Of a stretch of 64,000 nt of DNA, positions 1 through 64,000 are shown piece after piece. Both the position numbers and the translations under genes were made by a program. Source of the DNA: Prescottella equi (GTDB lineage Bacteria; Actinomycetota; Actinomycetes; Mycobacteriales; Mycobacteriaceae); NCBI RefSeq assembly GCF_002094305.1, contig NZ_LWTX01000002.1, forward strand, positions 248,001-312,000. The letters are read 5' to 3'. The notes under the pieces were generated by a model that saw only the letters and a program-made list of their open reading frames with translations, did no database searches and was not told where the DNA came from. Within the stretch, counting starts at the first letter, position 1; each line of letters begins with the position of its first letter.

Positions 1-1
1 G

Positions 2-952
2 ATCACCTTCACCACCGGCGCGATCACCCTGCACGGCAGCCTGCGTCTGCCGGCCGGCAGCGGGCCCGACGCGCCCGCCCCCGCCGTCCTGCTGCTGGCC
101 GGCAGCGGGCCGACCGACCGCAACGGCGACAGCGCGCTGCTCCCCGGTTCGATCGGCACCCTCGAGTTCCTGGCGGACCTGCTCGAGCGGCACGGTTTCG
201 CGTCCCTGCGCTACGACAAGCTGGGCAGCGGTTCGACCGGACTCGGTCCGTACGAGCTCGAGGACATCGGCGACCTCGGCTTCTCGGTGTTCACCGACGC
301 CGCCGCGGCCGCGCTGACGTTCCTGTCCGACCGCGCCGCCGTGGACCCGGAACGGGTGTACGTCGTCGGGCACAGCGAGGGCGCGCTCATCGCGCTGGCC
401 CTCGCCGGCAGCGGCGCGAAGGTCGCCGGCCTGGGCCTGCTCGAGCCGCTCGCCGTCCGGCTTCTGGACCTGCTCACCACGCAGATCGACGGACAGCTCA
501 CCGCCGTCGTCGGCGCCGGACAGCTACCGGTGGAACTGGCGGACGAGCTGCGGGTTGCGCTCGCCGGAGCCGTCGAGTCGCTGCGGAGCGATGCCACGCT
601 GACCGACGACCTGCCCGATCCGCTGCGCGCCGCGGGCCTCGTCCCCGCCAATGCGCGAGCACTCGCGGAGGAGGATTCGCTCGACCCGCGCGAGCTGGCC
701 TCGCGCCTGCCTGCGGGTCTGCCGGTCGTGACCAGTTGCTCTGCGAAGGACATCCAGCTCAGCAGCAGCGACGTCGACGCGCTCGACGCCGCACTCGCTC
801 ACACCGCGCTGACTCCGGTGCGCATGACGACCGCGAACCACGTGCTCAAGGAGATCGGCGACGCCCCCTCCACCGGTGCGGACTACATCGCACCGTTGCC
901 CTGGTCGACCGAGTTCACCCAGGGTTTCGAGGGCTGGCTCCGCAGCCTCTGA
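2..952 (+). CDS. alpha/beta hydrolase (5' end outside window)
   Basis: The frame is open from the first bases of the window, so the start lies upstream. The protein has an alpha/beta-hydrolase layout: an early oxyanion-type segment LLLAGSGPTDRNG, a nucleophile elbow VVGHSEGA (Ser nucleophile), and near the C-terminus a PVVTSCSAKD stretch and TANHVLKE that can supply the acid and the His of the triad. The substrate cannot be told; the family covers esterases, peptidases and dienelactone-type hydrolases. It ends with TGA and is followed at once by a strong hairpin terminator, so it is the last gene of its transcript. Family is fairly sure, specific function unknown. Confidence 0.8.
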   Translation: MTFTTGAITLHGSLRLPAGSGPDAPAPAVLLLAGSGPTDRNGDSALLPGSIGTLEFLADLLERHGFASLRYDKLGSGSTGLGPYELEDIGDLGFSVFTDAAAAALTFLSDRAAVDPERVYVVGHSEGALIALALAGSGAKVAGLGLLEPLAVRLLDLLTTQIDGQLTAVVGAGQLPVELADELRVALAGAVESLRSDATLTDDLPDPLRAAGLVPANARALAEEDSLDPRELASRLPAGLPVVTSCSAKDIQLSSSDVDALDAALAHTALTPVRMTTANHVLKEIGDAPSTGADYIAPLPWSTEFTQGFEGWLRSL

Positions 953-975
953 TCCCCCTCTCATCCGGGACTCGC

Positions 976-1024
976 ACGGCCCGGCGACACGCTCGGCGCA
1001 GAAACCGAGATGTCGCCGGGCCGT
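976..1024 (+). terminator. strong hairpin after the hydrolase gene
   Basis: Perfect 14-base arms (976-989 and 1011-1024) enclose an extra CTCGG/CCGAG pairing. There is no long T-run, so it is a hairpin-type terminator by position rather than a classical intrinsic one. Confidence 0.65.
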
Positions 1025-1081
1025 CACTGCTGTATGGTTCTCCGTTAACCAACGGGCACACACGAGAAGGGTACGGTCGCG

Positions 1082-1231
1082 ATGCAGTCGATGAGCTCGG
1101 CAAACGCCTTGAAGCACGTAGGCAACAAGCACTTTTCACAGCACATCTCCGAGCACGCATATTTCGCCGTACCCGCCTGGCACCGCCACGCAGCCTTCTT
1201 CAGGTGGCCCCGAGAGACCGGTTCCCCGTAA
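1082..1231 (+). CDS. small His-rich ORF, candidate leader peptide (49 aa)
   Basis: A 49-codon ORF starts at ATG 1082, with AGAAGG about ten bases upstream as ribosome binding site. The predicted peptide starts MQSMSSANALKHVGNKHF and has eight histidines (H12, H17, H21, H25, H34, H36 among them), three aromatic pairs and no membrane segment. I do not recognise a family. Its stop codon TAA sits in the loop of a hairpin (1209-1248) that is followed by an intrinsic terminator (1247-1285), and the next gene begins only 26 bases after the T-run. This could be a leader peptide controlling that gene, or simply a small gene with its own terminator. Histidines are spread out rather than in a run, unlike classical his leaders. 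Confidence 0.5.
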   Translation: MQSMSSANALKHVGNKHFSQHISEHAYFAVPAWHRHAAFFRWPRETGSP

Positions 1232-1248
1232 CCGGAACCTCTCTCGGG
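1209..1248 (+). promoter_or_regulatory. hairpin over the stop codon of the small ORF (possible antiterminator)
   Basis: CCCGAGAGA (1209-1217) pairs with TCTCTCGGG (1240-1248), with an inner CCGGTT/AACCGG stem holding the stop codon in its loop. Its last bases (GG 1247-1248) are also the first bases of the following terminator stem, so the two structures compete for these bases. A ribosome at the stop codon would disrupt this hairpin. Confidence 0.45.
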
Positions 1249-1285
1249 CACCCGAAGGCACACCGCCTCGGGTGCCTTTTCTTTT
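1247..1285 (+). terminator. intrinsic terminator / possible attenuator
   Basis: GGCACCCGA (1247-1255) pairs perfectly with TCGGGTGCC (1268-1276) and is followed by TTTTCTTTT. This is the most classical rho-independent terminator in the window. It lies between the small His-rich ORF and the small gene at 1311, with little room for a separate promoter in between. Confidence 0.75.
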
Positions 1286-1310
1286 ACTACTTCCAGTCAG
1301 GAGAAATCAC

Positions 1311-1583
1311 ATGAAGCTTCGACTCGGCGCCGGCGGCGCCACGAGACACGGCGCCGGCGGTACCACCGCCCTGAACCTGCCCGGCGACCTCACCGGCCAG
1401 GTCGTCACCATCGACCTGCGGCACGTCGAGCCCGGTCAGGACGCCGGAGCAGCGGCACTGCTCAGCGAACTGATCGCCCGCGGCGCGGCCCGCCTGGTCG
1501 TCGAGGGCACCGACGCCGCCCACGCCCGCACGCTCATCGAGTCCGCACAGCACAGCGCTCCCCCGTCCGGGCTCGCGGCCTGA
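1311..1583 (+). CDS. small protein of unknown function (90 aa)
   Basis: ATG 1311 is preceded by CAGGAGAAATCAC, a good ribosome binding site; an upstream in-frame ATG at 1272 lies inside the terminator T-run and is unlikely. The protein begins with a Gly-rich stretch (MKLRLGAGGATRHGAGG) and continues with an alternating pattern (QVVTIDLRHVEP ... ARLVVEGTD) that could be a small alpha/beta fold, vaguely STAS-like. I do not recognise the family. Transcription probably depends on read-through of the terminator just upstream, or on a promoter overlapping it. It converges on purH, 43 bases away. Confidence 0.6.
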   Translation: MKLRLGAGGATRHGAGGTTALNLPGDLTGQVVTIDLRHVEPGQDAGAAALLSELIARGAARLVVEGTDAAHARTLIESAQHSAPPSGLAA

Positions 1584-1626
1584 GGCTCGCGAACTCCGGA
1601 CGAGGGAGCGCTGCGGAAGGTGTCGA

Positions 1627-3213
1627 TCAGTGCGCGAAGTGGCGCGCACCGGTCAGGTAGAGGGTGACGCCGGCCTCGCGGGCCGCCTCGATCACCTCGT
1701 TGTCGCGAACGGATCCGCCCGGCTGGACGACCGCGCGGACACCGGCGTCGAGCAGGACCTGCAGTCCGTCGGGGAACGGGAAGAACGCGTCGGACGCCGC
1801 CACCGATCCCTTGGAGCGGTCCCCGGCACGCTGCACCGCGAGGTGTGCGGAGTCGACGCGGTTGACCTGCCCCATGCCGACGCCCACCGAGGCGCCGTCG
1901 TTCGCGAGCAGGATCGCGTTGGACTTCACGGCGCGGCACGCACGCCACGCGAACTCCAGATCCGCGAGGGTCTTCTCGTCTGCAGCGTCGCCGACCACCA
2001 GCGTCCAGTTTGCGGAGTTGTCGCCGTCGGCGTCGAGGACGTCGCGGTCCTGCAGCAACGCGCCACCGGAGATCGGACGCAGCTCGATGCCCGTCTCGGT
2101 GGGGGCGGCGGCCTCGAGAACGCGGACGTTCTTCTTGCGGGCCAGCACCTCGACGGCACCCGGCGCGTACGACGGCGCGATGACGACCTCGGTGAAGATG
2201 TCGGCGACCTGCTCGGCCATCTCGACGGTCACCTCGCGGTTGGCGGCGATCACGCCACCGAACGCGGAGACCGGATCGCACGCGTGTGCCTTGCGGTGCG
2301 CCTCGGCGATGTCGGCGCCCACCGCGATGCCACACGGGTTGGCGTGCTTGATGATCGCGACCGCGGGCTCGGCATGGTCGTAGGCCGCACGCCACGCGGC
2401 GTCACCGTCGGTGTAGTTGTTGTACGACATCTCCTTGCCGTGGAACTGCTTCGCCTGCGCGAGGCCCGCGGGACCGGCCGGGCTGTCGTACAGCGCCGCC
2501 GCCTGGTGGGGGTTCTCGCCGTAGCGCAGCACCGCGGAGCGGTTCCACGTGGCACCGACCCAGCGCGGGAACTTCGACAGTGCGGAATCGTCCGTCTCTT
2601 CGCTGGGCGCGACGGTCTGGACCAGGCTCTCGGTCATCCAGGTGGCGACCGCGACGTCGTACGACGCGGTGTGCTGGAACGCCTGTGCCGCCAGCGCGGT
2701 GCGCTCGAAGAGGTTGAAGCCACCGGCCTCCACCGCGGCGAGAACGCCCTCGTACTTCGCGGGGTCGACGACGACCGCGACGGACGGGTGGTTCTTGGCG
2801 GCGGCGCGGACCATCGACGGACCGCCGATGTCGATCTGCTCGACGCACTCGTCCGGGGTGGCGCCCGACGCGACGGTCTGCGTGAACGGGTACAGGTTCA
2901 CGATCACCAACTGGAAGGCCTCGATGCCCAGTTCCTCGAGCTGCGCGAGATGCTCGGGCTTGCGGGTGTCGGCGAGAACACCGGCGTGTACGCGCGGGTG
3001 CAACGTCTTGACGCGGCCCTCGAGGCACTCGGGGAAGCCGGTCAGGTCCTCGACCTTGGTGACCGGGATGCCGGCCTCGGCGATCTTGGCTGCGGTGGAG
3101 CCGGTGGACACCAGCTCGACACCGGCCTGGTGCAGGCCGGTGGCCAGTTCGACCAGTCCGGTCTTGTCGTAGACGCTGACAAGTGCGCGGCGCACAGCCT
3201 TGCGTTCACTCAC
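1627..3213 (-). CDS. purH: bifunctional AICAR formyltransferase / IMP cyclohydrolase
   Basis: Catalyses the last two steps of purine synthesis: formylation of AICAR with 10-formyl-THF and ring closure to IMP. The 528-aa protein has the usual length, an N-terminal MGS-like cyclohydrolase domain (about 1-200, starting [11 protein letters not shown]) and a C-terminal formyltransferase domain with the conserved KHANPCG (289-295) holding the catalytic Lys-His pair. The start is GTG at 3213, overlapping the end of purN by eight bases, so the two are translationally coupled. The order perM-purN-purH matches M. tuberculosis Rv0955-Rv0957. Confidence 0.97.
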
Positions 3214-3814
3214 TGGGGATCACGGCCTTTCGTCCGTCGGAAACAACACCTCGGAGGGCGACGGCGGCCACGACCTCGGCCAGCAGTCGCCGTTCGACAA
3301 TCTTGATGCGCTCGTGCAGCGTCGCCTCGTCGTCGTCGACGCGGACCTCGACCGGCTCCTGGGCCAGGATCGGGCCGGTGTCGACGCCGGAATCGACCAG
3401 GTGCACCGTCGAGCCGGTCACCCGTACGCCGTACGCGAGCGCGTCACGCACCGCGTGCGCGCCGGGAAACGCCGGCAGCAGCGCGGGATGCGTGTTGATG
3501 ATGCGGCCACCGAAACGTTCCATGAACGCCGGGCCGAGGATCTTCATGAAACCGGCGCTGACCACCAGGTCGGGCCGGTGGGCGGCGACGGCCTCGGTGA
3601 AGGCGACGTCCCACGCGGCGCGGTCGGCATGCTCGCCGAGCGCGACCTTGAAGTGTGCGACACCGGCGTTCGCGGCATGATCGGTGGCGGCGCAGTCCCG
3701 GTCGACCCCGACTGCGACGATCGCCGCGGGATAGCCGTCGGCGCGCGTAGCCGCGAGGAGCGCCTCCAGGAGGCTGCCGGTCCCCGACGCGAGTACGACA
3801 ATCCGAGCGGGCAC
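3206..3814 (-). CDS. purN: phosphoribosylglycinamide formyltransferase
   Basis: Transfers a formyl group from 10-formyl-THF to GAR, step 3 of purine synthesis. The 202-aa protein has the nucleotide-binding start [14 protein letters not shown], the catalytic Asn107 and His109 in [13 protein letters not shown], and Asp145 in VDSGVDTGP. The start given is GTG 3814. The frame stays open upstream without ATG or GTG, and an AGGAG lies about 45 bases further up, so a slightly longer protein from a non-standard start cannot be excluded. Its 3' end overlaps purH. Confidence 0.95.
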
Positions 3815-3901
3815 CGTGGGCCGCAGCTGGTCACGCGTGGCAGTCAGCGCACTACTCCTGGTTTTCGAGACGATCCGGCCGCGTCACGGGCCGCCCCAAG
3901 C

Positions 3902-5518
3902 CTAGTCTCTGGGGGTCACCGGACCGTCCGGCAGGTCGCCTTCCGCGTCCGCGGCGCGCTCCCGCGCGGAACTCTTCTCGGAAACGCCGTCCGGGGAATC
4001 GCCGGAATCGACGGGATCTTCTCCGCCGGCCGCAACCTCGACCTCGACGACGTCGAGCGCCTCGGCCTCCGACTCGCCGTCCGCGGGCTGCGGTTCGGGC
4101 GTCTCGTCGTCGACGATCTCGGCCTCGAGGGCGTCCTCGACAGCCGGGTCCCGAGCATCCGCGCCGTCCGCATCCGGGCCGTCCGCTGTCACGGCATCCG
4201 GTTCGGGTTCCGAGCGGTAGCGCATCGACGGCAGTTCGAGACGCTTCACCTCGAACGCGAACTCCTCAGTTGCGCCGAGCTCACCGGACGCGCTCGGCGA
4301 CACCTCGGCCTCCCCGGCTCCCTCGTCGAGGGTTTCCTCGAACTTTTCGTCGCTCTCGTTCCGGCGCGCGAGCACGGCCGCGACGGCCAGACCAGGCAGC
4401 ACGAGCCACCCGAAGGTCAGCAGGCCCAACGCCCACGGCTCCACCCCGACGAATCCGTAGGCGCCCAGTTCACCGCCGGCCGCGAAGCCCACCGCGGCAG
4501 CGAGGACACCGGCGACGCCCGCCGCCGTGAGCACCGCGAACGCGGTGTCCTGCAGCGACAGCCGGAGCCGACCGCAGTCTCGTCCGAGAAGTGCTCCGAC
4601 GGCCACCGGGACGAGGAGCAGGACGGGCCACGCGGGACCGGCCAGTTCGGTCGGCACCCCTCCGAGGACGGGCACCGGCGGTACCGGACCCGCGACGATC
4701 TCGAACAGGCTCAGTGACGTCCCGCCGACATTCGCTGTCCCGCCGAGGAGCACCGCGACGCCGCCGACGGCGACGTTGGGCAGGTACAGCACCGACACCA
4801 CGGTCAGACCCAGTACCCCGACCACACCGCCGCCCTCGCCGAGCAGGTCACCGACCTCGGACCACGACCACAGGAGGGAGGCGAGGGCGAGCACGCTGCC
4901 GGCCGCGAACAGCGACACTGCCGCGCGCACGGCGGGCCGGACCACCGACGGCAGCCACGTGGGCGCACCGAGTGCAGCACACCGAGTGCGTCCGACGACC
5001 GACACGACACCGGCGCCCGCGGCCAGGGCGTGGATCGCCACCACCCACGCCAACGCGGCCCCTGCGTTCGGCGAGGAGATCGGCGTGACGGCGGAGGCGT
5101 CGGTCACCACCGCGAGCGCGATGAGCGTCGCGGCGAGCGGACCGGCGACGGCAGCACCGACCACCTTCGCGGCCTCACGCGCAGACGTGTCCGGTTCCAC
5201 CACTCGCGCACAGCCGCGCGCCACCACCCACATCAGCACCGCGGTCGGCAGCAACGGGAGGATCCCGAGCGGTGCGTCCGTGATCGTCAGCGAAACCTGG
5301 TGCAGCGCGAACCAACTCGTCGCGATCGCGCCGATCGCGCCCGTCAGGTCACTGTTCGACGACACGAGCGTGACGAGCACGACCGCAGACAACAGCACGA
5401 TCGCGGCACCGGTCGGCCGCAGTGCGACACCGACGAGTGCGCGGGCGTCGCCGGAAATCGGATCGGGGCGAGTGGGGACGTCGCGGCGGGAGCCACGACC
5501 AAGCAGAGAAGTCATCAT
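3902..5518 (-). CDS. perM: PerM-like membrane protein (DUF6350)
   Basis: A 538-aa integral membrane protein with about ten hydrophobic segments in the first ~380 residues and a long acidic, Ser/Pro-rich cytoplasmic tail (about 390-538). Sequence style and position directly upstream of purN-purH match M. tuberculosis Rv0955 (PerM), reported to support cell division during chronic infection. The start is one of two adjacent ATGs (5518 or 5515). Function in this organism is inferred from synteny; the tail looks poorly conserved and may serve protein contacts. Confidence 0.85.
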   Translation of the reverse strand: MMTSLLGRGSRRDVPTRPDPISGDARALVGVALRPTGAAIVLLSAVVLVTLVSSNSDLTGAIGAIATSWFALHQVSLTITDAPLGILPLLPTAVLMWVVARGCARVVEPDTSAREAAKVVGAAVAGPLAATLIALAVVTDASAVTPISSPNAGAALAWVVAIHALAAGAGVVSVVGRTRCAALGAPTWLPSVVRPAVRAAVSLFAAGSVLALASLLWSWSEVGDLLGEGGGVVGVLGLTVVSVLYLPNVAVGGVAVLLGGTANVGGTSLSLFEIVAGPVPPVPVLGGVPTELAGPAWPVLLLVPVAVGALLGRDCGRLRLSLQDTAFAVLTAAGVAGVLAAAVGFAAGGELGAYGFVGVEPWALGLLTFGWLVLPGLAVAAVLARRNESDEKFEETLDEGAGEAEVSPSASGELGATEEFAFEVKRLELPSMRYRSEPEPDAVTADGPDADGADARDPAVEDALEAEIVDDETPEPQPADGESEAEALDVVEVEVAAGGEDPVDSGDSPDGVSEKSSARERAADAEGDLPDGPVTPRD

Positions 5519-5612
5519 CTCGAGGGTCGCACCTGCGCGCCGGGTGTCCGCTCAGGCGCGCCGGAACGTGGCCTTCCCCACTGGCACAGGAGACGGGTGA
5601 CGCCTCGCCGGG

Positions 5613-6503
5613 TCACTTCTCGTCGTCGCCCTTGTCGCGCGCGTCGTTCCGGTCGCCCTGAGCGCCGAACGCCTGGGTGGGCGCCCCGGTCACGTCGGTC
5701 TGCGAGGGCTCGGGCCGGGGCGGGGCCGGCGTCGACGACGTCTCCGGCTGTTGCTGCGACATCTGTTGCGTCGGCTGCGACTGGTAGGGCTGCCCCGCCT
5801 GGAACTGTCCGTACCCGGCCGTGGGCTGAGGAGCCTGGTGCGACTGCGGGTAGCCGTACTGCTGCTGCGACGGTCCGTAGCCGGACGGGTAGCCCTGCTG
5901 CGGCGCATACCCCTGCTGGGGCGCGTAGCCCTGCGGCGGCCCGTAACCCTGGGACGCGTTGTAGCCCTGCTGCGGCGCGTACCCCTGAGGATGTCCGTAC
6001 GCGGCGGGATGGGTGTGGGTGCGGCTGGGTCGCGCGGCCGGCTCACTCACGATTCCGGCCGAGAACAGGAACACGGCGACCGCCAGCACCGTCTGGACGA
6101 ACCCGAGGACGAGAATCGCGATTCCACCGCCGGCGAGCTCGCTGTTGCCCGGAAGGTTGAGCATGAGCGCGAACGCGGCGAGGAAGCCCGTGACCGCGGC
6201 CGCGGCCGCCGGCCCCGTGAAATTCTGCTTCGGCAGCAGCGAGATGCCCGACAACAGACCGCCCAGCAGCAGCAGCGACAGCGGCGCCACCGCGTTGCTG
6301 AGCGGCTCGAACGCATTGAGCGTCACGCCGTACATCATCGCGGAACCCGGCGAGTCGAGGTACGGGGCGAAGCCGAGGAGGAAGCTCACGACGCCCAACG
6401 CCGCCGCCCCGAGGCCGAGGTAGAAGGAGAGTCCCCGCGAATTGGACTCGCCCGACGTCTGCGGGGGCTGGCCGTAGCCCGACCCTGCATCGTTGTAAGT
6501 CAT
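5613..6503 (-). CDS. DUF5336 membrane protein with Gln/Tyr/Gly/Pro-rich tail
   Basis: A 296-aa protein. After a short polar N-terminus come four membrane segments (about 27-165), then a low-complexity C-terminal tail with repeats of the type GYAPQQGY and GYGPPQGY and a polar, charged end. It corresponds in place and type to M. tuberculosis Rv0954. The start at ATG 6503 is preferred over the longer ATG at 6554 because GAGGAGCGCAG immediately precedes it. The tail is predicted to be disordered and may phase-separate or bind partners at the membrane (inference). Role unknown; the neighbour perM suggests cell envelope or division. Confidence 0.85.
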   Translation of the reverse strand: MTYNDAGSGYGQPPQTSGESNSRGLSFYLGLGAAALGVVSFLLGFAPYLDSPGSAMMYGVTLNAFEPLSNAVAPLSLLLLGGLLSGISLLPKQNFTGPAAAAAVTGFLAAFALMLNLPGNSELAGGGIAILVLGFVQTVLAVAVFLFSAGIVSEPAARPSRTHTHPAAYGHPQGYAPQQGYNASQGYGPPQGYAPQQGYAPQQGYPSGYGPSQQQYGYPQSHQAPQPTAGYGQFQAGQPYQSQPTQQMSQQQPETSSTPAPPRPEPSQTDVTGAPTQAFGAQGDRNDARDKGDDEK

Positions 6504-6595
6504 CTGCGCTCCTCGTCGATGTGTCGAAATCCCCATGAACGCTACCCCGATCACCGACAGCTCTCACCCGAAGAGAGCACGGCGCACGACGGGCG

Positions 6596-7993
6596 TCACG
6601 TCGGCGTGCTCACCGGGATCCGGCCCTCCTCGACGGCCGCGGCCAGCATGGCACGGTCCTGCTCGGTCCGGTCCGCGTAGGACCGCGCGAAGGCGGCCAT
6701 CGCCTCGTCGAATCCGGTGCCGGGGCCCAGGTACTCGGCGATCGCGAACCGGTCGCCCCCGCGAGCGTGCGCGTAACCGAGCACACGGCCGCACAGCCTC
6801 GCGTACTGCTCCATCCCGGTCGGGGTCATCGACTCGACCGTCGCCGATCCCTTGGCGTCGCGCAGCTGCCGCACGTAGTAGTCCCGTCGGACACCGTCGT
6901 TGCCGACGCCCTGCTGCCAGCCGAGGAAGATGTCGCTCGCGGCCTGCATGATCCGTTGCCCTTCGACTACCCGCTGCCCCTGGTTCGGGTGGTCCGGTCC
7001 GTGAAGGTACTGCGCCAGGACCGAGGGCTGGGCTTCCTTGGCCTGGAGGAACAGCGGGTCGCTGTCGTCCGCACCGAGCAACAGCAGGATCCAACTACGA
7101 GTCCCCACACTCCCCACGCCGACGACCTTGCGGGCGGCCTGGACGAAGGCATACCGGTCGAACGGGACACGGTGGTCGGCGCGCAGCGTCTCGCGGTACT
7201 CGGCGAGGCGCCCCGACAACTCGCGGTACAGCGCACGCGCGTCCTGCGTCTCGAACACCTCCTCGATCGGCACCAGCAGCGGTGGCCGAGAGACGATCCG
7301 GCGACCGTCGTCGGTCATCGTGGTCAGCTTGCCGAGAGCCTGGAGGCTGTCACGCCGCCACGACTTCTCGACCAGTTTTCGCGAACTCCGGCGGCTGGCC
7401 GCATCGAGCGTCTCGCGGAGATCGGCGAGTTCCTGTTCGGCCTCGACGTGCGAGTACCATACGGCCAGATTGCCGAGCCGGGCCTGCGCCGACATCGTCT
7501 CGCGGTACGCGGCGGCGCACGCGAGGGCGATGCGGTGGCGGCGCTTACCACCGAACGACAGGACCCGGGCGGCGACCTCGACGCTCGCGACGAGCCGTTT
7601 GACGTCCCACTCGAACGGTCCCGGGTACGTCTCGTCGAAGTCGTTGACGTCGAAAGCCAGCCGTCGTTCCGGGGTCGCGAAGACCCCGAAGTTGCTCAGG
7701 TGCGCGTCCCCACACAGGTGTGTGTGCAGTCCCGAGTTCGGCGTTCGCGACAAATCGTCGGCCATCACCGCCGCCGCGCCGCGGTAGAACGCGAAGGGCG
7801 TCGACACCATTCGCCCGTAACGGATCGGAAGGAGCTCCGGAATTCGTTGCAGGTCTTGACTTCTCAACAACTCGATCGGATCGCGACCACTGCCCGCGAG
7901 ATCGGCCAGAGCGTCGAACGGCACGCGCCGACGGGCGGCCTCGCCCCGGTCGGCGCGGTCGGTCCGGATCGAAGACTCGGCAACTTTCGACAT
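6596..7993 (-). CDS. DUF2252 family protein
   Basis: A 465-aa soluble protein of the DUF2252 family, common in actinobacteria and often annotated as hypothetical. Visible conserved features are RVPFDALADLAGSGRDP near the start, GDAHLSNFG (about 105-115, resembling the HGDxHxxN loop of aminoglycoside-kinase-like folds) and FDVNDFDET (about 125-133, a possible metal-binding DFD-like loop). These suggest a kinase-like fold, but no activity is known to me. ATG 7993 is chosen because GGGAGGTGCG precedes it; a longer frame to 8023 lacks a site. It is transcribed divergently from the IMPACT-family gene. Confidence 0.85.
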   Translation of the reverse strand: MSKVAESSIRTDRADRGEAARRRVPFDALADLAGSGRDPIELLRSQDLQRIPELLPIRYGRMVSTPFAFYRGAAAVMADDLSRTPNSGLHTHLCGDAHLSNFGVFATPERRLAFDVNDFDETYPGPFEWDVKRLVASVEVAARVLSFGGKRRHRIALACAAAYRETMSAQARLGNLAVWYSHVEAEQELADLRETLDAASRRSSRKLVEKSWRRDSLQALGKLTTMTDDGRRIVSRPPLLVPIEEVFETQDARALYRELSGRLAEYRETLRADHRVPFDRYAFVQAARKVVGVGSVGTRSWILLLLGADDSDPLFLQAKEAQPSVLAQYLHGPDHPNQGQRVVEGQRIMQAASDIFLGWQQGVGNDGVRRDYYVRQLRDAKGSATVESMTPTGMEQYARLCGRVLGYAHARGGDRFAIAEYLGPGTGFDEAMAAFARSYADRTEQDRAMLAAAVEEGRIPVSTPT

Positions 7994-8070
7994 CGCACCT
8001 CCCTCGGGTGGGGACCGCACCATTGTCTCCCCGCGGCGGTGGACCCGGGCCGGAAAGGGAAGATGACATC

Positions 8071-8700
8071 ATGCCGTTCACGCTGCCCGCAGGTTCCGAC
8101 GTCGTAGAGGAGACGGAGGTCAAGCACTCCCGCTTCATCGCGGCGCTGAGAAGGGTCGACTCCCCCGCGGATGCGCAGGCCTTCCTCGGCGAGCAGCGGC
8201 GGCTCCATCCGGACGCTCGGCACCACTGCTGGGCGTACGTGACGGGCAACGAACCGTCCGAACGCGCCGAACGGTCGGGCGACGACGGGGAACCGGGCGG
8301 CACTGCCGGCGTGCCGATGCTGCAGGTACTGCGGGCGCGCGATCTGGTCGACGTGGCCGCGGTGGTGACCCGGTACTTCGGTGGCGTCAAACTCGGGGCG
8401 GGCGGCCTCGTGCGCGCGTATTCCGGCGCAGTCGCGGTGGCGGCCGACGCCGCTCGGCCGACACTGCTCAGCCGCGAACGTCTCGATCTGCTGTCCCTCG
8501 ACGTCGGGCACGACACCGCGGGCCGAATCGAGGCGGAACTGCGCGGCCGCGCAATCCCCGTCGTCGACACCGTCTACGGTGCCGAGGTCACCTTCACCCT
8601 GGCCACGAAGGACCCCGGTCACCTCGCCGCGGTCGTCTCCGAACTCACCGCCGGGGCAGGCGAACTCGAGCCGGCCGGCGTCCGGTGGGTCGACGTGTGA
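8071..8700 (+). CDS. IMPACT/YigZ family protein
   Basis: 209 aa, the usual length for bacterial YigZ. The N-terminal UPF0029 domain (about 15-125) shows the family signatures HSRFIA, HHCWAYVTG, DGEPGGTAG and VVTRYFGGVKLGAGGLVRAYS; the C-terminal DUF1949 domain (about 140-205) follows. Bacterial members are poorly characterised; the eukaryotic relative IMPACT regulates translation through Gcn1. ATG 8071 lies just after AAGGGAAGATGACATC. It converges with sucD, separated by a long hairpin. Confidence 0.9.
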   Translation: MPFTLPAGSDVVEETEVKHSRFIAALRRVDSPADAQAFLGEQRRLHPDARHHCWAYVTGNEPSERAERSGDDGEPGGTAGVPMLQVLRARDLVDVAAVVTRYFGGVKLGAGGLVRAYSGAVAVAADAARPTLLSRERLDLLSLDVGHDTAGRIEAELRGRAIPVVDTVYGAEVTFTLATKDPGHLAAVVSELTAGAGELEPAGVRWVDV

Positions 8701-8706
8701 GACGCC

Positions 8707-8754
8707 GAACGGCGCCCGCAGCCGGACGATACGTCCTGGCTGCGAGCGCCGTTC
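8707..8754. terminator. bidirectional hairpin between yigZ-like gene and sucD
   Basis: GAACGGCGC (8707-8715) pairs with GCGCCGTTC (8746-8754), and GCAGCC (8718-8723) pairs with GGCTGC (8738-8743) inside. It lies between two convergent genes. Confidence 0.75.
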
Positions 8755-8771
8755 GCAAGATCCGTCGGGAT

Positions 8772-9674
8772 CTAGAGGTTCTGCAGGATCTCCCGAGCGA
8801 GAGCCGCGGTCTCGGACGGCGTCTTGCCGACCTTGACGCCGGCCGCCTCGAGGGCGTCCTTCTTGGCCTGCGCGGTGCCCGAGGAACCGGAGACGATGGC
8901 GCCGGCGTGGCCCATGGTCTTGCCCTCGGGAGCGGTGAAGCCCGCGACGTAGCCGACGACCGGCTTGGTCACGTTGGCCTTGATGTAGTCGGCGGCACGC
9001 TCCTCGGCGTCGCCACCGATCTCACCGATCATCACGATCAGCTTGGTCTCGGGATCCTTCTCGAACGCCTCGATGGCGTCGATGTGGGTGGTGCCGATGA
9101 CCGGGTCGCCGCCGATGCCGATGGCGGTCGAGAAGCCGTACTCACGCAGCTCGAACATCATCTGGTAGGTCAGGGTGCCGGACTTGGAGACCAGGCCGAC
9201 CGGGCCCTTGCCCGCGATGTTCGCCGGGGTGATGCCGACGAGGGCCTCCTCCGGGGTGATGATGCCCGGGCAGTTGGGGCCGATGATGCGGGTCTTGTTG
9301 CCCTTCTCCACGTTGTAGGCCCACGCGTACGCGGAGTCCTGCACCGGGATGCCCTCGGTGATGACCACGAGCAGCGGGATCTCCGCGTCGATGGCCTCGA
9401 CGATGGCGTCCTTCGAGAAGGCCGGGGGAACGAACGCGATCGAGACGTCCGCGCCGGTCTCCTTCATGGCCTCGGCGACGGTCGCGAAGACCGGCAGCTC
9501 GACAGCGTTGCCGTCCTTGTCGGTGTGCGAGACCGTGGTGCCGGCCTTGCGAGCGTTGACGCCACCGACGACCTGGGTGCCGGCCTTGAGCATCAGCGCG
9601 GTGTGCTTGGTGCCCTCGCCGCCGGTGATGCCCTGGACGATGACCTTGGAGTCCTTGGTCAGGAAGATAGCCAT
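8772..9674 (-). CDS. sucD: succinyl-CoA ligase alpha subunit (ADP-forming)
   Basis: TCA cycle enzyme converting succinyl-CoA to succinate with nucleotide triphosphate formation, as a complex with SucC. The 300-aa protein has a CoA-binding Rossmann domain ([11 protein letters not shown] at 12-20), IGPNCPGII and the phosphorylated catalytic His256 in [11 protein letters not shown]. The gene begins 15 bases after sucC and is in the same transcript. Confidence 0.97.
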
Positions 9675-9689
9675 TGTTGTGTGTGTCCC

Positions 9690-10859
9690 TTACTTCGCGG
9701 CGAACGCGAGCTCGGCAGCCTTGTCGGCAGCCTCGTCCATGGTTGCGACGACCGTCACCAGCGGGTGGTTGGCCTCGGCGAGGATGCGACGACCCTCTTC
9801 GACGTTGTTGCCGTCCAGGCGCACGACGAGCGGCTTGTTGGCCTCGTCGCCCAGGGTCTCGAGGGCACCCACGATGCCGTTGGCGACCGCGTCACATGCG
9901 GTGATGCCACCGAAGACGTTGACGAAGACGCTCTTGACCTGTGCGTCGTTCAGGATGACGTCGAGGCCGGCAGCCATGACCGCCGCCGAGGCGCCGCCAC
10001 CGATGTCGAGGAAGTTGGCGGGCTTGACGTTGCCGTGCTTCTCACCCGCGTAGGCGACGACGTCCAGGGTCGACATGACCAGGCCGGCGCCGTTACCGAT
10101 GATTCCGACCTCGCCGTCGAGCTTGACGTAGTTGAGGTCGTTCTCCTTGGCCTTGAGCTCGAGCGGATCCGTCGCGTCCTTGTCCTCGAACTCGGCATGG
10201 CCGGGCTGACGGAAGTCGGCGTTGGCGTCCAGGGTGACCTTGCCGTCGAGGGCGAGGATCTGGTCGTCGGGCGTACGGACGAGCGGGTTGACCTCGACGA
10301 GGAGAGCGTCTTCCTTGACGAAGACCTCCCACAGCTTCTGGATGGTCACGGCTGCGGCGTCGAGCACCTCGGCGGGCAGGTGGCCCTGCTCGGCGATGCT
10401 GCGCGCGAACGCGAGGTCGACACCCTTCACGGCGTCGACGGAGACCTTGGCGAGACGCTCCGGCTTGGTGGCGGCGACCTCTTCGATCTCCATGCCACCC
10501 TCGACCGAGCACATGGCCAGGTAGGTGCGGTTGGTGCGGTCGAGCAGGAAGGAGATGTAGTACTCCTCCGCGATGTCGCTCGCCTCGGCGACGAGGAGCT
10601 TCTTGACGACGTGGCCCTTGATGTCCAGGCCGAGGATGTTCTCGGCGTGGGTCTGCGCATCGTCCGCGGTGGCGGCGTACTTCACGCCACCGGCCTTGCC
10701 ACGGCCGCCGACCTTGACCTGGGCCTTGACCATGACCGGCTTGCCGATTTCCTCCGCGATCTCGCGGGCACCGGCAACCGTGTCGGTAACACGGCCGGCC
10801 GACGTCGGCACGTCATGCTTGGCGAAGAGTTCCTTCGCCTGGTATTCGAAGAGATCCAT
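9690..10859 (-). CDS. sucC: succinyl-CoA ligase beta subunit (ADP-forming)
   Basis: ATP-grasp subunit of succinyl-CoA ligase, 389 aa as usual. [18 protein letters not shown] is the canonical start (ATG 10859, with GGTGAG upstream); the frame extends to 10937 but those codons are not family-like. Further signatures are GRGKAGGVK, the ATP-grasp core and [12 protein letters not shown] near the C-terminus. First gene of the sucCD operon; a CRP/GlxR-like site lies about 104 bases upstream. Confidence 0.97.
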
Positions 10860-10962
10860 CTGCTCACCGTCTCGTCTGCGTTGACGCCCGCTCGGGGTAG
10901 GAGCGGGTCCGTGTCGGACTTTAACTAGTTCAATCAATCGACTATCGCTCGCCTATGTGCCA

Positions 10963-10978
10963 TGTGGCATATATCACG
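10963..10978. promoter_or_regulatory. weak CRP/GlxR-like site upstream of sucC
   Basis: TGTGGCATATATCACG matches the TGTGA-N6-TCACA consensus with one change in each half. It overlaps a second dyad, TGCCA-TG-TGGCA (10958-10969). GlxR controls central carbon genes in corynebacteria; assignment here is by motif and position only. Confidence 0.4.
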
Positions 10979-11283
10979 CGCTCGAGCCGACGGCGGCACT
11001 CCGTCGCGGCCACCACATCACAGGAGCGGCGGCACCCACGATTCGATCCGGGTGCGCACTCGGTGCGGCCGCGCCAGAAGGCGCCCTCCCAAGGATTGCA
11101 GGTGGCCCGAACGGCGTCGCGATCGGACCACCCGAATCACCGCCGAAACCGCCGCGCGGCAACTACCCGGCACTGCAACCGACCCGCAACCGATCACTGC
11201 CGCGATCGGGCTGTAACAAACACGAGCCGTCCCGATATATGAACGAAACCATTCGGGATGTTCGACATCCTCCCAGCTCACCG
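10979..11283. other. intergenic region between sucC and the M23 peptidase gene
   Basis: Together with the flanking sites this divergent spacer is about 545 bases. No ORF with coding character or good ribosome binding site was seen on either strand, and no known RNA was recognised. It presumably holds the two promoters and may hold an unrecognised RNA. Confidence 0.4.
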
Positions 11284-11299
11284 TGTGACACGCGTCACA
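11284..11299. promoter_or_regulatory. CRP/GlxR-type binding site upstream of M23 peptidase gene
   Basis: TGTGACACGCGTCACA is a perfect match to TGTGA-N6-TCACA. It is centred about 115 bases before the peptidase start. Cell-wall hydrolase genes are known GlxR/CRP targets in corynebacteria and mycobacteria. Confidence 0.65.
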
Positions 11300-11405
11300 A
11301 TGCCATGTTGCTTGCGCGGTACAGGTTGCCCCGCTGCAACCGTTTCGTTACCGTCGCCAAGGTCTAAGTCACAGGCAGGTCACGGGCAGGAGGACGGCAG
11401 GGCAC

Positions 11406-12407
11406 ATGCACCACCGCACTCAGTTCACCGCCAGCCGATTCGTGAAACAGCACGCCGACGAGGAGCCCACCCGGGCGTTCCCAGCGGCGGCAGGTCCGGA
11501 AGCCACAGGCTCCGGGGCGGAAAGAACCGAGATTCACAGCGTCATGCTCCACAGCACCGAAGTTCCCACCGCCCGCGAGGATGCCCCCGGCACCGGCGAG
11601 GCCCCCACCGAGATCGTCGGGGCCACCACGGTCACCGCTGCCGCTCCCCCCGGACGCGGCGGTCGCCACCGCCTCCCCACCCCACCCACCGCCCTCAAGG
11701 GCCGGGCAGCGGTCATCGCAGTGGCCGCCGGCGCAGTGGTCGCCGCCGGACAGGCCGCGGTCAGCGGACCGTCGCAGGATTCCGATCATTCCGAGGTCGC
11801 CCTCGACGAGGCCGGATCCGTCGCCACCACCGCGACTCCCCAGGCGGCACAGTTCAGCAATGTCGCGCAGACGACCTCCACCAGTTCCGCCCCGCAGGTA
11901 CTCGCCCTCGCGAACCCGACGGATCTGAACCAGTTCTCCAACCTGCTGGCCAAGGGCCAGCGTTTCAGCGAGGAGCGCGCCGCCCGCGAGGCCGCCGCCC
12001 GCCGCCCGCTGTTCGTCCTGCCCGCCAAGGGCACCTACACCTCGTCGTTCGGGGCCCGCTGGGGCACCCTGCACGCGGGTGTCGACATCGCCAACGCCAT
12101 CGGCACCCCGATCTACGCGGTGGCCGACGGCACGGTCATCGACTCCGGTCCGGCCTCCGGCTTCGGCATGTGGGTCCGTCTCCAGCACGCCGACGGCACG
12201 ATCACCGTGTACGGCCACATCAACGAGACGCTCGTGACGGTCGGGCAGAAGGTCATGGCCGGCGACCAGATCGCCACCATGGGCAACCGCGGCTTCTCCA
12301 CGGGTCCGCACCTGCACTTCGAGGTCCACCTGGCCGGCGAGAACAAGATCGATCCGCTGCCGTGGCTTGCGACCCGCGGCATCAGCCTCGGCGTCGAACA
12401 GCCCTGA
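11406..12407 (+). CDS. membrane-anchored M23 (LytM-type) peptidoglycan endopeptidase
   Basis: A 333-aa protein: a ~95-residue disordered cytoplasmic N-terminus, one membrane segment (about 97-118, AAVIAVAAGAVVAAGQAAV), a spacer, then a C-terminal LytM domain (about 225-325). The zinc ligands are present: HAGVDIA gives H and D, and HLHFEVH gives the HxH pair. It would cleave peptide cross-links of peptidoglycan outside the membrane. Orthologous by position to Rv0950c, between sucC and uvrD1. Expression is probably under a CRP/GlxR-type regulator (site at 11284). AGGAGG lies some 15 bases before the ATG, rather far, so the start is only fairly sure. Confidence 0.88.
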   Translation: MHHRTQFTASRFVKQHADEEPTRAFPAAAGPEATGSGAERTEIHSVMLHSTEVPTAREDAPGTGEAPTEIVGATTVTAAAPPGRGGRHRLPTPPTALKGRAAVIAVAAGAVVAAGQAAVSGPSQDSDHSEVALDEAGSVATTATPQAAQFSNVAQTTSTSSAPQVLALANPTDLNQFSNLLAKGQRFSEERAAREAAARRPLFVLPAKGTYTSSFGARWGTLHAGVDIANAIGTPIYAVADGTVIDSGPASGFGMWVRLQHADGTITVYGHINETLVTVGQKVMAGDQIATMGNRGFSTGPHLHFEVHLAGENKIDPLPWLATRGISLGVEQP

Positions 12408-12430
12408 TCGGCCGCGCACCCCGCTACCGA

Positions 12431-12473
12431 AAACGCCTCCGGCCCAAGCATTTCGCTTGGGCCGGAGGCGTTT
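12431..12473. terminator. bidirectional terminator between M23 gene and pcrA
   Basis: A perfect 19-base stem (12431-12449 with 12455-12473) and a five-base loop, with A-run before and T-run after, serving both convergent genes. Confidence 0.9.
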
Positions 12474-12500
12474 CGGTCTCCGCGTCTCCGCAGGGACGCG

Positions 12501-14975
12501 TCAGAGTTTGACCATCGGCACGCCGCCGATGAGCATCAGCCGCACCTTGCCGGCCGAACCGAAGTCGATCGTGACCGTCGCGGTCGGACCGGCCCCCTTG
12601 GTCTCGAGCACCTTGCCGAGCCCGTACTTGTCGTGGCTGACCCGATCCCCCACGGCGAGCACCAGATTGTTGTTGCGCCCGCGCGGCGCCCCGAAGCTCG
12701 GCGACGAAGCGCCCGAGCGACCCGTCGAACCGAATCCCGCTCCGCCGCCCCCGAAGCCGCCCCCGTAGCCCTGGCCACGCGGACGCCCGCCGCCGATCGC
12801 ACCACCGGTACCCAGCACACCGGGATCCTCGCGTCGCCAGTTCACGAGATCGGCCGGAATCTCCTGCAGGAAGCGCGATTCCGGATTGGTGACGGGCTGC
12901 CCCCAAGCCGACCGCACGATCGCGCGGGTGAGATACAGCCGGTGCCGCGCGCGGGTGATCCCGACGTACGCGAGCCGCCGCTCCTCCGACAGTTCCGCCG
13001 GATCGCCGAGGGCCCTCATGTGCGGGAACTGCCCGTCCTCCCAGCCGGTCACGAACACGACGGGGAACTCGAGACCCTTCGCGGTGTGCAGCGTCATGAG
13101 GGTCACCACGCCCTCACCCTCGTCGGGCACCTGGTCGGAGTCGGCGACCAGCGACACCCGCTCGAGAAACGCGGCGAGTGAGCCGGGATCGGGCTGACCC
13201 TCGTCTTCCACGACGTCACCCTCGGCGGCGTTCTCCTCGGCGAAGGCAGCGGCGTTGCGGGCGTCGGAGCTGAACTCTCTTGCGACGCTGACCAGTTCGT
13301 TCAGGTTGTCGAGGCGGGCACCGTCCTGAGGGTCGCTGCTGGCCTCGAGCTCCCGGCGGTAGCCGGTGCGATCGAGGACACCTTCGACGACCTCTCCGAT
13401 GTCGGTGAGGTCGTTGCCGTCGGCGTCGGTGCTCACCATGAGCGCGCGCAGCCCGTCGAGCAGCTCGAGGAACGACGCGATCGCCTTCTGGGACCGGGTG
13501 TTGAGCAGCGGCACCGATCCCTCGCCGGCGGCCCGCAACGCCTCGGCGAATCCGACGCCCTTCTGCTCCGCGTACACCGACACGCACGCCTCGGCGCGAT
13601 CGCCGATGCCGCGGCGCGGGGTGTTGAGGATCCGGCGCAGGCTCACCGTGTCGTCCTCGTTCGCCAGCACACGCAGGTAGGCGACGATGTCGCGCACTTC
13701 CTTGCGCTCGTAGAACCGCGTGCCGCCGACCACCTTGTACGGAATCCCGAGCCGGATGAAGATCTCTTCCAGCGCGCGGGAGGAGTTGTTGGTCCGGTAG
13801 AAGACCGCCACCTCACCGAACTTGGTCTCGCCCGCGTCGACCAGGCGGTCGATCTCGGACGCCACGAACTGCGCCTCGTCGTGCTCGTTGTCGGCGACGT
13901 AGCCGGTGATCAGCTCGCCCTCGCCGGAGTCCGTCCACAACCGCTTCTCGCGCCGACCGGTGTTGCGGGAGATCACCGAGTTCGCCGCGGACAGGATGTT
14001 CTGCGTGGAACGGTAGTTCTGCTCGAGCAGGATGGTCCGGGCGTCCGGGTAGTCGCGCTCGAATTCCTCGATGTTGCGGATCGTCGCGCCACGGAACGCA
14101 TAGATCGACTGGTCGGCGTCACCGACGACGCACAGCTCACCCGGCGGGACGGCGTACGGGTCGTCCGACTCCTCCCCCACGAGCTCGCGGACCAGGACGT
14201 ACTGGGCGTGGTTGGTGTCCTGGTACTCGTCGACCAGAACGTGCCGGAAGCGGCGCCGGTAGTACTCGGCGACCTGCGGGTTCGCCTGCAGCAGTCCCAC
14301 CGTCTCGCCGATCAGGTCGTCGAAGTCGAGAGCGTTCGCGGCCCGCAGGCGCTGCTGGTAGTGCGCGTAGACCCGCGCCACCAGCTTGTCCAGGTCGTTG
14401 GAGTCGCGATCGGCGTCCGCCGCGGCCTCCTCGGGGTCGATCAGCTCGTTCTTGAGGTTCGAGATCTTGGTCGCGAGGAGCCGGGCCGAGTACCGCTTTG
14501 TGTCGATTTCCAGGTCCTTGGAAATCATCGTCAGCAGGCGGCGCGAGTCGTCGGCGTCGTAAATCGAGAAGTTCGAGTTCAGGCCGTGCAGCAGGCCGGC
14601 CTGCGCGCGCAGGATCCGGACGCAGCTCGAGTGGAACGTCGAGACCCACATGCTGTTGGCGCGGGGGCCCACCAGCTGGGCGACGCGCTCGCGCATCTCC
14701 GCCGCGGCCTTGTTGGTGAACGTGATCGCGAGGATCTGTCCGGGCATCACTCCCCGCTCGGCCAGCAGGTACGCGATCCGGCGGGTGAGGACGGCGGTCT
14801 TACCCGATCCGGCTCCCGCGACGATGAGCAGCGGCGACCCCGCGTGCAGGACAGCCTCACGCTGTTGCGGGTTGAGCCCCTCGAGCAGCGCGTCGGCAGG
14901 GCCGCGGGATCCGCCCTGGGATCCGCCCTGGGAATGGCCGGGAATACCGAGCGTGGAACCGGAGATCGTATTCAT
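12501..14975 (-). CDS. pcrA: ATP-dependent DNA helicase PcrA/UvrD1
   Basis: Superfamily 1A 3'-5' helicase for DNA repair and replication restart. The 824-aa protein shows motif I GAGSGKT (54-60), TFTNKAA, the DEYQD Walker B, QNYRS, and VTLMTLHTAKGLEFPVVF (motif V region). A Gly-rich linker (about 730-775) leads to the C-terminal Tudor-like domain (VGDRVSHDKYGLGKVLETKG) that in PcrA contacts RNA polymerase. The position beside an M23 gene and chorismate mutase matches M. tuberculosis uvrD1 (Rv0949). Confidence 0.95.
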   Translation of the reverse strand: MNTISGSTLGIPGHSQGGSQGGSRGPADALLEGLNPQQREAVLHAGSPLLIVAGAGSGKTAVLTRRIAYLLAERGVMPGQILAITFTNKAAAEMRERVAQLVGPRANSMWVSTFHSSCVRILRAQAGLLHGLNSNFSIYDADDSRRLLTMISKDLEIDTKRYSARLLATKISNLKNELIDPEEAAADADRDSNDLDKLVARVYAHYQQRLRAANALDFDDLIGETVGLLQANPQVAEYYRRRFRHVLVDEYQDTNHAQYVLVRELVGEESDDPYAVPPGELCVVGDADQSIYAFRGATIRNIEEFERDYPDARTILLEQNYRSTQNILSAANSVISRNTGRREKRLWTDSGEGELITGYVADNEHDEAQFVASEIDRLVDAGETKFGEVAVFYRTNNSSRALEEIFIRLGIPYKVVGGTRFYERKEVRDIVAYLRVLANEDDTVSLRRILNTPRRGIGDRAEACVSVYAEQKGVGFAEALRAAGEGSVPLLNTRSQKAIASFLELLDGLRALMVSTDADGNDLTDIGEVVEGVLDRTGYRRELEASSDPQDGARLDNLNELVSVAREFSSDARNAAAFAEENAAEGDVVEDEGQPDPGSLAAFLERVSLVADSDQVPDEGEGVVTLMTLHTAKGLEFPVVFVTGWEDGQFPHMRALGDPAELSEERRLAYVGITRARHRLYLTRAIVRSAWGQPVTNPESRFLQEIPADLVNWRREDPGVLGTGGAIGGGRPRGQGYGGGFGGGGAGFGSTGRSGASSPSFGAPRGRNNNLVLAVGDRVSHDKYGLGKVLETKGAGPTATVTIDFGSAGKVRLMLIGGVPMVKL

Positions 14976-15095
14976 CGTCTGTCCACGCTACCGGCGAAGT
15001 CCGACACCGCGGCAGGTACCCGATCACCCTGGTCGTGAAGGCAGTCACCCTTGCTTGGGTTGGACTTGTACGCGTGGCAAACTGGAGAGGTGATC

Positions 15096-15194
15096 ATGGC
15101 CGCAACGATGCGAGCATCCGGTGCACGATGGCGCGAGTGCCGTCTGCACTGGCGATTTCCCAGCGGGTACCGACCGATGGTGCCCGCGGCCTGA
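15096..15194 (+). CDS. candidate aromatic-rich leader peptide upstream of chorismate mutase (32 aa)
   Basis: ATG 15096 has a strong ribosome binding site (GAGAGGTGATC, ending one base before the ATG). The 32-codon ORF, starting MAATMRASGARWRECRLHW, contains Trp12, Trp19, Phe21 and Tyr25, that is, all three products of the pathway that chorismate mutase feeds or competes with. It is followed by a GC-rich hairpin with TTCTTGT (15205-15237) and then by the chorismate mutase gene. This is the layout of a transcription attenuator. I do not know a described homologue; it could also be a chance ORF. Confidence 0.45.
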   Translation: MAATMRASGARWRECRLHWRFPSGYRPMVPAA

Positions 15195-15204
15195 TCCTCC
15201 GCGA

Positions 15205-15237
15205 GCCCCGAGGTCCACTGGATCCCGGGGCGTTCTT
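15205..15237 (+). terminator. hairpin with short T-rich tail, possible attenuator
   Basis: GCCCCG (15205-15210) pairs with CGGGGC (15226-15231), with inner GG/CC and CCA/TGG pairs, then GTTCTTG. A competing stem CGCGG (15185-15189) with CCGCG (15199-15203) lies just upstream, over the end of the leader ORF. Confidence 0.45.
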
Positions 15238-15308
15238 GTGAGCAGGACCCGGATTCGTAACGACTCGAGGGAACCGAACGAACCTAGTTCCGACACGAGG
15301 AGCAGACT

Positions 15309-15602
15309 ATGAGCAGCCCCACCACCACTTCTTCATCCGATTCGTCGCTGCCTGCGAGCGAGGCCGAGATCGCCGAACTCCGCAAGGAGATCGACCGCCT
15401 CGACGCCGAGATCCTCGCGGCCGTCAAGCGCCGCAGCGAGGTGTCGCAGATCATCGGCCGTACCCGTATGGCGTCCGGTGGCCCACGGCTGGTGCACAGC
15501 CGGGAAATGAAGGTTCTGGAGCGCTTCAGTGAGCTCGGCCAGGAGGGCCACACCCTCGCCATGCTGCTGCTCCGTCTCGGACGCGGCCGGCTGGGGCACT
15601 GA
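15309..15602 (+). CDS. chorismate mutase, intracellular AroQ-delta type
   Basis: Converts chorismate to prephenate for Phe/Tyr synthesis. The 97-aa all-helical protein matches the M. tuberculosis Rv0948c type: EIAELRKEIDRLDAEIL, KRRSEVSQIIG, and the C-terminus LLLRLGRGRLGH, the part that changes when this weakly active enzyme is boosted by complex formation with DAHP synthase. ATG 15309 follows GAGGAGCAGACT. Regulation may include the leader ORF and hairpin directly upstream. Confidence 0.93.
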   Translation: MSSPTTTSSSDSSLPASEAEIAELRKEIDRLDAEILAAVKRRSEVSQIIGRTRMASGGPRLVHSREMKVLERFSELGQEGHTLAMLLLRLGRGRLGH

Positions 15603-15635
15603 CCGCTCCCGTCTCACCACCTCACAGCGCGAACT

Positions 15636-15673
15636 CGAGAAACGCCCGGTCCGTTCGGACCGGGCGTTTCTCG
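15636..15673. terminator. bidirectional terminator, chorismate mutase / SSADH gene
   Basis: Perfect 18-base arms (15636-15653, 15656-15673) with a two-base centre, containing GAGAAACGCCC and GGGCGTTTCTC, between convergent genes. Confidence 0.9.
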
Positions 15674-15692
15674 TGCTCGTGCTGCGGCCGGT

Positions 15693-17144
15693 TCAGGTGA
15701 GCGCGATGTACTTGGTCTCGAGGTACTCGGCGATCCCCTCGCTACCGCCCTCGCGGCCGAACCCGGAGGCCTTGACGCCGCCGAACGGGGCCGCGGTGTC
15801 GGAGATGACGCCGCGGTTGACACCGACCATGCCCGTTTCCAGGGCGTCGGAGACGCGCAGCGCCCGGTCCAGGTCGCGGGTGTAGATGTACGCCGCGAGA
15901 CCGAACTCGGTGTCGTTGGCGGCCGCGACGGCCTCCTCCTCGGTGTCGAAGCCGGTGATCGCCGCGACCGGCCCGAACACCTCCTCGCGCAGGATGCGCG
16001 CCGACGCCGGGACGTCGGCGAGGACGGTGGCGGGATAGAACCAGCCCGGGCCGCCCGGGGCCTCGCCGCCGAGCAGTACCTTCGCTCCCGCTTGCACGGC
16101 GTCGTCGACGAGTTCGGCGACGGTGGCGAGCTGATCGCGATTGATCAGCGGGCCGAGCGTCGTCTCCGGGTCGATGCCGGGGCCCATCTTCGACGCTGCC
16201 ATCCGTTCGGTGAGTTTCGCGGTGAACTCCTCACGGACGGCGTTCGCGACGTGGAAACGGTTCGCGGCCGTGCACGCCTCGCCCCCGTTGCGGAGCTTGG
16301 CCAGCATCGCGCCGTCCACCGCGGCATCGATATCGGCGTCGTCGAACACGACGAACGGCGCGTTGCCACCAAGTTCCATCGACGTGCGCAGCAGCCCCTT
16401 CGCGGACTTCTCGACCAGCATCCGGCCCACACCGGTGGAGCCGGTGAAGGTGAGTTTGCGCAGCCGAGGGTCCTCGAGCAGCGGCTCGGTGACCGCGCTC
16501 GAATGCGACGTCGGCAGCACCGACAGCACGCCCGGCGGCAGCCCCGCCTCGACGAACAGCTCGGCCAGCGCCAGCATGGTCAGCGGCGTCTCCGATGCAG
16601 GCTTGACGATCATGGTGCAGCCGGCGGCCAGCGCCGGGCCGATCTTGCGGGTGCCCATCGCGAGCGGGAAGTTCCACGGCGTGATCGCCAAGCACGGTCC
16701 CACCGGCTGCTTCGACACGAGGATGCGGCCGTTGCCGGCGGGCGCGGCCTGGTAGCGACCCTCCATCCGGACCGCTTCCTCGGCGAACCACCGGAAGAAC
16801 TCGGCGCCGTACTTGACCTCGGCCCGGCTCTCGGGCAGTGCTTTGCCCATCTCGAGGGTCATCAGTTGCGCGAAGGTCTCCGCACGGGTCGTGATCTTGT
16901 CGAACACCGAGCGCAGCAACTCGCCGCGCTCGCGGGCGGGCGTGGCGGCCCAGTCCGCCTGTGCGGCGGCCGCGGCGTCGAGGGCCTTGACGGCGTCGCC
17001 GGGACTGGCGTCGGCGACCTCGGTGAGTACGTCACCGGTCGCGGGGTCGTACACGGGGAAGGTGGCGCCGTTCTCGGCGTCCACGGAGGTGCCCCCGATC
17101 CACAGCTTGGTAGGAACGGCACGAATCAGTTCGGCTGGGTTCAT
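15693..17144 (-). CDS. NAD(P)-dependent succinate-semialdehyde dehydrogenase family
   Basis: Aldehyde dehydrogenase superfamily, GabD-like, oxidising succinate semialdehyde to succinate (GABA shunt or the alternative route from 2-oxoglutarate). Counting from the first of two adjacent ATGs at 17156 (487 aa), motifs are TPWNFPLA, FTGSTGVGR, Glu261 in MELGGNAP and the catalytic Cys295 in GGEACTAAN. ATG 17144 (483 aa) is preferred because GGAAG lies six bases before it; 17156 is possible. It sits between chorismate mutase and pgi, where M. tuberculosis has no such gene, so it was inserted or lost here. Substrate is inferred from similarity. Confidence 0.88.
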   Translation of the reverse strand: MNPAELIRAVPTKLWIGGTSVDAENGATFPVYDPATGDVLTEVADASPGDAVKALDAAAAAQADWAATPARERGELLRSVFDKITTRAETFAQLMTLEMGKALPESRAEVKYGAEFFRWFAEEAVRMEGRYQAAPAGNGRILVSKQPVGPCLAITPWNFPLAMGTRKIGPALAAGCTMIVKPASETPLTMLALAELFVEAGLPPGVLSVLPTSHSSAVTEPLLEDPRLRKLTFTGSTGVGRMLVEKSAKGLLRTSMELGGNAPFVVFDDADIDAAVDGAMLAKLRNGGEACTAANRFHVANAVREEFTAKLTERMAASKMGPGIDPETTLGPLINRDQLATVAELVDDAVQAGAKVLLGGEAPGGPGWFYPATVLADVPASARILREEVFGPVAAITGFDTEEEAVAAANDTEFGLAAYIYTRDLDRALRVSDALETGMVGVNRGVISDTAAPFGGVKASGFGREGGSEGIAEYLETKYIALT

Positions 17145-17221
17145 GGCTTCCATCATGCGCCGGTCGAGCGCGCCGTGTGTCGCTCAACGAGAGTCGGCAA
17201 GAGCTTCGGGCGCGCTGCCGA

Positions 17222-17227
17222 TAAGCT
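17222..17227 (+). promoter_or_regulatory. -10 element for leaderless pgi
   Basis: TAAGCT, ending six bases before the ATG at 17234, with no ribosome binding site; a leaderless transcript is likely. Confidence 0.5.
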
Positions 17228-17233
17228 TCCTGC

Positions 17234-18883
17234 ATGAGCACAGACATCACCGGTACCGCAGCCTGGAAGAATCTGGATGCGCATCATCGAGTGGTCGAAT
17301 CTGCCCATCTGCGAGACCTGTTCGCTCAGGACCCCTCCCGCGGCACCGAACTGACGGTGACGGCGGGCGACCTGTACGTGGACTACAGCAAACATCGTGT
17401 GACTCGCGAAACCCTTGATCTGCTCGTGGAACTGGCGCGAACCGCACAGGTGGAGCAGCGCCGCGACGACATGTTCGCGGGCGCGCACATCAACACGTCG
17501 GAGGACCGCGCGGTGCTGCACACCGCCCTGCGCCTGCCGGCGGACGCCGACCTCACCGTCGACGGGCAGGACGTCGTCGCCGACGTGCACGACGTTCTGC
17601 GCCGGATGGGCGAGTTCACCGACCGGCTGCGGTCCGGGCAGTGGCGGGGCGCGACCGGCGAGAAGATCCGCACGGTCGTCAACATCGGTATCGGCGGTTC
17701 GGATCTCGGTCCGGTGATGGTGTGCGGGGCGCTGCGTCACTACGCCGACGCCGGGATCTCGGCGCGTTTCGTCTCCAACGTCGACCCTGCCGACCTGGTG
17801 GGCACGCTGGCCGACCTGGATCCGGCCACGACGCTGTTCGTCGTCGCGTCGAAGACGTTCTCGACGCTCGAGACGCTGACGAACGCATCCGCCGCGCGCC
17901 GCTGGCTCGTCGACGAGCTCGGTGAGGACGCGGTGCCCAAGCACTTCGTGGCGGTCTCGACGCACGCCGAGCGGGTCGCGGAGTTCGGCATCGACACCGC
18001 CAACATGTTCGGGTTCTGGGACTGGGTCGGCGGACGCTACTCGGTGGACTCGGCGATCGGGTTGTCGGTGATGGCGGTGATCGGCAAGGAGCGCTTCGCG
18101 GAGTTCCTCGCCGGCTTCCATGCCGTCGACGAGCACTTCCGGACGGCGCCGCTCGCGGAGAACGCGCCGGTGCTGCTGGGACTGATCGGGGTGTGGTACT
18201 CGAGTTTCTTCGACGCCGAATCCCGTGCGGTCCTTCCGTATTCGAACGATCTGGCCCGCTTCGCGGCCTACCTGCAGCAGCTCACGATGGAGTCGAACGG
18301 CAAGTCGGTGCGCGCCGACGGCTCCCCCGTCACCACCAGGACCGGCGAGATCTTCTGGGGCGAGCCGGGAACCAACGGCCAGCACGCGTTCTACCAGTTG
18401 CTGCACCAGGGCACCCGCCTGGTGCCGGCAGACTTCATCGGCTTCGCCGAGCCCACCGACGACCTGCCGACCTCCGACGGGACCGGCAGCATGCACGATC
18501 TGCTCATGAGCAACCTGTTCGCGCAGACGAAGGTGCTCGCGTTCGGCAAGACCGCCGAGGAGATCGCCGCCGAGGGCACGCCGCCGGAGTTGGTACCGCA
18601 CAAGGTGATGCCGGGTAATCGCCCGACCACGACGATCCTGGCGCCGCGCCTGACGCCGTCGGTGATCGGTCAGCTCATCGCGCTGTACGAGCACCAGGTG
18701 TTCGTCGCGGGCGTCATCTGGGGCATCGATTCGTTCGACCAGTGGGGCGTCGAACTCGGCAAGGCCCAGGCACTCGAGCTCGGTCCCGTGCTGACGTCCA
18801 CGGAAGCTCCTCCGCGGCAGGACGACTCGTCCACCGACGCCTTGGTGCGGTGGTACCGGAGCCGGCGCGGCCGAGCGGTCTGA
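17234..18883 (+). CDS. pgi: glucose-6-phosphate isomerase
   Basis: Interconverts glucose-6-P and fructose-6-P in glycolysis and gluconeogenesis. The 549-aa protein has the usual length and both family signatures: [12 protein letters not shown] (about 153-164) and [19 protein letters not shown] (about 375-393, with the catalytic Glu and His). Orthologous in position to Rv0946c. Its stop is two bases from the stop of the convergent ApbE-like gene. Confidence 0.97.
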
Positions 18884-18885
18884 GA

Positions 18886-19686
18886 TCACGCGGCGTGCGG
18901 ATGGCTCCATCCGCACGTCGTGTAGACGCGCCCGTCGCGATCGACCAGCCGGGCGGCCAGTTCCTGCTGTTCCAGCCAGGTGACGGCGCCGACTCCGCGA
19001 CGGAGGGCTGCAGCGGCGGCGCCGTGGGCCCACAGCGCGTCCTCCGCCAGGACCGAGACCTGCTCCCACTCCCCGCCCACCGCGTCGTGGCCGGCGAACG
19101 TGGCGTCCGTGCCGGCCGTCGCGAGCGCCGTCTCCGTCGGCAGCTCGGTCGTGCCGTCTCCCGGCACCGGCACCTGCCAGCCGCCGGCCGGGCAGTGTCC
19201 CGCGGTTGCGACGTCGGAGCCGATCCGCACCAGCGCCCCGCACTCCAGGTCGTGGGCGACGAGGGTCGCCGCGCGGTCCGCGGTGTCAGCCTTGGCGATG
19301 CCCGCGATGTCGAACGAGGCGCCCCACGGTGCGAGAACGGTGTCGCCGTCGATCTGGACGTCCCGGAAAGTCGGTGCCGGGTGGATGGACGGCACGGCGG
19401 ACAGGGTGTCCTCGACCGCCAGCGGACTGACGGCCCCGTCGGTCATCCGTGCCACCCACAGAGCCGACCGGAGCAGTCTCGCCAACCCGACGCTGACCCG
19501 GACCGGCAGGCCCTGAGCCAGATTGACGGCGTGGATCTCGGCGTCGCCCCGCTGCAGGCTGCAGGCGGCCTCGGCCCCTGCGAGCACCGCGCCCACCAGG
19601 GCCACAGCGGACCCGAGGGCCGCTGCCTCGGTCACCTGGACCTCGATCTCCTCGCCCCAGGCGCTCCATCTGGTTTCGACCAACAT
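18886..19686 (-). CDS. ApbE-like FAD:protein FMN transferase, degenerate
   Basis: A 266-aa protein with the ApbE fold order: TDGAVSPLA (canonical DGxFDP), DIAGIAKADTADRAA (canonical GGIaKGyavD), GALVRIGSDVATAG (canonical aLVnxGGD) and a C-terminal AEDALWAHGAAAAAL (canonical sa..AdalATal). Several key positions differ: the Asp of FDP is Ser, the Gly after Lys is Ala, and the C-terminal Thr is Ala. It lacks a signal peptide. ApbE enzymes attach FMN to Thr of flavoproteins; the changes suggest altered or lost activity. ATG 19686 follows GGAGTGCGTC. Confidence 0.7.
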   Translation of the reverse strand: MLVETRWSAWGEEIEVQVTEAAALGSAVALVGAVLAGAEAACSLQRGDAEIHAVNLAQGLPVRVSVGLARLLRSALWVARMTDGAVSPLAVEDTLSAVPSIHPAPTFRDVQIDGDTVLAPWGASFDIAGIAKADTADRAATLVAHDLECGALVRIGSDVATAGHCPAGGWQVPVPGDGTTELPTETALATAGTDATFAGHDAVGGEWEQVSVLAEDALWAHGAAAAALRRGVGAVTWLEQQELAARLVDRDGRVYTTCGWSHPHAA

Positions 19687-19843
19687 GACGCACTCCGTGT
19701 CTCCGTGCGAACCGGTTCGGGAACCGGTGCGGACAACGGGTTCATTTCCTCAATTATGCGCTCGGCGCACCGGTCCGGGCCCGCTCGTCAATCGGTTTTC
19801 CGTCGAATCGCGGATTCTCCCCAGCCGCGCGGACGGCCGCGGG

Positions 19844-19849
19844 TAGCGT
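19844..19849 (+). promoter_or_regulatory. -10 element for leaderless crotonase gene
   Basis: TAGCGT, six bases before the ATG at 19856; no ribosome binding site. Confidence 0.45.
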
Positions 19850-19855
19850 CGCATC

Positions 19856-20623
19856 ATGCCGGTACGCAGCGAGAAGGCCGGGCCCGTCACCACGATCGTG
19901 TTGTCCCGGCCCGAGGTTCGCAACGCCGTGGACGGCCCCACCGCCGCGGCTCTCGCGTCCGCCTTCAGGGAGTTCGACGACGATCCGGACGCCGCGGTGG
20001 CGGTGCTGTGGGGCGAGGGCGGCACGTTCTGCGCAGGGGCCGATCTCAAGGCTCTCGGAACCGAACGGTCCAACCACGTCACCCCGGACGGCGACGGCCC
20101 GATGGGGCCCACCCGCATGCGCCTGTCCAAGCCGGTGATCGCGGCTGTGTCCGGTCACGCGGTGGCGGGCGGCCTCGAACTGGCGTTGTGGGCCGACCTG
20201 CGAATCGCCGAAGCCGACAGCGTCTTCGGCGTCTTCTGTCGACGCTGGGGCGTGCCACTGATCGACGGCGGCACCGTACGGTTGCCGCGGATCGTCGGGG
20301 CGGGGCGGGCGATGGACCTCGTGCTCACCGGGCGCGCCGTGGATGCCGAGGAGGCCCTGACGATCGGTCTGGTGAACCGGGTGGTACCGCCCGGTCAGGC
20401 CCGCGTCGCCGCGGAGGAGCTGGCAGCCGAGCTGGCGACGTTCCCGCAGACCTGTCTGCGGGAGGACCGCATGTCGCTACTCGAGCAGGAGGGCATGTCC
20501 GAGGAGGACGCCCTCGCCACCGAGTTCCGGCACGGCATGGTGGCGGTCACGGTCGACGCGCTCTCCGGCGCCGCCCGCTTCACGGCCGGCGAGGGTCGGC
20601 ACGGGAGCTTCGGCGGGGACTGA
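19856..20623 (+). CDS. enoyl-CoA hydratase/isomerase (crotonase) family
   Basis: A 255-aa crotonase-fold protein acting on a CoA thioester. The first oxyanion loop is GGTFCAGADLKAL (about 57-69), and SGHAVAGGLELALWADLRIA (about 98-117) carries the first catalytic Glu (in GLELA). The second catalytic Glu of true hydratases is replaced: the segment reads GVFCRRWGVPLIDGG, with Arg in that place. So it may be an isomerase, hydrolase or other crotonase variant rather than a classical hydratase. The next gene follows after 17 bases. Confidence 0.85.
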   Translation: MPVRSEKAGPVTTIVLSRPEVRNAVDGPTAAALASAFREFDDDPDAAVAVLWGEGGTFCAGADLKALGTERSNHVTPDGDGPMGPTRMRLSKPVIAAVSGHAVAGGLELALWADLRIAEADSVFGVFCRRWGVPLIDGGTVRLPRIVGAGRAMDLVLTGRAVDAEEALTIGLVNRVVPPGQARVAAEELAAELATFPQTCLREDRMSLLEQEGMSEEDALATEFRHGMVAVTVDALSGAARFTAGEGRHGSFGGD

Positions 20624-20640
20624 CGGTAACGTCCGGTCTC

Positions 20641-21912
20641 ATGGACCGGCTGACCATGGTGGACGAGATCTTCCTACGCAGGCACCACGGTTACGGCTTG
20701 CCGATCGTGATGCAGGGCGTGTGGCGCACCGCCGACGCGGTGGACGTCCGGGCGCTCGAAGCGGTGCACGCGGCGCTTTCCCGCGGCGCTCTCGGCCGCC
20801 GAGTGGTCCGCCCCCGGGTACCGGGGGCCCGCATGCGCTGGGAGGCGAGCACCGCCACCCATCCGCTGCGCTACGAGACGTACCCGGTGGACGACGTGGT
20901 GGCGTGGGCGGACGCGTGCGCCGACGTCGACGTCGATCCCGAGCACGGCCCCGCGTGGGCGCTCGCCGCGGCGCCCACCGCCGACGGCGGAACTGCGATC
21001 TCGTTGGTGTGCTCCCACGTGGTCGCCGACGCGCGCGGACTCGTGTCGGCGGCGGCCACCGCGCTCACCGGCGGATCCCCGCCTCCGGCCCCCGCCCGGA
21101 CGTCCGATGTGGGCGACGCGCTGCGCACCGTGGGCTCCGTGCTCGCCGACGGCGCGACTGCCTCCCTCGGTCTGCTGTTCAGCGCGGACAGGCGCCGCGA
21201 ACTGCGCGAGTTCCGTGAGGTCGCGGCCGCCGACCGTCGGCCCGGCGGCGCACACCTCACCACCGGAACGTCGACCGCGATAGTCGACGTCGACGCCGCG
21301 GCGTGGGACGCGTCCGCCGCGGCGGACGGCGGGACTGCGAACAGCCTGTTCATCGCGCTCGTCACCGCGATCGCCGACGCGGCCGGCGTCCCGATGCCGT
21401 TGCACGTCAGTGTGCCGGTCGACACCCGCAATTCCGACGCCGTCGACAACGCGATGGTCATCACCGAAGTCGTTGTGCGCCCCACTGATTCGCTGTCCGA
21501 TATCCGCCGGCTGAGCAGAGCGGCGTTCGCTCGGCCACCGATGGGCGCTCCGTCGGGCTTTCCCGAGGAGATCACGCAGATCCTGCCCGACCGCATCGCG
21601 AACAGGCTGACCGTCGGGGCCGGGGAGCGCGACGCACTGTGCTCGAACATCGGCCGGTTGCCCGGCTCCTTGGCATCGCTGGGCCCCTATCGCACCACCG
21701 GCGTCGCGACCCGCGCGGTGCATCCGGGACTGTCCCGGCACCGACCGGCGTCGACGACCACGCGCCTCTCGGGCTACCTCTGCTCACACGGCAAGACGTA
21801 CACGTTGTCGCTGGTGGGAGTGGATCCGCAGCACTTCGGAGATTCCGACCGACTCCGTGAACTGGCCATCGCCGAACTCGGAAAGCGAGGACTCACGGCG
21901 CGCTCCTGGTGA
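20641..21912 (+). CDS. condensation-domain-like acyltransferase (HxxxD)
   Basis: A 423-aa protein with the two-lobed layout of CoA-dependent acyltransferases related to condensation domains, PapA and wax-ester synthases. The active-site motif HVVAD is His126-Asp130 in CSHVVADARGL; the second lobe has HVSVPVDTRN (about 262-271) and CSNIGRLPGS (about 335-344), both typical of this superfamily. It may transfer an acyl group to a lipid or alcohol; the substrate cannot be told. The start ATG 20641 has only a weak ribosome site; ATG 20656 is an alternative. Probably co-transcribed with the crotonase. Confidence 0.75.
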   Translation: MDRLTMVDEIFLRRHHGYGLPIVMQGVWRTADAVDVRALEAVHAALSRGALGRRVVRPRVPGARMRWEASTATHPLRYETYPVDDVVAWADACADVDVDPEHGPAWALAAAPTADGGTAISLVCSHVVADARGLVSAAATALTGGSPPPAPARTSDVGDALRTVGSVLADGATASLGLLFSADRRRELREFREVAAADRRPGGAHLTTGTSTAIVDVDAAAWDASAAADGGTANSLFIALVTAIADAAGVPMPLHVSVPVDTRNSDAVDNAMVITEVVVRPTDSLSDIRRLSRAAFARPPMGAPSGFPEEITQILPDRIANRLTVGAGERDALCSNIGRLPGSLASLGPYRTTGVATRAVHPGLSRHRPASTTTRLSGYLCSHGKTYTLSLVGVDPQHFGDSDRLRELAIAELGKRGLTARSW

Positions 21913-21915
21913 CAG

Positions 21916-22000
21916 ATGGCACCACTTTGCGCCGTCTTGGCACCATCAATTTCATGAAACCCATTTACATGGCACCACAGTGATGCCATAGTGGTGCCAT
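21916..22000. promoter_or_regulatory. operator array of four TGGCACCA half-sites
   Basis: Three direct copies (ATGGCACCAC at 21916 and 21969, TTGGCACCAT at 21937) and one inverted copy (GTGGTGCCAT at 21991, overlapping the ATG at 21999). Starts are spaced 21, 32 and 22 bases, close to two, three and two helix turns, so all face the same side of DNA. A -10-like CATAGT (21987-21992) lies six bases before the start codon, inside the array. This fits autoregulation by the encoded ribbon-helix-helix protein. Confidence 0.75.
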
Positions 22001-22514
22001 GAACTTGGATCCGTACGTCAGCGCCCTTCAGCACGACCTCGCAGTCGCTGCCGAGGCCGCGGGCCCCGACGCTCGCGCCCTCGCGGAGCGACTGACCGCT
22101 CCGCTCGACTCGGCGGTGCGTCTGGCACTGCTCGACGCACTGTCCGCGGCGGCCGGTGAGATCACCCGCGACCTCGCGCCCGGCTCGGTCGATCTCCGAC
22201 TGCGGGGTCGGGAGCCGAGCTTCGTCGTCACTCCGCCGCCCGGTGAACCCGCCGACGACACCGGGGAAACGGCCGGCACGGAACCCCCGCCCCGGGGCCC
22301 CGACGTCGACGAGGGCCCGATGACTCGAATCAACCTCCGGTTGCCGCAGGAGCTCAAGGACCGCGTCGAGGACGCTGCCCGCGTCGCCGGAATGTCGGTC
22401 AACGCGTGGCTCGTCCGCTCGGCCGCGGCAGGGCTCGAGGACGGCGGCGGCGCACGTCGTCCCGAGCGTCGCGCCACCACGGGCGGCGACCGCTTCACCG
22501 GCTGGGTCCACTGA
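21999..22514 (+). CDS. ribbon-helix-helix DNA-binding protein, probable autoregulator
   Basis: A 171-aa protein. The C-terminal part holds an Arc/CopG-type ribbon-helix-helix: MTRINLRLPQELKDRVEDAA and VAGMSVNAWLVRSAAAG (about 107-144). The N-terminal ~70 residues are helical and Ala-rich, joined by a Pro/Glu-rich linker (about 75-106). It heads a run with the DUF4097 and ABC genes (41 and 32 bases apart) and is itself preceded by a four-site operator array, so it likely represses its own operon. Function by context and motif. Confidence 0.8.
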   Translation: MNLDPYVSALQHDLAVAAEAAGPDARALAERLTAPLDSAVRLALLDALSAAAGEITRDLAPGSVDLRLRGREPSFVVTPPPGEPADDTGETAGTEPPPRGPDVDEGPMTRINLRLPQELKDRVEDAARVAGMSVNAWLVRSAAAGLEDGGGARRPERRATTGGDRFTGWVH

Positions 22515-22555
22515 GCACGCGACAGCGCCGCCCCCATCACACAACGAGGATCACG

Positions 22556-23401
22556 ATGCCCACTTTCAGCACCCCCGAACCGATCTCGGCCGCGATCTCG
22601 CTCGTGGTCGGCGACGTCGCCGTCACCGCCTCCGACCGGGACGACACGGTCGTGGAGGTCCACCCCAGCGATCCACACCGCGAACAGGACGTGCGCGCGG
22701 CCGAACAGACGCGCGTCGAGTTCGCCGCCGGACGACTGGTCGTCAAGGCACCCCGGCCCCGCGTGCTCGGCGTCTGGGGCAAGGTCGGGTCGATCGACAT
22801 CACCGTCGACCTGCCGACCGACTCGGCGGTGGAGTCCGACGCCTCCGTCGGCGGCTTCCGCTCCACCGGCCGACTCGGTAACTGCCGACTGAAGTCCGCG
22901 ACCGGCGACATCCGCCTCGACGGCACCGGCGATCTGATCGTGCACACGGGCGCCGGCGCCATCTCGGTCGAATCCGTCGGCGGCGCCGCCGATCTGTCGA
23001 CCGGTTCGGGCCGGATCGAGGTCGCCCACATCGGCGGAAACGCTCTGGTCGAGAACTCCAACGGCCACAACAGGATCGGCTCGGTCGCCGGGAATCTACG
23101 GGTCAAGACCGCGAACGGCGACGTCGTCGTCGGTAGCGCCGGGGGCGACGTAGATGCGGCGACTGCGAACGGCGAGGTCCGGATCGGCGAGGTGACCCGC
23201 GGCGTCGTGTCGCTGCGCACCGGCAATGGTGCGGTCGAGGCCGGAATCCGCGAAGGCACCGCCGCGCGCGTCGACGCGCACACCTCGTTCGGCAAGGTCC
23301 ACAACCTTCTCACCGAGGCCTCCGGCCCCTCAGCGACCGAGGAACGGGTCGAACTGCGGGCCCGGACGAGTTTCGGGGACATCACCGTTCGCCGCCCCTG
23401 A
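22556..23401 (+). CDS. DUF4097 family beta-repeat protein
   Basis: A 281-aa protein made of short repeated beta-strand units of the type SATGDIRLDGTGDLIVHTG, VKTANGDVVVGSAGGDVDAAT, LRTGNGAVEAG, ASFGDITVRR, a pattern of DUF4097/adhesin-like right-handed beta-helices. No signal peptide or membrane segment is visible, so it is probably cytoplasmic. Such genes often sit beside ABC exporters and small regulators. The start is ATG 22556 after CAACGAGGATCACG; role unknown. Confidence 0.82.
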   Translation: MPTFSTPEPISAAISLVVGDVAVTASDRDDTVVEVHPSDPHREQDVRAAEQTRVEFAAGRLVVKAPRPRVLGVWGKVGSIDITVDLPTDSAVESDASVGGFRSTGRLGNCRLKSATGDIRLDGTGDLIVHTGAGAISVESVGGAADLSTGSGRIEVAHIGGNALVENSNGHNRIGSVAGNLRVKTANGDVVVGSAGGDVDAATANGEVRIGEVTRGVVSLRTGNGAVEAGIREGTAARVDAHTSFGKVHNLLTEASGPSATEERVELRARTSFGDITVRRP

Positions 23402-23433
23402 CCGGGCGCGGACCACAACTCGAAGGCGGAAAT

Positions 23434-24396
23434 ATGACATCCACGGTCTCCACAGCATCAGCAGTTCGAGTTCGATCACTTCGGAAGTCCTTCGGGGACA
23501 AGGTGGTACTCGACGGCATCGATCTCGACATCGCCGAGGGCACCATCTTCTCCCTGCTCGGCCCCAACGGTGCCGGCAAGACGACGGTCGTGAACATCTT
23601 GTCCACGCTGGTCCGGCCCGACGCCGGTGAGGTGTGGGTCGCGGGCCACGACCTGAGCCGCCACCCCGACGCGATCAGGTCCGCGATCGGTGTCACCGGC
23701 CAGTTCTCGGCGGTGGACGGTCTTCTGACCGGCGCCGAGAACCTCGCGCTCATGGCGGATCTCCACCACCTCGATCGGCGCAGCGAGCGCCACCGCACCG
23801 CCGAACTGCTCGAGCGGTTCGATCTCACCGAGGCGGCGTCGAAGCCGGCCGCGAGCTACTCGGGTGGCATGCGGCGCCGACTCGATCTCGCGATGACGCT
23901 CGTCGGACGTCCGCGCATCATCTTCCTGGACGAGCCGACGACCGGACTGGACCCGCGCAGTCGCAGGACCATGTGGGACATCGTGCGCGAACTCGTCGCG
24001 GACGGCGTCACGATCTTCCTCACCACCCAGTACCTCGAGGAGGCCGACCAGTTGGCCGATCGCATCGCGCTGCTGGACCAGGGCCGATTGGTCGCCGACG
24101 GCACGCCGGCCGATCTCAAGCAACTCGTACCTGGCGGACATGTCCGCCTGCGCTTCGCCGACGTCGACGAACTCCGTTCGGCTGCACACTCTCTCGCCGG
24201 GTCCGCTCCCGACGACGAGACCCTGACGCTGCAGGTGCCGGGAGACGGCAGCATCCCGTCGCTGCGGTCGATTCTCGACCGACTGGACGCCGAGGCCATC
24301 GAGGTCGCCGACCTCTCGATCCACACTCCCGACCTCGACGACGTGTTCTTCGCCCTCACCGCCCGATCCGACTCCCCTACGGAGGTATCGCGATGA
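23434..24396 (+). CDS. ABC transporter ATP-binding protein, DrrA type
   Basis: A 320-aa ATPase of the daunorubicin-resistance class. Walker A is LLGPNGAGKTT (about 42-52), the signature SGGMRRRLDLA (about 143-153), Walker B IIFLDEPTTGLDP, and a C-terminal extension typical of DrrA. It would drive export through the membrane protein encoded next; the two genes overlap by ATGA. Substrate unknown (drug, lipid or peptide). Confidence 0.95.
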   Translation: MTSTVSTASAVRVRSLRKSFGDKVVLDGIDLDIAEGTIFSLLGPNGAGKTTVVNILSTLVRPDAGEVWVAGHDLSRHPDAIRSAIGVTGQFSAVDGLLTGAENLALMADLHHLDRRSERHRTAELLERFDLTEAASKPAASYSGGMRRRLDLAMTLVGRPRIIFLDEPTTGLDPRSRRTMWDIVRELVADGVTIFLTTQYLEEADQLADRIALLDQGRLVADGTPADLKQLVPGGHVRLRFADVDELRSAAHSLAGSAPDDETLTLQVPGDGSIPSLRSILDRLDAEAIEVADLSIHTPDLDDVFFALTARSDSPTEVSR

Positions 24397-25184
24397 CCAC
24401 TCTCTCCTACGCCGTGACCGATTCCGCCACGATGTTGCGGCGCAATCTGCGGCACATGATCCGGTACCCGTCGATGACGGTGATGCTGATCGGGATGCCC
24501 GTCGTGCTCCTGCTGCTGTTCGTCTACGTCTTCGGCGGCACTCTCGGTGCAGGACTGGGCGACCCGGGCGGCGGGCGTGGGGCATACGTGGACTACGTGA
24601 CGCCCGGCATCCTGTTGATGACCGTAGCGAGTTCCGCTCAGGGAACGGCGATCTCGGTCGCGACGGACATGACGGAGGGAATCATCGCCCGGTTCCGGAC
24701 CATGTCGATCTCCCGCGCCTCGGTACTCACCGGGCACGTCGTCGGCAGCCTGCTCCAGACGATGCTCAGCCTGGCGGTGGTGACCGGCGTCGCCGTCCTC
24801 GTCGGATTCCGGCCCACTGCGACCGCGGCCGAGTGGATCGCCGCCTTCGGCCTGCTCGCGGCCTTCACACTGGCGATCACGTGGCTGTCCGTGGCGCTGG
24901 GACTGGTCTCGCGGAGCGTCGAGACGGCGAGCAATCTGCCGATGTTCCTCATCCTGCTGCCCTTCCTGGGCAGCGGTTTCGTACCCACCGACTCGATGCC
25001 CACCGCGGTGCGCTGGTTCGCCGAGTACCAACCGTTCAGCCCGGTCATCGAGACGCTGCGCGGCCTGCTCCTGGGCACGCCGATCGACGCGAACGGTGCG
25101 CTCGCTGCGGCGTGGATCGTCGGGATCGGCCTGTTCGGGTACGTCTGGGCGAACCGCCTGTTCGAGCGGCGCTCTCCCCGCTGA
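24393..25184 (+). CDS. ABC-2 type transporter permease, DrrB type
   Basis: A 263-aa membrane protein with six hydrophobic segments and the ABC-2 signatures YVTPGILLMTVAS and FLILLPFLGSGFVPTDSMP. ATG 24393 overlaps the ATPase stop (ATGA) and is preceded by GGAGGTATCGCG. With the ATPase, DUF4097 and regulator genes it forms a probable four-gene operon. Confidence 0.93.
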   Translation: MTTLSYAVTDSATMLRRNLRHMIRYPSMTVMLIGMPVVLLLLFVYVFGGTLGAGLGDPGGGRGAYVDYVTPGILLMTVASSAQGTAISVATDMTEGIIARFRTMSISRASVLTGHVVGSLLQTMLSLAVVTGVAVLVGFRPTATAAEWIAAFGLLAAFTLAITWLSVALGLVSRSVETASNLPMFLILLPFLGSGFVPTDSMPTAVRWFAEYQPFSPVIETLRGLLLGTPIDANGALAAAWIVGIGLFGYVWANRLFERRSPR

Positions 25185-25222
25185 CGCCGACCGGAAGTAG
25201 CGCGAAACCGTTCTCCCCGGCC

Positions 25223-25228
25223 TACCGT
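25223..25228 (+). promoter_or_regulatory. -10 element for leaderless reductase gene
   Basis: TACCGT, six bases before the ATG at 25235. Confidence 0.4.
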
Positions 25229-25234
25229 GGGTCC

Positions 25235-26686
25235 ATGGCTCCCGAAGATTTCGACGTCATCGTCATCGGAGGCGGACCGGCCGGGGAGAACGCCGCGGCC
25301 TACGCCATCGCCGGAAGCGACCGCACCGCGGCACTCGTCGAACACGAGTTGGTGGGCGGCGAATGCTCGTACTGGGCGTGTATGCCGTCGAAGGCACTGC
25401 TCAGACCCGTCGAGGTGCTCGGCACCGCCCGGCACATGCCGGGAGTGGAGGAGAAGGTCAACGCGTACGGCCTCGACACCGAGGCCGTACTCGCACGACG
25501 GGACGGGTTCACCCACAATCTCGACGACTCGTCGCAGGTGTTGTGGGCGGATTCGGTCGGCATCGACGTGATCCGCGGCACCGCACGCATCACCGGGGTA
25601 CGGGAGGTGACGGTGGGCGACCGCGTGCTGCGGGCCCGCCACGCGGTGGTTCTCGCGACCGGCACCAGGGCGAGTGTGCCGGATCTACCGGGTCTGCGGG
25701 ACGCACTTCCGTGGACTTCGCGGGACGCCACCAACGTCCGCGAGGTGCCCGCGCGCCTCGCGGTCGTCGGTGGCGGCGTGGTGGCGTGTGAGGCTGCCAC
25801 GTGGATGCACGAACTCGGCGCCGATGAGGTGACGCTCCTGGTCCGCGGCTCGGCGTTGCTCGAACGGACCGAGCCGTTCGCGGGTGAACTCGTCGCCGAG
25901 AAGCTGCGCAAGCACGGTGTGAACGTGCGCTTCGGCACCTCGCTGCAGACCGCGTCCCGCCCGGGCGCCGCCGACACCGGAGTGGGCCGCATCCACGGCG
26001 GCCCGGTCACCCTCACGGTCAGCGGTGACGGTTCCGATTCGGAGTTGACCGTCGACGAGCTACTCGTGGCGACGGGTCGGACACCTGCGACCACCGGGCT
26101 CGGCCTGGATCTGTTCGGACTCCCCGACCACGGCTACGTCGGTGTCGACGACCATCTCACCGTCACCGGGGTGGACGGTGAGTGGCTGTACGCCGTCGGC
26201 GACGTCAACGGCCGGGCGCTGCTCACCCACATGGGCAAGTACCAGGCCCGGGTGTGCGGCGACGTCATCGCCGCCCGTGCCGAGGGCCGGCCACTGGACG
26301 GTCCCCGCTTCGTCGCGTCGGCCGACCACGGCCAGGTGCCGCAAGTGGTGTTCACGACCCCCGAGGTCGCAGCCGTCGGACGCACCGAAAGTCAAGCCCG
26401 TGCAGACGGATTGGATACCGAAGTGGTCACCGTCGACATCGATGTCGCGGGTGCCGCACTGTCTCGCGACGACTACTCCGGGCGGGCGTCGCTGGTGATC
26501 GACCGTGCGACCGACACGGTCGTCGGCGCGACGTTCGTCGGCTCGGGTGTCGCGGAACTGGTGCACGCCGCTACCGTCGCCGTCGTCGGCAAGGTGCCAC
26601 TCGAGAGCCTCTGGCACGCGGTCCCGTCGTACCCGACGGTGAGCGAGGTGTGGCTACGGCTGCTCGAGGCCCGGCGCGATCGATAG
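25235..26686 (+). CDS. class I flavin disulfide reductase-like protein
   Basis: A 483-aa FAD/NAD(P)-binding oxidoreductase of the mercuric reductase / dihydrolipoamide dehydrogenase / mycothione reductase group. It has the FAD motif VIVIGGGPAGENAA (about 8-21), the redox pair CSYWAC in GGECSYWACMPSKALL, the NAD(P) motif VVGGGVVACEAA, and YAVGDVNGR. The usual catalytic His near the C-terminus (HPT..E) is missing: the segment reads AVPSYPTVSE, with Ser in its place, as in mercuric reductases that use other residues. No mer-type N-terminal domain or terminal CC pair is present. The substrate is unknown. Confidence 0.85.
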   Translation: MAPEDFDVIVIGGGPAGENAAAYAIAGSDRTAALVEHELVGGECSYWACMPSKALLRPVEVLGTARHMPGVEEKVNAYGLDTEAVLARRDGFTHNLDDSSQVLWADSVGIDVIRGTARITGVREVTVGDRVLRARHAVVLATGTRASVPDLPGLRDALPWTSRDATNVREVPARLAVVGGGVVACEAATWMHELGADEVTLLVRGSALLERTEPFAGELVAEKLRKHGVNVRFGTSLQTASRPGAADTGVGRIHGGPVTLTVSGDGSDSELTVDELLVATGRTPATTGLGLDLFGLPDHGYVGVDDHLTVTGVDGEWLYAVGDVNGRALLTHMGKYQARVCGDVIAARAEGRPLDGPRFVASADHGQVPQVVFTTPEVAAVGRTESQARADGLDTEVVTVDIDVAGAALSRDDYSGRASLVIDRATDTVVGATFVGSGVAELVHAATVAVVGKVPLESLWHAVPSYPTVSEVWLRLLEARRDR

Positions 26687-26792
26687 ACCCGGACGGGGAC
26701 GCGGGAGCATCGAACCCGGCACCTACGCACGCACACCCAGGTATGGGAACGGGTAATTGTCCGGTCGTGCATTCGCACCCGACGTACAAAGC

Positions 26793-26811
26793 TTCGATTG
26801 TCCGGATCGAA
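26793..26811. promoter_or_regulatory. perfect dyad upstream of small ORF
   Basis: TTCGAT-N7-ATCGAA, 28 bases before the ATG at 26839. Possible regulator site. Confidence 0.4.
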
Positions 26812-26838
26812 CCATCTTCGTCAGCTAGGGAGGAAACC

Positions 26839-26985
26839 ATGAGCAGACAGCCCGCCAGGGTCCTCGCTCTCGCCCGCTTCCGGTGTCGACTCGCCCTGAT
26901 GGGACGCAGGGAGCGTGCGTGCTGGATGTCGCTGTCGCGGCCGCAGGACGAGCGTTTGCTCGATTGCGACAGCTTCGCGTTGTAG
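26839..26985 (+). CDS. small Arg-rich ORF with three Cys, unknown (48 aa)
   Basis: ATG 26839 has one of the strongest ribosome binding sites in the window (AGGGAGGAAACC). The 48-aa peptide starts MSRQPARVLALARFRCRLAL and contains Cys16, Cys28 and Cys43 and many Arg. I do not recognise it. Actinobacteria often have Arg/Cys-containing leader peptides ahead of sulfur genes, and an alkylsulfatase lies some 340 bases downstream, but a membrane mini-protein gene intervenes. It could be a leader peptide or a small functional protein. Confidence 0.5.
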   Translation: MSRQPARVLALARFRCRLALMGRRERACWMSLSRPQDERLLDCDSFAL

Positions 26986-27060
26986 TCGGGGCCGGTGTCG
27001 CGGCGGTTTCGGCATGGGGCAGAATCGCCGCTCAGCCACGATCACGCGAAGGAGTAACCA

Positions 27061-27173
27061 TGGGTTCCTTATCCGAGTTCACGCCCGCGGAGAACATTGC
27101 CGGCTTCGTCAGCTGGGCTTTCGGAAGTCTCGTCCTCCTCGGCCTCGCGGGTGTACTGAAGTCCGCGAGCTGA
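27061..27173 (+). CDS. very small membrane protein (37 aa)
   Basis: ATG 27061 follows AAGGAGTAACC, an excellent ribosome binding site. The 37-aa product has a polar start MGSLSEFTPAENIAG and then a single hydrophobic helix (FVSWAFGSLVLLGLAGVL) ending KSAS. This is a small single-pass membrane protein of unknown role. Strong translation signals argue that it is real. Confidence 0.6.
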
Positions 27174-27322
27174 CCGGCGCCCGGAACCTGCTCGCCGGAT
27201 CCCACCCACTGCTTCGGGCATCATCGGATCGTCCTGATCTCACCCCTTTCGGATGAGACACAGGGGACCCGTGCGTGCGCAGAATGCCTGAAGCACTTGG
27301 CTTCGGCGAGCGAGGAGTTCCG

Positions 27323-29131
27323 ATGGCGCCAGATTTTTCCGACCGATCCGACTTCGACGATGCGGAGCGTGGGTTCGTAGCAACCCTCGAGCCGTTGAAG
27401 ATCACCGACGCCGAGGGGCGGATCGTGTTCGATCTGTCGGGGTACGAATTCCTCGACGGGGACTGTCCCGACACCGTGGACCCGGGCTTGTTCCGCCAGA
27501 GTCGCCTCTGCGTCAAGAACGGTCTTTTCGAAGTGGTGGAGGGGATATATCAGATCCGCGGCTTCGATCTGTCGAACATGACCCTGGTCGAAGGCGACAC
27601 CGGTGTCATCGTGATCGATCCGCTCGTCAGCGTCGAGTGCGCCGCCGCAGGTTTGGCTCTCTACCGCAAGCATCGCGGCGAGCGCCCGGTTACCGGTGTC
27701 ATCTACACCCATTCCCACGGGGACCACTTCGGCGGTGTGCTCGGCGTCCTTCCCGACGGTGCCGGCGACGTGCCGATCCTGGCTCCGGCCGGATTCATGG
27801 CCGAGGCCGTCTCGGAAAACGTCTATGCCGGTATCGCAATGAACCGGCGCGGCAACTACATGTACGGCGTGACCTTGCCGGTGGGGCCGCAGGGCCATGT
27901 CGGTGCCGGGCTGGGCCTGCAGGGTTCGACCGGTCAGGTCAGCCTGCTCGCGCCGACACTCGACGTGACCTACACCGGCCAGACCGAAACTCTCGACGGC
28001 GTCCCGATCGTCTTCCAGATCACTCCGGGTACCGAGGCGCCCTCGGAGATGAACTTCCACTTCCCGCGCCATCGCGCGCTGTGTATGGCCGAGAACGCCA
28101 CTCACACCCTGCACAATCTGCTGACGTTGCGCGGCGCGCAGGTACGCGATCCCCGGATGTGGTCCCACTATCTCGACGAGGCAATCGAGCTCTTCGCCGA
28201 CGCATCGGATGTGGTCTTCGCCTCCCACCACTGGCCCACCTGGGGCACGGACAATCTCGTCCGGTTCGTGTCCCAGCAACGTGATCTCTACATCTATCTG
28301 CACGATCAGACGGTGCGGAGGATGAACCAGGGCATGACCGGTGTCGAGATCGCCGAAGAGATGACCCTTCCTCCCGCGCTCGAGGAGGCCTGGCATGCGC
28401 GCGGATATTACGGCTCGGTCAGCCACAACGTCAAAGCCATCTACCAGCGCTATCTCGGCTGGTTCGACGGCCACCCCAGCTCCCTGTGGCAACACCCACC
28501 CACAGCGCTTGCCCATCGCTACGTTCAGGTCATCGGCGGCATCGACGCGGTGGTCGAGCACGGCCGACGATTCTCCGACGAGGGAGACCTGCGCTTCGCT
28601 GCCGAACTGCTCAAACACGCCGTGTTCGCCGATCCCGACCACGCGCCCGCGCGAGAAGCTCTGGCCGAGGTCTACACGCGGCTGGGACACGGCTCGGAGA
28701 ATGCCACGTGGCGGGGGTTCTATCTCACCGGGGCGAAGGAACTTCGCGAAGGAATCACCGCCCCCGAGCTCGACCTCGGCGGTGGCATGGCGGCCGCACT
28801 CAGTGTCGAACAACTCTTCGACACTCTCGCCATCCGTGTCGACGGTCTCCGAGCGGCCGGCGAATCGCTGTGCATCGACTGGCATTTCACCGAGCCGGAC
28901 CTCACGATACGGACCATGCTGTCCAACGGCGCACTCATCCGCACCCGCGACCCGCGCAGCGTCGCAACGAAGGTGGATCTGTCACTGACACTGACCAAAT
29001 CACAACTGCTCGGCCTGCTCGCCGGCGGTGACCTGGACGCCGTCACCACCGACGGCGACGAGACGGCGCTGCGGCGGCTGTTCGGCTTACTCGACGAACC
29101 TTCTCCGGCCTTCGCCATCGTCACCCCGTGA
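27323..29131 (+). CDS. metallo-beta-lactamase-fold alkylsulfatase (SdsA1/BDS1 type)
   Basis: Hydrolyses primary alkyl sulfates such as SDS, releasing alcohol and sulfate. From ATG 27323 (preceded by CGAGGAGTTCCG; a longer frame from 27275 lacks a site) the 602-aa protein has the metallo-hydrolase domain with THSHGDHFGG (about 131-140) and MAENATHTLHN (zinc ligands), a central helical dimerisation domain, and a C-terminal SCP-2-like domain (about 475-600). This is the family's full domain order. It may serve sulfur supply or detergent detoxification. Its 3' end overlaps the convergent methyltransferase gene by 45 bases. Confidence 0.93.
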   Translation: MAPDFSDRSDFDDAERGFVATLEPLKITDAEGRIVFDLSGYEFLDGDCPDTVDPGLFRQSRLCVKNGLFEVVEGIYQIRGFDLSNMTLVEGDTGVIVIDPLVSVECAAAGLALYRKHRGERPVTGVIYTHSHGDHFGGVLGVLPDGAGDVPILAPAGFMAEAVSENVYAGIAMNRRGNYMYGVTLPVGPQGHVGAGLGLQGSTGQVSLLAPTLDVTYTGQTETLDGVPIVFQITPGTEAPSEMNFHFPRHRALCMAENATHTLHNLLTLRGAQVRDPRMWSHYLDEAIELFADASDVVFASHHWPTWGTDNLVRFVSQQRDLYIYLHDQTVRRMNQGMTGVEIAEEMTLPPALEEAWHARGYYGSVSHNVKAIYQRYLGWFDGHPSSLWQHPPTALAHRYVQVIGGIDAVVEHGRRFSDEGDLRFAAELLKHAVFADPDHAPAREALAEVYTRLGHGSENATWRGFYLTGAKELREGITAPELDLGGGMAAALSVEQLFDTLAIRVDGLRAAGESLCIDWHFTEPDLTIRTMLSNGALIRTRDPRSVATKVDLSLTLTKSQLLGLLAGGDLDAVTTDGDETALRRLFGLLDEPSPAFAIVTP

Positions 29132-29755
29132 GCGGGGCGCACTCCGCCGCCGCGCGACGATCGCACCGTGCGGGCGCTGCCCACTCGAGGTCCGCGTGTG
29201 CGTCTCGATCACCTCGAAACCGGCCACGACCAGCTCCCGTTCGAGATCGGCTGTCGGCCATCGATAAGCCGTCGTGGCGGCATGGTCGAAGGGCTCCACT
29301 GCCGGCCCTTCGAAGAACCCCACCAGCAGTCCTCCGCCCGGCCGGATCACGCGCGCAAACTCGGTGAGAGGGATCCGGACGTCCTGCGGCCGGTGGTGGA
29401 TCAGCGAATACCAGGCGAGGATTCCACCGAGCGATTCGTCGGCGGCGTCCAGTGTTTCGAAGCTGCCGTGGGCGAACGAGAGGTGTGGATACCGCGTCCG
29501 TGCGCGGCGGACGAACTCCGGAACGAGGTCGATGCCTGCGGCCGCCGATCCGCACCCGGTCAGGAAGTCCGTCCACTGCCCCGGCCCGCAACCTGCATCG
29601 AGCACGGGACCGCTGAGCGTCTGGGCCCAGTTGCCCACGAGGGCCCGATCGGACGGGTGGGTCGACGTCATCGAGCCGAAGAGGTCGATGTACTCCCGCG
29701 ACCGGGCCGAGTAGGCCGTTCGGACGATGTCGCCCACGGCGTCCGCCTTCTCCAT
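29087..29755 (-). CDS. class I SAM-dependent methyltransferase
   Basis: A 222-aa protein with motif I VLDAGCGPGQW (about 52-62), an acidic residue after strand 2 (AGIDLVPEF), and LAWYSLIHHRP and VIRPGGGLLVGF typical of methyltransferase family 11. The substrate is unknown. ATG 29755 is preferred, following GGGGGC; ATG 29767 is possible and a much longer frame to 29914 is not supported. Confidence 0.83.
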   Translation of the reverse strand: MEKADAVGDIVRTAYSARSREYIDLFGSMTSTHPSDRALVGNWAQTLSGPVLDAGCGPGQWTDFLTGCGSAAAGIDLVPEFVRRARTRYPHLSFAHGSFETLDAADESLGGILAWYSLIHHRPQDVRIPLTEFARVIRPGGGLLVGFFEGPAVEPFDHAATTAYRWPTADLERELVVAGFEVIETHTRTSSGQRPHGAIVARRRSAPRSRGDDGEGRRRFVE

Positions 29756-29844
29756 GCCCCCGATCATGCCGTGGCGACGAGCACACCGGTGGCACGACCC
29801 ACCCCGGCACGAGGGCCGTGAACCGAGCCTGGCTGACACGATCG

Positions 29845-29858
29845 GTACGCGGTACACT
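29845..29858 (+). promoter_or_regulatory. promoter/operator of the toxin-antitoxin pair
   Basis: GTAC-GCG-GTAC (29845-29855) is a small dyad overlapping a -10-like TACACT (29853-29858), 24 bases before the antitoxin start. This fits autoregulation by an Xre-type antitoxin. Confidence 0.4.
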
Positions 29859-29882
29859 TGTGGCACATTTGGAGGTGCGACC

Positions 29883-30479
29883 ATGCTCGTCGACCGAGAC
29901 CGTGCCCGCGACACGATCCACGCATTGTCGGATCAAGACCTGCTGGAACTGCTGTCCGAGGAGTTCTCCCGGCGCCCCAACCTGCGCCCGGTGCGCGACG
30001 ACGTCACCGCACTGCTGGCGATGGGGCCGGCACTGGCGCTGCAACACGAACGTGCCGTGGCCAATCCCGCCGCCGCGGCCGTCGCCCGCACCCGCATCGC
30101 GTCCTCCGCATTGCGCTCGCTCGTGGAGGAGCACGAGATGCTCGACTCCACTGCCGTCAGCCGCGCACTGGGCAGGGCCGCCACCAGCCGCAATACCGCG
30201 AGCCGCCTCGCGTCGTCCGGCAGCGTCATCGCGCTCCCCGCAGCCGGGCACAAGCTCTTCCCCGCCTTCCAATTCGACACCGAGCGACGTGAGGTGCGCC
30301 CGATCGTCGCCGAGATCAACCGCATCATCGGCGCCAAGGAAGATCCGTGGGGCGCAGCTTCGTGGTGGCTGAACCCGACGGCCTTCGCCGACGATCCCCG
30401 CTCCCCCGCCGACCTCGCCGTCGCCGGCGGACACGACCAGGATCTACGGGACATGTCCGGCGACCTCGTCGCCGACTGA
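29883..30479 (+). CDS. Xre/MbcA/ParS-type antitoxin (DUF2384-like)
   Basis: A 198-aa protein starting at ATG 29883 after TTTGGAGGTGCGACC. The middle has a helix-turn-helix-like part (AVSRALGRAATSRNTASRLASSG). The C-terminal part, EINRIIGAKEDPWGAASWWLNPTAF followed by DPRSPADLAVAGG, follows the DUF2384/MbcA pattern (a short helix, W..P, then a P..L..G loop) that plugs the RES toxin active site. The next gene encodes a RES protein five bases downstream, so this is the antitoxin. It is long for the family. Confidence 0.8.
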   Translation: MLVDRDRARDTIHALSDQDLLELLSEEFSRRPNLRPVRDDVTALLAMGPALALQHERAVANPAAAAVARTRIASSALRSLVEEHEMLDSTAVSRALGRAATSRNTASRLASSGSVIALPAAGHKLFPAFQFDTERREVRPIVAEINRIIGAKEDPWGAASWWLNPTAFADDPRSPADLAVAGGHDQDLRDMSGDLVAD

Positions 30480-30484
30480 CCCCC

Positions 30485-31120
30485 GTGTACCCCGACCCAC
30501 CGGCCGCGCTGCCGGCCGCCCTGATCACGACGGTGCCCGCCGACACGTCGGCGTGGCGGATCCACAGCGCCACTCGCGGCGCCGCCGACCTCAACCCGAC
30601 GCCGAGACCGCGCGTGCGCACCGGGGGCCGCTTCGACAGCCTCGACGGCTCGTACGCGTATCTCTACGTCGGCGACAGCCCGGCGGCGGCAGTAGCGGAA
30701 ACGCTGTGCCGCAACCTTCCGGTCGACCTGTCCCCCAGGCTGATTCCGCGCATCCAGGTCCGCGGCCGGGTGCTGAGTGAGCTGCGTACGACCCGGCCGG
30801 TGCGCGTCGCAGACCTGACCGGCACCAGCGCGGCGCGACTCAACGCCGATGTGTGGCTCACCAAGTGCGACCCCTCCGGCTATCTCGCCACGCGTCGCTG
30901 GGCCGCCGCCGTCCTCGCCGCGAACCCGGACATCGACGGTCTGCAGTACCGGCCACGCCACGACGAGAACAATCTCGCGTGGATGCTCGCCGCCGGCCCC
31001 ACCGTCACCGCGCACCCCGCGGTGTCCGCGGTGGGAGGCGTGGTCCCACTCGATTCGGCCGACGGGCACTATCTCCTCGGGGCACTGCCCACGGCTCACA
31101 ACGCCGCCCTCGCACCCTGA
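30485..31120 (+). CDS. RES-domain toxin (NAD-consuming family)
   Basis: A 211-aa RES-domain protein. Conserved family positions are visible: AWRIHS, GGRFDSLDGSYAYLYVGDSP (about 47-66) and AVAETL (Glu72 region), plus DGLQYRPRHDENN in the second half. Known RES toxins (MbcT, ParT, Res) break down or phosphorolyse NAD+ or modify Prs. The start is GTG 30485, five bases after the antitoxin stop. Part of a RES-Xre type II toxin-antitoxin module. Confidence 0.85.
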   Translation: MYPDPPAALPAALITTVPADTSAWRIHSATRGAADLNPTPRPRVRTGGRFDSLDGSYAYLYVGDSPAAAVAETLCRNLPVDLSPRLIPRIQVRGRVLSELRTTRPVRVADLTGTSAARLNADVWLTKCDPSGYLATRRWAAAVLAANPDIDGLQYRPRHDENNLAWMLAAGPTVTAHPAVSAVGGVVPLDSADGHYLLGALPTAHNAALAP

Positions 31121-31311
31121 TCCGGCCGGCGGCGGCCCGCGGCACCGGGTTTTCCGCGCACTGATCGACCCGGGCGCCACCCGATCGGCAGTCCTGGTCG
31201 AGGACGCGCCCGATTCCGACTCCACTCACCGAGACCTCCCTTGACAGGAAATCGGACACCCTCGACTATGACGCACGTCACTCGAGAGTCGTTCGTCGAA
31301 AGGATCCATCC

Positions 31312-32970
31312 GTGACCCAGTCTGTCGACCCCCAGGCCTACATCGCATCGGTCATGGCCGGGCTGACCGGCCCGGGTGGCCGTTTCGAATTCGTCCAGGA
31401 GGACGTCCTCGGCACGACCATGCCGGTGATGAAGAACCGCGACAAGGCGCTGGGCGACGTCCTCGCCGCGTCCGCCGCCTACGGCGACCGCGACTACCTG
31501 GTCACCGAGGACCGGCGGATCAGTTACGCCGACCATCTGCGTGACGTCGCCGCACTCGCGACCGCACTGCGCGACCGGTACGGCGTCGGCAAGGGCGACC
31601 GGGTCGGCATTCTCGCCGCCAATACCCCCGAGTGGGTCGAATCGTTCTGGGCCGCGCAGGCGCTCGGCGCGATCGCGGTCGGATTCAACGCGTGGTGGGT
31701 GCCCCGCGAGATCGAGTACGGCGTGGAGCACACCCGCCCGTCCGTGCTGATCGTCGACGCCAAGCGCGCTGCCCTGCTCGACGACCTCGACCTCGACGTC
31801 CCGGTCCTGACGATGGAGGACGACCTGCCCCGTCTCGTCAAGGAGTTCGCCGGTGCAGAGCTTCCGACAACCACTGTCGCCGAAGACGATCCGGCGGTGA
31901 TCCTCTACACGTCCGGCACCAGTGGGCGGCCGAAGGGTGCGGTGCACTCGCAGCGGAACCTGCTGGCCGTCATCGACTACCACCGCTACAGCGACGCCCT
32001 CCTGGCAGCGTTCTCGGGCGCGGCGCCGAGCGACGGCCCCAGCGACCTCCGGTACCTGCTCACCTCGCCGCTGTTCCACATCGCGAGCCTCCACAACCTC
32101 GTCGTGCCACGACTGGCGACCGGCAGCGCGGTGGTGCTCTACCAGGGCTCGTTCGACGCCGACCGCGTGCTGCGGCTCATCGAGCGGGAGAAGGTCACCA
32201 ACTGGGGCGCGGTCCCGACGATGGCCGGGCGCCTGCTCGAGCACGAGGATGTCTCGCGCTACGACACGTCGTCGCTCACCGCGTTCGCGCTCGCGTCGGC
32301 GCCGTCGTCCCCCGGCTTCCAGCAGCGCCTGCGCGAAAAGTTGCCGTTCGCGACCAACGCACTCGTCGACAGCTACGGGCTCACCGAATGCAGCACCGCG
32401 ATCTCGGTCGCGACCCCGATGGACCTGCAGGCCTTCCCGGGTACCCTGGGCCGCCCGATCCTCGGCGTCAGCGTCGAGGTGCGCGACCCGTTCGGCGATC
32501 CGGTCCCCGACGGCACCGAGGGCGAGATCTGTGTGCGCAGCCCGTACGTGATGCTCGGCTACTGGGAGAACGACGCCGCGACGTCCGACGCGATCCGCAA
32601 GGACCGCTGGCTGCACACCGGCGACTTCGGCGTCATCGAGAACGGCATGGTCCGGCTCACCGGCCGCCGCTCCGACCTGATCCTGCGCGGCGGCGAGAAC
32701 GTGTACCCGGTGGAGATCGAGCAGTGCCTCGACGAGCATCCGGACGTCGCCGAGTGCGCGGTGATCGGCGTCGACCACCCCGACCTCGGACAGGAGGTTG
32801 CCGCGGTGGTCGTGCTGCGACCGGGCGCCACGGTCACCGAGGACGAACTCCGGGAGTTCGCGGCCGAGCGCCTCTCCTACTTCAAGGTGCCCACGCGCTG
32901 GCGCCTCTCCGGGGAACCGCTGCCGCGCAACGCGACCGGCAAGACCATGCGCAAGCAGATCGTCATCTGA
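31312..32970 (+). CDS. acyl-CoA synthetase / AMP-dependent ligase
   Basis: A 552-aa ANL-superfamily enzyme that activates a carboxylic acid as acyl-AMP and then acyl-CoA. It has the P-loop [16 protein letters not shown] (about 201-216), [26 protein letters not shown] and the C-terminal catalytic Lys in [11 protein letters not shown]. The start is GTG 31312. The substrate (fatty acid or aromatic acid) cannot be told. A hairpin follows it. Confidence 0.92.
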
Positions 32971-33004
32971 GCACGACACGCAATGGCGAACCGAAACTGA
33001 CCGA

Positions 33005-33032
33005 TCCGCCGAGGCCCTGGGCACTCGGCGGA
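33005..33032. terminator. hairpin between acyl-CoA ligase and DUF4259 genes
   Basis: TCCGCCGAG (33005-33013) pairs with CTCGGCGGA (33024-33032) across a ten-base loop, between convergent genes. Confidence 0.65.
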
Positions 33033-33083
33033 CCGGGCAGTTCCTCCGGGCCCGCTGAGCGGCGGGCCGCGAGCTGCCGGGGG

Positions 33084-33488
33084 TCAGCCCAGTGCTCGGA
33101 GGCTCTCCAGCCTGCGCGCGACCGGGGCACGCCACTCCTCGAGATCCTCGGGGCCGTTCTCGGCCCACAGCTCGTGCAGCTCCGAGGTGTCGCTGTCCGC
33201 GATCGCACGTTCGAGTGTGGTGAGGATCCACGCGTGTTGTTCGGGTGTCAGCGACGCGCAGAAAGCCGCCGCGTCGATCCCGTCGAGATGTGGGGACGCC
33301 GACTCGATTCCGCGGCCCACCGCCACGATCTCCGCGTAAGCGATCGCCGCCTGCGCGTCGTCCGCCTCGAGGTACTCCTCGTCGACGTGACTCGTGAAGT
33401 CGTCGATGACGAAGTCACCAGCTCGCAGCCCGGCGAGCAGATCACCCGCTCCGTCGTTCTCGAACGGTCCCGAACCCCATGTCCCCAT
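33084..33488 (-). CDS. DUF4259 domain protein
   Basis: A 134-aa protein with the family hallmark MGTWGSGPFENDGAGD at the start, followed by alpha-helical sequence with many acidic residues. No enzyme motif is visible; members are often near polymorphic toxin or immunity genes but the role is unknown. ATG 33488 follows AGGAGGAATCCGGT, a very strong site. Confidence 0.85.
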   Translation of the reverse strand: MGTWGSGPFENDGAGDLLAGLRAGDFVIDDFTSHVDEEYLEADDAQAAIAYAEIVAVGRGIESASPHLDGIDAAAFCASLTPEQHAWILTTLERAIADSDTSELHELWAENGPEDLEEWRAPVARRLESLRALG

Positions 33489-33598
33489 ACCGGATTCCTC
33501 CTAGCTACCGATGCTTGCTCGCGTGCCGAGCATAAGGTTGGGCACCGACAGCCGCCAGGCCTTCGACACCTCGCCGCGTGCGATGAAATGCTGTCACC

Positions 33599-34204
33599 AT
33601 GGCCTACAAGGGATCTCGCACCAAGACGACGGCGATCTGGCTGTCACCCGAGGACGAGGTGCGCGTCGGCCGCGCAATCGCGGATGCGGCACCCCGCGCC
33701 GCCTGGCTCTGCAGCCCGCCGGGCCCGGCCGGACTACACCCGGTTCACCTGCACCGAAATCTCGAGCAGGCATTCGAGTGTGGGCCCGTTCAGGCGTTTC
33801 TGCTGATGCCCTTCGCAGCGGCGCCGCCCGGCGACGTCGAGCCGGACGCGGACGTCGAGATCACCCCGGCGCTGACGGGGCGGGCGCTCGTCCAACTCCT
33901 GCGTTCCCGGCACGTGGACGACGAGTGGAGTCGGTCCGGCGAGCATGGGAAGGCCTTTTCGTCCGGGCGGCTCGCGGTGCGCTGGTCCGAGTCCGAGGTG
34001 GGTCCGGACGAGCATCGGCTCCTGTCGGAGCAGACCGACATCGTGTGGGCGGCGATGCGCTGGGCCACGCGTCCGGCGAGGCTGCTCGGGCCGGACGGTC
34101 GCGTCTCCACCGCTGGACGCATCGGGCAGGCAGCGTACGACATGGTCACGACGACCGGGATCCCGCTGACCCGTGGCGGGCCGGAGCGCTGCGCACTCGC
34201 CTGA
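33599..34204 (+). CDS. hypothetical protein (201 aa)
   Basis: Starts MAYKGSRTKTTAIWLSPEDE. It has a helical, Arg-rich layout with a conserved-looking DEWSRSGEHGKAFSSGRLAVRW stretch split by charged residues; no membrane segment or known motif. I do not recognise it. No ribosome binding site is evident; it may be leaderless. Codon use is typical of the neighbours. Confidence 0.65.
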   Translation: MAYKGSRTKTTAIWLSPEDEVRVGRAIADAAPRAAWLCSPPGPAGLHPVHLHRNLEQAFECGPVQAFLLMPFAAAPPGDVEPDADVEITPALTGRALVQLLRSRHVDDEWSRSGEHGKAFSSGRLAVRWSESEVGPDEHRLLSEQTDIVWAAMRWATRPARLLGPDGRVSTAGRIGQAAYDMVTTTGIPLTRGGPERCALA

Positions 34205-34247
34205 CGACACCGCTCGCGACCCGCCCGGCCGCGGCGTCCCGCCGCCG

Positions 34248-34253
34248 TATAGT
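34248..34253 (+). promoter_or_regulatory. -10 element for leaderless carboxylesterase gene
   Basis: TATAGT, seven bases before the ATG at 34261. Confidence 0.55.
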
Positions 34254-34260
34254 CGCGAAC

Positions 34261-35798
34261 ATGAGGCCGAGTCTCGACGTGACCACCTCCGACGGCGTCG
34301 TCCGGGGGCTGCGGATGGGCGATCTGTCGACCTGGCGCGGGATTCCGTTCGCTGCTGCGCCGGTGGGGCCGCTGCGGCTGCGGGCACCGCACCCGGTGCA
34401 GCCCTGGGCCGGGGTCCGCGATGCCACCGAGTTCGGCAACGCCGCCCCCCAGTCCCGAATGGGCACGACGCTGCGACCGGGCAAGTACCAGCCGATCTCC
34501 GAGGACTGCCTGACGCTCAACATCGTCGCGCCCGCCGCACCGAGTGCGGAGCTCCGGCCGGTGATGGTGTTCGTGCACGGCGGCGCGTTCGTTCTCGGCA
34601 CCACCGCGATGGGCATCTACCGGGGCGACCGCCTGGCGCGCCGCGGCGATGTCGTCTACGTGTCGCTGAACTATCGCCTGGGCGCCCTCGGCTATCTCGA
34701 CTTCACCGAGTTCTCGACTCCCGAGCGTCCCATCGACGCCAACCTCGGTCTCCGCGACCAGGTCGCCGCGCTGCAGTGGATCCAACGCAACATCGCGGCG
34801 TTCGGCGGTGACCCGGACAACGTCACGCTGTTCGGGGAGTCCGCGGGCGGCACTTCGGTGACGACCCTGCTGGCGACCCCCGCGGCGCGGGGCCTGTTCG
34901 CCCGCGCGATCTCCCAGAGTTCCGCGCCCGTCCTGGTGGGCGACGCCACTCGCGCGCGGACGTGGGCCCGGCAGTTCCTGCCGCTGCTCGGCTGCGACGA
35001 CCCGGCCGACGCGACCCGTGCTCTCGACGCGGCCACCCCAGCCGAACTCGGCAAGGCGGCCGGACGATTGGGTGCGAAAGTGCTCGCGGAGACACCCGGG
35101 CTGCACCCGTTCGGGCCCGTCGTGGACGGCGACTTCCTGCCCGTCGCCCCGTTGCAGGCGTTCACCGACGGCACCGCGCATCCCGTGCCGTTGATCATCG
35201 GCACCAACGCCCGCGAGGGCACTTTGTTCCCCAAGGTGATGGACGGTCTGCCCACCGACGCGGCCCGCATCGACGCGATGTTCGCCCTCACCGATCCCGC
35301 CGCCCGCGATCGTGTGGTCGCCGCGTACCTCGGCTATCCGGGAGTGGCCGCGGCGATCGACCTCGGCGGCGACCTCACGTTCTGGAAGCCGTCGGTCGAC
35401 ATCGCCGACGCGCATTCGGCGCACGCCCCCACCTACAGCTACCGGTTCGACTACGCGCCGCGTCTGCTGCATCGCCTCGGCCTCGGTGCCACGCACGCGT
35501 TCGAGTTGTTCGCGGTGTTCGGCTACGGCGAGTCCGCGGCCGGTCGGGCGCTGACGGCCTACGGTGGTCGACGCGGACTGCGGACGGTCACCGATCGGGT
35601 CCAGGAGAACTGGATCTCGTTCGCCCGGGGCGGTGTTCCGGAGCCGTGGTGGCCCCGGTACGACGCCGAGAACCGGCGCACCCTGATATTCGACGTCCCC
35701 ACCCGCGTAGAGCGGGACCCCAATCGGGACCGGCGCCTCGCCTGGTCCGGTTACCGCGGCTATCTCGGCGAGGGCACGGCCGAAGCCGAACGGCTTTC

Positions 35799-35802
<4 letters not shown>
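34261..35802 (+). CDS. type B carboxylesterase (first of tandem pair)
   Basis: A 513-aa carboxylesterase/lipase of the cholinesterase-like family. Visible are WRGIPFAAAPVGPLRL, EDCLTLNI, the oxyanion HGGAF, the nucleophile elbow GESAGG and the triad His in GATHAFELFAVF. It hydrolyses carboxylic esters; the natural substrate is unknown. It has no signal peptide. It overlaps the second esterase gene by GTGA, so both are in one operon. Confidence 0.92.
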
Positions 35803-37274
<1,472 letters not shown>

Positions 37275-37332
37275 ATCTCGAATGGGTTACCGTTGCGAGT
37301 TGCAACCAAATCTCAGGCTTTGGGAGACCTCG

Positions 37333-37773
37333 ATGGCGATGCGCGAACTGCGTCTGGGCGGTGACGGCTGGGCCGCGCAGCTCACTCGGTTCGCACTCGT
37401 CGGCGGATCGAGCAACGTCCTGTACGCGCTGTCGTTCGTCGTCCTCGACGCCTACGGAACGTTCCTGGCGAACGCCGTGGGCGTCGCGACCAGCACGGTG
37501 CTCGCCAACGAATTGCACCGCCGCCGCACCTTCCGTGCCGCCGACCGGGTGCCGTGGTTCGCCGCTCAATGGGAAGGCGGCGCGCTCGCGCTGCTCGGCC
37601 TCGTGATCAGCTCGCTCGTGCTGGCCGCGCTGCACTTCTTCCTTCCCGACGCCACCGATCTCGTGTCGATCGCGCTCGTGATCGCGGTGAGTGGAGTGGT
37701 CGGAGGGCTGCGATTCGTGGCGCTGCGCGGCTGGGTGTTCGGCCGCCGGGACCCGCTACTTCAACAGCCGTGA
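37333..37773 (+). CDS. GtrA-family membrane protein
   Basis: A 146-aa protein with four membrane segments and the GtrA start pattern QLTRFALVGGSSNVLYALSF, plus ANELHRRRTFRA and FVALRGWVFGRR at the end. GtrA proteins act in moving polyprenyl-linked sugars or in cell-surface polysaccharide synthesis. ATG 37333 follows GGGAGACCTCG. The 3' end overlaps the convergent glycosylase gene by 18 bases. Confidence 0.88.
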   Translation: MAMRELRLGGDGWAAQLTRFALVGGSSNVLYALSFVVLDAYGTFLANAVGVATSTVLANELHRRRTFRAADRVPWFAAQWEGGALALLGLVISSLVLAALHFFLPDATDLVSIALVIAVSGVVGGLRFVALRGWVFGRRDPLLQQP

Positions 37774-38622
37774 CATCCGCCGGTCGGCGAGGATCCTGCC
37801 ACCGGTCTGGCACGTCGGGCAGTACTGGAACGACCGCTCGGCGTACGCCACCTCCCGCACCGTGTCGCCGCACACCGGGCACGGCATCCCGGTCCGCGCG
37901 TGCACCGTCATCCCGGCGCGCTTCTCGCCCTTGAGCCGGGCCGCCTCCTGCCCCACCGAACGTTCGACGGCGTCGGACAGCTCCGCGCGCATCGCGTCGT
38001 ACAACCGGTCCACCTCGTCGGGCGCCAGCTTCGACGTCGTCGCGAACGGGGACAGCCGGGCCGCGTGCAGGATCTCGTCGGAGTAGGCGTTGCCGATTCC
38101 GGCCAGCAGCGACTGGTCCACGAGCGCCGTCTTGATCCGGGACGTGGTGCCGGCGAGGATCTCGCCGAACTGTGGGCGGGTCACCTCGAGCGCGTCCGGC
38201 CCGAGTCGCGCGATTCCCGGGACGAGCAGCGGGTCCGTCACCACCCACACCGCGAGCCGCTTCTTGGTGCCGGCCTCGGTGAGGTCGAAGGCGGGGGTCT
38301 CGCCGTCGGGGGTGAAGAAGTGCACGCGCACCGCCAGCGGCCCCTTGCCGGGTTTCGGCGGCGCCGAACCGGGGTTGTCGATCCAGCGCAGCCAGCCGCC
38401 GCGGGACAGGTGCGCGATGAGCCACAGCCCGTCGCAGTCCAGCGCGAGGTGCTTGCCGAACCGGTCCGCCCCGGTGACGTTGCGGCCCTGCAGCGAGGTG
38501 ATCGGCGGATCGAACGTCTTGAGCACACTCAACGCGGCCACGTCGACGCGTCCCACGACAGCACCCACGGCATGGTCGCGCAGGAACTGGGCCAGGGCCT
38601 CCACCTCGGGCAGTTCGGGCAT
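37756..38622 (-). CDS. Fpg/Nei family DNA glycosylase
   Basis: Base excision repair enzyme with AP-lyase activity. From ATG 38622 the 288-aa protein starts MPELPEVEAL, giving the catalytic Pro (after Met removal) and Glu. RFGKHL has the conserved Lys. The helix-two-turn-helix region is present (LLAGIGNAYSDEIL). The C-terminus has a zinc finger CPVC...CPTC followed by GGR. Canonical Fpg or an actinobacterial Nei variant. It appears leaderless, with TACGCT (38629-38634 on the opposite strand) six bases before the start. Confidence 0.92.
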   Translation of the reverse strand: MPELPEVEALAQFLRDHAVGAVVGRVDVAALSVLKTFDPPITSLQGRNVTGADRFGKHLALDCDGLWLIAHLSRGGWLRWIDNPGSAPPKPGKGPLAVRVHFFTPDGETPAFDLTEAGTKKRLAVWVVTDPLLVPGIARLGPDALEVTRPQFGEILAGTTSRIKTALVDQSLLAGIGNAYSDEILHAARLSPFATTSKLAPDEVDRLYDAMRAELSDAVERSVGQEAARLKGEKRAGMTVHARTGMPCPVCGDTVREVAYAERSFQYCPTCQTGGRILADRRMSRLLK

Positions 38623-38646
38623 GGGGCCAGCGTAAGGCGGCTCCGC

Positions 38647-38696
38647 CGCCCGTGCGCCTTTTCGGTAGCTCCGACCACCGAAAAGACGCACGGGCG
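38647..38696. repeat. 50-bp dispersed palindrome, copy A
   Basis: Arms CGCCCGTGCGCCTTTTCGGT and ACCGAAAAGACGCACGGGCG around a short centre. It lies between cobF (ending at 38699) and the glycosylase start, 12 bases upstream of the glycosylase -10. See copies B, C and D, each also exactly 50 bases long. Confidence 0.85.
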
Positions 38697-38698
38697 CG

Positions 38699-39439
38699 TC
38701 AGCGCCTGATCAGATAGATGTCCATGATCCAGCCCTTGCGCTCCCGCAGTTCGGCGCGGACGCGGACGATCTCGTCCTCGACCTCGCGGAGCTTGCCGGA
38801 GATCAGCACCTCGTCCGGCAATCCCAGGTACGCGCCCCACCAGATCTCGGCATCCTCGTCCGGGACGTGGGTGAAGCTGCATTCCGCGTCGAGCATCACG
38901 ACGGCCGTGCCGACGCCGTCCGGTAGGCCGTCGCGCAGCTTCCTGCCGGTGGTGACGTGCAGCGGCTCGCCGATCCGGTTGAGCACGATCCGGTGCTGCG
39001 CGGCGAGCGCCTGGATGCTCGTGACGCCGGGGATCACCGTGTAGTCGAACGCGACGTTGCCGCGGGCCAGGACGCGCTCGACGATGCGCAGTGTGCTGTC
39101 GTACAGCGACGGGTCACCCCACACGAGGATCGCGCCGACACCGTCCTCGGCCGCGAACTTCTCCTCGAACACCTGGGCCCGGCGGTCGTGCCAGTCGTCG
39201 ACGACACCGGTGTAGTCGGACGGCGTCCGGTCCCGCGGCGGGTCGAGGATGTCGACGATCCGGTACTCGCGGTCCATGTGCTCGGCGAGGATGCTGGTCC
39301 GCAGGTCCACCAGTTCCTGCTTCTCGTCGCCCTTGCCGATGACGAAGAACACGTCGGCCCGGTTCATCGCCTTGACGGCCTGGATCGTCACCTGGTCGGG
39401 GTCGCCGGCGCCGATGCCGATCACGAGAAGCTCACGCAT
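38699..39439 (-). CDS. cobF: precorrin-6A synthase (deacetylating)
   Basis: SAM-dependent methyltransferase of the aerobic cobalamin pathway (precorrin-5 to precorrin-6A). 246 aa, starting [21 protein letters not shown] (tetrapyrrole methylase opening), with [16 protein letters not shown] and [13 protein letters not shown] as further SAM-site motifs. No other cob gene is nearby, as is common for cobF in actinobacteria. It is probably leaderless (TAGCCT, 39446-39451 on the opposite strand). Confidence 0.93.
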
Positions 39440-39452
39440 GGGCGCAGGCTAT

Positions 39453-39502
39453 CGCCCGTGCGCCTTTCCGGTAGCACCCACCACCGGAAAGGCGCACGGG
39501 TG
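39453..39502. repeat. 50-bp dispersed palindrome, copy B
   Basis: Arms CGCCCGTGCGCCTTTCCGGT and ACCGGAAAGGCGCACGGGTG. It fills the divergent promoter region of cobF and thyA, one base from the cobF -10 and 11 bases from the thyA -10. Confidence 0.85.
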
Positions 39503-39513
39503 GCGCAGCCGCC

Positions 39514-39519
39514 TAGACT
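39514..39519 (+). promoter_or_regulatory. -10 element for leaderless thyA
   Basis: TAGACT, seven bases before GTG 39527. Confidence 0.5.
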
Positions 39520-39526
39520 GACCCCC

Positions 39527-40321
39527 GTGCACTCCCCCTACGAAGATCTCCTGCGCCTGGTCATGGACACCGGAACTGCCAAGGCGGACCGCACCGGAAC
39601 CGGGACGCGCAGCGTCTTCGGGCATCAGATGCGCTGGGATCTCGCCGAGGGGTTCCCGCTGATCACCACCAAGAAGGTGCACCTCAAGTCCATCGTCTAC
39701 GAGCTGCTGTGGTTCCTGCGCGGCGAGTCGAACGTCAAGTGGCTGCAGGAGCACGGCGTCACCATCTGGGACGAGTGGGCGGACGCGGACGGCGAGCTGG
39801 GCCCGGTGTACGGCGTGCAGTGGCGGTCGTGGCCGACGCCGTCGGGCGAGCACATCGACCAGATCACCAAGGTCGTCGAGACGCTGAAGACCAATCCGGA
39901 CTCGCGGCGGATCATCGTCTCGGCGTGGAACGTGGCCGACCTCGACGCCATGGCGCTGCAGCCGTGCCACGCGTTCTTCCAGTTCTACGTCGCCGACGGC
40001 AAGCTCAGCTGCCAGCTGTACCAGCGCAGCGCGGACCTGTTCCTCGGTGTGCCGTTCAACATCGCGAGCTACGCGCTGCTCACCCACATGGTGGCGCAGC
40101 AGGCCGACCTCGAGGTGGGCGACTTCATCTGGACCGGTGGCGACTGCCACATCTACGACAACCACGTCGACCAGGTCACCGAGCAGCTCTCCCGGGAGCC
40201 GCTCCCCTATCCGACGCTGAAGCTGAACAAGCGCGACTCGATCTTCGACTACACCTTCGAGGACGTCGAGATCGTCGACTACCGGCACCATCCGGCGATC
40301 AAGGCACCGGTGGCCGTCTGA
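39527..40321 (+). CDS. thyA: thymidylate synthase (folate-dependent)
   Basis: Makes dTMP from dUMP using methylene-THF. The 264-aa protein matches the length of E. coli ThyA. It has [13 protein letters not shown], the catalytic Cys147 in [12 protein letters not shown], and [12 protein letters not shown]. The start is GTG 39527. Its TGA shares one base with the ATG of the dihydrofolate reductase gene, so the folate pair is coupled. Confidence 0.97.
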
Positions 40322-40803
40322 TGATCGGCCTGATCTGGGCCCAGACGACGTCGGGCGTGATCGGACGCGACAACACGATCCCGTGGCGGGTCCCGGAGGA
40401 CATGGCCCGGTTCAAGGACACGACCATGGGTCATCCCGTGGTGATGGGCCGGTTGACGTGGGAATCGCTGCCCCCGAAGTTCCGTCCGCTGGCCGGCCGC
40501 ACCAACATCGTCGTCACCCGCCAGGACGGATGGAGTGCCGACGGCGCCCGGACCGCACACGGGATCGAACAGGCGCTCGAGGTCGCCGGCGACACCGCCT
40601 GGGTGATGGGCGGCAGCCAGATCTACACAGCAGCAATGCCGTTCGCGGACCTGCTGTCGGTGACCGAGATCGACGCCGACATCGAGGGCGATGCCTTCGC
40701 CCCGACGATCGGGAACGAGTGGGTGATCGGGGACGAGGGCGACTGGCACATCTCCGAGAAGTCCGGGCTGCGCTACCGGTTCCTGACATACGTGCGGGGC
40801 TGA
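40321..40803 (+). CDS. folA: dihydrofolate reductase
   Basis: Regenerates THF from the DHF formed by ThyA. 160 aa, with IWAQTTSGVIGRDNTIPWRVPEDMARFK (split: IPWRVPEDM carries the catalytic acid), VVMGRLTWESLP and VMGGSQIY. ATG 40321 overlaps the thyA stop by one base. Confidence 0.96.
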   Translation: MIGLIWAQTTSGVIGRDNTIPWRVPEDMARFKDTTMGHPVVMGRLTWESLPPKFRPLAGRTNIVVTRQDGWSADGARTAHGIEQALEVAGDTAWVMGGSQIYTAAMPFADLLSVTEIDADIEGDAFAPTIGNEWVIGDEGDWHISEKSGLRYRFLTYVRG

Positions 40804-40908
40804 CCGGACCGGGACGGTGGCCGAACCGTTAGGTCGATGTCCGGACCATTCGCCCCCGGGTGGGTCATACTGCGGGAACCACCGCCCCTGCCGTCCCGGG
40901 AGTGACAT

Positions 40909-41238
40909 GTGATGGACAAGACCTCGCTGACCGCGCTCGCCCGCCAGCAGCTCAAGCTGGCGGCCACGTCGTCGAGTGGCCGCAGCTCGCAGACCGTGCA
41001 CGGCGGTCACCAGCGGCATCTACGCCAGACCGTCATCGCGCTGAGCGCCGGGAAGTCGCTGGCCGAGCACGACAGCCCGGGCGAGGCGACGCTCCTGGTG
41101 CTCAGCGGCAAGCTCGCGCTCATCTCCGGCGAGGACTCGTGGAAGGGATCGACGGGCGACCTGCTCATCATTCCCCCGACGCGGCACAGCGTGGAGGCGC
41201 TCGAGGACGTCGCGTTCCTCCTCACGGTCGCGAAGTAG
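40909..41238 (+). CDS. cupin-domain protein (109 aa)
   Basis: A small single-domain cupin with the pattern GKSLAEHDSPGEATLLVLSGKLAL...GDLLIIPPTRHSVEALED. The expected metal His positions are partly present (H54, H93 region). Starts GTG 40909 or ATG 40912 are equally possible, after GGGAG. Role unknown; its stop abuts the convergent TetR gene. Confidence 0.8.
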   Translation: MMDKTSLTALARQQLKLAATSSSGRSSQTVHGGHQRHLRQTVIALSAGKSLAEHDSPGEATLLVLSGKLALISGEDSWKGSTGDLLIIPPTRHSVEALEDVAFLLTVAK

Positions 41239-41853
41239 TCACACCATCTGGTCGACGGGTGCGGGGACCACGCCGAGCGACAGCAGTCCGGCCACGAAGG
41301 CGCGCAGCGCAGTCTCGTCCGTCGTGTCGATCACGCCCCCGGTCGTGATGAACGAGGTCACCAACCGGAAGGCCCACTCACACACCGCGCGCGGATCGAT
41401 GGTGGCGAGCTGCTCGGCGGTCATCAGTCGTTCGAACAGGGGGGCGAGGTAGTCGGTGCCGCGCTCGACGAACGGTCGGGCCCGCACCGTGAACCATGGC
41501 AGCACGACCTCCGGGTCGTCGCGGAGTCCCTTCTGGAGCAACATGTGGCGGCGCGCATAGCCGACAGCGAAGACGACGCAGTCGGTGAGCCCGGTATCCA
41601 GCCGCTCGCTGTCCCGGAGCACGGGCGTCAACAGCGTGAAGAACCGGGTGATCTCCCGCTGGAACAGCGCCTCGAAGATCTCGGCCTGATCGCCCACGTA
41701 CTTGTAGACCGTCGGCCGGGACAGGCCGGCCCGCTCGGAGATCACCGCGTGCAGTCGCGTGCCGTACCCGGACTCCACCAGGCAGGCTTCTGCGGCGTCG
41801 AGGATCCGTTCCCGAATCGCGACGGGGCTCAGATCTTGTGCGCGAGATCTCAT
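41239..41853 (-). CDS. TetR-family transcriptional regulator
   Basis: 204 aa, with an N-terminal helix-turn-helix (about 15-60; AVISERAGLSRPTVYKYVGDQAEIF) and a helical ligand domain. The target is unknown; the neighbouring cupin gene or its own promoter are candidates. TACAAT (41861-41866, opposite strand) lies seven bases before the ATG, giving a near-perfect -10 of a leaderless gene. Confidence 0.88.
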   Translation of the reverse strand: MRSRAQDLSPVAIRERILDAAEACLVESGYGTRLHAVISERAGLSRPTVYKYVGDQAEIFEALFQREITRFFTLLTPVLRDSERLDTGLTDCVVFAVGYARRHMLLQKGLRDDPEVVLPWFTVRARPFVERGTDYLAPLFERLMTAEQLATIDPRAVCEWAFRLVTSFITTGGVIDTTDETALRAFVAGLLSLGVVPAPVDQMV

Positions 41854-41911
41854 TCGCGGGATTGTAGTGCGAACGACACCTACCGGCCGGTTCAGTTCTT
41901 CAGGCCCGACG

Positions 41912-42148
41912 TCACCATGCTCCCCAGCGACCGAAGGCCGGTTCCAGCACCACGCGCACGGCCCGGGGAAGGGTCTGCCCGTACGCGCGGAACAACTCGT
42001 CCCGCGAATCGAACGTGCCGAGTGACCGAATTACGAACCGCGACAGGTCGACGCACCCCGTGACAGCAGTGTTTTCCCAGGTTATGACGCTGCTAGAGGG
42101 AAGTCCGGCGCCGACCCCCTCCCCCGAGGATCGACGCCGGACAGTCAA
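41912..42148 (-). pseudogene. possible gene remnant or small ORF (78 aa)
   Basis: In the 423-base spacer between the TetR gene and the sensor kinase there is an open frame whose last ~45 residues look protein-like (DLSRFVIRSLGTFDSRDELF and RAVRVVLEPAFGRWGAW), while the first 30 do not. No ribosome binding site or promoter is visible. It may be the remains of a C-terminal gene end or a chance frame. Confidence 0.25.
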
Positions 42149-42264
42149 AGGCGGGAGCAGGCCACCACGACCCCGCTCCCGATCACTTCACCCCCTACAT
42201 CGGGCGCCTACTGCAACGCGTTACACCCGGACACAACCAAATTTTCGGGAGAGTTTCGGGCGCC

Positions 42265-42270
42265 TATGCT
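42265..42270 (+). promoter_or_regulatory. -10 element for leaderless sensor kinase gene
   Basis: TATGCT, six bases before ATG 42277. The surrounding TCGGGCGCCTA occurs twice, at 42200 and 42257, a direct repeat 57 bases apart. Confidence 0.5.
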
Positions 42271-42276
42271 GCGTGC

Positions 42277-43962
42277 ATGGTGGAGAGCGGCAGCTGGGAC
42301 CTCGGGGAATTCGACGACCTGGAGGAACTGCTCGCCGACATGCGCAGTCGCCTCGTGGAAAGCGTCGCGACGCCGGCCCGGCTGCGGGAACTGCTCGAGG
42401 CGGTCCTGGTCGTCGGGGCGGGGCTGGAACTCGATTCGATCCTGCAACGCATCGTGCAGGCGGCGACGACACTGCTCGACGCACGCTACGGGGCGCTCGG
42501 TGTCCGCGATCCGGACGGCGGACTGTCGGAGTTCGTGTACGAGGGCATCACCACCGAGCAGCGCGCCCGGATGGGGCACCTCCCGGAGGGGCACGGGCTG
42601 CTGGGGCTGTTGATGGAACACCCCCGGCCGGTTCGTGTCTCACACCTGGGCGCGCACCCGGCGTCGGTCGGCTTCCCGCCGAACCACCCCCCGATGGACA
42701 GTTTCCTGGGCATGCCGATCATCGTGCGCGGCCAGGTTTTCGGCAGCATCTACCTCACCGAGAAGCGCACCGGCCCCGAGTTCACCGACGAGGACGAGAC
42801 GATCCTCGACGCCCTGGCCACGTCGGCCGGCGTCGCGATCGACAACGCGCATCTGTTCGAGGAGTCCCGAACCCGGGAGCGTTGGGTGACGGCGCTCCGG
42901 TCCGCGAACGCCCGCCTGCTGTCCGGCGGGTCCATCGACGAGGCGCTCGATCTGCTGGTCACCCGCACCCGCGACCTGTGCTCGGCCAGCGGAGCCTACG
43001 TGGTCGTGGTGGAGGAGGACGACGACGCGACGATCGAGGCGGCGTCGTCCGACGGCGGTCCCCGCCCCGGCAGCCACATCGACCTGTCCGGGTCCGACCT
43101 GCTGTCCGTGGTCCGCGGCCGCCGCCCGGCGCTGCTCGGCGAGCACGACCGGATCGGGCCGTTCGGTGCCGACGAACCGGTGCGGATCGCGGCGCTCCCG
43201 CTCTCGACGACGTCGGGGGTCGCCGGAATGCTCGTGGTGACCCGCGCCGGAACTGCGAGTTGGGCCGCCGACGAGATCACGAGGCTGGGGTCGATGGCCG
43301 ATTCGGCGGCCCTGGCCGTCGAGTTCGCCGATCAGCAGCAGCGTCGCCGTCAGCTCGATGTCCTCGCCGACCGGGACCGCATCGCGCGCGACCTGCACGA
43401 CAACGTCATCCAGCAGTTGTTCGCGACCGGGATGAGCCTGCAGAGCTTGCTGCTGGACACGACCGCGCCGCTGCCCGAGGCGACGGCCGGCACGATCACG
43501 AAGTCGGTGTCCCAGCTCGACCGGATGATCCACGAGATCCGCACCACGATCTTCGACCTGCAGACGACGGGGGATCAGCCCAGCACGAGCCTGCGCCGGC
43601 GCCTGCTCGACGCGATCGGCGACCTGACGACCCGCTCGGAAGTGGTGCCCAACGTCCAGTTCACCGGCGCGATCGACACCTTGGTGCCGCCGCGGATCCA
43701 TCCGCACGCCGAGGCGGTGCTGCGGGAGGGGCTGAGCAACGCGTTGCGGCACGCCGATGCGACGACCATCGACGTCGTGATCGACGCGGCCGACCGGCTC
43801 ACGATCCGGATCTGCGACGACGGCGTCGGCGTGCCCGAGACCACGCGACGCAGCGGCCTCGACAACCTGGCCCGACGCGCTGAGCAGTGCGGCGGTACCT
43901 TCACGCTGCTGCCGGGTGTCAGCTGCGGCACCGAACTGACGTGGCGGGTGCCGCTGCGTTAG
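42277..43962 (+). CDS. dosS: DosS/DevS-like GAF sensor histidine kinase
   Basis: Redox/hypoxia sensor kinase of the DosS/DosT group, 561 aa: two GAF domains (about 50-195 and 215-350), dimerisation/phosphoacceptor helix with His374 in RIARDLHDNVIQQL, and an HATPase domain (NALRHAD, DDGVGVP, SGLDNLARRA). GAF-A has GFPPNHPPMDSFLG; its His137 falls where M. tuberculosis DosS has the haem ligand His149, allowing for a shorter N-terminus. So it likely binds haem and senses O2, NO or CO. It is not in an operon with the regulator; the two are convergent. Confidence 0.9.
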   Translation: MVESGSWDLGEFDDLEELLADMRSRLVESVATPARLRELLEAVLVVGAGLELDSILQRIVQAATTLLDARYGALGVRDPDGGLSEFVYEGITTEQRARMGHLPEGHGLLGLLMEHPRPVRVSHLGAHPASVGFPPNHPPMDSFLGMPIIVRGQVFGSIYLTEKRTGPEFTDEDETILDALATSAGVAIDNAHLFEESRTRERWVTALRSANARLLSGGSIDEALDLLVTRTRDLCSASGAYVVVVEEDDDATIEAASSDGGPRPGSHIDLSGSDLLSVVRGRRPALLGEHDRIGPFGADEPVRIAALPLSTTSGVAGMLVVTRAGTASWAADEITRLGSMADSAALAVEFADQQQRRRQLDVLADRDRIARDLHDNVIQQLFATGMSLQSLLLDTTAPLPEATAGTITKSVSQLDRMIHEIRTTIFDLQTTGDQPSTSLRRRLLDAIGDLTTRSEVVPNVQFTGAIDTLVPPRIHPHAEAVLREGLSNALRHADATTIDVVIDAADRLTIRICDDGVGVPETTRRSGLDNLARRAEQCGGTFTLLPGVSCGTELTWRVPLR

Positions 43963-43970
43963 GCGCTCCG

Positions 43971-44020
43971 CGCCCGTGCGCACTTGTGGTGGGGCCGGCT
44001 ACCAAAAAGGCGCACGGGTG
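43971..44020. repeat. 50-bp dispersed palindrome, copy C
   Basis: CGCCCGTGCG ... CGCACGGGTG. It lies between the convergent sensor and regulator genes, with the inner arms less well kept (TTGTGGTGGG / ACCAAAAAGG). It may act as bidirectional terminator. Confidence 0.8.
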
Positions 44021-44030
44021 CCGCAGGCGC

Positions 44031-44663
44031 CTATCGCTTGTTCCGCAGCTCCGTGGCCAGCACCGCGGCCTGGGTGCGACGCTGCATGCCCAGTTTGGCG
44101 AGCAGTCGCGAGACGTAGTTCTTGATCGTCTTCTCGGCGAGAAACAGCCGTTCGGCGATCTCACGGTTGGTCAGACCCTGGCCGATGAGGTCGAAGACGG
44201 CTCGCTCCTGATCGGACAGTTCGGCGAGCGGGTCGGCGGTGCGCTCGGAGCGCATGCGCTGCATCAGTGCGGCGGTGGCGCGGCTGTCGAGCAGCGAACC
44301 GCCGGCGCCGACGGTCCGCACCGCCGAGATCAGGTCGGTGCCGAGGATCTGCTTGAGCACGAACCCGGACGCTCCGGCCATGACGGCGTCGAACAGGGCC
44401 TCGTCGTCGGCGAAAGACGTGAGCATCAGGCAGCGCAGGTCCGGCAGGACGGTGCGCAGGTCACGGCACAGTTCGACGCCGTTGCCGTCGGGGAGCCGGA
44501 CGTCGAGCACCGCGACGTCGGCGCCGCTGGACGGGATCCGGGCCATCGCCTCGCCCACCGACGCGGCCTCGCCGACCACCGTGAGGTCGGGCGCGCTGCC
44601 GAGTAGATCCACCAGCCCGCGTCGCACGATCTCGTGATCGTCGACCAGAAAGACCCGCGTCAT
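44031..44663 (-). CDS. dosR: DosR/DevR-like response regulator
   Basis: NarL/LuxR-type regulator, 210 aa, very close in pattern to M. tuberculosis DosR. Receiver: [20 protein letters not shown], phospho-acceptor Asp54 in [10 protein letters not shown], Lys104 in FVLKQI. C-terminal [23 protein letters not shown] and [23 protein letters not shown] 44663 is chosen because GGAGGTGACACCG precedes it. It would bind boxes of the type TTSGGGACTWWAGTCCCSAA; a near match lies at 60599, upstream of a universal stress gene. Confidence 0.93.
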
Positions 44664-44814
44664 CGGTGTCACCTCCATGTCCGTTCCGGAAAACGCTACC
44701 GCGCCGCGGCCGCTTTCCTGGTGTCGGACCTCCCGCTGCATGGAATCGGCCGTGGCGGTGTCGCACACACCACACCTAGCGTCGGCGTCGAGTTGCTGTG
44801 GTGAGAGGAGCCCG

Positions 44815-45171
44815 ATGACGCACACGGCGGAAGCCATCGTCTACATCGTCGACGAGATGGTGGTCCGGCCCGGACGGGGCCGCGAATTCCTCTCCGCCTA
44901 CCTCGAGCGGTACGCGCCCGGCGCGGAAGCTCGCGGCCTCACCCTCGACCGCGCCCTCGTCAGTCCGCCGGTGTGGCTCGACGACCAGTCGAACACCGTG
45001 ACCGTCACGTGGACGGTCACGGGAGTCGACGCGTGGTGGCAGCAGCGGTGGGCGGCGGGACGCGACCCCGGCGTCGCGCAGTGGTGGGCCGAAGCGGACG
45101 CCTGGCTGCTCAGCCGCAACCGCAGCACGTCGTGTCCGGTCGACGATCTCGCGGCGGTGGCCGGTGTTTGA
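44815..45171 (+). CDS. hypothetical small alpha/beta protein (118 aa)
   Basis: ATG 44815 follows GAGAGGAGCCCG. The protein starts [22 protein letters not shown] and has the ferredoxin-like pattern [19 protein letters not shown]...[18 protein letters not shown], similar to antibiotic-biosynthesis-monooxygenase / Dabb-like barrels. It overlaps the next gene by eight bases, so the two form a pair of small barrel proteins. Substrate unknown. Confidence 0.75.
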
Positions 45172-45802
45172 GGTCACCAAGCTGATCAGGTTCGCCGACG
45201 GCGTCGACGAATCCGAAAGAGAGACCGTGCTGTCGGGGGTGGCGTCCGACGTCTTGCCCCATGCCCGGAGCGCCCTGATCCGGCCCACGCTGCCGGGCGG
45301 TATCGCGGCCGGGGACGTCATCGCCCGGTTCCGGTTCGACGTCGAATCCGATTGGCGGGCAGCTCAGAACGACGTCGAGCGACGCTTGTGGACCGCAGCG
45401 GTCGAGCACGTGGATTCCGTGACCCACACCGGGACACCGCGACCCGCGAAGTCCGATGCCCCACCCACCGTGTTCCGGACACTGCTGGTCGCGGTGAATC
45501 CATCGACGGACCCGAAGGTGTTACGGCAGTTCGAATCCGAGACGGCGGCGATGGCGGACTACATCCCCTCGATCGGGGCGTCGCAACTCGGCCGGGTACA
45601 CGAGGCGTCGGGCTCGGCGCGGTGGACGCACGTGTGGGAGCAGGAGTACGCGAGCCTGGACGGACTGACCGGCCCGTACATGACGCACCCCTATCACTGG
45701 GCGCACGTCGACCGCTGGTTCGACGCCGAGCGCGGGCAGCGCATCGTCACCGCCCTGTGCCACAGCTTCTGCCGGATCGAGGAGCCGATCCTCGTCTGCT
45801 GA
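45164..45802 (+). CDS. Dabb (stress-responsive A/B barrel) domain protein
   Basis: A 212-aa protein with two related halves: VTKLIRFADGVDESERETVLSG...VIARFRFDVESDW, and FRTLLVAVNPSTDPKVLRQFESETAAM followed by WTHVWEQEYASLDGLTGPYMTHPYHWAHVDRWFD, the classic Dabb ending. It starts at GTG 45164 inside the end of the previous gene. Dabb barrels often act on small aromatic or polyketide compounds, or are stress proteins. Confidence 0.82.
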   Translation: MFEVTKLIRFADGVDESERETVLSGVASDVLPHARSALIRPTLPGGIAAGDVIARFRFDVESDWRAAQNDVERRLWTAAVEHVDSVTHTGTPRPAKSDAPPTVFRTLLVAVNPSTDPKVLRQFESETAAMADYIPSIGASQLGRVHEASGSARWTHVWEQEYASLDGLTGPYMTHPYHWAHVDRWFDAERGQRIVTALCHSFCRIEEPILVC

Positions 45803-45807
45803 CACGC

Positions 45808-48132
45808 TCAGCGGGCTCCCCCGCGCTGCGCGACCATCCACGCCGCGACCTGGGTGCGCGAGGTGAACCCGAGCTTGGCGAGGATGTGGTCGACGTGCCC
45901 CTCGACGGTGCGCGGGGCGATGACGAGGCGCTCGGCGATAGCCCGGTTCGTCATGCCCTCGGCGACGAGTTCCGCGACCTGCATTTCGCGGCGGGTGAGG
46001 TTGTGCCCGCTGTCGGCGGCCGGTTCCGCAACGTCCAGCGGCTGTTCCCCGAGCGCGTACGCGATGACCTCCTCGGTGTTCATCGCCACGCCGCGCTGAC
46101 GGGCAGCGTCGAAGGCGTTGTCACCGAGCGCTTCACGGGCTCGACGCACACACTGCTCGTGGTAGGCCACCAACGGCTGGAACGTCTCGATGGGACTACC
46201 CGTCGCGGTGAAGAGCACCTCGGCGGCGCCGAGGAACACCGCGGCCCGTTCCGGATCCTGCTCGACGACCGTCCAAGCCAGCTGTTCGAAACACCAGGCC
46301 CCACCGAACTGGTTGTCCAACGCACGCAGGAGGGGTAGAGCCTCCACGAGCATCGCACTCCCCCGCTCGAGCTGCCCGTGCCGCCAGAGCGACGACCCGT
46401 AGTCGGACATGATCATCGCGCGCCACATGATTTCGCCGTGGGCCTCGGTGACGGCGAGCGCCTCGTCGTAGTGCGCGGACGCCTCGTCGGGATCGCCCAG
46501 GATGTCGATCACGTACCCCTGCCAGTAGAGCGCGGGCACGAGATCGTAGAGATCGTCACGCTCGCGGAACACCGCGATCGCCCGCCCCAGGTCGGCCTGC
46601 GCCGGTTCCAGGTCGCCCCGGGTGACCGCGGCGTAGGCGACCGCTGCCGCCGCCCGTGCGGCCGACACGTCGTCGACACCTTCCTCGGCCAGCCGACGGG
46701 CCTTGTCCGCCAACACTGTTGCGGCGACGATGTCCTGTTGGAGCGCGGCGAGCATGCTGTTCACGCACAGCGCCTCGATACGGTCGTCGATCGGCCCACC
46801 GTCCCCCTCCCACGACCGTCTCAGCCAGAGGCGGCCCTCGTTGAACCGGCCCCGCACGATCCACGCCGGGTACAGCGCCGCCGTGATCCGCAACGCGGCG
46901 CCCCAATCACGCTCCGCCAGTGCGAACTCGATCGCCTCACGGATGTTCGACTGCTCGACGTCCACGGCGGCGGCCCACTGGACCTGCCGGGGACCGATCC
47001 AGTCGTTCTTGGCGCGCAGGACGAAACGCTCGAACCAGTCGAGGTGCCGACGGCGCACGATGTCCGTCCAGCCGAACTCCTCCAGCTTCTCCTGCCCGTA
47101 CTCGCGGATCGTCTCGAGCATCCGGTACCGGGCGAGAACCCCCGTCGAGTCCGCCTCGTCGCGCACGAGTATCGACTTGTCCACCAGCGCGGTCACGACG
47201 TCGAGCACGTCCACCGGCCCGGCTTCGTCGTGCAGCACGCTCTCGGCCGTATCGAGATCGAAGCCACCCGCGAACACCGACAGGCAGGCCCACAACCGCC
47301 GTTCCGAGTCGGTGCACAGGTCGTAGCTCCAGTCGATGCTCATCCGCAGCGTCTGCTGTCGGCCCGGGCTGGTGCGGCCACCGAGCGTCAGCAACCGGAA
47401 GCGATCGCTCAGCCGGTCGCGGATCTGCTCCACCGACAGCGCCCGCAGCCTGGCGGCGGCCAACTCGATCGGCAGTGGCAGGCCCTCGAGCCGCGCACAG
47501 ATCTCCTCGACCACCGCCCGGTTGTCGTCGGTGACGCGGAAATCGGGCACTGCTGCACGCGCCCGTTCCTCGAACAGCAGGACCGCGTCGGACATCTGCT
47601 CGCCCGGACCTGTCCCCGCGGCGACCGTCAGCGGCGGCACCCGGACGACGGCCTCCCCGCCGATACCGAGCGGCTCGCGGCTGGTCGCGAGCATCGACAG
47701 GCCCGGGCACGCGCGGAGCAGGGTGTCGGAGAAGTTCGCCACGGCGTCGACCAGGTGCTCGCAGTTGTCGAGGATCAGCAGTGCACGCCCGTCCGCCAGG
47801 TGCTCGACGAGCACGGCCTCCGGCGGGCGGGCCGACCAGTCCTGCAGACCGAGGACGTCCGTCACCGTCTGCCACAGCAGGTCGGGATCGCGCAGGTCCC
47901 CCAACTCCACGAACCACGTTCCACCGGTGAAAACCTTGCGGGACTCGCGGGCGACGCGGAGCGCGAGCCGGGTCTTGCCGACGCCGCCGGGGCCGGTGAG
48001 CGTCACCAGGCGCGACTCGGACAGCAGCCGCCGGACCTCGGCCACCTCGTTCTGCCGTCCCACGAAGCTGTCCAGCTCCTCGGGAAGACTCGCCCTGCCG
48101 ATCCCCGCGTCGGTCCGCACCGCACCGCGCAC
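45808..48132 (-). CDS. large ATPase-LuxR transcriptional regulator
   Basis: A 774-aa STAND-type regulator: Walker A TGPGGVGKTRLAL near residue 45, Walker B LLILDNCEH, a winged part and TPR-like helices, and a C-terminal LuxR HTH (LTRREMQVAELVAEGMTNRA and PRTVEGHVDHILAKLG). The effector is unknown. GTG 48132 is preferred: TATCTT (48139-48144, opposite strand) lies six bases before it, the leaderless spacing seen for several neighbours; the frame also allows GTG 48171. Confidence 0.87.
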   Translation of the reverse strand: MRGAVRTDAGIGRASLPEELDSFVGRQNEVAEVRRLLSESRLVTLTGPGGVGKTRLALRVARESRKVFTGGTWFVELGDLRDPDLLWQTVTDVLGLQDWSARPPEAVLVEHLADGRALLILDNCEHLVDAVANFSDTLLRACPGLSMLATSREPLGIGGEAVVRVPPLTVAAGTGPGEQMSDAVLLFEERARAAVPDFRVTDDNRAVVEEICARLEGLPLPIELAAARLRALSVEQIRDRLSDRFRLLTLGGRTSPGRQQTLRMSIDWSYDLCTDSERRLWACLSVFAGGFDLDTAESVLHDEAGPVDVLDVVTALVDKSILVRDEADSTGVLARYRMLETIREYGQEKLEEFGWTDIVRRRHLDWFERFVLRAKNDWIGPRQVQWAAAVDVEQSNIREAIEFALAERDWGAALRITAALYPAWIVRGRFNEGRLWLRRSWEGDGGPIDDRIEALCVNSMLAALQQDIVAATVLADKARRLAEEGVDDVSAARAAAAVAYAAVTRGDLEPAQADLGRAIAVFRERDDLYDLVPALYWQGYVIDILGDPDEASAHYDEALAVTEAHGEIMWRAMIMSDYGSSLWRHGQLERGSAMLVEALPLLRALDNQFGGAWCFEQLAWTVVEQDPERAAVFLGAAEVLFTATGSPIETFQPLVAYHEQCVRRAREALGDNAFDAARQRGVAMNTEEVIAYALGEQPLDVAEPAADSGHNLTRREMQVAELVAEGMTNRAIAERLVIAPRTVEGHVDHILAKLGFTSRTQVAAWMVAQRGGAR

Positions 48133-48138
48133 GATTCC

Positions 48139-48144
48139 AAGATA
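48139..48144 (-). promoter_or_regulatory. -10 element for leaderless LuxR-ATPase gene
   Basis: TATCTT on the minus strand, six bases before GTG 48132. Confidence 0.45.
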
Positions 48145-48249
48145 CGTCCGCGCGCGCCACCGGAAAGCCACTCCGACCAGCAGGCGAGCGTAACGTTCGC
48201 GTCACGCGAACAGCCGGTTCGTGCGACGGTGCGCGGGCCGGCCAGCCGC

Positions 48250-48255
48250 TACCAT
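48250..48255 (+). promoter_or_regulatory. -10 element upstream of htpG
   Basis: TACCAT, some 36 bases before ATG 48292, leaving a leader with GAAGGGGACC as ribosome site. Confidence 0.35.
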
Positions 48256-48291
48256 CTGCGTCGAACGTTCTGCTGTCGAAGGGGACCACGA

Positions 48292-50244
48292 ATGACCACG
48301 GGTATCGAACAGCGCGAGTTCCAGACGGAGACTCGCCAGATCCTGGATCTGATGATCCACTCGGTGTACTCCAACAAGGACACCTTCCTCCGTGAGCTCG
48401 TCTCGAACGCGTCCGACGCGCTCGACAAGCTCAAGTTGGAGGCCTACCGCGACAAGGACCTCGAGGCCGACACGTCGGATCTGCACATCGAGCTCGAAGT
48501 GGACGCCGACACGCGCACCCTGACGGTGCGCGACAACGGCATCGGCATGTCCCGCGACGAGGTGATCGACCTGATCGGCACCCTCGCCAAGTCGGGCACC
48601 GCCGAGCTTCGCCGCAAGCTGCGCGAGGCGAAGGACGCGGCGGCGTCGGAGGAGCTGATCGGACAGTTCGGCATCGGCTTCTATTCGACGTTCATGGTCG
48701 CCGACAAGGTCACGCTGCTCACCCGCAAGGCCGGCGAGAAGCACGGCACGCGCTGGGAGTCGAGCGGCGACGCCACGTACACGATCGAGACCGTCGACGA
48801 CGCCCCGCAGGGCACGTCGGTGACGCTGCACCTCAAGCCCGAGGACGTCGAGGATCACCTGTACGACTACGCGTCCGAGCGCAAGCTCCGCGAGATCGTC
48901 AAGCGGTACTCGGACTTCATCGCGTACCCGGTGCGGATGCAGGTGGAGCGTCCGGCACCGAAGACTGACGACGATGCGGACGACGCCGCGCCGAAGACGG
49001 TGGTCGAGACCGAAACCCTCAACTCCATGAAGGCGCTGTGGGCCCGGCCGCGCAGCGAGGTCACCGACGACGAGTACAACGAGTTCTACAAGCACGTCAG
49101 CCACTCGTGGGACGACCCGCTCGAGGTCATCCCGATGAAGGCCGAGGGCACGTTCGAATACCAGGCGCTGCTGTTCATCCCGTCGCACGCCCCGTTCGAC
49201 CTCTTCTCCCGGGAGCACCGCGCGGGCATCCACCTGTACGTCAAGCGGGTGTTCATCATGGACGACTGCGAGGAACTCATGCCCGAGTACCTGCGCTTCG
49301 TCAAGGGCGTGGTGGACGCGCAGGACCTGTCGCTCAACGTCTCTCGCGAGATTCTGCAGCAGGACCGCCAGATCCGGGCGATCCGGCGCCGGCTCACCAA
49401 GAAGGTCCTCACCACGATCAAGGACATGCTCTGGTCCGACGACGAGGCGACCCGCGAGAAGTACCGGACCGTCTGGTCGCAGTTCGGCCGGGTCCTCAAG
49501 GAGGGTCTGCTCTCGGACTTCGACAACCGCGACACCCTGCTCGAGATCTCGTCGTTCCCGTCGACGCACAGCGAGGACGAGCAGACCACGCTCGCGCAGT
49601 ACGTCGAGCGGATGAAGGACGGCCAGGAGCAGATCTACTACCTCACCGGCGAGTCCCGCCAGCAGCTCGAGGCGTCGCCGCACATGGAGGCGTTCCGAGC
49701 CCGCGGCCTCGAGGTGCTGCTCCTCACCGACCCGGTCGACGAGATGTGGGTGACGTCGGTCCCCGAGTTCGACGGCAAGCCGCTGCAGTCGATCGCGAAG
49801 GGTGAGGTGGACCTCGACACCGAGGAGGAGAAGAAGGACGCCGAGGCCAAGCGCGAGGAGCAGGACAAGCAGTTCGCCGACGTTCTCGCCTGGCTCACCT
49901 CGACCCTGGAGGAGCAGGTCAAGCAGGTGCGCCTGTCGACGCGCCTCACCGATTCCCCCGCCTGCATCGTCGGCGACGAGTTCGGCATGACGCCGTCGCT
50001 CGAGCGCATGTACCGGGCGTCGGGCCAGGAGGTCCCGCACTTCAAGCGGATCCTCGAACTCAACCCGACCCACCCGTTGGTGGAGGGGCTGCGCGCCGCG
50101 CACGCCGAACGCGGTGCCGATCCGAGCCTCGCCGAGACCGCCGAATTGCTCTACGGCACCGCCCTTCTCGCGGAGGGCGGCGAGCTGGAGGATCCGGCAC
50201 ACTTCGCGAAAATGCTCGCAAACCGCCTGGCAAGGACCCTCTAG
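48292..50244 (+). CDS. htpG: Hsp90-type molecular chaperone HtpG
   Basis: ATP-dependent chaperone, 650 aa. N-terminal GHKL ATPase domain with LVSNASDALDKLKL, DNGIGMSRDEV, GTLAKSG and GQFGIGFYS; a charged linker about 225-245 (DDDADDAAPKT); middle domain with SLNVSREILQQ; C-terminal dimerisation domain. ATG 48292 gives the canonical HtpG start. A perfect hairpin follows it. Confidence 0.97.
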   Translation: MTTGIEQREFQTETRQILDLMIHSVYSNKDTFLRELVSNASDALDKLKLEAYRDKDLEADTSDLHIELEVDADTRTLTVRDNGIGMSRDEVIDLIGTLAKSGTAELRRKLREAKDAAASEELIGQFGIGFYSTFMVADKVTLLTRKAGEKHGTRWESSGDATYTIETVDDAPQGTSVTLHLKPEDVEDHLYDYASERKLREIVKRYSDFIAYPVRMQVERPAPKTDDDADDAAPKTVVETETLNSMKALWARPRSEVTDDEYNEFYKHVSHSWDDPLEVIPMKAEGTFEYQALLFIPSHAPFDLFSREHRAGIHLYVKRVFIMDDCEELMPEYLRFVKGVVDAQDLSLNVSREILQQDRQIRAIRRRLTKKVLTTIKDMLWSDDEATREKYRTVWSQFGRVLKEGLLSDFDNRDTLLEISSFPSTHSEDEQTTLAQYVERMKDGQEQIYYLTGESRQQLEASPHMEAFRARGLEVLLLTDPVDEMWVTSVPEFDGKPLQSIAKGEVDLDTEEEKKDAEAKREEQDKQFADVLAWLTSTLEEQVKQVRLSTRLTDSPACIVGDEFGMTPSLERMYRASGQEVPHFKRILELNPTHPLVEGLRAAHAERGADPSLAETAELLYGTALLAEGGELEDPAHFAKMLANRLARTL

Positions 50245-50265
50245 ACACGCTCACAAGTTCGACGC

Positions 50266-50297
50266 AGCGCCCGCGGGAGTCACCTCCCGCGGGCGCT
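50266..50297 (+). terminator. terminator after htpG
   Basis: AGCGCCCGCGGGAG (50266-50279) pairs perfectly with CTCCCGCGGGCGCT (50284-50297) across a four-base loop, followed by GTCGTTCG. Confidence 0.8.
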
Positions 50298-50366
50298 GTC
50301 GTTCGCGCCGCACGATCGCACCGAGCGCTGCCCCGCGAAACCGGCCATGAAGCTGCGCGGTGTGCG

Positions 50367-50372
50367 TAGCAT
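50367..50372 (+). promoter_or_regulatory. -10 element upstream of MreB-like gene
   Basis: TAGCAT, 37 bases before GTG 50410; CCCTTCGGGAGGCCGAA provides the ribosome site. Confidence 0.35.
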
Positions 50373-50409
50373 CTAATCCATCTCGTTCGATTCCCTTCGG
50401 GAGGCCGAA

Positions 50410-51399
50410 GTGCGTGGACTTGGCATCGATCTCGGAACTACCAACACTGTCGTCGGGACCCTCGACGGCGGAATCGTCCTGAACGAACCGTCTTTCATGC
50501 TGGTGCGAAACAAGGACCCGCATCGGGCCCTCGTGATAGGCCAGGACGCGCGCAATCTCGTCGGCCGCACCCCGGCAGGGATCTCGCAGGTGCGGCCCAT
50601 GCGCGACGGCGTGATCGTGGACCTGGAGTCGGCCCGGGCTTTCGTCACGGCCGTCATCGAGCAGGTCGCGCCGCACCGCCGCTACGGCCGACGGCAGACG
50701 GCCGTCTTCTCGGCACCCGCCGGGGCCACCCCGCTCGAGCGCCGCGCCCTGCTCGAGGTCGGGCACGAGGCCGGTCTGCGGAAGGTCGGGCTGATCCCCG
50801 AACCTGTGGCGGGGGCGCTCGGGTGCGGCGTCAACCCCCTCGAACCACGGGCGCACCTCGTCGTCAGCGTGGGCGGCGGTGTCTCGGAGGTCACCGCGAT
50901 CTGCTTCGGAGGCGTGATCTCGCACCGCAGTTGCCAACTGGCGGGCGAGGAACTGACCGAGGCGCTGCACCACTACCTGCGCGAAGAACACCAGATCATC
51001 GTCGGCGAACTCACCGCGGAGCGCGCGAAGATGGGCGCCCCCGACCCCGCCGACGAACAATCGCTCGTGGTGGAGGGACTGGACGCCGTCACCGGCCGCG
51101 CCCGGCTGATCTCGCTCGACGTCGAGGAGATCGTGGAGGCGCTGCGACCGACCACGACGGGAATCGTGCAGACACTCACCGCATGCCTGGAAGATCTTCC
51201 CCCGCAAGCGATCAGCGACGTCATGTCCGAGGGCGTTCTGATGATCGGCGGTGGCGCGATGCTCCGCGGGCTGTCCCAGTTGTTCGAGGAGTCGTTCGGC
51301 CTGCCGGTGAAGACGGCCGAACGCCCCCTCACGTGCGTCGCCGAGGGCGCCACCGCCTGCCTCGATCACCCCGAGGTCGTTGCCGCCTACAGCGGCTGA
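50410..51399 (+). CDS. MreB-like actin-family protein
   Basis: A 329-aa actin-fold protein of the MreB/Mbl type. Phosphate-1 motif GIDLGTTNTVVG (about 5-16), PEPVAGALGCGV region, adenosine motif MIGGGAMLRGL (about 278-288). In phosphate-2 the canonical VDIGGGTTEVAVIS reads VSVGGGVSEVTAIC: the conserved Asp is Ser, so ATP hydrolysis may be weak or lost. Mycolic-acid bacteria grow at the poles and most lack MreB, which makes this gene notable. It starts with GTG 50410 and ends directly against the convergent SEDS-PBP fusion gene. Confidence 0.85.
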   Translation: MRGLGIDLGTTNTVVGTLDGGIVLNEPSFMLVRNKDPHRALVIGQDARNLVGRTPAGISQVRPMRDGVIVDLESARAFVTAVIEQVAPHRRYGRRQTAVFSAPAGATPLERRALLEVGHEAGLRKVGLIPEPVAGALGCGVNPLEPRAHLVVSVGGGVSEVTAICFGGVISHRSCQLAGEELTEALHHYLREEHQIIVGELTAERAKMGAPDPADEQSLVVEGLDAVTGRARLISLDVEEIVEALRPTTTGIVQTLTACLEDLPPQAISDVMSEGVLMIGGGAMLRGLSQLFEESFGLPVKTAERPLTCVAEGATACLDHPEVVAAYSG

Positions 51400-54273
51400 T
51401 CACCGGCCGGGTTCCGGCGCCGGTGCCGCAGGCGGGGGGCCCGGGCGCTCCGCGAGGTAGCGCTCGAGGATGGCCTTGACCACCGGACCGGATGTGGCCG
51501 AACCGAACCCGCCGCCGCGAACCAGCGCGGTCACGACGATCTCGGGGGATTCGAAGGGCACCACCGCGGAGAACCAGGCGTTGAGCCCGCCCGGCGCCGA
51601 CGGATCCTCCGCCGTGCCCGTCTTGGCGCCGGCAGTTACCGGCAGCGTGGCCAATTGGCCCGCGGTACCCGCGGTGGCCGAAGCCCGCATTCCGGCGCGG
51701 ACAGGACCGAGCTTGTCGGCGAAGGGAAGCCGCTGCGGCTCGCCCGTCGGAATCGGAGCGCCGTCGCCGGTGGCGTCGGCGGCGGCGAGTTGCGGGGTCA
51801 CGAGCGCGCCGGTCGCGATGCCGGACGTCCAGCGCGCCACCTGCACCGGCGTCGCGATCACGGTGCCCTGGCCGATACCCATCAACAGCGTGGAGCCGGG
51901 ATACCAGGTGCCACCGATGTCGGCGACGTTCTCCGGGGTGCCGAGGAACCCGGCGGATTCGCCGGGCAGGTCGATGCCGGATCGGCTGCCCACACCGAGT
52001 TCGGACGCGGTCCGCGCCATCCGTTCGGGACCGAGGAGTTCCCCGAGCTTGTAGAAGTACACGTTGTCCGACCACTGGATCGCGCCCAACAGTTTGTTCG
52101 GTCCCATCGGTTGCCAGTTCGCGAACGTGTGCCCGCCGTAGCTGTAGGCGGCGCCGGTCTCGATCACCTCTTCCGGGTCCAGGACCTGCTCCTCCTGGTT
52201 CGCCGACGCGACGACGATCTTGAAGGTGGAGCCGGGTGGCGCGGCGGTCTGGTAGGCGTGGTTGAGCATCTTGCCGGGCCCCGCCCCCTCGGTCTGGGCG
52301 GCCAGCGCGACGGCGTCGACGGGGGGACCGTAGACGTTGTTGTCGTACCCGGGCACGCTGGCGAGCGCGAGCACCCCACCGGTGCGCGCGTCCATCACGA
52401 CCGCCGCGCCGAGGTCGCCTCCGCTGCTACGGACCGCCTGGGCCAGCGCGTCCGTCGCCAGCGTCTGCAAGCCGATGTCCAGGTGCAATCGCAGGTCGTG
52501 GCCCGGCACCGGATCGACCCGCTCGGCGGGGCCGACCAGGTTGCCTGCGGGATCGACGTACACACACTGTCTGCCGTCGGTGCCGCGGAGCAGCGCGTCG
52601 TACTGCTTCTCTAGGCCCGCCCGGCCCACCCGCGACCCGAGGGCCAGCTGCGGCCAACGTTCCATGTCCTGCGGATCGCCGACGCCGACATAGCCGAGCA
52701 CCGAGGCGAGCGAGGGTCCGTACGGATAGTGCCGCTTGCCGGAGGGCACGACGAGCACCCCGGGCAGCTTCGCGTCGATGATCCGCCGCGCCTGCTCCGG
52801 GGGCACCCGGCCGACGACGGCCTGCATCTCGCCGTCGCCGCGGGCGCTCAACGTTTCCGCCAGCTCGGCGTCGGGCTCGCCGAGCAGCCCGGCCAGCATG
52901 ATGCGTTCCCCGGAATCGTCCTCGTCGAACATGCGACTGACCACCGATATGGAGTACTCGGGCACGTTGGTCGCCAGCGGCACCCCGTTGCGGTCGAGGA
53001 TCTCGCCGCGCTCGGCGGGCAATCGGATGCACCGGGTCATCTGGGTGTCGCTGAGCGCGCGCAACTCCGGACCGCGGCCACTCTGCAACTGCCACGCGAA
53101 GACCGACATGGCCACGAGGAGCGCGGTGACCGCGAGCGAGCCGGCCGTGACGCCCCGTGGCCGACCGCGGCGAGTCGACGGCTGCGCCCACAGCGGGCGG
53201 CCGACACCGTCGCGGCGCACCGCGAGCACCAGCCCGATCGCCACGAAACCTACGACCGCGACGGTGCCTCCGTAGCTGAACATCGGGAGCGGCATCCCGG
53301 TCTGGGGCAGCACCGACAGGCTCGCCCCGATGGACAGCACCGCGTGGATCCCGAACAGTCCGCCGATTCCCGCGGCCACGAGCGCGGCCTCCCGGGTCCG
53401 GGCGCGGCGCGCGGCGAGCGCGGCCCGCCACGTGATCACCAGGCTGGCCGCGATGACGGCGATACCGGCGAACAGCCCCCACCCGTAGACGACGCTCGCG
53501 AACGCGAGGTCGTGCTCCGCCTCGGGCAGGTATGCCGCCCTCAGGTCGTAGACCGGGTCGCGCGCCAGGCCCCACAGGCCGCCGCTGCCGACCGCGATGT
53601 CGGCCTGCATCGACGCCCAGCCCGACCCGCCCGGGTCGGCGTCGCTGGAGATGAACGTCTGGATCCGTTCGAGCTGGTACGGGCGCAGGAAGAGCACAGC
53701 GATGGGTAGCGCGGCGATCCCCAGCGCGAACAGCGGCATCAGCGGCGCCGCCGGCACCCGGGCCAGGATCAGCATCAACACCGCGATCGCGACGAGCACC
53801 ACGGCACTCGACAGGTCAGGCTGCAGCGCAACGAGCGCGACGACGCCGCCGGCGATCGCCAACGCCGCCGTCAGTCGGCCGACGGTGTAGCCACCGGCGA
53901 GGATGGTCGCGGACACCATCACCAGACCGAGCTTGGCGATCTCCGACGGCTGCACGGTGAACAGGCCGAAATCCAGCCAGCGCTGCGCGCCCTTCACCGC
54001 GACGCCGACGAGCGGCACCGCCGCCAGCATCACGACCGAGACTGCGAGGGTCACCCATCCGAACCGGGCCAGATTGTTCACGCGCATGCGCGAGACGACC
54101 CACATCAATCCGAGTCCGATCACCGTGAAGAAGGCGTGGCGGATGGCCTGCGACGTGAACCCGATGGACACCAGGTTGAGGAGACCGAGAACCGCGAGAA
54201 CGACCGCCGCCGCCACGATCCAGGGGTCGGACTCCCGATCGTGTCCCCGAACCCGGCCGCCGTCCCCACTCAT
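51400..54273 (-). CDS. natural fusion of SEDS glycosyltransferase (RodA/FtsW) and class B penicillin-binding protein
   Basis: A single 957-aa protein. Residues ~17-352 are a SEDS polymerase with the RodA/FtsW landmarks KGAQRWLDFG and QPSEIAKLG (92-116), the catalytic Asp255 in LPEAEHDLAFAS, and MPLPMFSYGGT (327-337). After a short linker and one membrane helix (~374-395) comes a class B PBP: pedestal entry ERGEILDRNGVPLA, and the transpeptidase domain with Ser682-Lys685 (GSTFK), SDN 735-737 and KTG 884-886. So one chain holds both activities that are normally a RodA-PBP2 or FtsW-PBP3 pair. ATG 54273 overlaps the stop of the upstream gene by ATGA. Confidence 0.95.
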   Translation of the reverse strand: MSGDGGRVRGHDRESDPWIVAAAVVLAVLGLLNLVSIGFTSQAIRHAFFTVIGLGLMWVVSRMRVNNLARFGWVTLAVSVVMLAAVPLVGVAVKGAQRWLDFGLFTVQPSEIAKLGLVMVSATILAGGYTVGRLTAALAIAGGVVALVALQPDLSSAVVLVAIAVLMLILARVPAAPLMPLFALGIAALPIAVLFLRPYQLERIQTFISSDADPGGSGWASMQADIAVGSGGLWGLARDPVYDLRAAYLPEAEHDLAFASVVYGWGLFAGIAVIAASLVITWRAALAARRARTREAALVAAGIGGLFGIHAVLSIGASLSVLPQTGMPLPMFSYGGTVAVVGFVAIGLVLAVRRDGVGRPLWAQPSTRRGRPRGVTAGSLAVTALLVAMSVFAWQLQSGRGPELRALSDTQMTRCIRLPAERGEILDRNGVPLATNVPEYSISVVSRMFDEDDSGERIMLAGLLGEPDAELAETLSARGDGEMQAVVGRVPPEQARRIIDAKLPGVLVVPSGKRHYPYGPSLASVLGYVGVGDPQDMERWPQLALGSRVGRAGLEKQYDALLRGTDGRQCVYVDPAGNLVGPAERVDPVPGHDLRLHLDIGLQTLATDALAQAVRSSGGDLGAAVVMDARTGGVLALASVPGYDNNVYGPPVDAVALAAQTEGAGPGKMLNHAYQTAAPPGSTFKIVVASANQEEQVLDPEEVIETGAAYSYGGHTFANWQPMGPNKLLGAIQWSDNVYFYKLGELLGPERMARTASELGVGSRSGIDLPGESAGFLGTPENVADIGGTWYPGSTLLMGIGQGTVIATPVQVARWTSGIATGALVTPQLAAADATGDGAPIPTGEPQRLPFADKLGPVRAGMRASATAGTAGQLATLPVTAGAKTGTAEDPSAPGGLNAWFSAVVPFESPEIVVTALVRGGGFGSATSGPVVKAILERYLAERPGPPPAAPAPEPGR

Positions 54274-55520
54274 CGGCAGACCGCGTTCTCGGCGGGTACG
54301 TACAGCGGCTCCGACGCGGCGACGGCCGGGACGCTCGTGATCGCCGCGACGGCGAGCGCCGGACTGTCCGGAAGGGTGGCCCGGCTCAGGCCGTACACAC
54401 CGTCGCGCCCCGGCTCCGCCGGGATGGTGACGTCGGACCCCTCGCGCACCTCGCCGGTGCAACGGTCGTAGACGTTCAGCTTCCAGGTGACCGCGCCCAC
54501 CGTCGACGGGTCCAGTCGCACGTCCACTCGGACGGCGCAGGGCTTACCGGGACTGCACGAGCCGTCGGCGAAACTTGCTGTGACCCCGGTTATCTGACCT
54601 GACGCGGCCGGGGCACCGGTGTCCACCGCCGCCGGCGCGACCCCGCCTGCGGCCGCCGGGTCCTCGGGTGCGGGTGGCGGCGGCGACACCGGCTCGATGC
54701 GGTTCTGTGCTGACGAGGCGTTCACCGGATGGACCAGCGCGTCCCAGCCCCGACTCAACTGATCCCAGGCGCGGGGAGCCGCGACGGCCGACCCGGCGAG
54801 AACGACGAGCGCGAGCACGGCGTACAGGCCCTGACGCCGGGACGGTCGCCGCCGCCGACTGTGCCAGGGACTCCGCACCGGCGGATACCAACCGGTACCC
54901 GTCACCAGCGATCCGGTCGCCACGGCCGGACCGTTCCGGGTCGCGGACGGGTCGCGCGGCTCCGCGGCCGCCCGGCTGCTCGCCGAGGGCCGGACGGTCG
55001 CCGCCTCGACGAGGTCGGCGATCCGGCGCCGCCGCCGAGCCTCCCCGTCGGGGTCGAGTTCGGGATCGATCACCCGACGAATCCGATGAGACGACTCCTG
55101 GGGATCCACAGTGCCCGAGACTGATTCGCGAAGAAGATCACCGAAGCCCGAACCGCGGCAGTTGGCTGCGATGCCCCGGATCAGATCGACGAGGCCGTCG
55201 TCCACCTCGATACGGGAGGCGACACCGTCGATCGTGAGCCGTCCACCGTCGGACACCGTGACGGCCTCGGGGGACAGCGTTACCGGCCTGCCCCGACGCG
55301 TAGCTGTCAGTTCGACCTGTTCGAGCAGGTCCGCGACCAGTTGCGCGGCCTGCGGCGGCGTCAGGCGGGCCACCGCGAGCAGCGCCGGGAGCGTGATACG
55401 GCCACCGGGGGCGCCGCCACCGCCACTGCCCGCGGCGTCGTCGGACGACTCGGCCGGCTCCGATCCGGACACGGCGGGCCGGCTCCCGCTCGCGTGGACT
55501 CCCAAGGCTGCTTCGTTCAT
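54270..55520 (-). CDS. single-pass membrane protein coupled to the SEDS-PBP fusion
   Basis: A 416-aa protein. The cytoplasmic part (1-225) has a Ser/Gly-rich start and a stretch RITLPALLAVARLTPPQAAQ ... LSPEAVTVSDGGRLTIDG (about 40-100) that recalls the helix and catalytic-loop/DFG region of protein kinase folds without its catalytic residues. A TM segment follows (about 231-248), then a Pro/Ala-rich spacer and an extracytoplasmic domain with four Cys (GSCSPGKPC, DRCTG, NAVCR) probably forming disulfides. No family recognised. The ATGA overlap with the fusion gene suggests a joint complex in cell-wall synthesis. Confidence 0.75.
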   Translation of the reverse strand: MNEAALGVHASGSRPAVSGSEPAESSDDAAGSGGGGAPGGRITLPALLAVARLTPPQAAQLVADLLEQVELTATRRGRPVTLSPEAVTVSDGGRLTIDGVASRIEVDDGLVDLIRGIAANCRGSGFGDLLRESVSGTVDPQESSHRIRRVIDPELDPDGEARRRRRIADLVEAATVRPSASSRAAAEPRDPSATRNGPAVATGSLVTGTGWYPPVRSPWHSRRRRPSRRQGLYAVLALVVLAGSAVAAPRAWDQLSRGWDALVHPVNASSAQNRIEPVSPPPPAPEDPAAAGGVAPAAVDTGAPAASGQITGVTASFADGSCSPGKPCAVRVDVRLDPSTVGAVTWKLNVYDRCTGEVREGSDVTIPAEPGRDGVYGLSRATLPDSPALAVAAITSVPAVAASEPLYVPAENAVCR

Positions 55521-55645
55521 CGCGCATCCCCGAAACGATCTGCCTCCCGCGGGCGGCAACGAACCGGTGCGGGCGGGCGGTGGACTGGGCTGGCCGTGCT
55601 AGTGCTGTCGAAATCCCTTGCGCCTGTTCGAATCCATTTAACTCC

Positions 55646-55673
55646 GATCCCTTCCGCCGAGGGGAGGAATCGA
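55646..55673. other. imperfect hairpin in the 243-base spacer before the FUSC gene
   Basis: CGATCCCTTCC with GGGGAGGAATCG, imperfect. The rest of the spacer (55521-55763) holds a -10-like TAACGT at 55750-55755, eight bases before GTG 55764, and nothing else I recognise. Confidence 0.3.
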
Positions 55674-55763
55674 GAAGGCCACGAGACCCGGATGCACGGT
55701 AGGCGACATTCCCGGTTCGCCTGATTCGATCGCGCCCCCGACCGTTTCGTAACGTAAGGATCC

Positions 55764-57332
55764 GTGTCGATCGAAGCCCCTCCCCCGATTCCCACCCCGG
55801 CGCGGCCCTGGCCCGCGCTGGTGCGCGTGCCGCGGGACGGTCGGCGCTGGCCGGGAACTGCGCGGGCGGCGGTCGCAGTCGCCCTGCCCGGCCTGCTCGG
55901 CATCGCACTCGGTCACGGTCCGGCGGCCGCGACGGCCGCTCTCGGCGCCTTCGCGGTCGTGTACGGGGAGAGCCGTCCGTATCGGGTGCGGTGGCGAGCG
56001 GTCTCGGCCGCGGCCGGAGTGATGGTGGTCGCGGCCACGCTCGGCGCGGTCGTCGGCAGCGCGGTCCACGAAGCGGCGTCCGCCGATGGGTCCGCGTGGT
56101 GGCCCATGGCGCTGGTGCTGACGATGTCGGTATTCGTGGCCGTTGCCGCCTTCGTGGTCGACGCGCTGCGCATCGGCGCGCCGGGCGCCTTCCTTCCGCT
56201 GCTCGCGGTGGAGATCGCGTCGGCCCTCCCGGCGGCCGGCGTTCCCGTCGGTCACGTCGTCGGCTGGACCGCGATCGGGGCGGCCACCGCGGTGGCCGTC
56301 GCCATGTCCGGATGCGTGCTGCGGCCACGGACCCCCGAGCGCGCGGCGGTGGCGTCGGCGATCGCGGCGGTCGACGCCCTCGACCACGACCGGGGATCGG
56401 CGGTGCGACGGCACGCCGCGGTCAAGGCGGTCCACACCGCGTGGCAGTGCCTGCACGACGCCGACCTCGCCGCCCGCGACCATCCCCTCACCGAAGACCT
56501 GCGCACCGCGCAGGACCGCTGCGTCGCCCTGTTGCACGGGAGCACTTCGACGCTCGACGCCGACGGCGAGGACCTGTCTCGGAGCGTTCCCGCTCCCCGG
56601 CCGACGGTCCGATTCCGGCTCGGCCGCGCGGCGCACCTGCGGAGCCGATCGACGCTCATCGTGGTGCGACTGCTCGTCGCCTGCCCGACAGCGGGTGCGG
56701 CCGCGATGCTCCTCGGCGTCGCCCGCCCGGACTGGGCCGTCATCACCGCGGCCATGATCCTGCATCAGGGCCCGGACCGGATCCTGGGGACGTACCGGGC
56801 CGTGCACCGGTTCGCCGGGACCGTCCTGGGCCTGGTGATCCTCGCCGCGCTGACCCCGCTCGACCCGACGGGTGCGGCACTCGTCCTCGTGCTGGCCGCG
56901 TCGATGGCCGGCATCCAGGCGTACCTCGTCCGCAACTACGGGCTGGCGATGGTGTTCATCACGATCCTCGCGCTGCTGCTCGCCGGGCTCGGGTCACCGG
57001 CGGACCTGACGGCGGTGACGCGCGACCGCCTGGTCGAGACGGTGATCGGTGTCGTCGTCGCCGTCGTCGTGCTGTGGGCGGTGCTGCCCGCGTCGTACCG
57101 GCGGATCCTCGACGACGCCGACGCCCGGGTCGACGCGACGATCGGACAGGTCGACGCCGCAGCCGACCCCGCCGAGATTCGGGAGCTGCGACGCGCCCTC
57201 GAGTTCGACCTGCACTCGGCCACGACGGCCGCTCTGGTCGCGGCCCACACCGACGCCGGCTGGACAGAGACGCGGTGGGCGCGCCATCACGCGCTCAACG
57301 AGTCGGGCTATCGGGCCCTGGCCCGCGCCTGA
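55764..57332 (+). CDS. FUSC-family membrane transporter
   Basis: A 522-aa protein with two blocks of hydrophobic segments (about 35-175 and 305-430) around a helical soluble part, the layout of fusaric-acid-resistance/aromatic-acid-exporter-like (FUSC) proteins; GAFAVVYGESRPYRVRWRAV and AVHRFAGTVLGL are typical. It may export a small acid. GTG start with AAGGATCC upstream. It converges with a universal stress gene across a hairpin. Confidence 0.85.
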   Translation: MSIEAPPPIPTPARPWPALVRVPRDGRRWPGTARAAVAVALPGLLGIALGHGPAAATAALGAFAVVYGESRPYRVRWRAVSAAAGVMVVAATLGAVVGSAVHEAASADGSAWWPMALVLTMSVFVAVAAFVVDALRIGAPGAFLPLLAVEIASALPAAGVPVGHVVGWTAIGAATAVAVAMSGCVLRPRTPERAAVASAIAAVDALDHDRGSAVRRHAAVKAVHTAWQCLHDADLAARDHPLTEDLRTAQDRCVALLHGSTSTLDADGEDLSRSVPAPRPTVRFRLGRAAHLRSRSTLIVVRLLVACPTAGAAAMLLGVARPDWAVITAAMILHQGPDRILGTYRAVHRFAGTVLGLVILAALTPLDPTGAALVLVLAASMAGIQAYLVRNYGLAMVFITILALLLAGLGSPADLTAVTRDRLVETVIGVVVAVVVLWAVLPASYRRILDDADARVDATIGQVDAAADPAEIRELRRALEFDLHSATTAALVAAHTDAGWTETRWARHHALNESGYRALARA

Positions 57333-57359
57333 GAGGGTCGAAGACCACACGATTTTCAC

Positions 57360-57387
57360 GGGGCCGCGCGGCGAACCGCACGGCCCC
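57360..57387. terminator. hairpin between FUSC gene and universal stress gene
   Basis: GGGGCCG (57360-57366) pairs with CGGCCCC (57381-57387), between convergent genes. Confidence 0.6.
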
Positions 57388-57403
57388 GGCGAAAAGCTCG
57401 GAT

Positions 57404-58300
57404 CTAGGTGCCCGACGGCACGATCAGCACCGGGCAATCGGCGGTGTGCAGCATCGCGCGACTGGTCGAACCCAGCAGCATGCCCTTGAAGCCGCCCCGG
57501 CCGCGAGTGCCGACGACGATCAACTGCGCCTGCTCGGCGTACTCGCTGAGCACCCGCACCGGACGGTCACGCGCGACCACACGCTCGACGGTCACATCCG
57601 GGTAGCGCTCCTGCCAGCCCGCGAGCCGCTCGGCGAGCACCACTTCCTCACCCGTCTGGATACGGCTCCAGTGCGGGTCGTCCGGTGTCGCGCCGAGCGA
57701 CGGCTGCACGCTGACATCGCTCCACACATTGACCGCGACCAGGGTGGCGCCGCGCATCGCGGCCTCCTCGAACGCTGCAGCGACGGCGGGCTTGCAGGAC
57801 TCGGAGCCGTCGACGCCCACGACGATCGGACCCTCGATGGGCGGATGCCCGTCGAGCGTGCGACCACGAACCACGGCGACGGGGCACTCGGAGTGCGCGG
57901 CCACCGCGGCCGTCACCGAACCGACGACCAGCCCGGTGATCTCACCGTGGCCGTGCGAGCCGAGGACCACCATCCACGCCTGCTTCGACAGGTCGATCAG
58001 CAGCGGCGCCGGCCGGCCCTCGAGTTCCTCGGTCGTGATCTCGATCGCCGCGTTGTCGTCGGCCGACTGCCGGGCGAGGACCTGTGCGCTGTCGAGGCGG
58101 GCGCGGGCGGTGTCGTGCAGCTCGTCCTGGAAGCTGCGTGCCAGGTAGGGCTCGGAGTAGTAGAACGCCGGGATGTGTACGGCGGTCACGATGTGCAGGC
58201 GACGCTGATGGGCCGCGGCGGCACGGGCCGCCCAGACCACCGCGTTCGATGCCGCTTCGGAACCGTCTACTGCGACGACGATCGCATCTGTTGCGCTCAT
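57404..58300 (-). CDS. tandem universal stress protein
   Basis: A 298-aa protein made of two UspA domains (about 1-150 and 155-298), like M. tuberculosis Rv2623. The second has the ATP-binding pattern GVDGSE ... VVGTRGRGGFKGMLLGSTSRAMLHTADCPVLIV with G-2x-G-9x-G(S/T); the first has VLGSHGHGEITGLVVGSVTAAVAAHSECPVAVV. So ATP binding is likely. ATG 58300 follows AAGGAGAATCAGAATCC. Likely role: stress or dormancy. Confidence 0.93.
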   Translation of the reverse strand: MSATDAIVVAVDGSEAASNAVVWAARAAAAHQRRLHIVTAVHIPAFYYSEPYLARSFQDELHDTARARLDSAQVLARQSADDNAAIEITTEELEGRPAPLLIDLSKQAWMVVLGSHGHGEITGLVVGSVTAAVAAHSECPVAVVRGRTLDGHPPIEGPIVVGVDGSESCKPAVAAAFEEAAMRGATLVAVNVWSDVSVQPSLGATPDDPHWSRIQTGEEVVLAERLAGWQERYPDVTVERVVARDRPVRVLSEYAEQAQLIVVGTRGRGGFKGMLLGSTSRAMLHTADCPVLIVPSGT

Positions 58301-58397
58301 GGATTCTGATTCTCCTTCACACCCGCGGTGTGTTCCGGGACCTGTCGAGACCCATTGTCCTGATTTCCGGCGGCCCGCGTGTGGGTCTTCGGTCCCG

Positions 58398-58432
58398 GGC
58401 GAGCCGTGACGCTCGGCACGTCACGGCTCGCC
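58398..58432 (-). terminator. terminator after the luciferase-like oxidoreductase gene
   Basis: GGCGAGCCGTGAC (58398-58410) pairs perfectly with GTCACGGCTCGCC (58420-58432), right after the stop at 58441. Confidence 0.75.
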
Positions 58433-58440
58433 GGGGTCCG

Positions 58441-59481
58441 TCAGTCGACGAGCGCGCGCAACTGCTCGATGAGCGCGACGCGCCCGGCACGGTCTGCGGC
58501 CAGCGGCATCACGTTGAGAGTGGTGGCGCCGGCGGCCGCGAAGGCCGCGACCCGTTCCTTGACGAAACTCTCGGTGCCGATCAAGGAGATCGCGCGCACG
58601 AGGTCGTCGGGCACGGCGGCGGTGGCCTCCGCCTTCTTGCCGGCCAGGTACAGGTCCTGGATCTTCTCGGCCTCCTCCTCGTACCCGTAGCGGCACGCGA
58701 GGTCGTTGTAGAAGTTCTTGCCCTTGGCGCCCATGCCGCCGATGTAGAGCGCCAGATTCGGCTTGATCCACTCCAGCATGGGCTCGACGTCGTCGCCGAT
58801 CGCCAGCGCCGGGCTCGCGTAGATCTGCAGGTCGCCCAGGCTCGGATCACGCTTGACCTTGCCCGTCGCGAGCGCGTCGCCCCACACCGCGTCGGCCTTC
58901 TCCGGGTGGAAGAAGATCGGTTCCCAGCCCTCCGCGATCTCCGCGGTCAGCGCCACGTTCTTCGGTCCGAGCGAGGCGATGACGATCGGAATCCGGTCGC
59001 GCACGGGGTGGTTGATGAGCTTGAGCGGCTTGCCCAGCCCCGTGCCCTGGTCGGCGGGCAGCGGCACCTTGTAGTACTTGCCCTGGTACTCGACCTTCTC
59101 CCGCCGCCACACCTGACGACAGATGTCGACGAGCTCGCGGGTGCGGCCGAGCGGCGCGTCGTACTTGACGCCGTGGAAGCCCTCGATCACCTGCGGGCCC
59201 GACGCCCCGATACCCATCACGAATCGGCCGTTCGAGACGTAGTCCAGACCCGCCGCGGTCATCGCGGTGAGGCTCGGGGTGCGGGTGTAGATCTGGAAGA
59301 TGCCCGACGCCAACTCCACCGTCGACGTCTTCGCCGCGAGGTAGCCGATCTGGCTGACCGCGTCGAACGAGTACGCCTCGGGGACGAAGACGATGTCCAG
59401 GCCCGCCCGTTCGAGGTCGGCGACCTCCTCGACGGTCTCGGCGAATCCGCCGCTGTAGTTCAAGCCCATACCGATGCGCAC
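58441..59481 (-). CDS. LLM-class (luciferase-like) F420-dependent oxidoreductase
   Basis: A 346-aa TIM-barrel protein of the luciferase-like class that in actinobacteria uses F420. Seen are IGMGLNYSGGFAET, VFVPEAYSFDAVSQIGYLA, ASGIFQIYTRTPSLTAMTAAGLDYVSNGRFVMGIGASGPQVIEG (in pieces), typical of this class. The substrate is unknown. GTG 59481 is the annotated start; ATG 59469 is possible. It lies between two universal stress genes in the same direction. Confidence 0.9.
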   Translation of the reverse strand: MRIGMGLNYSGGFAETVEEVADLERAGLDIVFVPEAYSFDAVSQIGYLAAKTSTVELASGIFQIYTRTPSLTAMTAAGLDYVSNGRFVMGIGASGPQVIEGFHGVKYDAPLGRTRELVDICRQVWRREKVEYQGKYYKVPLPADQGTGLGKPLKLINHPVRDRIPIVIASLGPKNVALTAEIAEGWEPIFFHPEKADAVWGDALATGKVKRDPSLGDLQIYASPALAIGDDVEPMLEWIKPNLALYIGGMGAKGKNFYNDLACRYGYEEEAEKIQDLYLAGKKAEATAAVPDDLVRAISLIGTESFVKERVAAFAAAGATTLNVMPLAADRAGRVALIEQLRALVD

Positions 59482-59532
59482 TTCGGCGACCCCATTCCGT
59501 ATTTACCTGTGACGGACGTTACGGAGTGGACT

Positions 59533-60459
59533 CTACGACCGCTCGGGCCGAACCACCATCACGGGGCACTGCGCCTTCTGGACCAGCTCGTTGCTGGTCG
59601 AGCCCAGCAGCAATCCGCGGAATCCGCCGCGACCACGGCTGCCGACCACCACGAGCTGCGCCTTCTGGGACCACGCCAGCAGATGGGTGCGGGGTCCGTC
59701 GATGTACAGCTCGCGCTGGACCTCGACGTCCGGGTAGCGATCGCGCCAACCGGCGAGACGTTCGGAGAGGACCTCACGCTCGGCGTCCTCGAACGCACGC
59801 GGATCCCGGATCGCGCTGCGGCCACCGGCCAGGGTGCCGTGCGGGGTGTCGCTCCAGGCGTGCACGGCGACCAGGGGGACCCCGCGCAGCGCCGCCTCCT
59901 CGAACGCCACCGCGGTGGCGCGCTCGCTCGTCTGGCTGCCGTCGATGCCGACGACGACGGGGCCCTGGCTGGGCACCTCGCCGTCGCGCTGGTGCACCAC
60001 GACGACCGGGCACACGCCGTGGCTGGCGGCATTGACCGCCGTCGAACCGATGCCGCCCGCCGCACCGCTGCCGGACGCGCCGAGGACGAGCGCGCGCGAA
60101 TCCTCCGACAACGAGACGAGCCAGCGGGCGCCGCCCATCGTGGAGATCTCGGTGGACAGCGTCAGGTCGGCGGAGACTTCGCGGGCGGCCGCGGCGGCGC
60201 GGGCGAGGATCTCCTTGCCCTCGTCCTCCATCCAGTCGTAGATCCCGGCGACATCGAGGTAGGGCGCCCCGTAGGTGTACGGCGAGAAGTTGAGGGCGTG
60301 GATGATTCGCAGGGTGAGGTTGCGCTCCGCGCACATCCGCGCGGCCCAGACGACGGCCGCCTGGGCGGCGTCCGATCCGTCGACGCCGACGATCACCGAG
60401 TTCTCGTCCCTGGCGACCGACGGTTCCTCGACGCCCTGCTGCATGCCCTCTGCGGTCAT
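59533..60459 (-). CDS. tandem universal stress protein
   Basis: 308 aa with two UspA domains. N-terminal: VIVGVDGSDAAQAAVVWAAR and LVLGASGSGAAGGIGSTAVNAA; C-terminal: VVGIDGSQTSERA and VVVGSRGRGGFRGLLLGSTSNELVQKAQCPVMVV, with the full ATP-binding G-motif. ATG 60459 follows GAGGGTGAGCGGG; a longer frame to 60543 is not supported. A near-consensus DosR box lies 140 bases upstream, as for dormancy-regulon stress genes in mycobacteria. Confidence 0.93.
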   Translation of the reverse strand: MTAEGMQQGVEEPSVARDENSVIVGVDGSDAAQAAVVWAARMCAERNLTLRIIHALNFSPYTYGAPYLDVAGIYDWMEDEGKEILARAAAAAREVSADLTLSTEISTMGGARWLVSLSEDSRALVLGASGSGAAGGIGSTAVNAASHGVCPVVVVHQRDGEVPSQGPVVVGIDGSQTSERATAVAFEEAALRGVPLVAVHAWSDTPHGTLAGGRSAIRDPRAFEDAEREVLSERLAGWRDRYPDVEVQRELYIDGPRTHLLAWSQKAQLVVVGSRGRGGFRGLLLGSTSNELVQKAQCPVMVVRPERS

Positions 60460-60598
60460 CCCGCTCACCCTCTTCCGTTTGCGACGAATCGGTGTGGCAT
60501 TCGTGGTCGATCCTGCCCCGGACCGAACCGATCGAGGTGCCACCTCCGACGTTAGTCACTCGGGCCTGTTTGCGTGGGGATGCCACGGTCCCGAGTGG

Positions 60599-60618
60599 TT
60601 CGGGACCAAAGTCCCGTC
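60599..60618. promoter_or_regulatory. DosR box
   Basis: TTCGGGACCAAAGTCCCGTC matches the DosR consensus TTSGGGACTWWAGTCCCSAA at 17 of 20 positions. A half-site, TCGGGACTTCG, lies at 60633-60643. It sits between the universal stress gene and nsrR. Confidence 0.7.
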
Positions 60619-60673
60619 CGCCCAGGCCCAAGGTCGGGACTTCGTCTCCGGCACCGCGACCCGCGTCACATCT

Positions 60674-60696
60674 AATTGGAATCGCAGATACCAATT
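60674..60696. promoter_or_regulatory. NsrR operator (23-bp dyad)
   Basis: AATTGGAATC-GCA-GATACCAATT, arms matching at nine of ten positions; its right half equals the TACCAATT end of known actinobacterial NsrR sites. It lies just upstream of the nsrR -10. Confidence 0.75.
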
Positions 60697-60699
60697 TTC

Positions 60700-60705
60700 T
60701 ACGGT
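60700..60705 (+). promoter_or_regulatory. -10 element for leaderless nsrR
   Basis: TACGGT, six bases before ATG 60712 and right after the NsrR dyad. Confidence 0.5.
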
Positions 60706-60711
60706 CGAGAC

Positions 60712-61158
60712 ATGCAGCTGACGCAGTTCACCGATCTGGGCCTGCGGATCGTCATGCGCCTGGCCACCGACCCGGCCGGGTCGGGCGGTCCCAGCACCCG
60801 CGCGGTCGCCGAGCAGCTCGCCGTCTCGTACACGCACGCGACCAAAGTGGTTGCGCGACTGAGCGAACTCGGCGTCGTGACGACACGCCGTGGGCGCGGC
60901 GGTGGGCTGGCGATCACCGATCTCGGTCGCACCGCGTCGGTGGGCTGGTTGACCCGTCAGCTCGAGGGCGACGGCGAGGTCGTGACCTGCGAGGGCGACA
61001 AGCCGTGCCCGCTGCGTCGGGGCTGCCGGCTCAGGTCGTCCCTGCGCGTCGCCCAGGACGCGTTCTACACCGCACTCGACGCGATGACCGTCCGCGACCT
61101 CGCCGCCCCCACCCCCACAACCGTGCTGCCGGTACCCGACTCACCGGCAGTGACCTAA
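60712..61158 (+). CDS. nsrR: nitric-oxide-sensing Rrf2-family repressor NsrR
   Basis: A 148-aa Rrf2 protein with an N-terminal winged helix (MQLTQFTDLGLRIVMRLA, AEQLAVSYTHATKVVARLSELG, GRGGGLAI wing). Three cysteines, Cys93, Cys99 and Cys105 in CEGDKPCPLRRGC, have the number and spacing of S. coelicolor NsrR, which holds an NO-reactive [4Fe-4S] cluster. It lies 31 bases before hmp and should repress both until NO appears. Confidence 0.93.
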   Translation: MQLTQFTDLGLRIVMRLATDPAGSGGPSTRAVAEQLAVSYTHATKVVARLSELGVVTTRRGRGGGLAITDLGRTASVGWLTRQLEGDGEVVTCEGDKPCPLRRGCRLRSSLRVAQDAFYTALDAMTVRDLAAPTPTTVLPVPDSPAVT

Positions 61159-61189
61159 CCGTAGAAACCCGACCGACAAGGAGAATCCG

Positions 61190-62407
61190 ATGCTCTCGGA
61201 GGCCTCGAAGGAAACCGTCCGCGCGACCCTGCCCGTCGTGGGCGCGGCGATCGGCGACATCACGACGCTGTTCTACCGCAAGATGTTCGACGCCCACCCG
61301 GAGCTCGAGCGGGACCTGTTCAACCGGGGCAACCAGCGCCAGGGTGAGCAGCAGAAGGCACTTGCGGGCGCCGTCGCCGCGTTCGCGACGCTGCAGCTCG
61401 AGCCCGACCCCGAGCGGGTGGACGCGATCCTGTCGCGCATCGCACACAAGCATGCCTCGCTCGGGATCATCGCGGACCAGTACTGGATCGTGCACAAGCA
61501 CCTGTTCGAGGCGATCGTCGAGATCCTCGGCGAGGCCGTCACGCCCGAGGTCGCGTCGGCGTGGGACGAGGTCTACTGGCTGATGGCGAACACGCTGATC
61601 GCGATGGAGGCCGGGTTGTACGAGAAGGCCGGTGTCGCAGCCGGTGACGTGTGGCGCGCAGTGCGGGTGACGCGCCGCGAGCACCAGTCGGCGGACACCG
61701 TCTCCTTCACGCTCGCCTCGGCGGAGAACACTCCACTCCCCACGTTCGCCCCCGGCCAGTACATCTCGGTCGCCGTCCATCTGCCGGACGGCGCGCGGCA
61801 GATCCGGCAGTACAGCCTCGCCTGCGGCCCCACCGACGAACAGTGGCGGATCACCGTCAAGCGCATCGCGGGCGGGACGCTGGCCGACGGTACCCCCGCA
61901 CCCGCCGGTGAGGTATCGAACTTCCTGTACGACAACGTCTTCGAAGGGGACGAGCTGGCCGTGTCGCTGCCCTTCGGCGATCTCGTCCTGCCCGACGACG
62001 ACGCGCCGCTGCTGCTGGTCTCGGCCGGCATCGGCTGCACCCCGATGATCGGCATGCTCGAGCACCTCGCGTCCACCGAGGACCAGCGCAGCGTGTCCGT
62101 GCTGCACGCCGACCGATCCGTCGCGCAGCACGCGCACCGCGCCGAGCTCACCGAACTGGTCGAGAAGCTGCCGTCGGGCGTGGTGCACCGCTGGTACGAG
62201 GATCTGGGGGCGCGCGAGGCGTTCGACGGAATCCGGCTGGGCCGTGCGGATCTGACCGACGTCACGCTCGAGCCCGGCACCCGCGCCTTCCTCTGCGGCC
62301 CGCTGCCGTTCATGTTGGCGATGAAGGAGTCGCTCCTCGCCCGCGACGTGCCCGAGTCGAACATCCACTACGAGGTCTTCGGCCCGGATACCTGGGCGGG
62401 GGTATAG
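61190..62407 (+). CDS. hmp: flavohaemoglobin, nitric oxide dioxygenase
   Basis: Detoxifies NO to nitrate with O2 and NAD(P)H. 405 aa: globin domain (1-140) with distal Tyr29 (TLFYRKMF) and proximal His88 (RIAHKHASL); FAD domain with RQYSL and the NAD domain with SAGIGCTPM and FLCGP, ending NIHYEVFGPDTW. ATG 61190 follows CAAGGAGAATCCG. Co-transcribed with nsrR; a 50-bp palindrome follows. Confidence 0.97.
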   Translation: MLSEASKETVRATLPVVGAAIGDITTLFYRKMFDAHPELERDLFNRGNQRQGEQQKALAGAVAAFATLQLEPDPERVDAILSRIAHKHASLGIIADQYWIVHKHLFEAIVEILGEAVTPEVASAWDEVYWLMANTLIAMEAGLYEKAGVAAGDVWRAVRVTRREHQSADTVSFTLASAENTPLPTFAPGQYISVAVHLPDGARQIRQYSLACGPTDEQWRITVKRIAGGTLADGTPAPAGEVSNFLYDNVFEGDELAVSLPFGDLVLPDDDAPLLLVSAGIGCTPMIGMLEHLASTEDQRSVSVLHADRSVAQHAHRAELTELVEKLPSGVVHRWYEDLGAREAFDGIRLGRADLTDVTLEPGTRAFLCGPLPFMLAMKESLLARDVPESNIHYEVFGPDTWAGV

Positions 62408-62415
62408 GCGCTTCG

Positions 62416-62465
62416 CGCCCGTGCGCCTTTTTGGTAGCTACAGCTACCGAAAAGGCGCACGGGCG
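62416..62465. repeat. 50-bp dispersed palindrome, copy D
   Basis: Arms CGCCCGTGCGCCTTTTTGGT and ACCGAAAAGGCGCACGGGCG with centre AGCTACAGCT. It starts nine bases after the hmp stop and ends 21 bases before the -10-like TAACGT (62487-62492) of the peroxidase gene. Confidence 0.88.
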
Positions 62466-62497
62466 ACGGAGTCGCCCGGAGTGTTCTAACGTAAGGC

Positions 62498-63520
62498 GTG
62501 GCCCGATCTCAGTTGATCCTGACGCCGCTGACACCAGCGGCGATCTTCCTCGTGCTCACCATCGACGAGGGTGGTGAGGACACCGTCCGCGACGTGCTCT
62601 CGGACGTCGACGGCCTGCGCAAGGCCGTCGGATTCCGGGTACCCGACTCCGGATTGGTGTGTGTCGCCTCCATCGGTTCGTCCGCGTGGGACCGCCTGTT
62701 CGACGGCCCGCGGCCCGCGGAGCTGCACGAGTTCGTCGAACTCGACGGCGGCCGGCACCGCGCCCCCGCGACACCGGGCGATCTGCTGTTCCACCTTCGT
62801 GCGGTGTCGATGGACCTGTGCTTCGAGTTGGCGTCGAAGATCGTCGGACGGCTGCGCGGCGCCGCGACCGTCGTCGACGAGACGCACGGCTTCCGCTACT
62901 TCGAGCAGCGCGACCTGCTGGGGTTCGTCGACGGGACCGAGAACCCGGAAGGCGTCGAGGCTGCCGAGGCCGCCCTCGTGGGCGACGAGGACCCCGACTT
63001 CACCGGCGGCAGCTACGTCATCGTGCAGAAGTACCTGCACGACATGGACTCGTGGAACGCGATCTCCACCGAGGAGCAGGAACGCGTCATCGGCCGCACC
63101 AAGCTGGACGACATCGAGTTCGCCGACGACGTCAAGCCGTCGAACTCTCATGTCGCGCTGAACACCATCACCGACGAGGACGGCGACGAGCGGCAGATCC
63201 TGCGCGTCAACATGCCGTTCGGCAGCCTCGGTGACGGCGAGTTCGGCACGTACTTCATCGGGTACGCGGCGACGCCGTCGGTCACCGAGGAGATGCTGCG
63301 GAACATGTTCATCGGCAAGCCCGAAGGCAACACCGACCGCATCCTCGACTTCTCCACGGCCGTCACCGGCGGCCTGTTCTTCTCCCCCACCGTCGAGTTC
63401 TTCGACGATCTCCCGCCGGCGCCGGCCATCCGGAACGCCGACACCGAAGGCACGAGCCCGTCTCCCGCCGCTGACGGATCACTCGGAATTGGCAGTCTGA
63501 GAAGGAGTTCCAACCGATGA
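62498..63520 (+). CDS. dypB: DyP-type peroxidase, encapsulin cargo
   Basis: Haem peroxidase of class B (DypB). 340 aa: Asp145 in GFVDGTENP, proximal His218 in SNSHVALN, Arg236 and Asn238 in LRVNMPFG, each exactly eight residues earlier than Asp153, His226, Arg244 and Asn246 of R. jostii DypB. The C-terminus ends ADGSLGIGSLRRSSNR, an encapsulin-targeting peptide. The start is GTG 62498; its stop overlaps the encapsulin ATG (ATGA). Confidence 0.96.
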   Translation: MARSQLILTPLTPAAIFLVLTIDEGGEDTVRDVLSDVDGLRKAVGFRVPDSGLVCVASIGSSAWDRLFDGPRPAELHEFVELDGGRHRAPATPGDLLFHLRAVSMDLCFELASKIVGRLRGAATVVDETHGFRYFEQRDLLGFVDGTENPEGVEAAEAALVGDEDPDFTGGSYVIVQKYLHDMDSWNAISTEEQERVIGRTKLDDIEFADDVKPSNSHVALNTITDEDGDERQILRVNMPFGSLGDGEFGTYFIGYAATPSVTEEMLRNMFIGKPEGNTDRILDFSTAVTGGLFFSPTVEFFDDLPPAPAIRNADTEGTSPSPAADGSLGIGSLRRSSNR

Positions 63521-64000
63521 ACAACCTCTACCGCGGTCTCGCCCCCCTCACCGACGCCGCCTGGGCGTCGATCGAGGAGGAGGCGACCCGAACCTTCAAG
63601 CGGCACATCGCGGGACGTACCGTCGTCGACGTCTCCGGCCCGCACGGCACCGACTTCTCCGCGGTCGGGCTGGGACGCACCACCATGATCGAGGCCCCCG
63701 CCTCCGGTGTGATGGCCCGCCAGCGCCGAGTGGCTCCACTGGTCGAGTTGCGCGTCCCGTTCAAGCTCTCGCGCGAGGAGATCGACAACGTCGAACGTGG
63801 CGCGCAGGACGCGGACTGGGATGCGGTCAAAGATGCCGCGAAGAAGATCGCGTTCGCCGAGGATCGGGCGATCTTCGAGGGCTACGCCGCGGCCGGCATC
63901 GAGGGGATCCGGGCGAGCTCGTCGAACCCGCCGCTGCAGCTGCCCGAGGACGTCCGAGACGTACCCGAGGTCATCAGCCAGGCGCTGTCCGAACTGCGCC
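63517..64000 (+). CDS. encapsulin shell protein (3' end outside window)
   Basis: The first 161 residues are present: MNNLYRGLAPLTDAAWASIE, RTFKRHIAGRTVVDVSGPHG, GRTTMIEAPASGVMARQRRV and EDRAIFEGYAAAGIEGIRAS, all standard for the HK97-fold encapsulin of DyP systems. It would form an icosahedral protein shell that packages the DyP peroxidase. AAGGAGTTCCAACC precedes ATG 63517, which overlaps the peroxidase stop. Truncated by the window edge, not by mutation. Confidence 0.96.
   Translation, partial: MNNLYRGLAPLTDAAWASIEEEATRTFKRHIAGRTVVDVSGPHGTDFSAVGLGRTTMIEAPASGVMARQRRVAPLVELRVPFKLSREEIDNVERGAQDADWDAVKDAAKKIAFAEDRAIFEGYAAAGIEGIRASSSNPPLQLPEDVRDVPEVISQALSELR

Follow-up and report, generated by a model that had tools for sequence, protein, structure and literature searches.

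A natural SEDS–class B PBP fusion gene of Prescottella equi is co-inherited with genes for a divergent MreB and a bitopic membrane protein

The window analyzed here is a 64,000-nucleotide stretch of Prescottella equi contig NZ_LWTX01000002.1. It contains a gene in which a SEDS-type polymerase is joined to a class B penicillin-binding protein (PBP), bordered on one side by a gene for the actin homolog MreB and on the other by a gene for a bitopic membrane protein. The features, in window coordinates, are:

50410..51399, plus strand: divergent MreB actin, 329 aa (Pfam PF06723, 302.8 bits)
51400..54273, minus strand: SEDS–class B PBP fusion, 957 aa, single open frame
53212..54156, minus strand: SEDS glycosyltransferase domain, residues ~40-354, with Asp255 (Pfam PF01098, 200.7 bits, and alignment to RodA 6bar/6pl5)
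53095..53205, minus strand: basic linker, residues ~357-374, and PBP membrane anchor, ~375-393 (hydropathy; alignment of 15 sequences)
52534..53022, minus strand: PBP dimerization/pedestal domain, residues ~418-580 (Pfam PF03717, 114.8 bits)
51463..52410, minus strand: transpeptidase domain, residues ~622-937, with STFK at 682, SDN at 735 and KTG at 884 (Pfam PF00905, 168.5 bits, and motifs)
54270..55520, minus strand: bitopic membrane protein, 416 aa, upstream of the fusion and overlapping its start codon by ATGA

Elsewhere in the window, at 57404-60543, a 346-aa protein that we take to resemble a flavin-dependent oxidoreductase stands between two others, which presumably resemble two-domain universal stress proteins.

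The frame of the fusion is continuous, as a sequence-only reading of this DNA had claimed, running uninterrupted for 957 codons from an ATG at 54273 to a stop at 51400-51402 on the minus strand. Along the chain the Pfam matches follow in the order FTSW_RODA_SPOVE (200.7 bits against a cut-off of 26.4), PBP_dimer (114.8 against 24.4) and Transpeptidase (168.5 against 22.1). The first of these, together with the catalytic Asp, assigns the N-terminal half to the SEDS glycosyltransferases, and the latter two, with SxxK, SxN-type and KTG motifs and no GT51 domain, assign the C-terminal half to the class B PBPs. The catalytic residues stand at the very numbers that the sequence-only reading had given, namely D255 (within EHDLAFA), S682-T-F-K685, S735-D-N and K884-T-G, and D255 aligns with the Thermus thermophilus RodA residue that is Asp in 6bar and 6pl5 and Ala in 6bas and 6pl6. 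Across 46 fusion proteins (the window and 45 further loci) D255, S682, K685, S735, K884 and G886 are invariant, and T885 is present in 45. The second and third positions of the SDN motif vary among these proteins, with Asp in 33 and Asn in 13 at residue 736, and Asn in 37 and Asp in 9 at residue 737; the remaining transpeptidase motifs are nearly fixed.

By hydropathy, the last helix of the SEDS half and the anchor helix of the PBP are ~16 to 22 residues apart, and in an alignment of 15 sequences this linker is recognizable and rich in Arg and Pro. Separate SEDS proteins end with their C-terminus inside the cell, and class B PBPs start with their N-terminus inside. Joining the two thus requires just a short inner loop, and the linker is predicted to be cytoplasmic. 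A structure model of the fusion had a mean pLDDT of 47.9 and was left unused. Neither half reaches the equivalog cut-off of its best-known counterpart: the RodA model TIGR02210 scores 227.3 bits against 336.7, and the PBP2/MrdA model TIGR03423 394 bits against 455. A PBP2 from a canonical mre cluster likewise falls below the TIGR03423 cut-off, at 416.8 bits. On this pbp2_mrdA scale the PBP half of the fusion (394 bits) stands with the mre-cluster PBP2 (417, one cluster) and above the gene in the PbpA position of the host genome (260). The pbp2_mrdA model is also the top score of this half, which reaches 134 bits with the low-affinity PBP4(5) model and at most 68 with the mec models.

Relatives with the same domain order were found in many genomes, and they identify the fusion as a natural one. 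Both halves lie in a single uninterrupted frame at each of the 32 named loci (L045-L076) and at 12 of 13 loci from further families (L093-L105), the thirteenth, L101, being cut by a contig end. SEDS and PBP genes do adjoin one another in canonical mre clusters and near the kinase genes of this genome, but the single frames of relatives spanning 47-97% identity, together with the recognizable linker of the 15 aligned sequences, rule out a join of two adjacent genes by frameshift or assembly error, which we regard as having virtually no chance of being correct. The named carriers among the 32 true loci are Rhodococcus, Prescottella, Hoyosella and Haloechinothrix, from a search that finds close relatives only; among the top named matches are Rhodococcus hoagii (97%), Prescottella agglutinans (95%) and P. 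defluvii (94%). When 44 fetched search loci were re-read, eight showed one stop within the match, seven of them within its last five codons; at the eighth (L025) the strand is ambiguous, and its presumed counterpart L048 has an open frame. In one same-genus genome that is 79% complete (G183) frame breaks split the fusion into three pieces (G183:C1:5115982-5118831) and the MreB match is short; the break may reflect sequencing error or decay. A Phycisphaerales locus (L077) initially read as a distant fusion was rejected, as it has a PBP gene followed by a distinct SEDS gene, and it served instead as an outgroup in the SEDS and PBP trees.

The host genome carries four SEDS matches and ten transpeptidase matches, the fusion included in both counts, with nine of the ten above the Pfam cut-off. 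One SEDS protein scores above the FtsW cut-off; from its gene order we interpret its surroundings as the dcw cluster, where a class B PBP occupies the ftsI position. Another has two kinase-like genes and a class B PBP as neighbors, which corresponds to a rodA-pbpA-pkn order. The names ftsI, rodA and pbpA are taken here from gene order and presumed equivalence, as the proteins themselves fall below every equivalog cut-off. A lone SEDS gene on contig C9 (L162, 7392-8822, minus strand), with no PBP match within its 16 kb, also passes the FtsW equivalog (370.2 bits against 337.5), so that the genome encodes two FtsW-like proteins. Since separate SEDS and PBP genes occupy both the ftsW-ftsI and the rodA-pbpA positions, the fusion comprises an additional synthase, as had been supposed from the sequence. 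The sequence-only reading thus stood in regard to the fusion and its supernumerary status; it overlooked the neighboring genes for MreB and the bitopic protein, which are the most informative evidence on the function of the fusion.

The MreB gene is convergent with the fusion, and in the window their stop codons abut. Its product belongs to the MreB/Mbl family by PF06723 (302.8 bits against a cut-off of 27), scores too low for TIGR00904 (278.7 against 365.75) and barely passes NF010539 (294 against 293). The linkage is conserved. Of 46 loci compared, comprising the 32 named ones, 13 from other families and one short contig, MreB adjoins the fusion at 44, convergently at 43 of these and co-directionally in Haloechinothrix, with a gap of more than 400 bases at four of the 44. 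The two exceptions are L097, where the MreB match of the genome lies ~7 kb away, and L086, where the contig ends. Judging from the alignment, the linked MreB retains nucleotide-binding loops that are lost in an Mbl-like paralog, Mbl being the label used here for the second MreB of genomes of the f33 group. The linked MreB is not of this Mbl type, as 18 linked MreBs form one clade (100/100) and seven Mbl-like sequences form a separate one (100/100). Additional MreB homologs include a partial match ~3 kb from the module's MreB in a same-genus genome (G142:C1:1408671-1409171), and three homologs in the f33 genome G633 (L172, L177 and L185), of which L177 falls outside both the canonical and the Mbl-like groups.

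The 416-aa bitopic protein comprises a helical domain (~39-178), one transmembrane helix (~231-249) and an outer β-sandwich (~305-410) with invariant cysteines at 322, 328 and 354; the helical domain is predicted to be cytoplasmic. Its gene lies immediately upstream of the fusion on the same strand at all 44 loci that yielded both frames, the exact gaps depending on the chosen start codon. The protein matched no Pfam or NCBIfam family, and among 31 members of its family there was neither a Pfam family nor a kinase match. A search of PDB sequences returned no relative (best E 0.21), and Foldseek gave mixed matches that were mostly β-sandwiches. A profile built from the bitopic family did not match two kinases of the host significantly (E 0.16). 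Any likeness of this protein to the mycobacterial MviN pseudokinase, or to the KIND domain of the eukaryotic actin nucleator Spire, is without sequence support.

The fusion was catalogued in partly overlapping samples of the family, order, class and phylum. In the family, 50 of 301 genomes carry the fusion, 49 at full length and G183 in three pieces; another 37 match at E 1e-30 by a partial, unfused SEDS or PBP alone. The fusion is present in 13 of 298 genomes of the order sample (two copies being cut by contig ends) and in 5 of 296 of the class sample, the window's own genome included. A sixth class-sample match (G786) was discarded as a PBP only. In the phylum sample 189 of 296 genomes match; besides the window's own genome, the matches listed all begin at residue 340 or later, and thus cover the PBP half only, and no further full-length fusion is among them.

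The distribution of MreB mirrors that of the fusion. Within the family, MreB (PF06723, E ≤1e-30) is found in 50 of 301 genomes, which are exactly the fusion carriers, and the remaining 251 have neither; two same-genus genomes (G118 and G173) are among those lacking both. MreB is present in 63 of the 298 genomes sampled from the order. Each of the 13 that carry the fusion has the divergent form (E 1e-61 to 1e-92), while the 50 genomes with MreB and no fusion score best at E 1e-110 to 1e-158, except for a partial match in G418 (4.8e-75); one genome, G429, has both the divergent and the canonical kind. The divergent MreB is likewise present in all four further fusion genomes of the class sample. 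The bitopic profile matches 27 of 27 fusion genomes (E ≤2.5e-15) and one of 53 genomes without the fusion (G118, E 0.0016), a match judged to be chance, as the surrounding 16 kb hold no remnant of the module. MreC was found in none of 19 fusion genomes tested in the family, the window's own among them, unlike the canonical Rod complex, in which MreC is present; overall, MreC occurs in 3 of the 33 fusion genomes tested, and in G676 and G429 it adjoins a canonical MreB. Two genomes carry a second full-length fusion copy (G237 on C1 and C3, G271 on C2 and C6) with a single MreB match each, and G237 also has a single bitopic match. A copy of the fusion can thus exist alone, and these second copies count against a strict need of every copy for its partners.

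Maximum-likelihood trees resolve each part of the module as one clade: the fused SEDS halves (n = 17, 100/100), the fused PBP halves (n = 17, 100/99) and the linked MreBs (n = 18, 100/100), drawn from 46 available fusion-linked sequences. All three clades lie apart from the genes of mre clusters, from the separate SEDS and PBP genes of the host and from the Mbl-like MreB of f33 genomes. Given the length of some outgroup branches, we make no claim on sister groups, and one canonical MreB (L159) was omitted from the last MreB tree. Distances of the three module proteins over 43 loci correlate with r of 0.92 to 0.97, computed without a control gene; co-inherited genes of one locus give correlated trees even where their products do not interact.

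Comparison with known systems clarifies what is distinctive here. The fusion shares with the RodA-PBP2 core of the Rod complex a SEDS polymerase, a PBP2-type transpeptidase and the same catalytic residues. It differs in being naturally fused, in having a bitopic protein and a divergent MreB alongside, in the lack of MreC among the 19 family genomes, and in both halves falling under their equivalog cut-offs. The actinobacterial mre cluster (mreB, mreC, an mreD-sized gene, pbp2 and rodA; L153, L157, L158 and L164), which we group with the spore-wall complex of Streptomyces, likewise places MreB near a SEDS protein and PBP2, but there PBP and SEDS are encoded by distinct genes, the PBP gene first, and its SEDS, PBP and MreB fall outside the fusion-linked clades. 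The polymerase of class A PBPs is of the GT51 type. Class A PBPs resemble the fusion in uniting polymerase and transpeptidase on one chain, according to the available portion of a published account (PMC8262863), whereas the polymerase of the fusion is a SEDS protein and Pfam detects no GT51 in it. There is also an artificial parallel: engineered RodA-PBP2 fusions, with the SEDS-then-PBP order of the natural one, are active, polymerizing glycan and binding a penicillin probe in the accessible parts of two reports (PMC6207328, PMC10449877). Natural SEDS-PBP fusions are noted in a single sentence of the part available of one of these, citing the Rhodococcus RHA1 genome (PMC10449877), the one such mention met in the literature covered. 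On its own, the fusion is thus a gene conserved among Rhodococcus and its relatives and previously mentioned in print. A published figure that includes Rhodococcus genomes may, from the portion accessible, already mark an MreB match there. Within the partial coverage of literature on natural fusions, Rhodococcus-group MreB and KIND domains or pseudokinases, no description of a fusion-MreB-bitopic module was found. What appears to be new is the three-gene module itself, a fusion, a private MreB and a bitopic protein that are co-inherited, in family genomes where tests for MreC gave no match.

The anatomy of the locus, its catalytic residues, the separate SEDS and PBP genes, the joint inheritance of its three genes among the sampled genomes, the single clade formed by each part and the lack of MreC in the 19 family genomes tested are established by these data. 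From the anatomy and co-inheritance we infer, as the most likely mechanism, MreB-guided synthesis by the fusion; the activity, the complex, the role of the coupler, and the site and condition of action are all deduced in this way. We consider it probable that the locus encodes an MreB-guided, one-chain elongation synthase module, with the bitopic protein as a coupler, that works beside rodA-pbpA and ftsW-ftsI. In such a module, the SEDS half would polymerize lipid II into glycan and the PBP2-like half would cross-link it, and placing polymerase and transpeptidase on one chain would yield a synthase of fixed 1:1 composition. The divergent MreB may position or orient the fusion from the inner face of the membrane. 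The bitopic protein, with its predicted inner domain, membrane helix and outer β-sandwich, likely couples MreB to the synthase in place of RodZ and/or MreC. Operating alongside the rodA-pbpA and ftsW-ftsI systems, the fusion would probably serve side-wall synthesis or a change of shape away from the poles. That the two halves of the fusion miss the RodA and PBP2 equivalog cut-offs counts against the elongation reading.

The fusion may instead be a conditional synthase that serves a developmental or stress state, such as fragmentation to cocci, resting cells or a spore-like wall, rather than normal growth, by analogy with the spore-wall complex of Streptomyces; we regard this as a real possibility, if not a probable one. 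It accords with the fusion coming on top of other SEDS and PBP genes, with its sparsity in the class sample, and with the restriction of Streptomyces MreB to sporulation described in the accessible parts of two papers (PMC3296230, PMC5685639). The linked MreB argues otherwise, as it lies outside the canonical clade and outside the Mbl-like clade of f33 genomes. None of the conserved neighbors seen is a developmental gene, a weak point given that the module genes alone were tracked at all loci.

It is improbable that the fusion serves as a spare synthase, with a changed β-lactam affinity in its PBP half and MreB as a passenger. Such a role would be in keeping with a genome in which the fusion is one of ten transpeptidase matches, and with the two genomes whose second copies come without a further MreB match. 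However, the 50 family genomes (of 301) that carry the fusion are exactly those with MreB, all 27 fusion genomes searched for the bitopic protein have it, and the PBP half scores far higher on pbp2_mrdA than on the PBP4(5) or mec models.

The MreB-guided module can be taken a step further, to a version that we offer only tentatively. In this extended version the module would be a minimal, MreC-independent elongasome, where the actin drives the one-chain synthase through a coupler with a degenerate, KIND-like kinase C-lobe as its inner domain and an outer domain that senses the wall or activates it, providing a second mode of wall building in polar-growing, mycolic-acid bacteria.

Within the available text of the relevant papers, genomes of mycobacteria and corynebacteria, or of actinobacteria with bacillary growth, are reported to be without mreB (PMC3296230, PMC5685639), and M. 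tuberculosis and its relatives to lack Rod components save RodA-PBP2 (PMC8262863). In a family whose mycobacteria are reported without mreB, the 50 carriers among 301 genomes all combine a private MreB with a synthase of one chain. If the proposed reading is true, the fusion would offer biochemistry and structural biology a natural SEDS-PBP enzyme of fixed stoichiometry, the module would represent an MreB system without MreC, and these bacteria would provide a test case for the actin guidance of wall synthesis in a polar grower.
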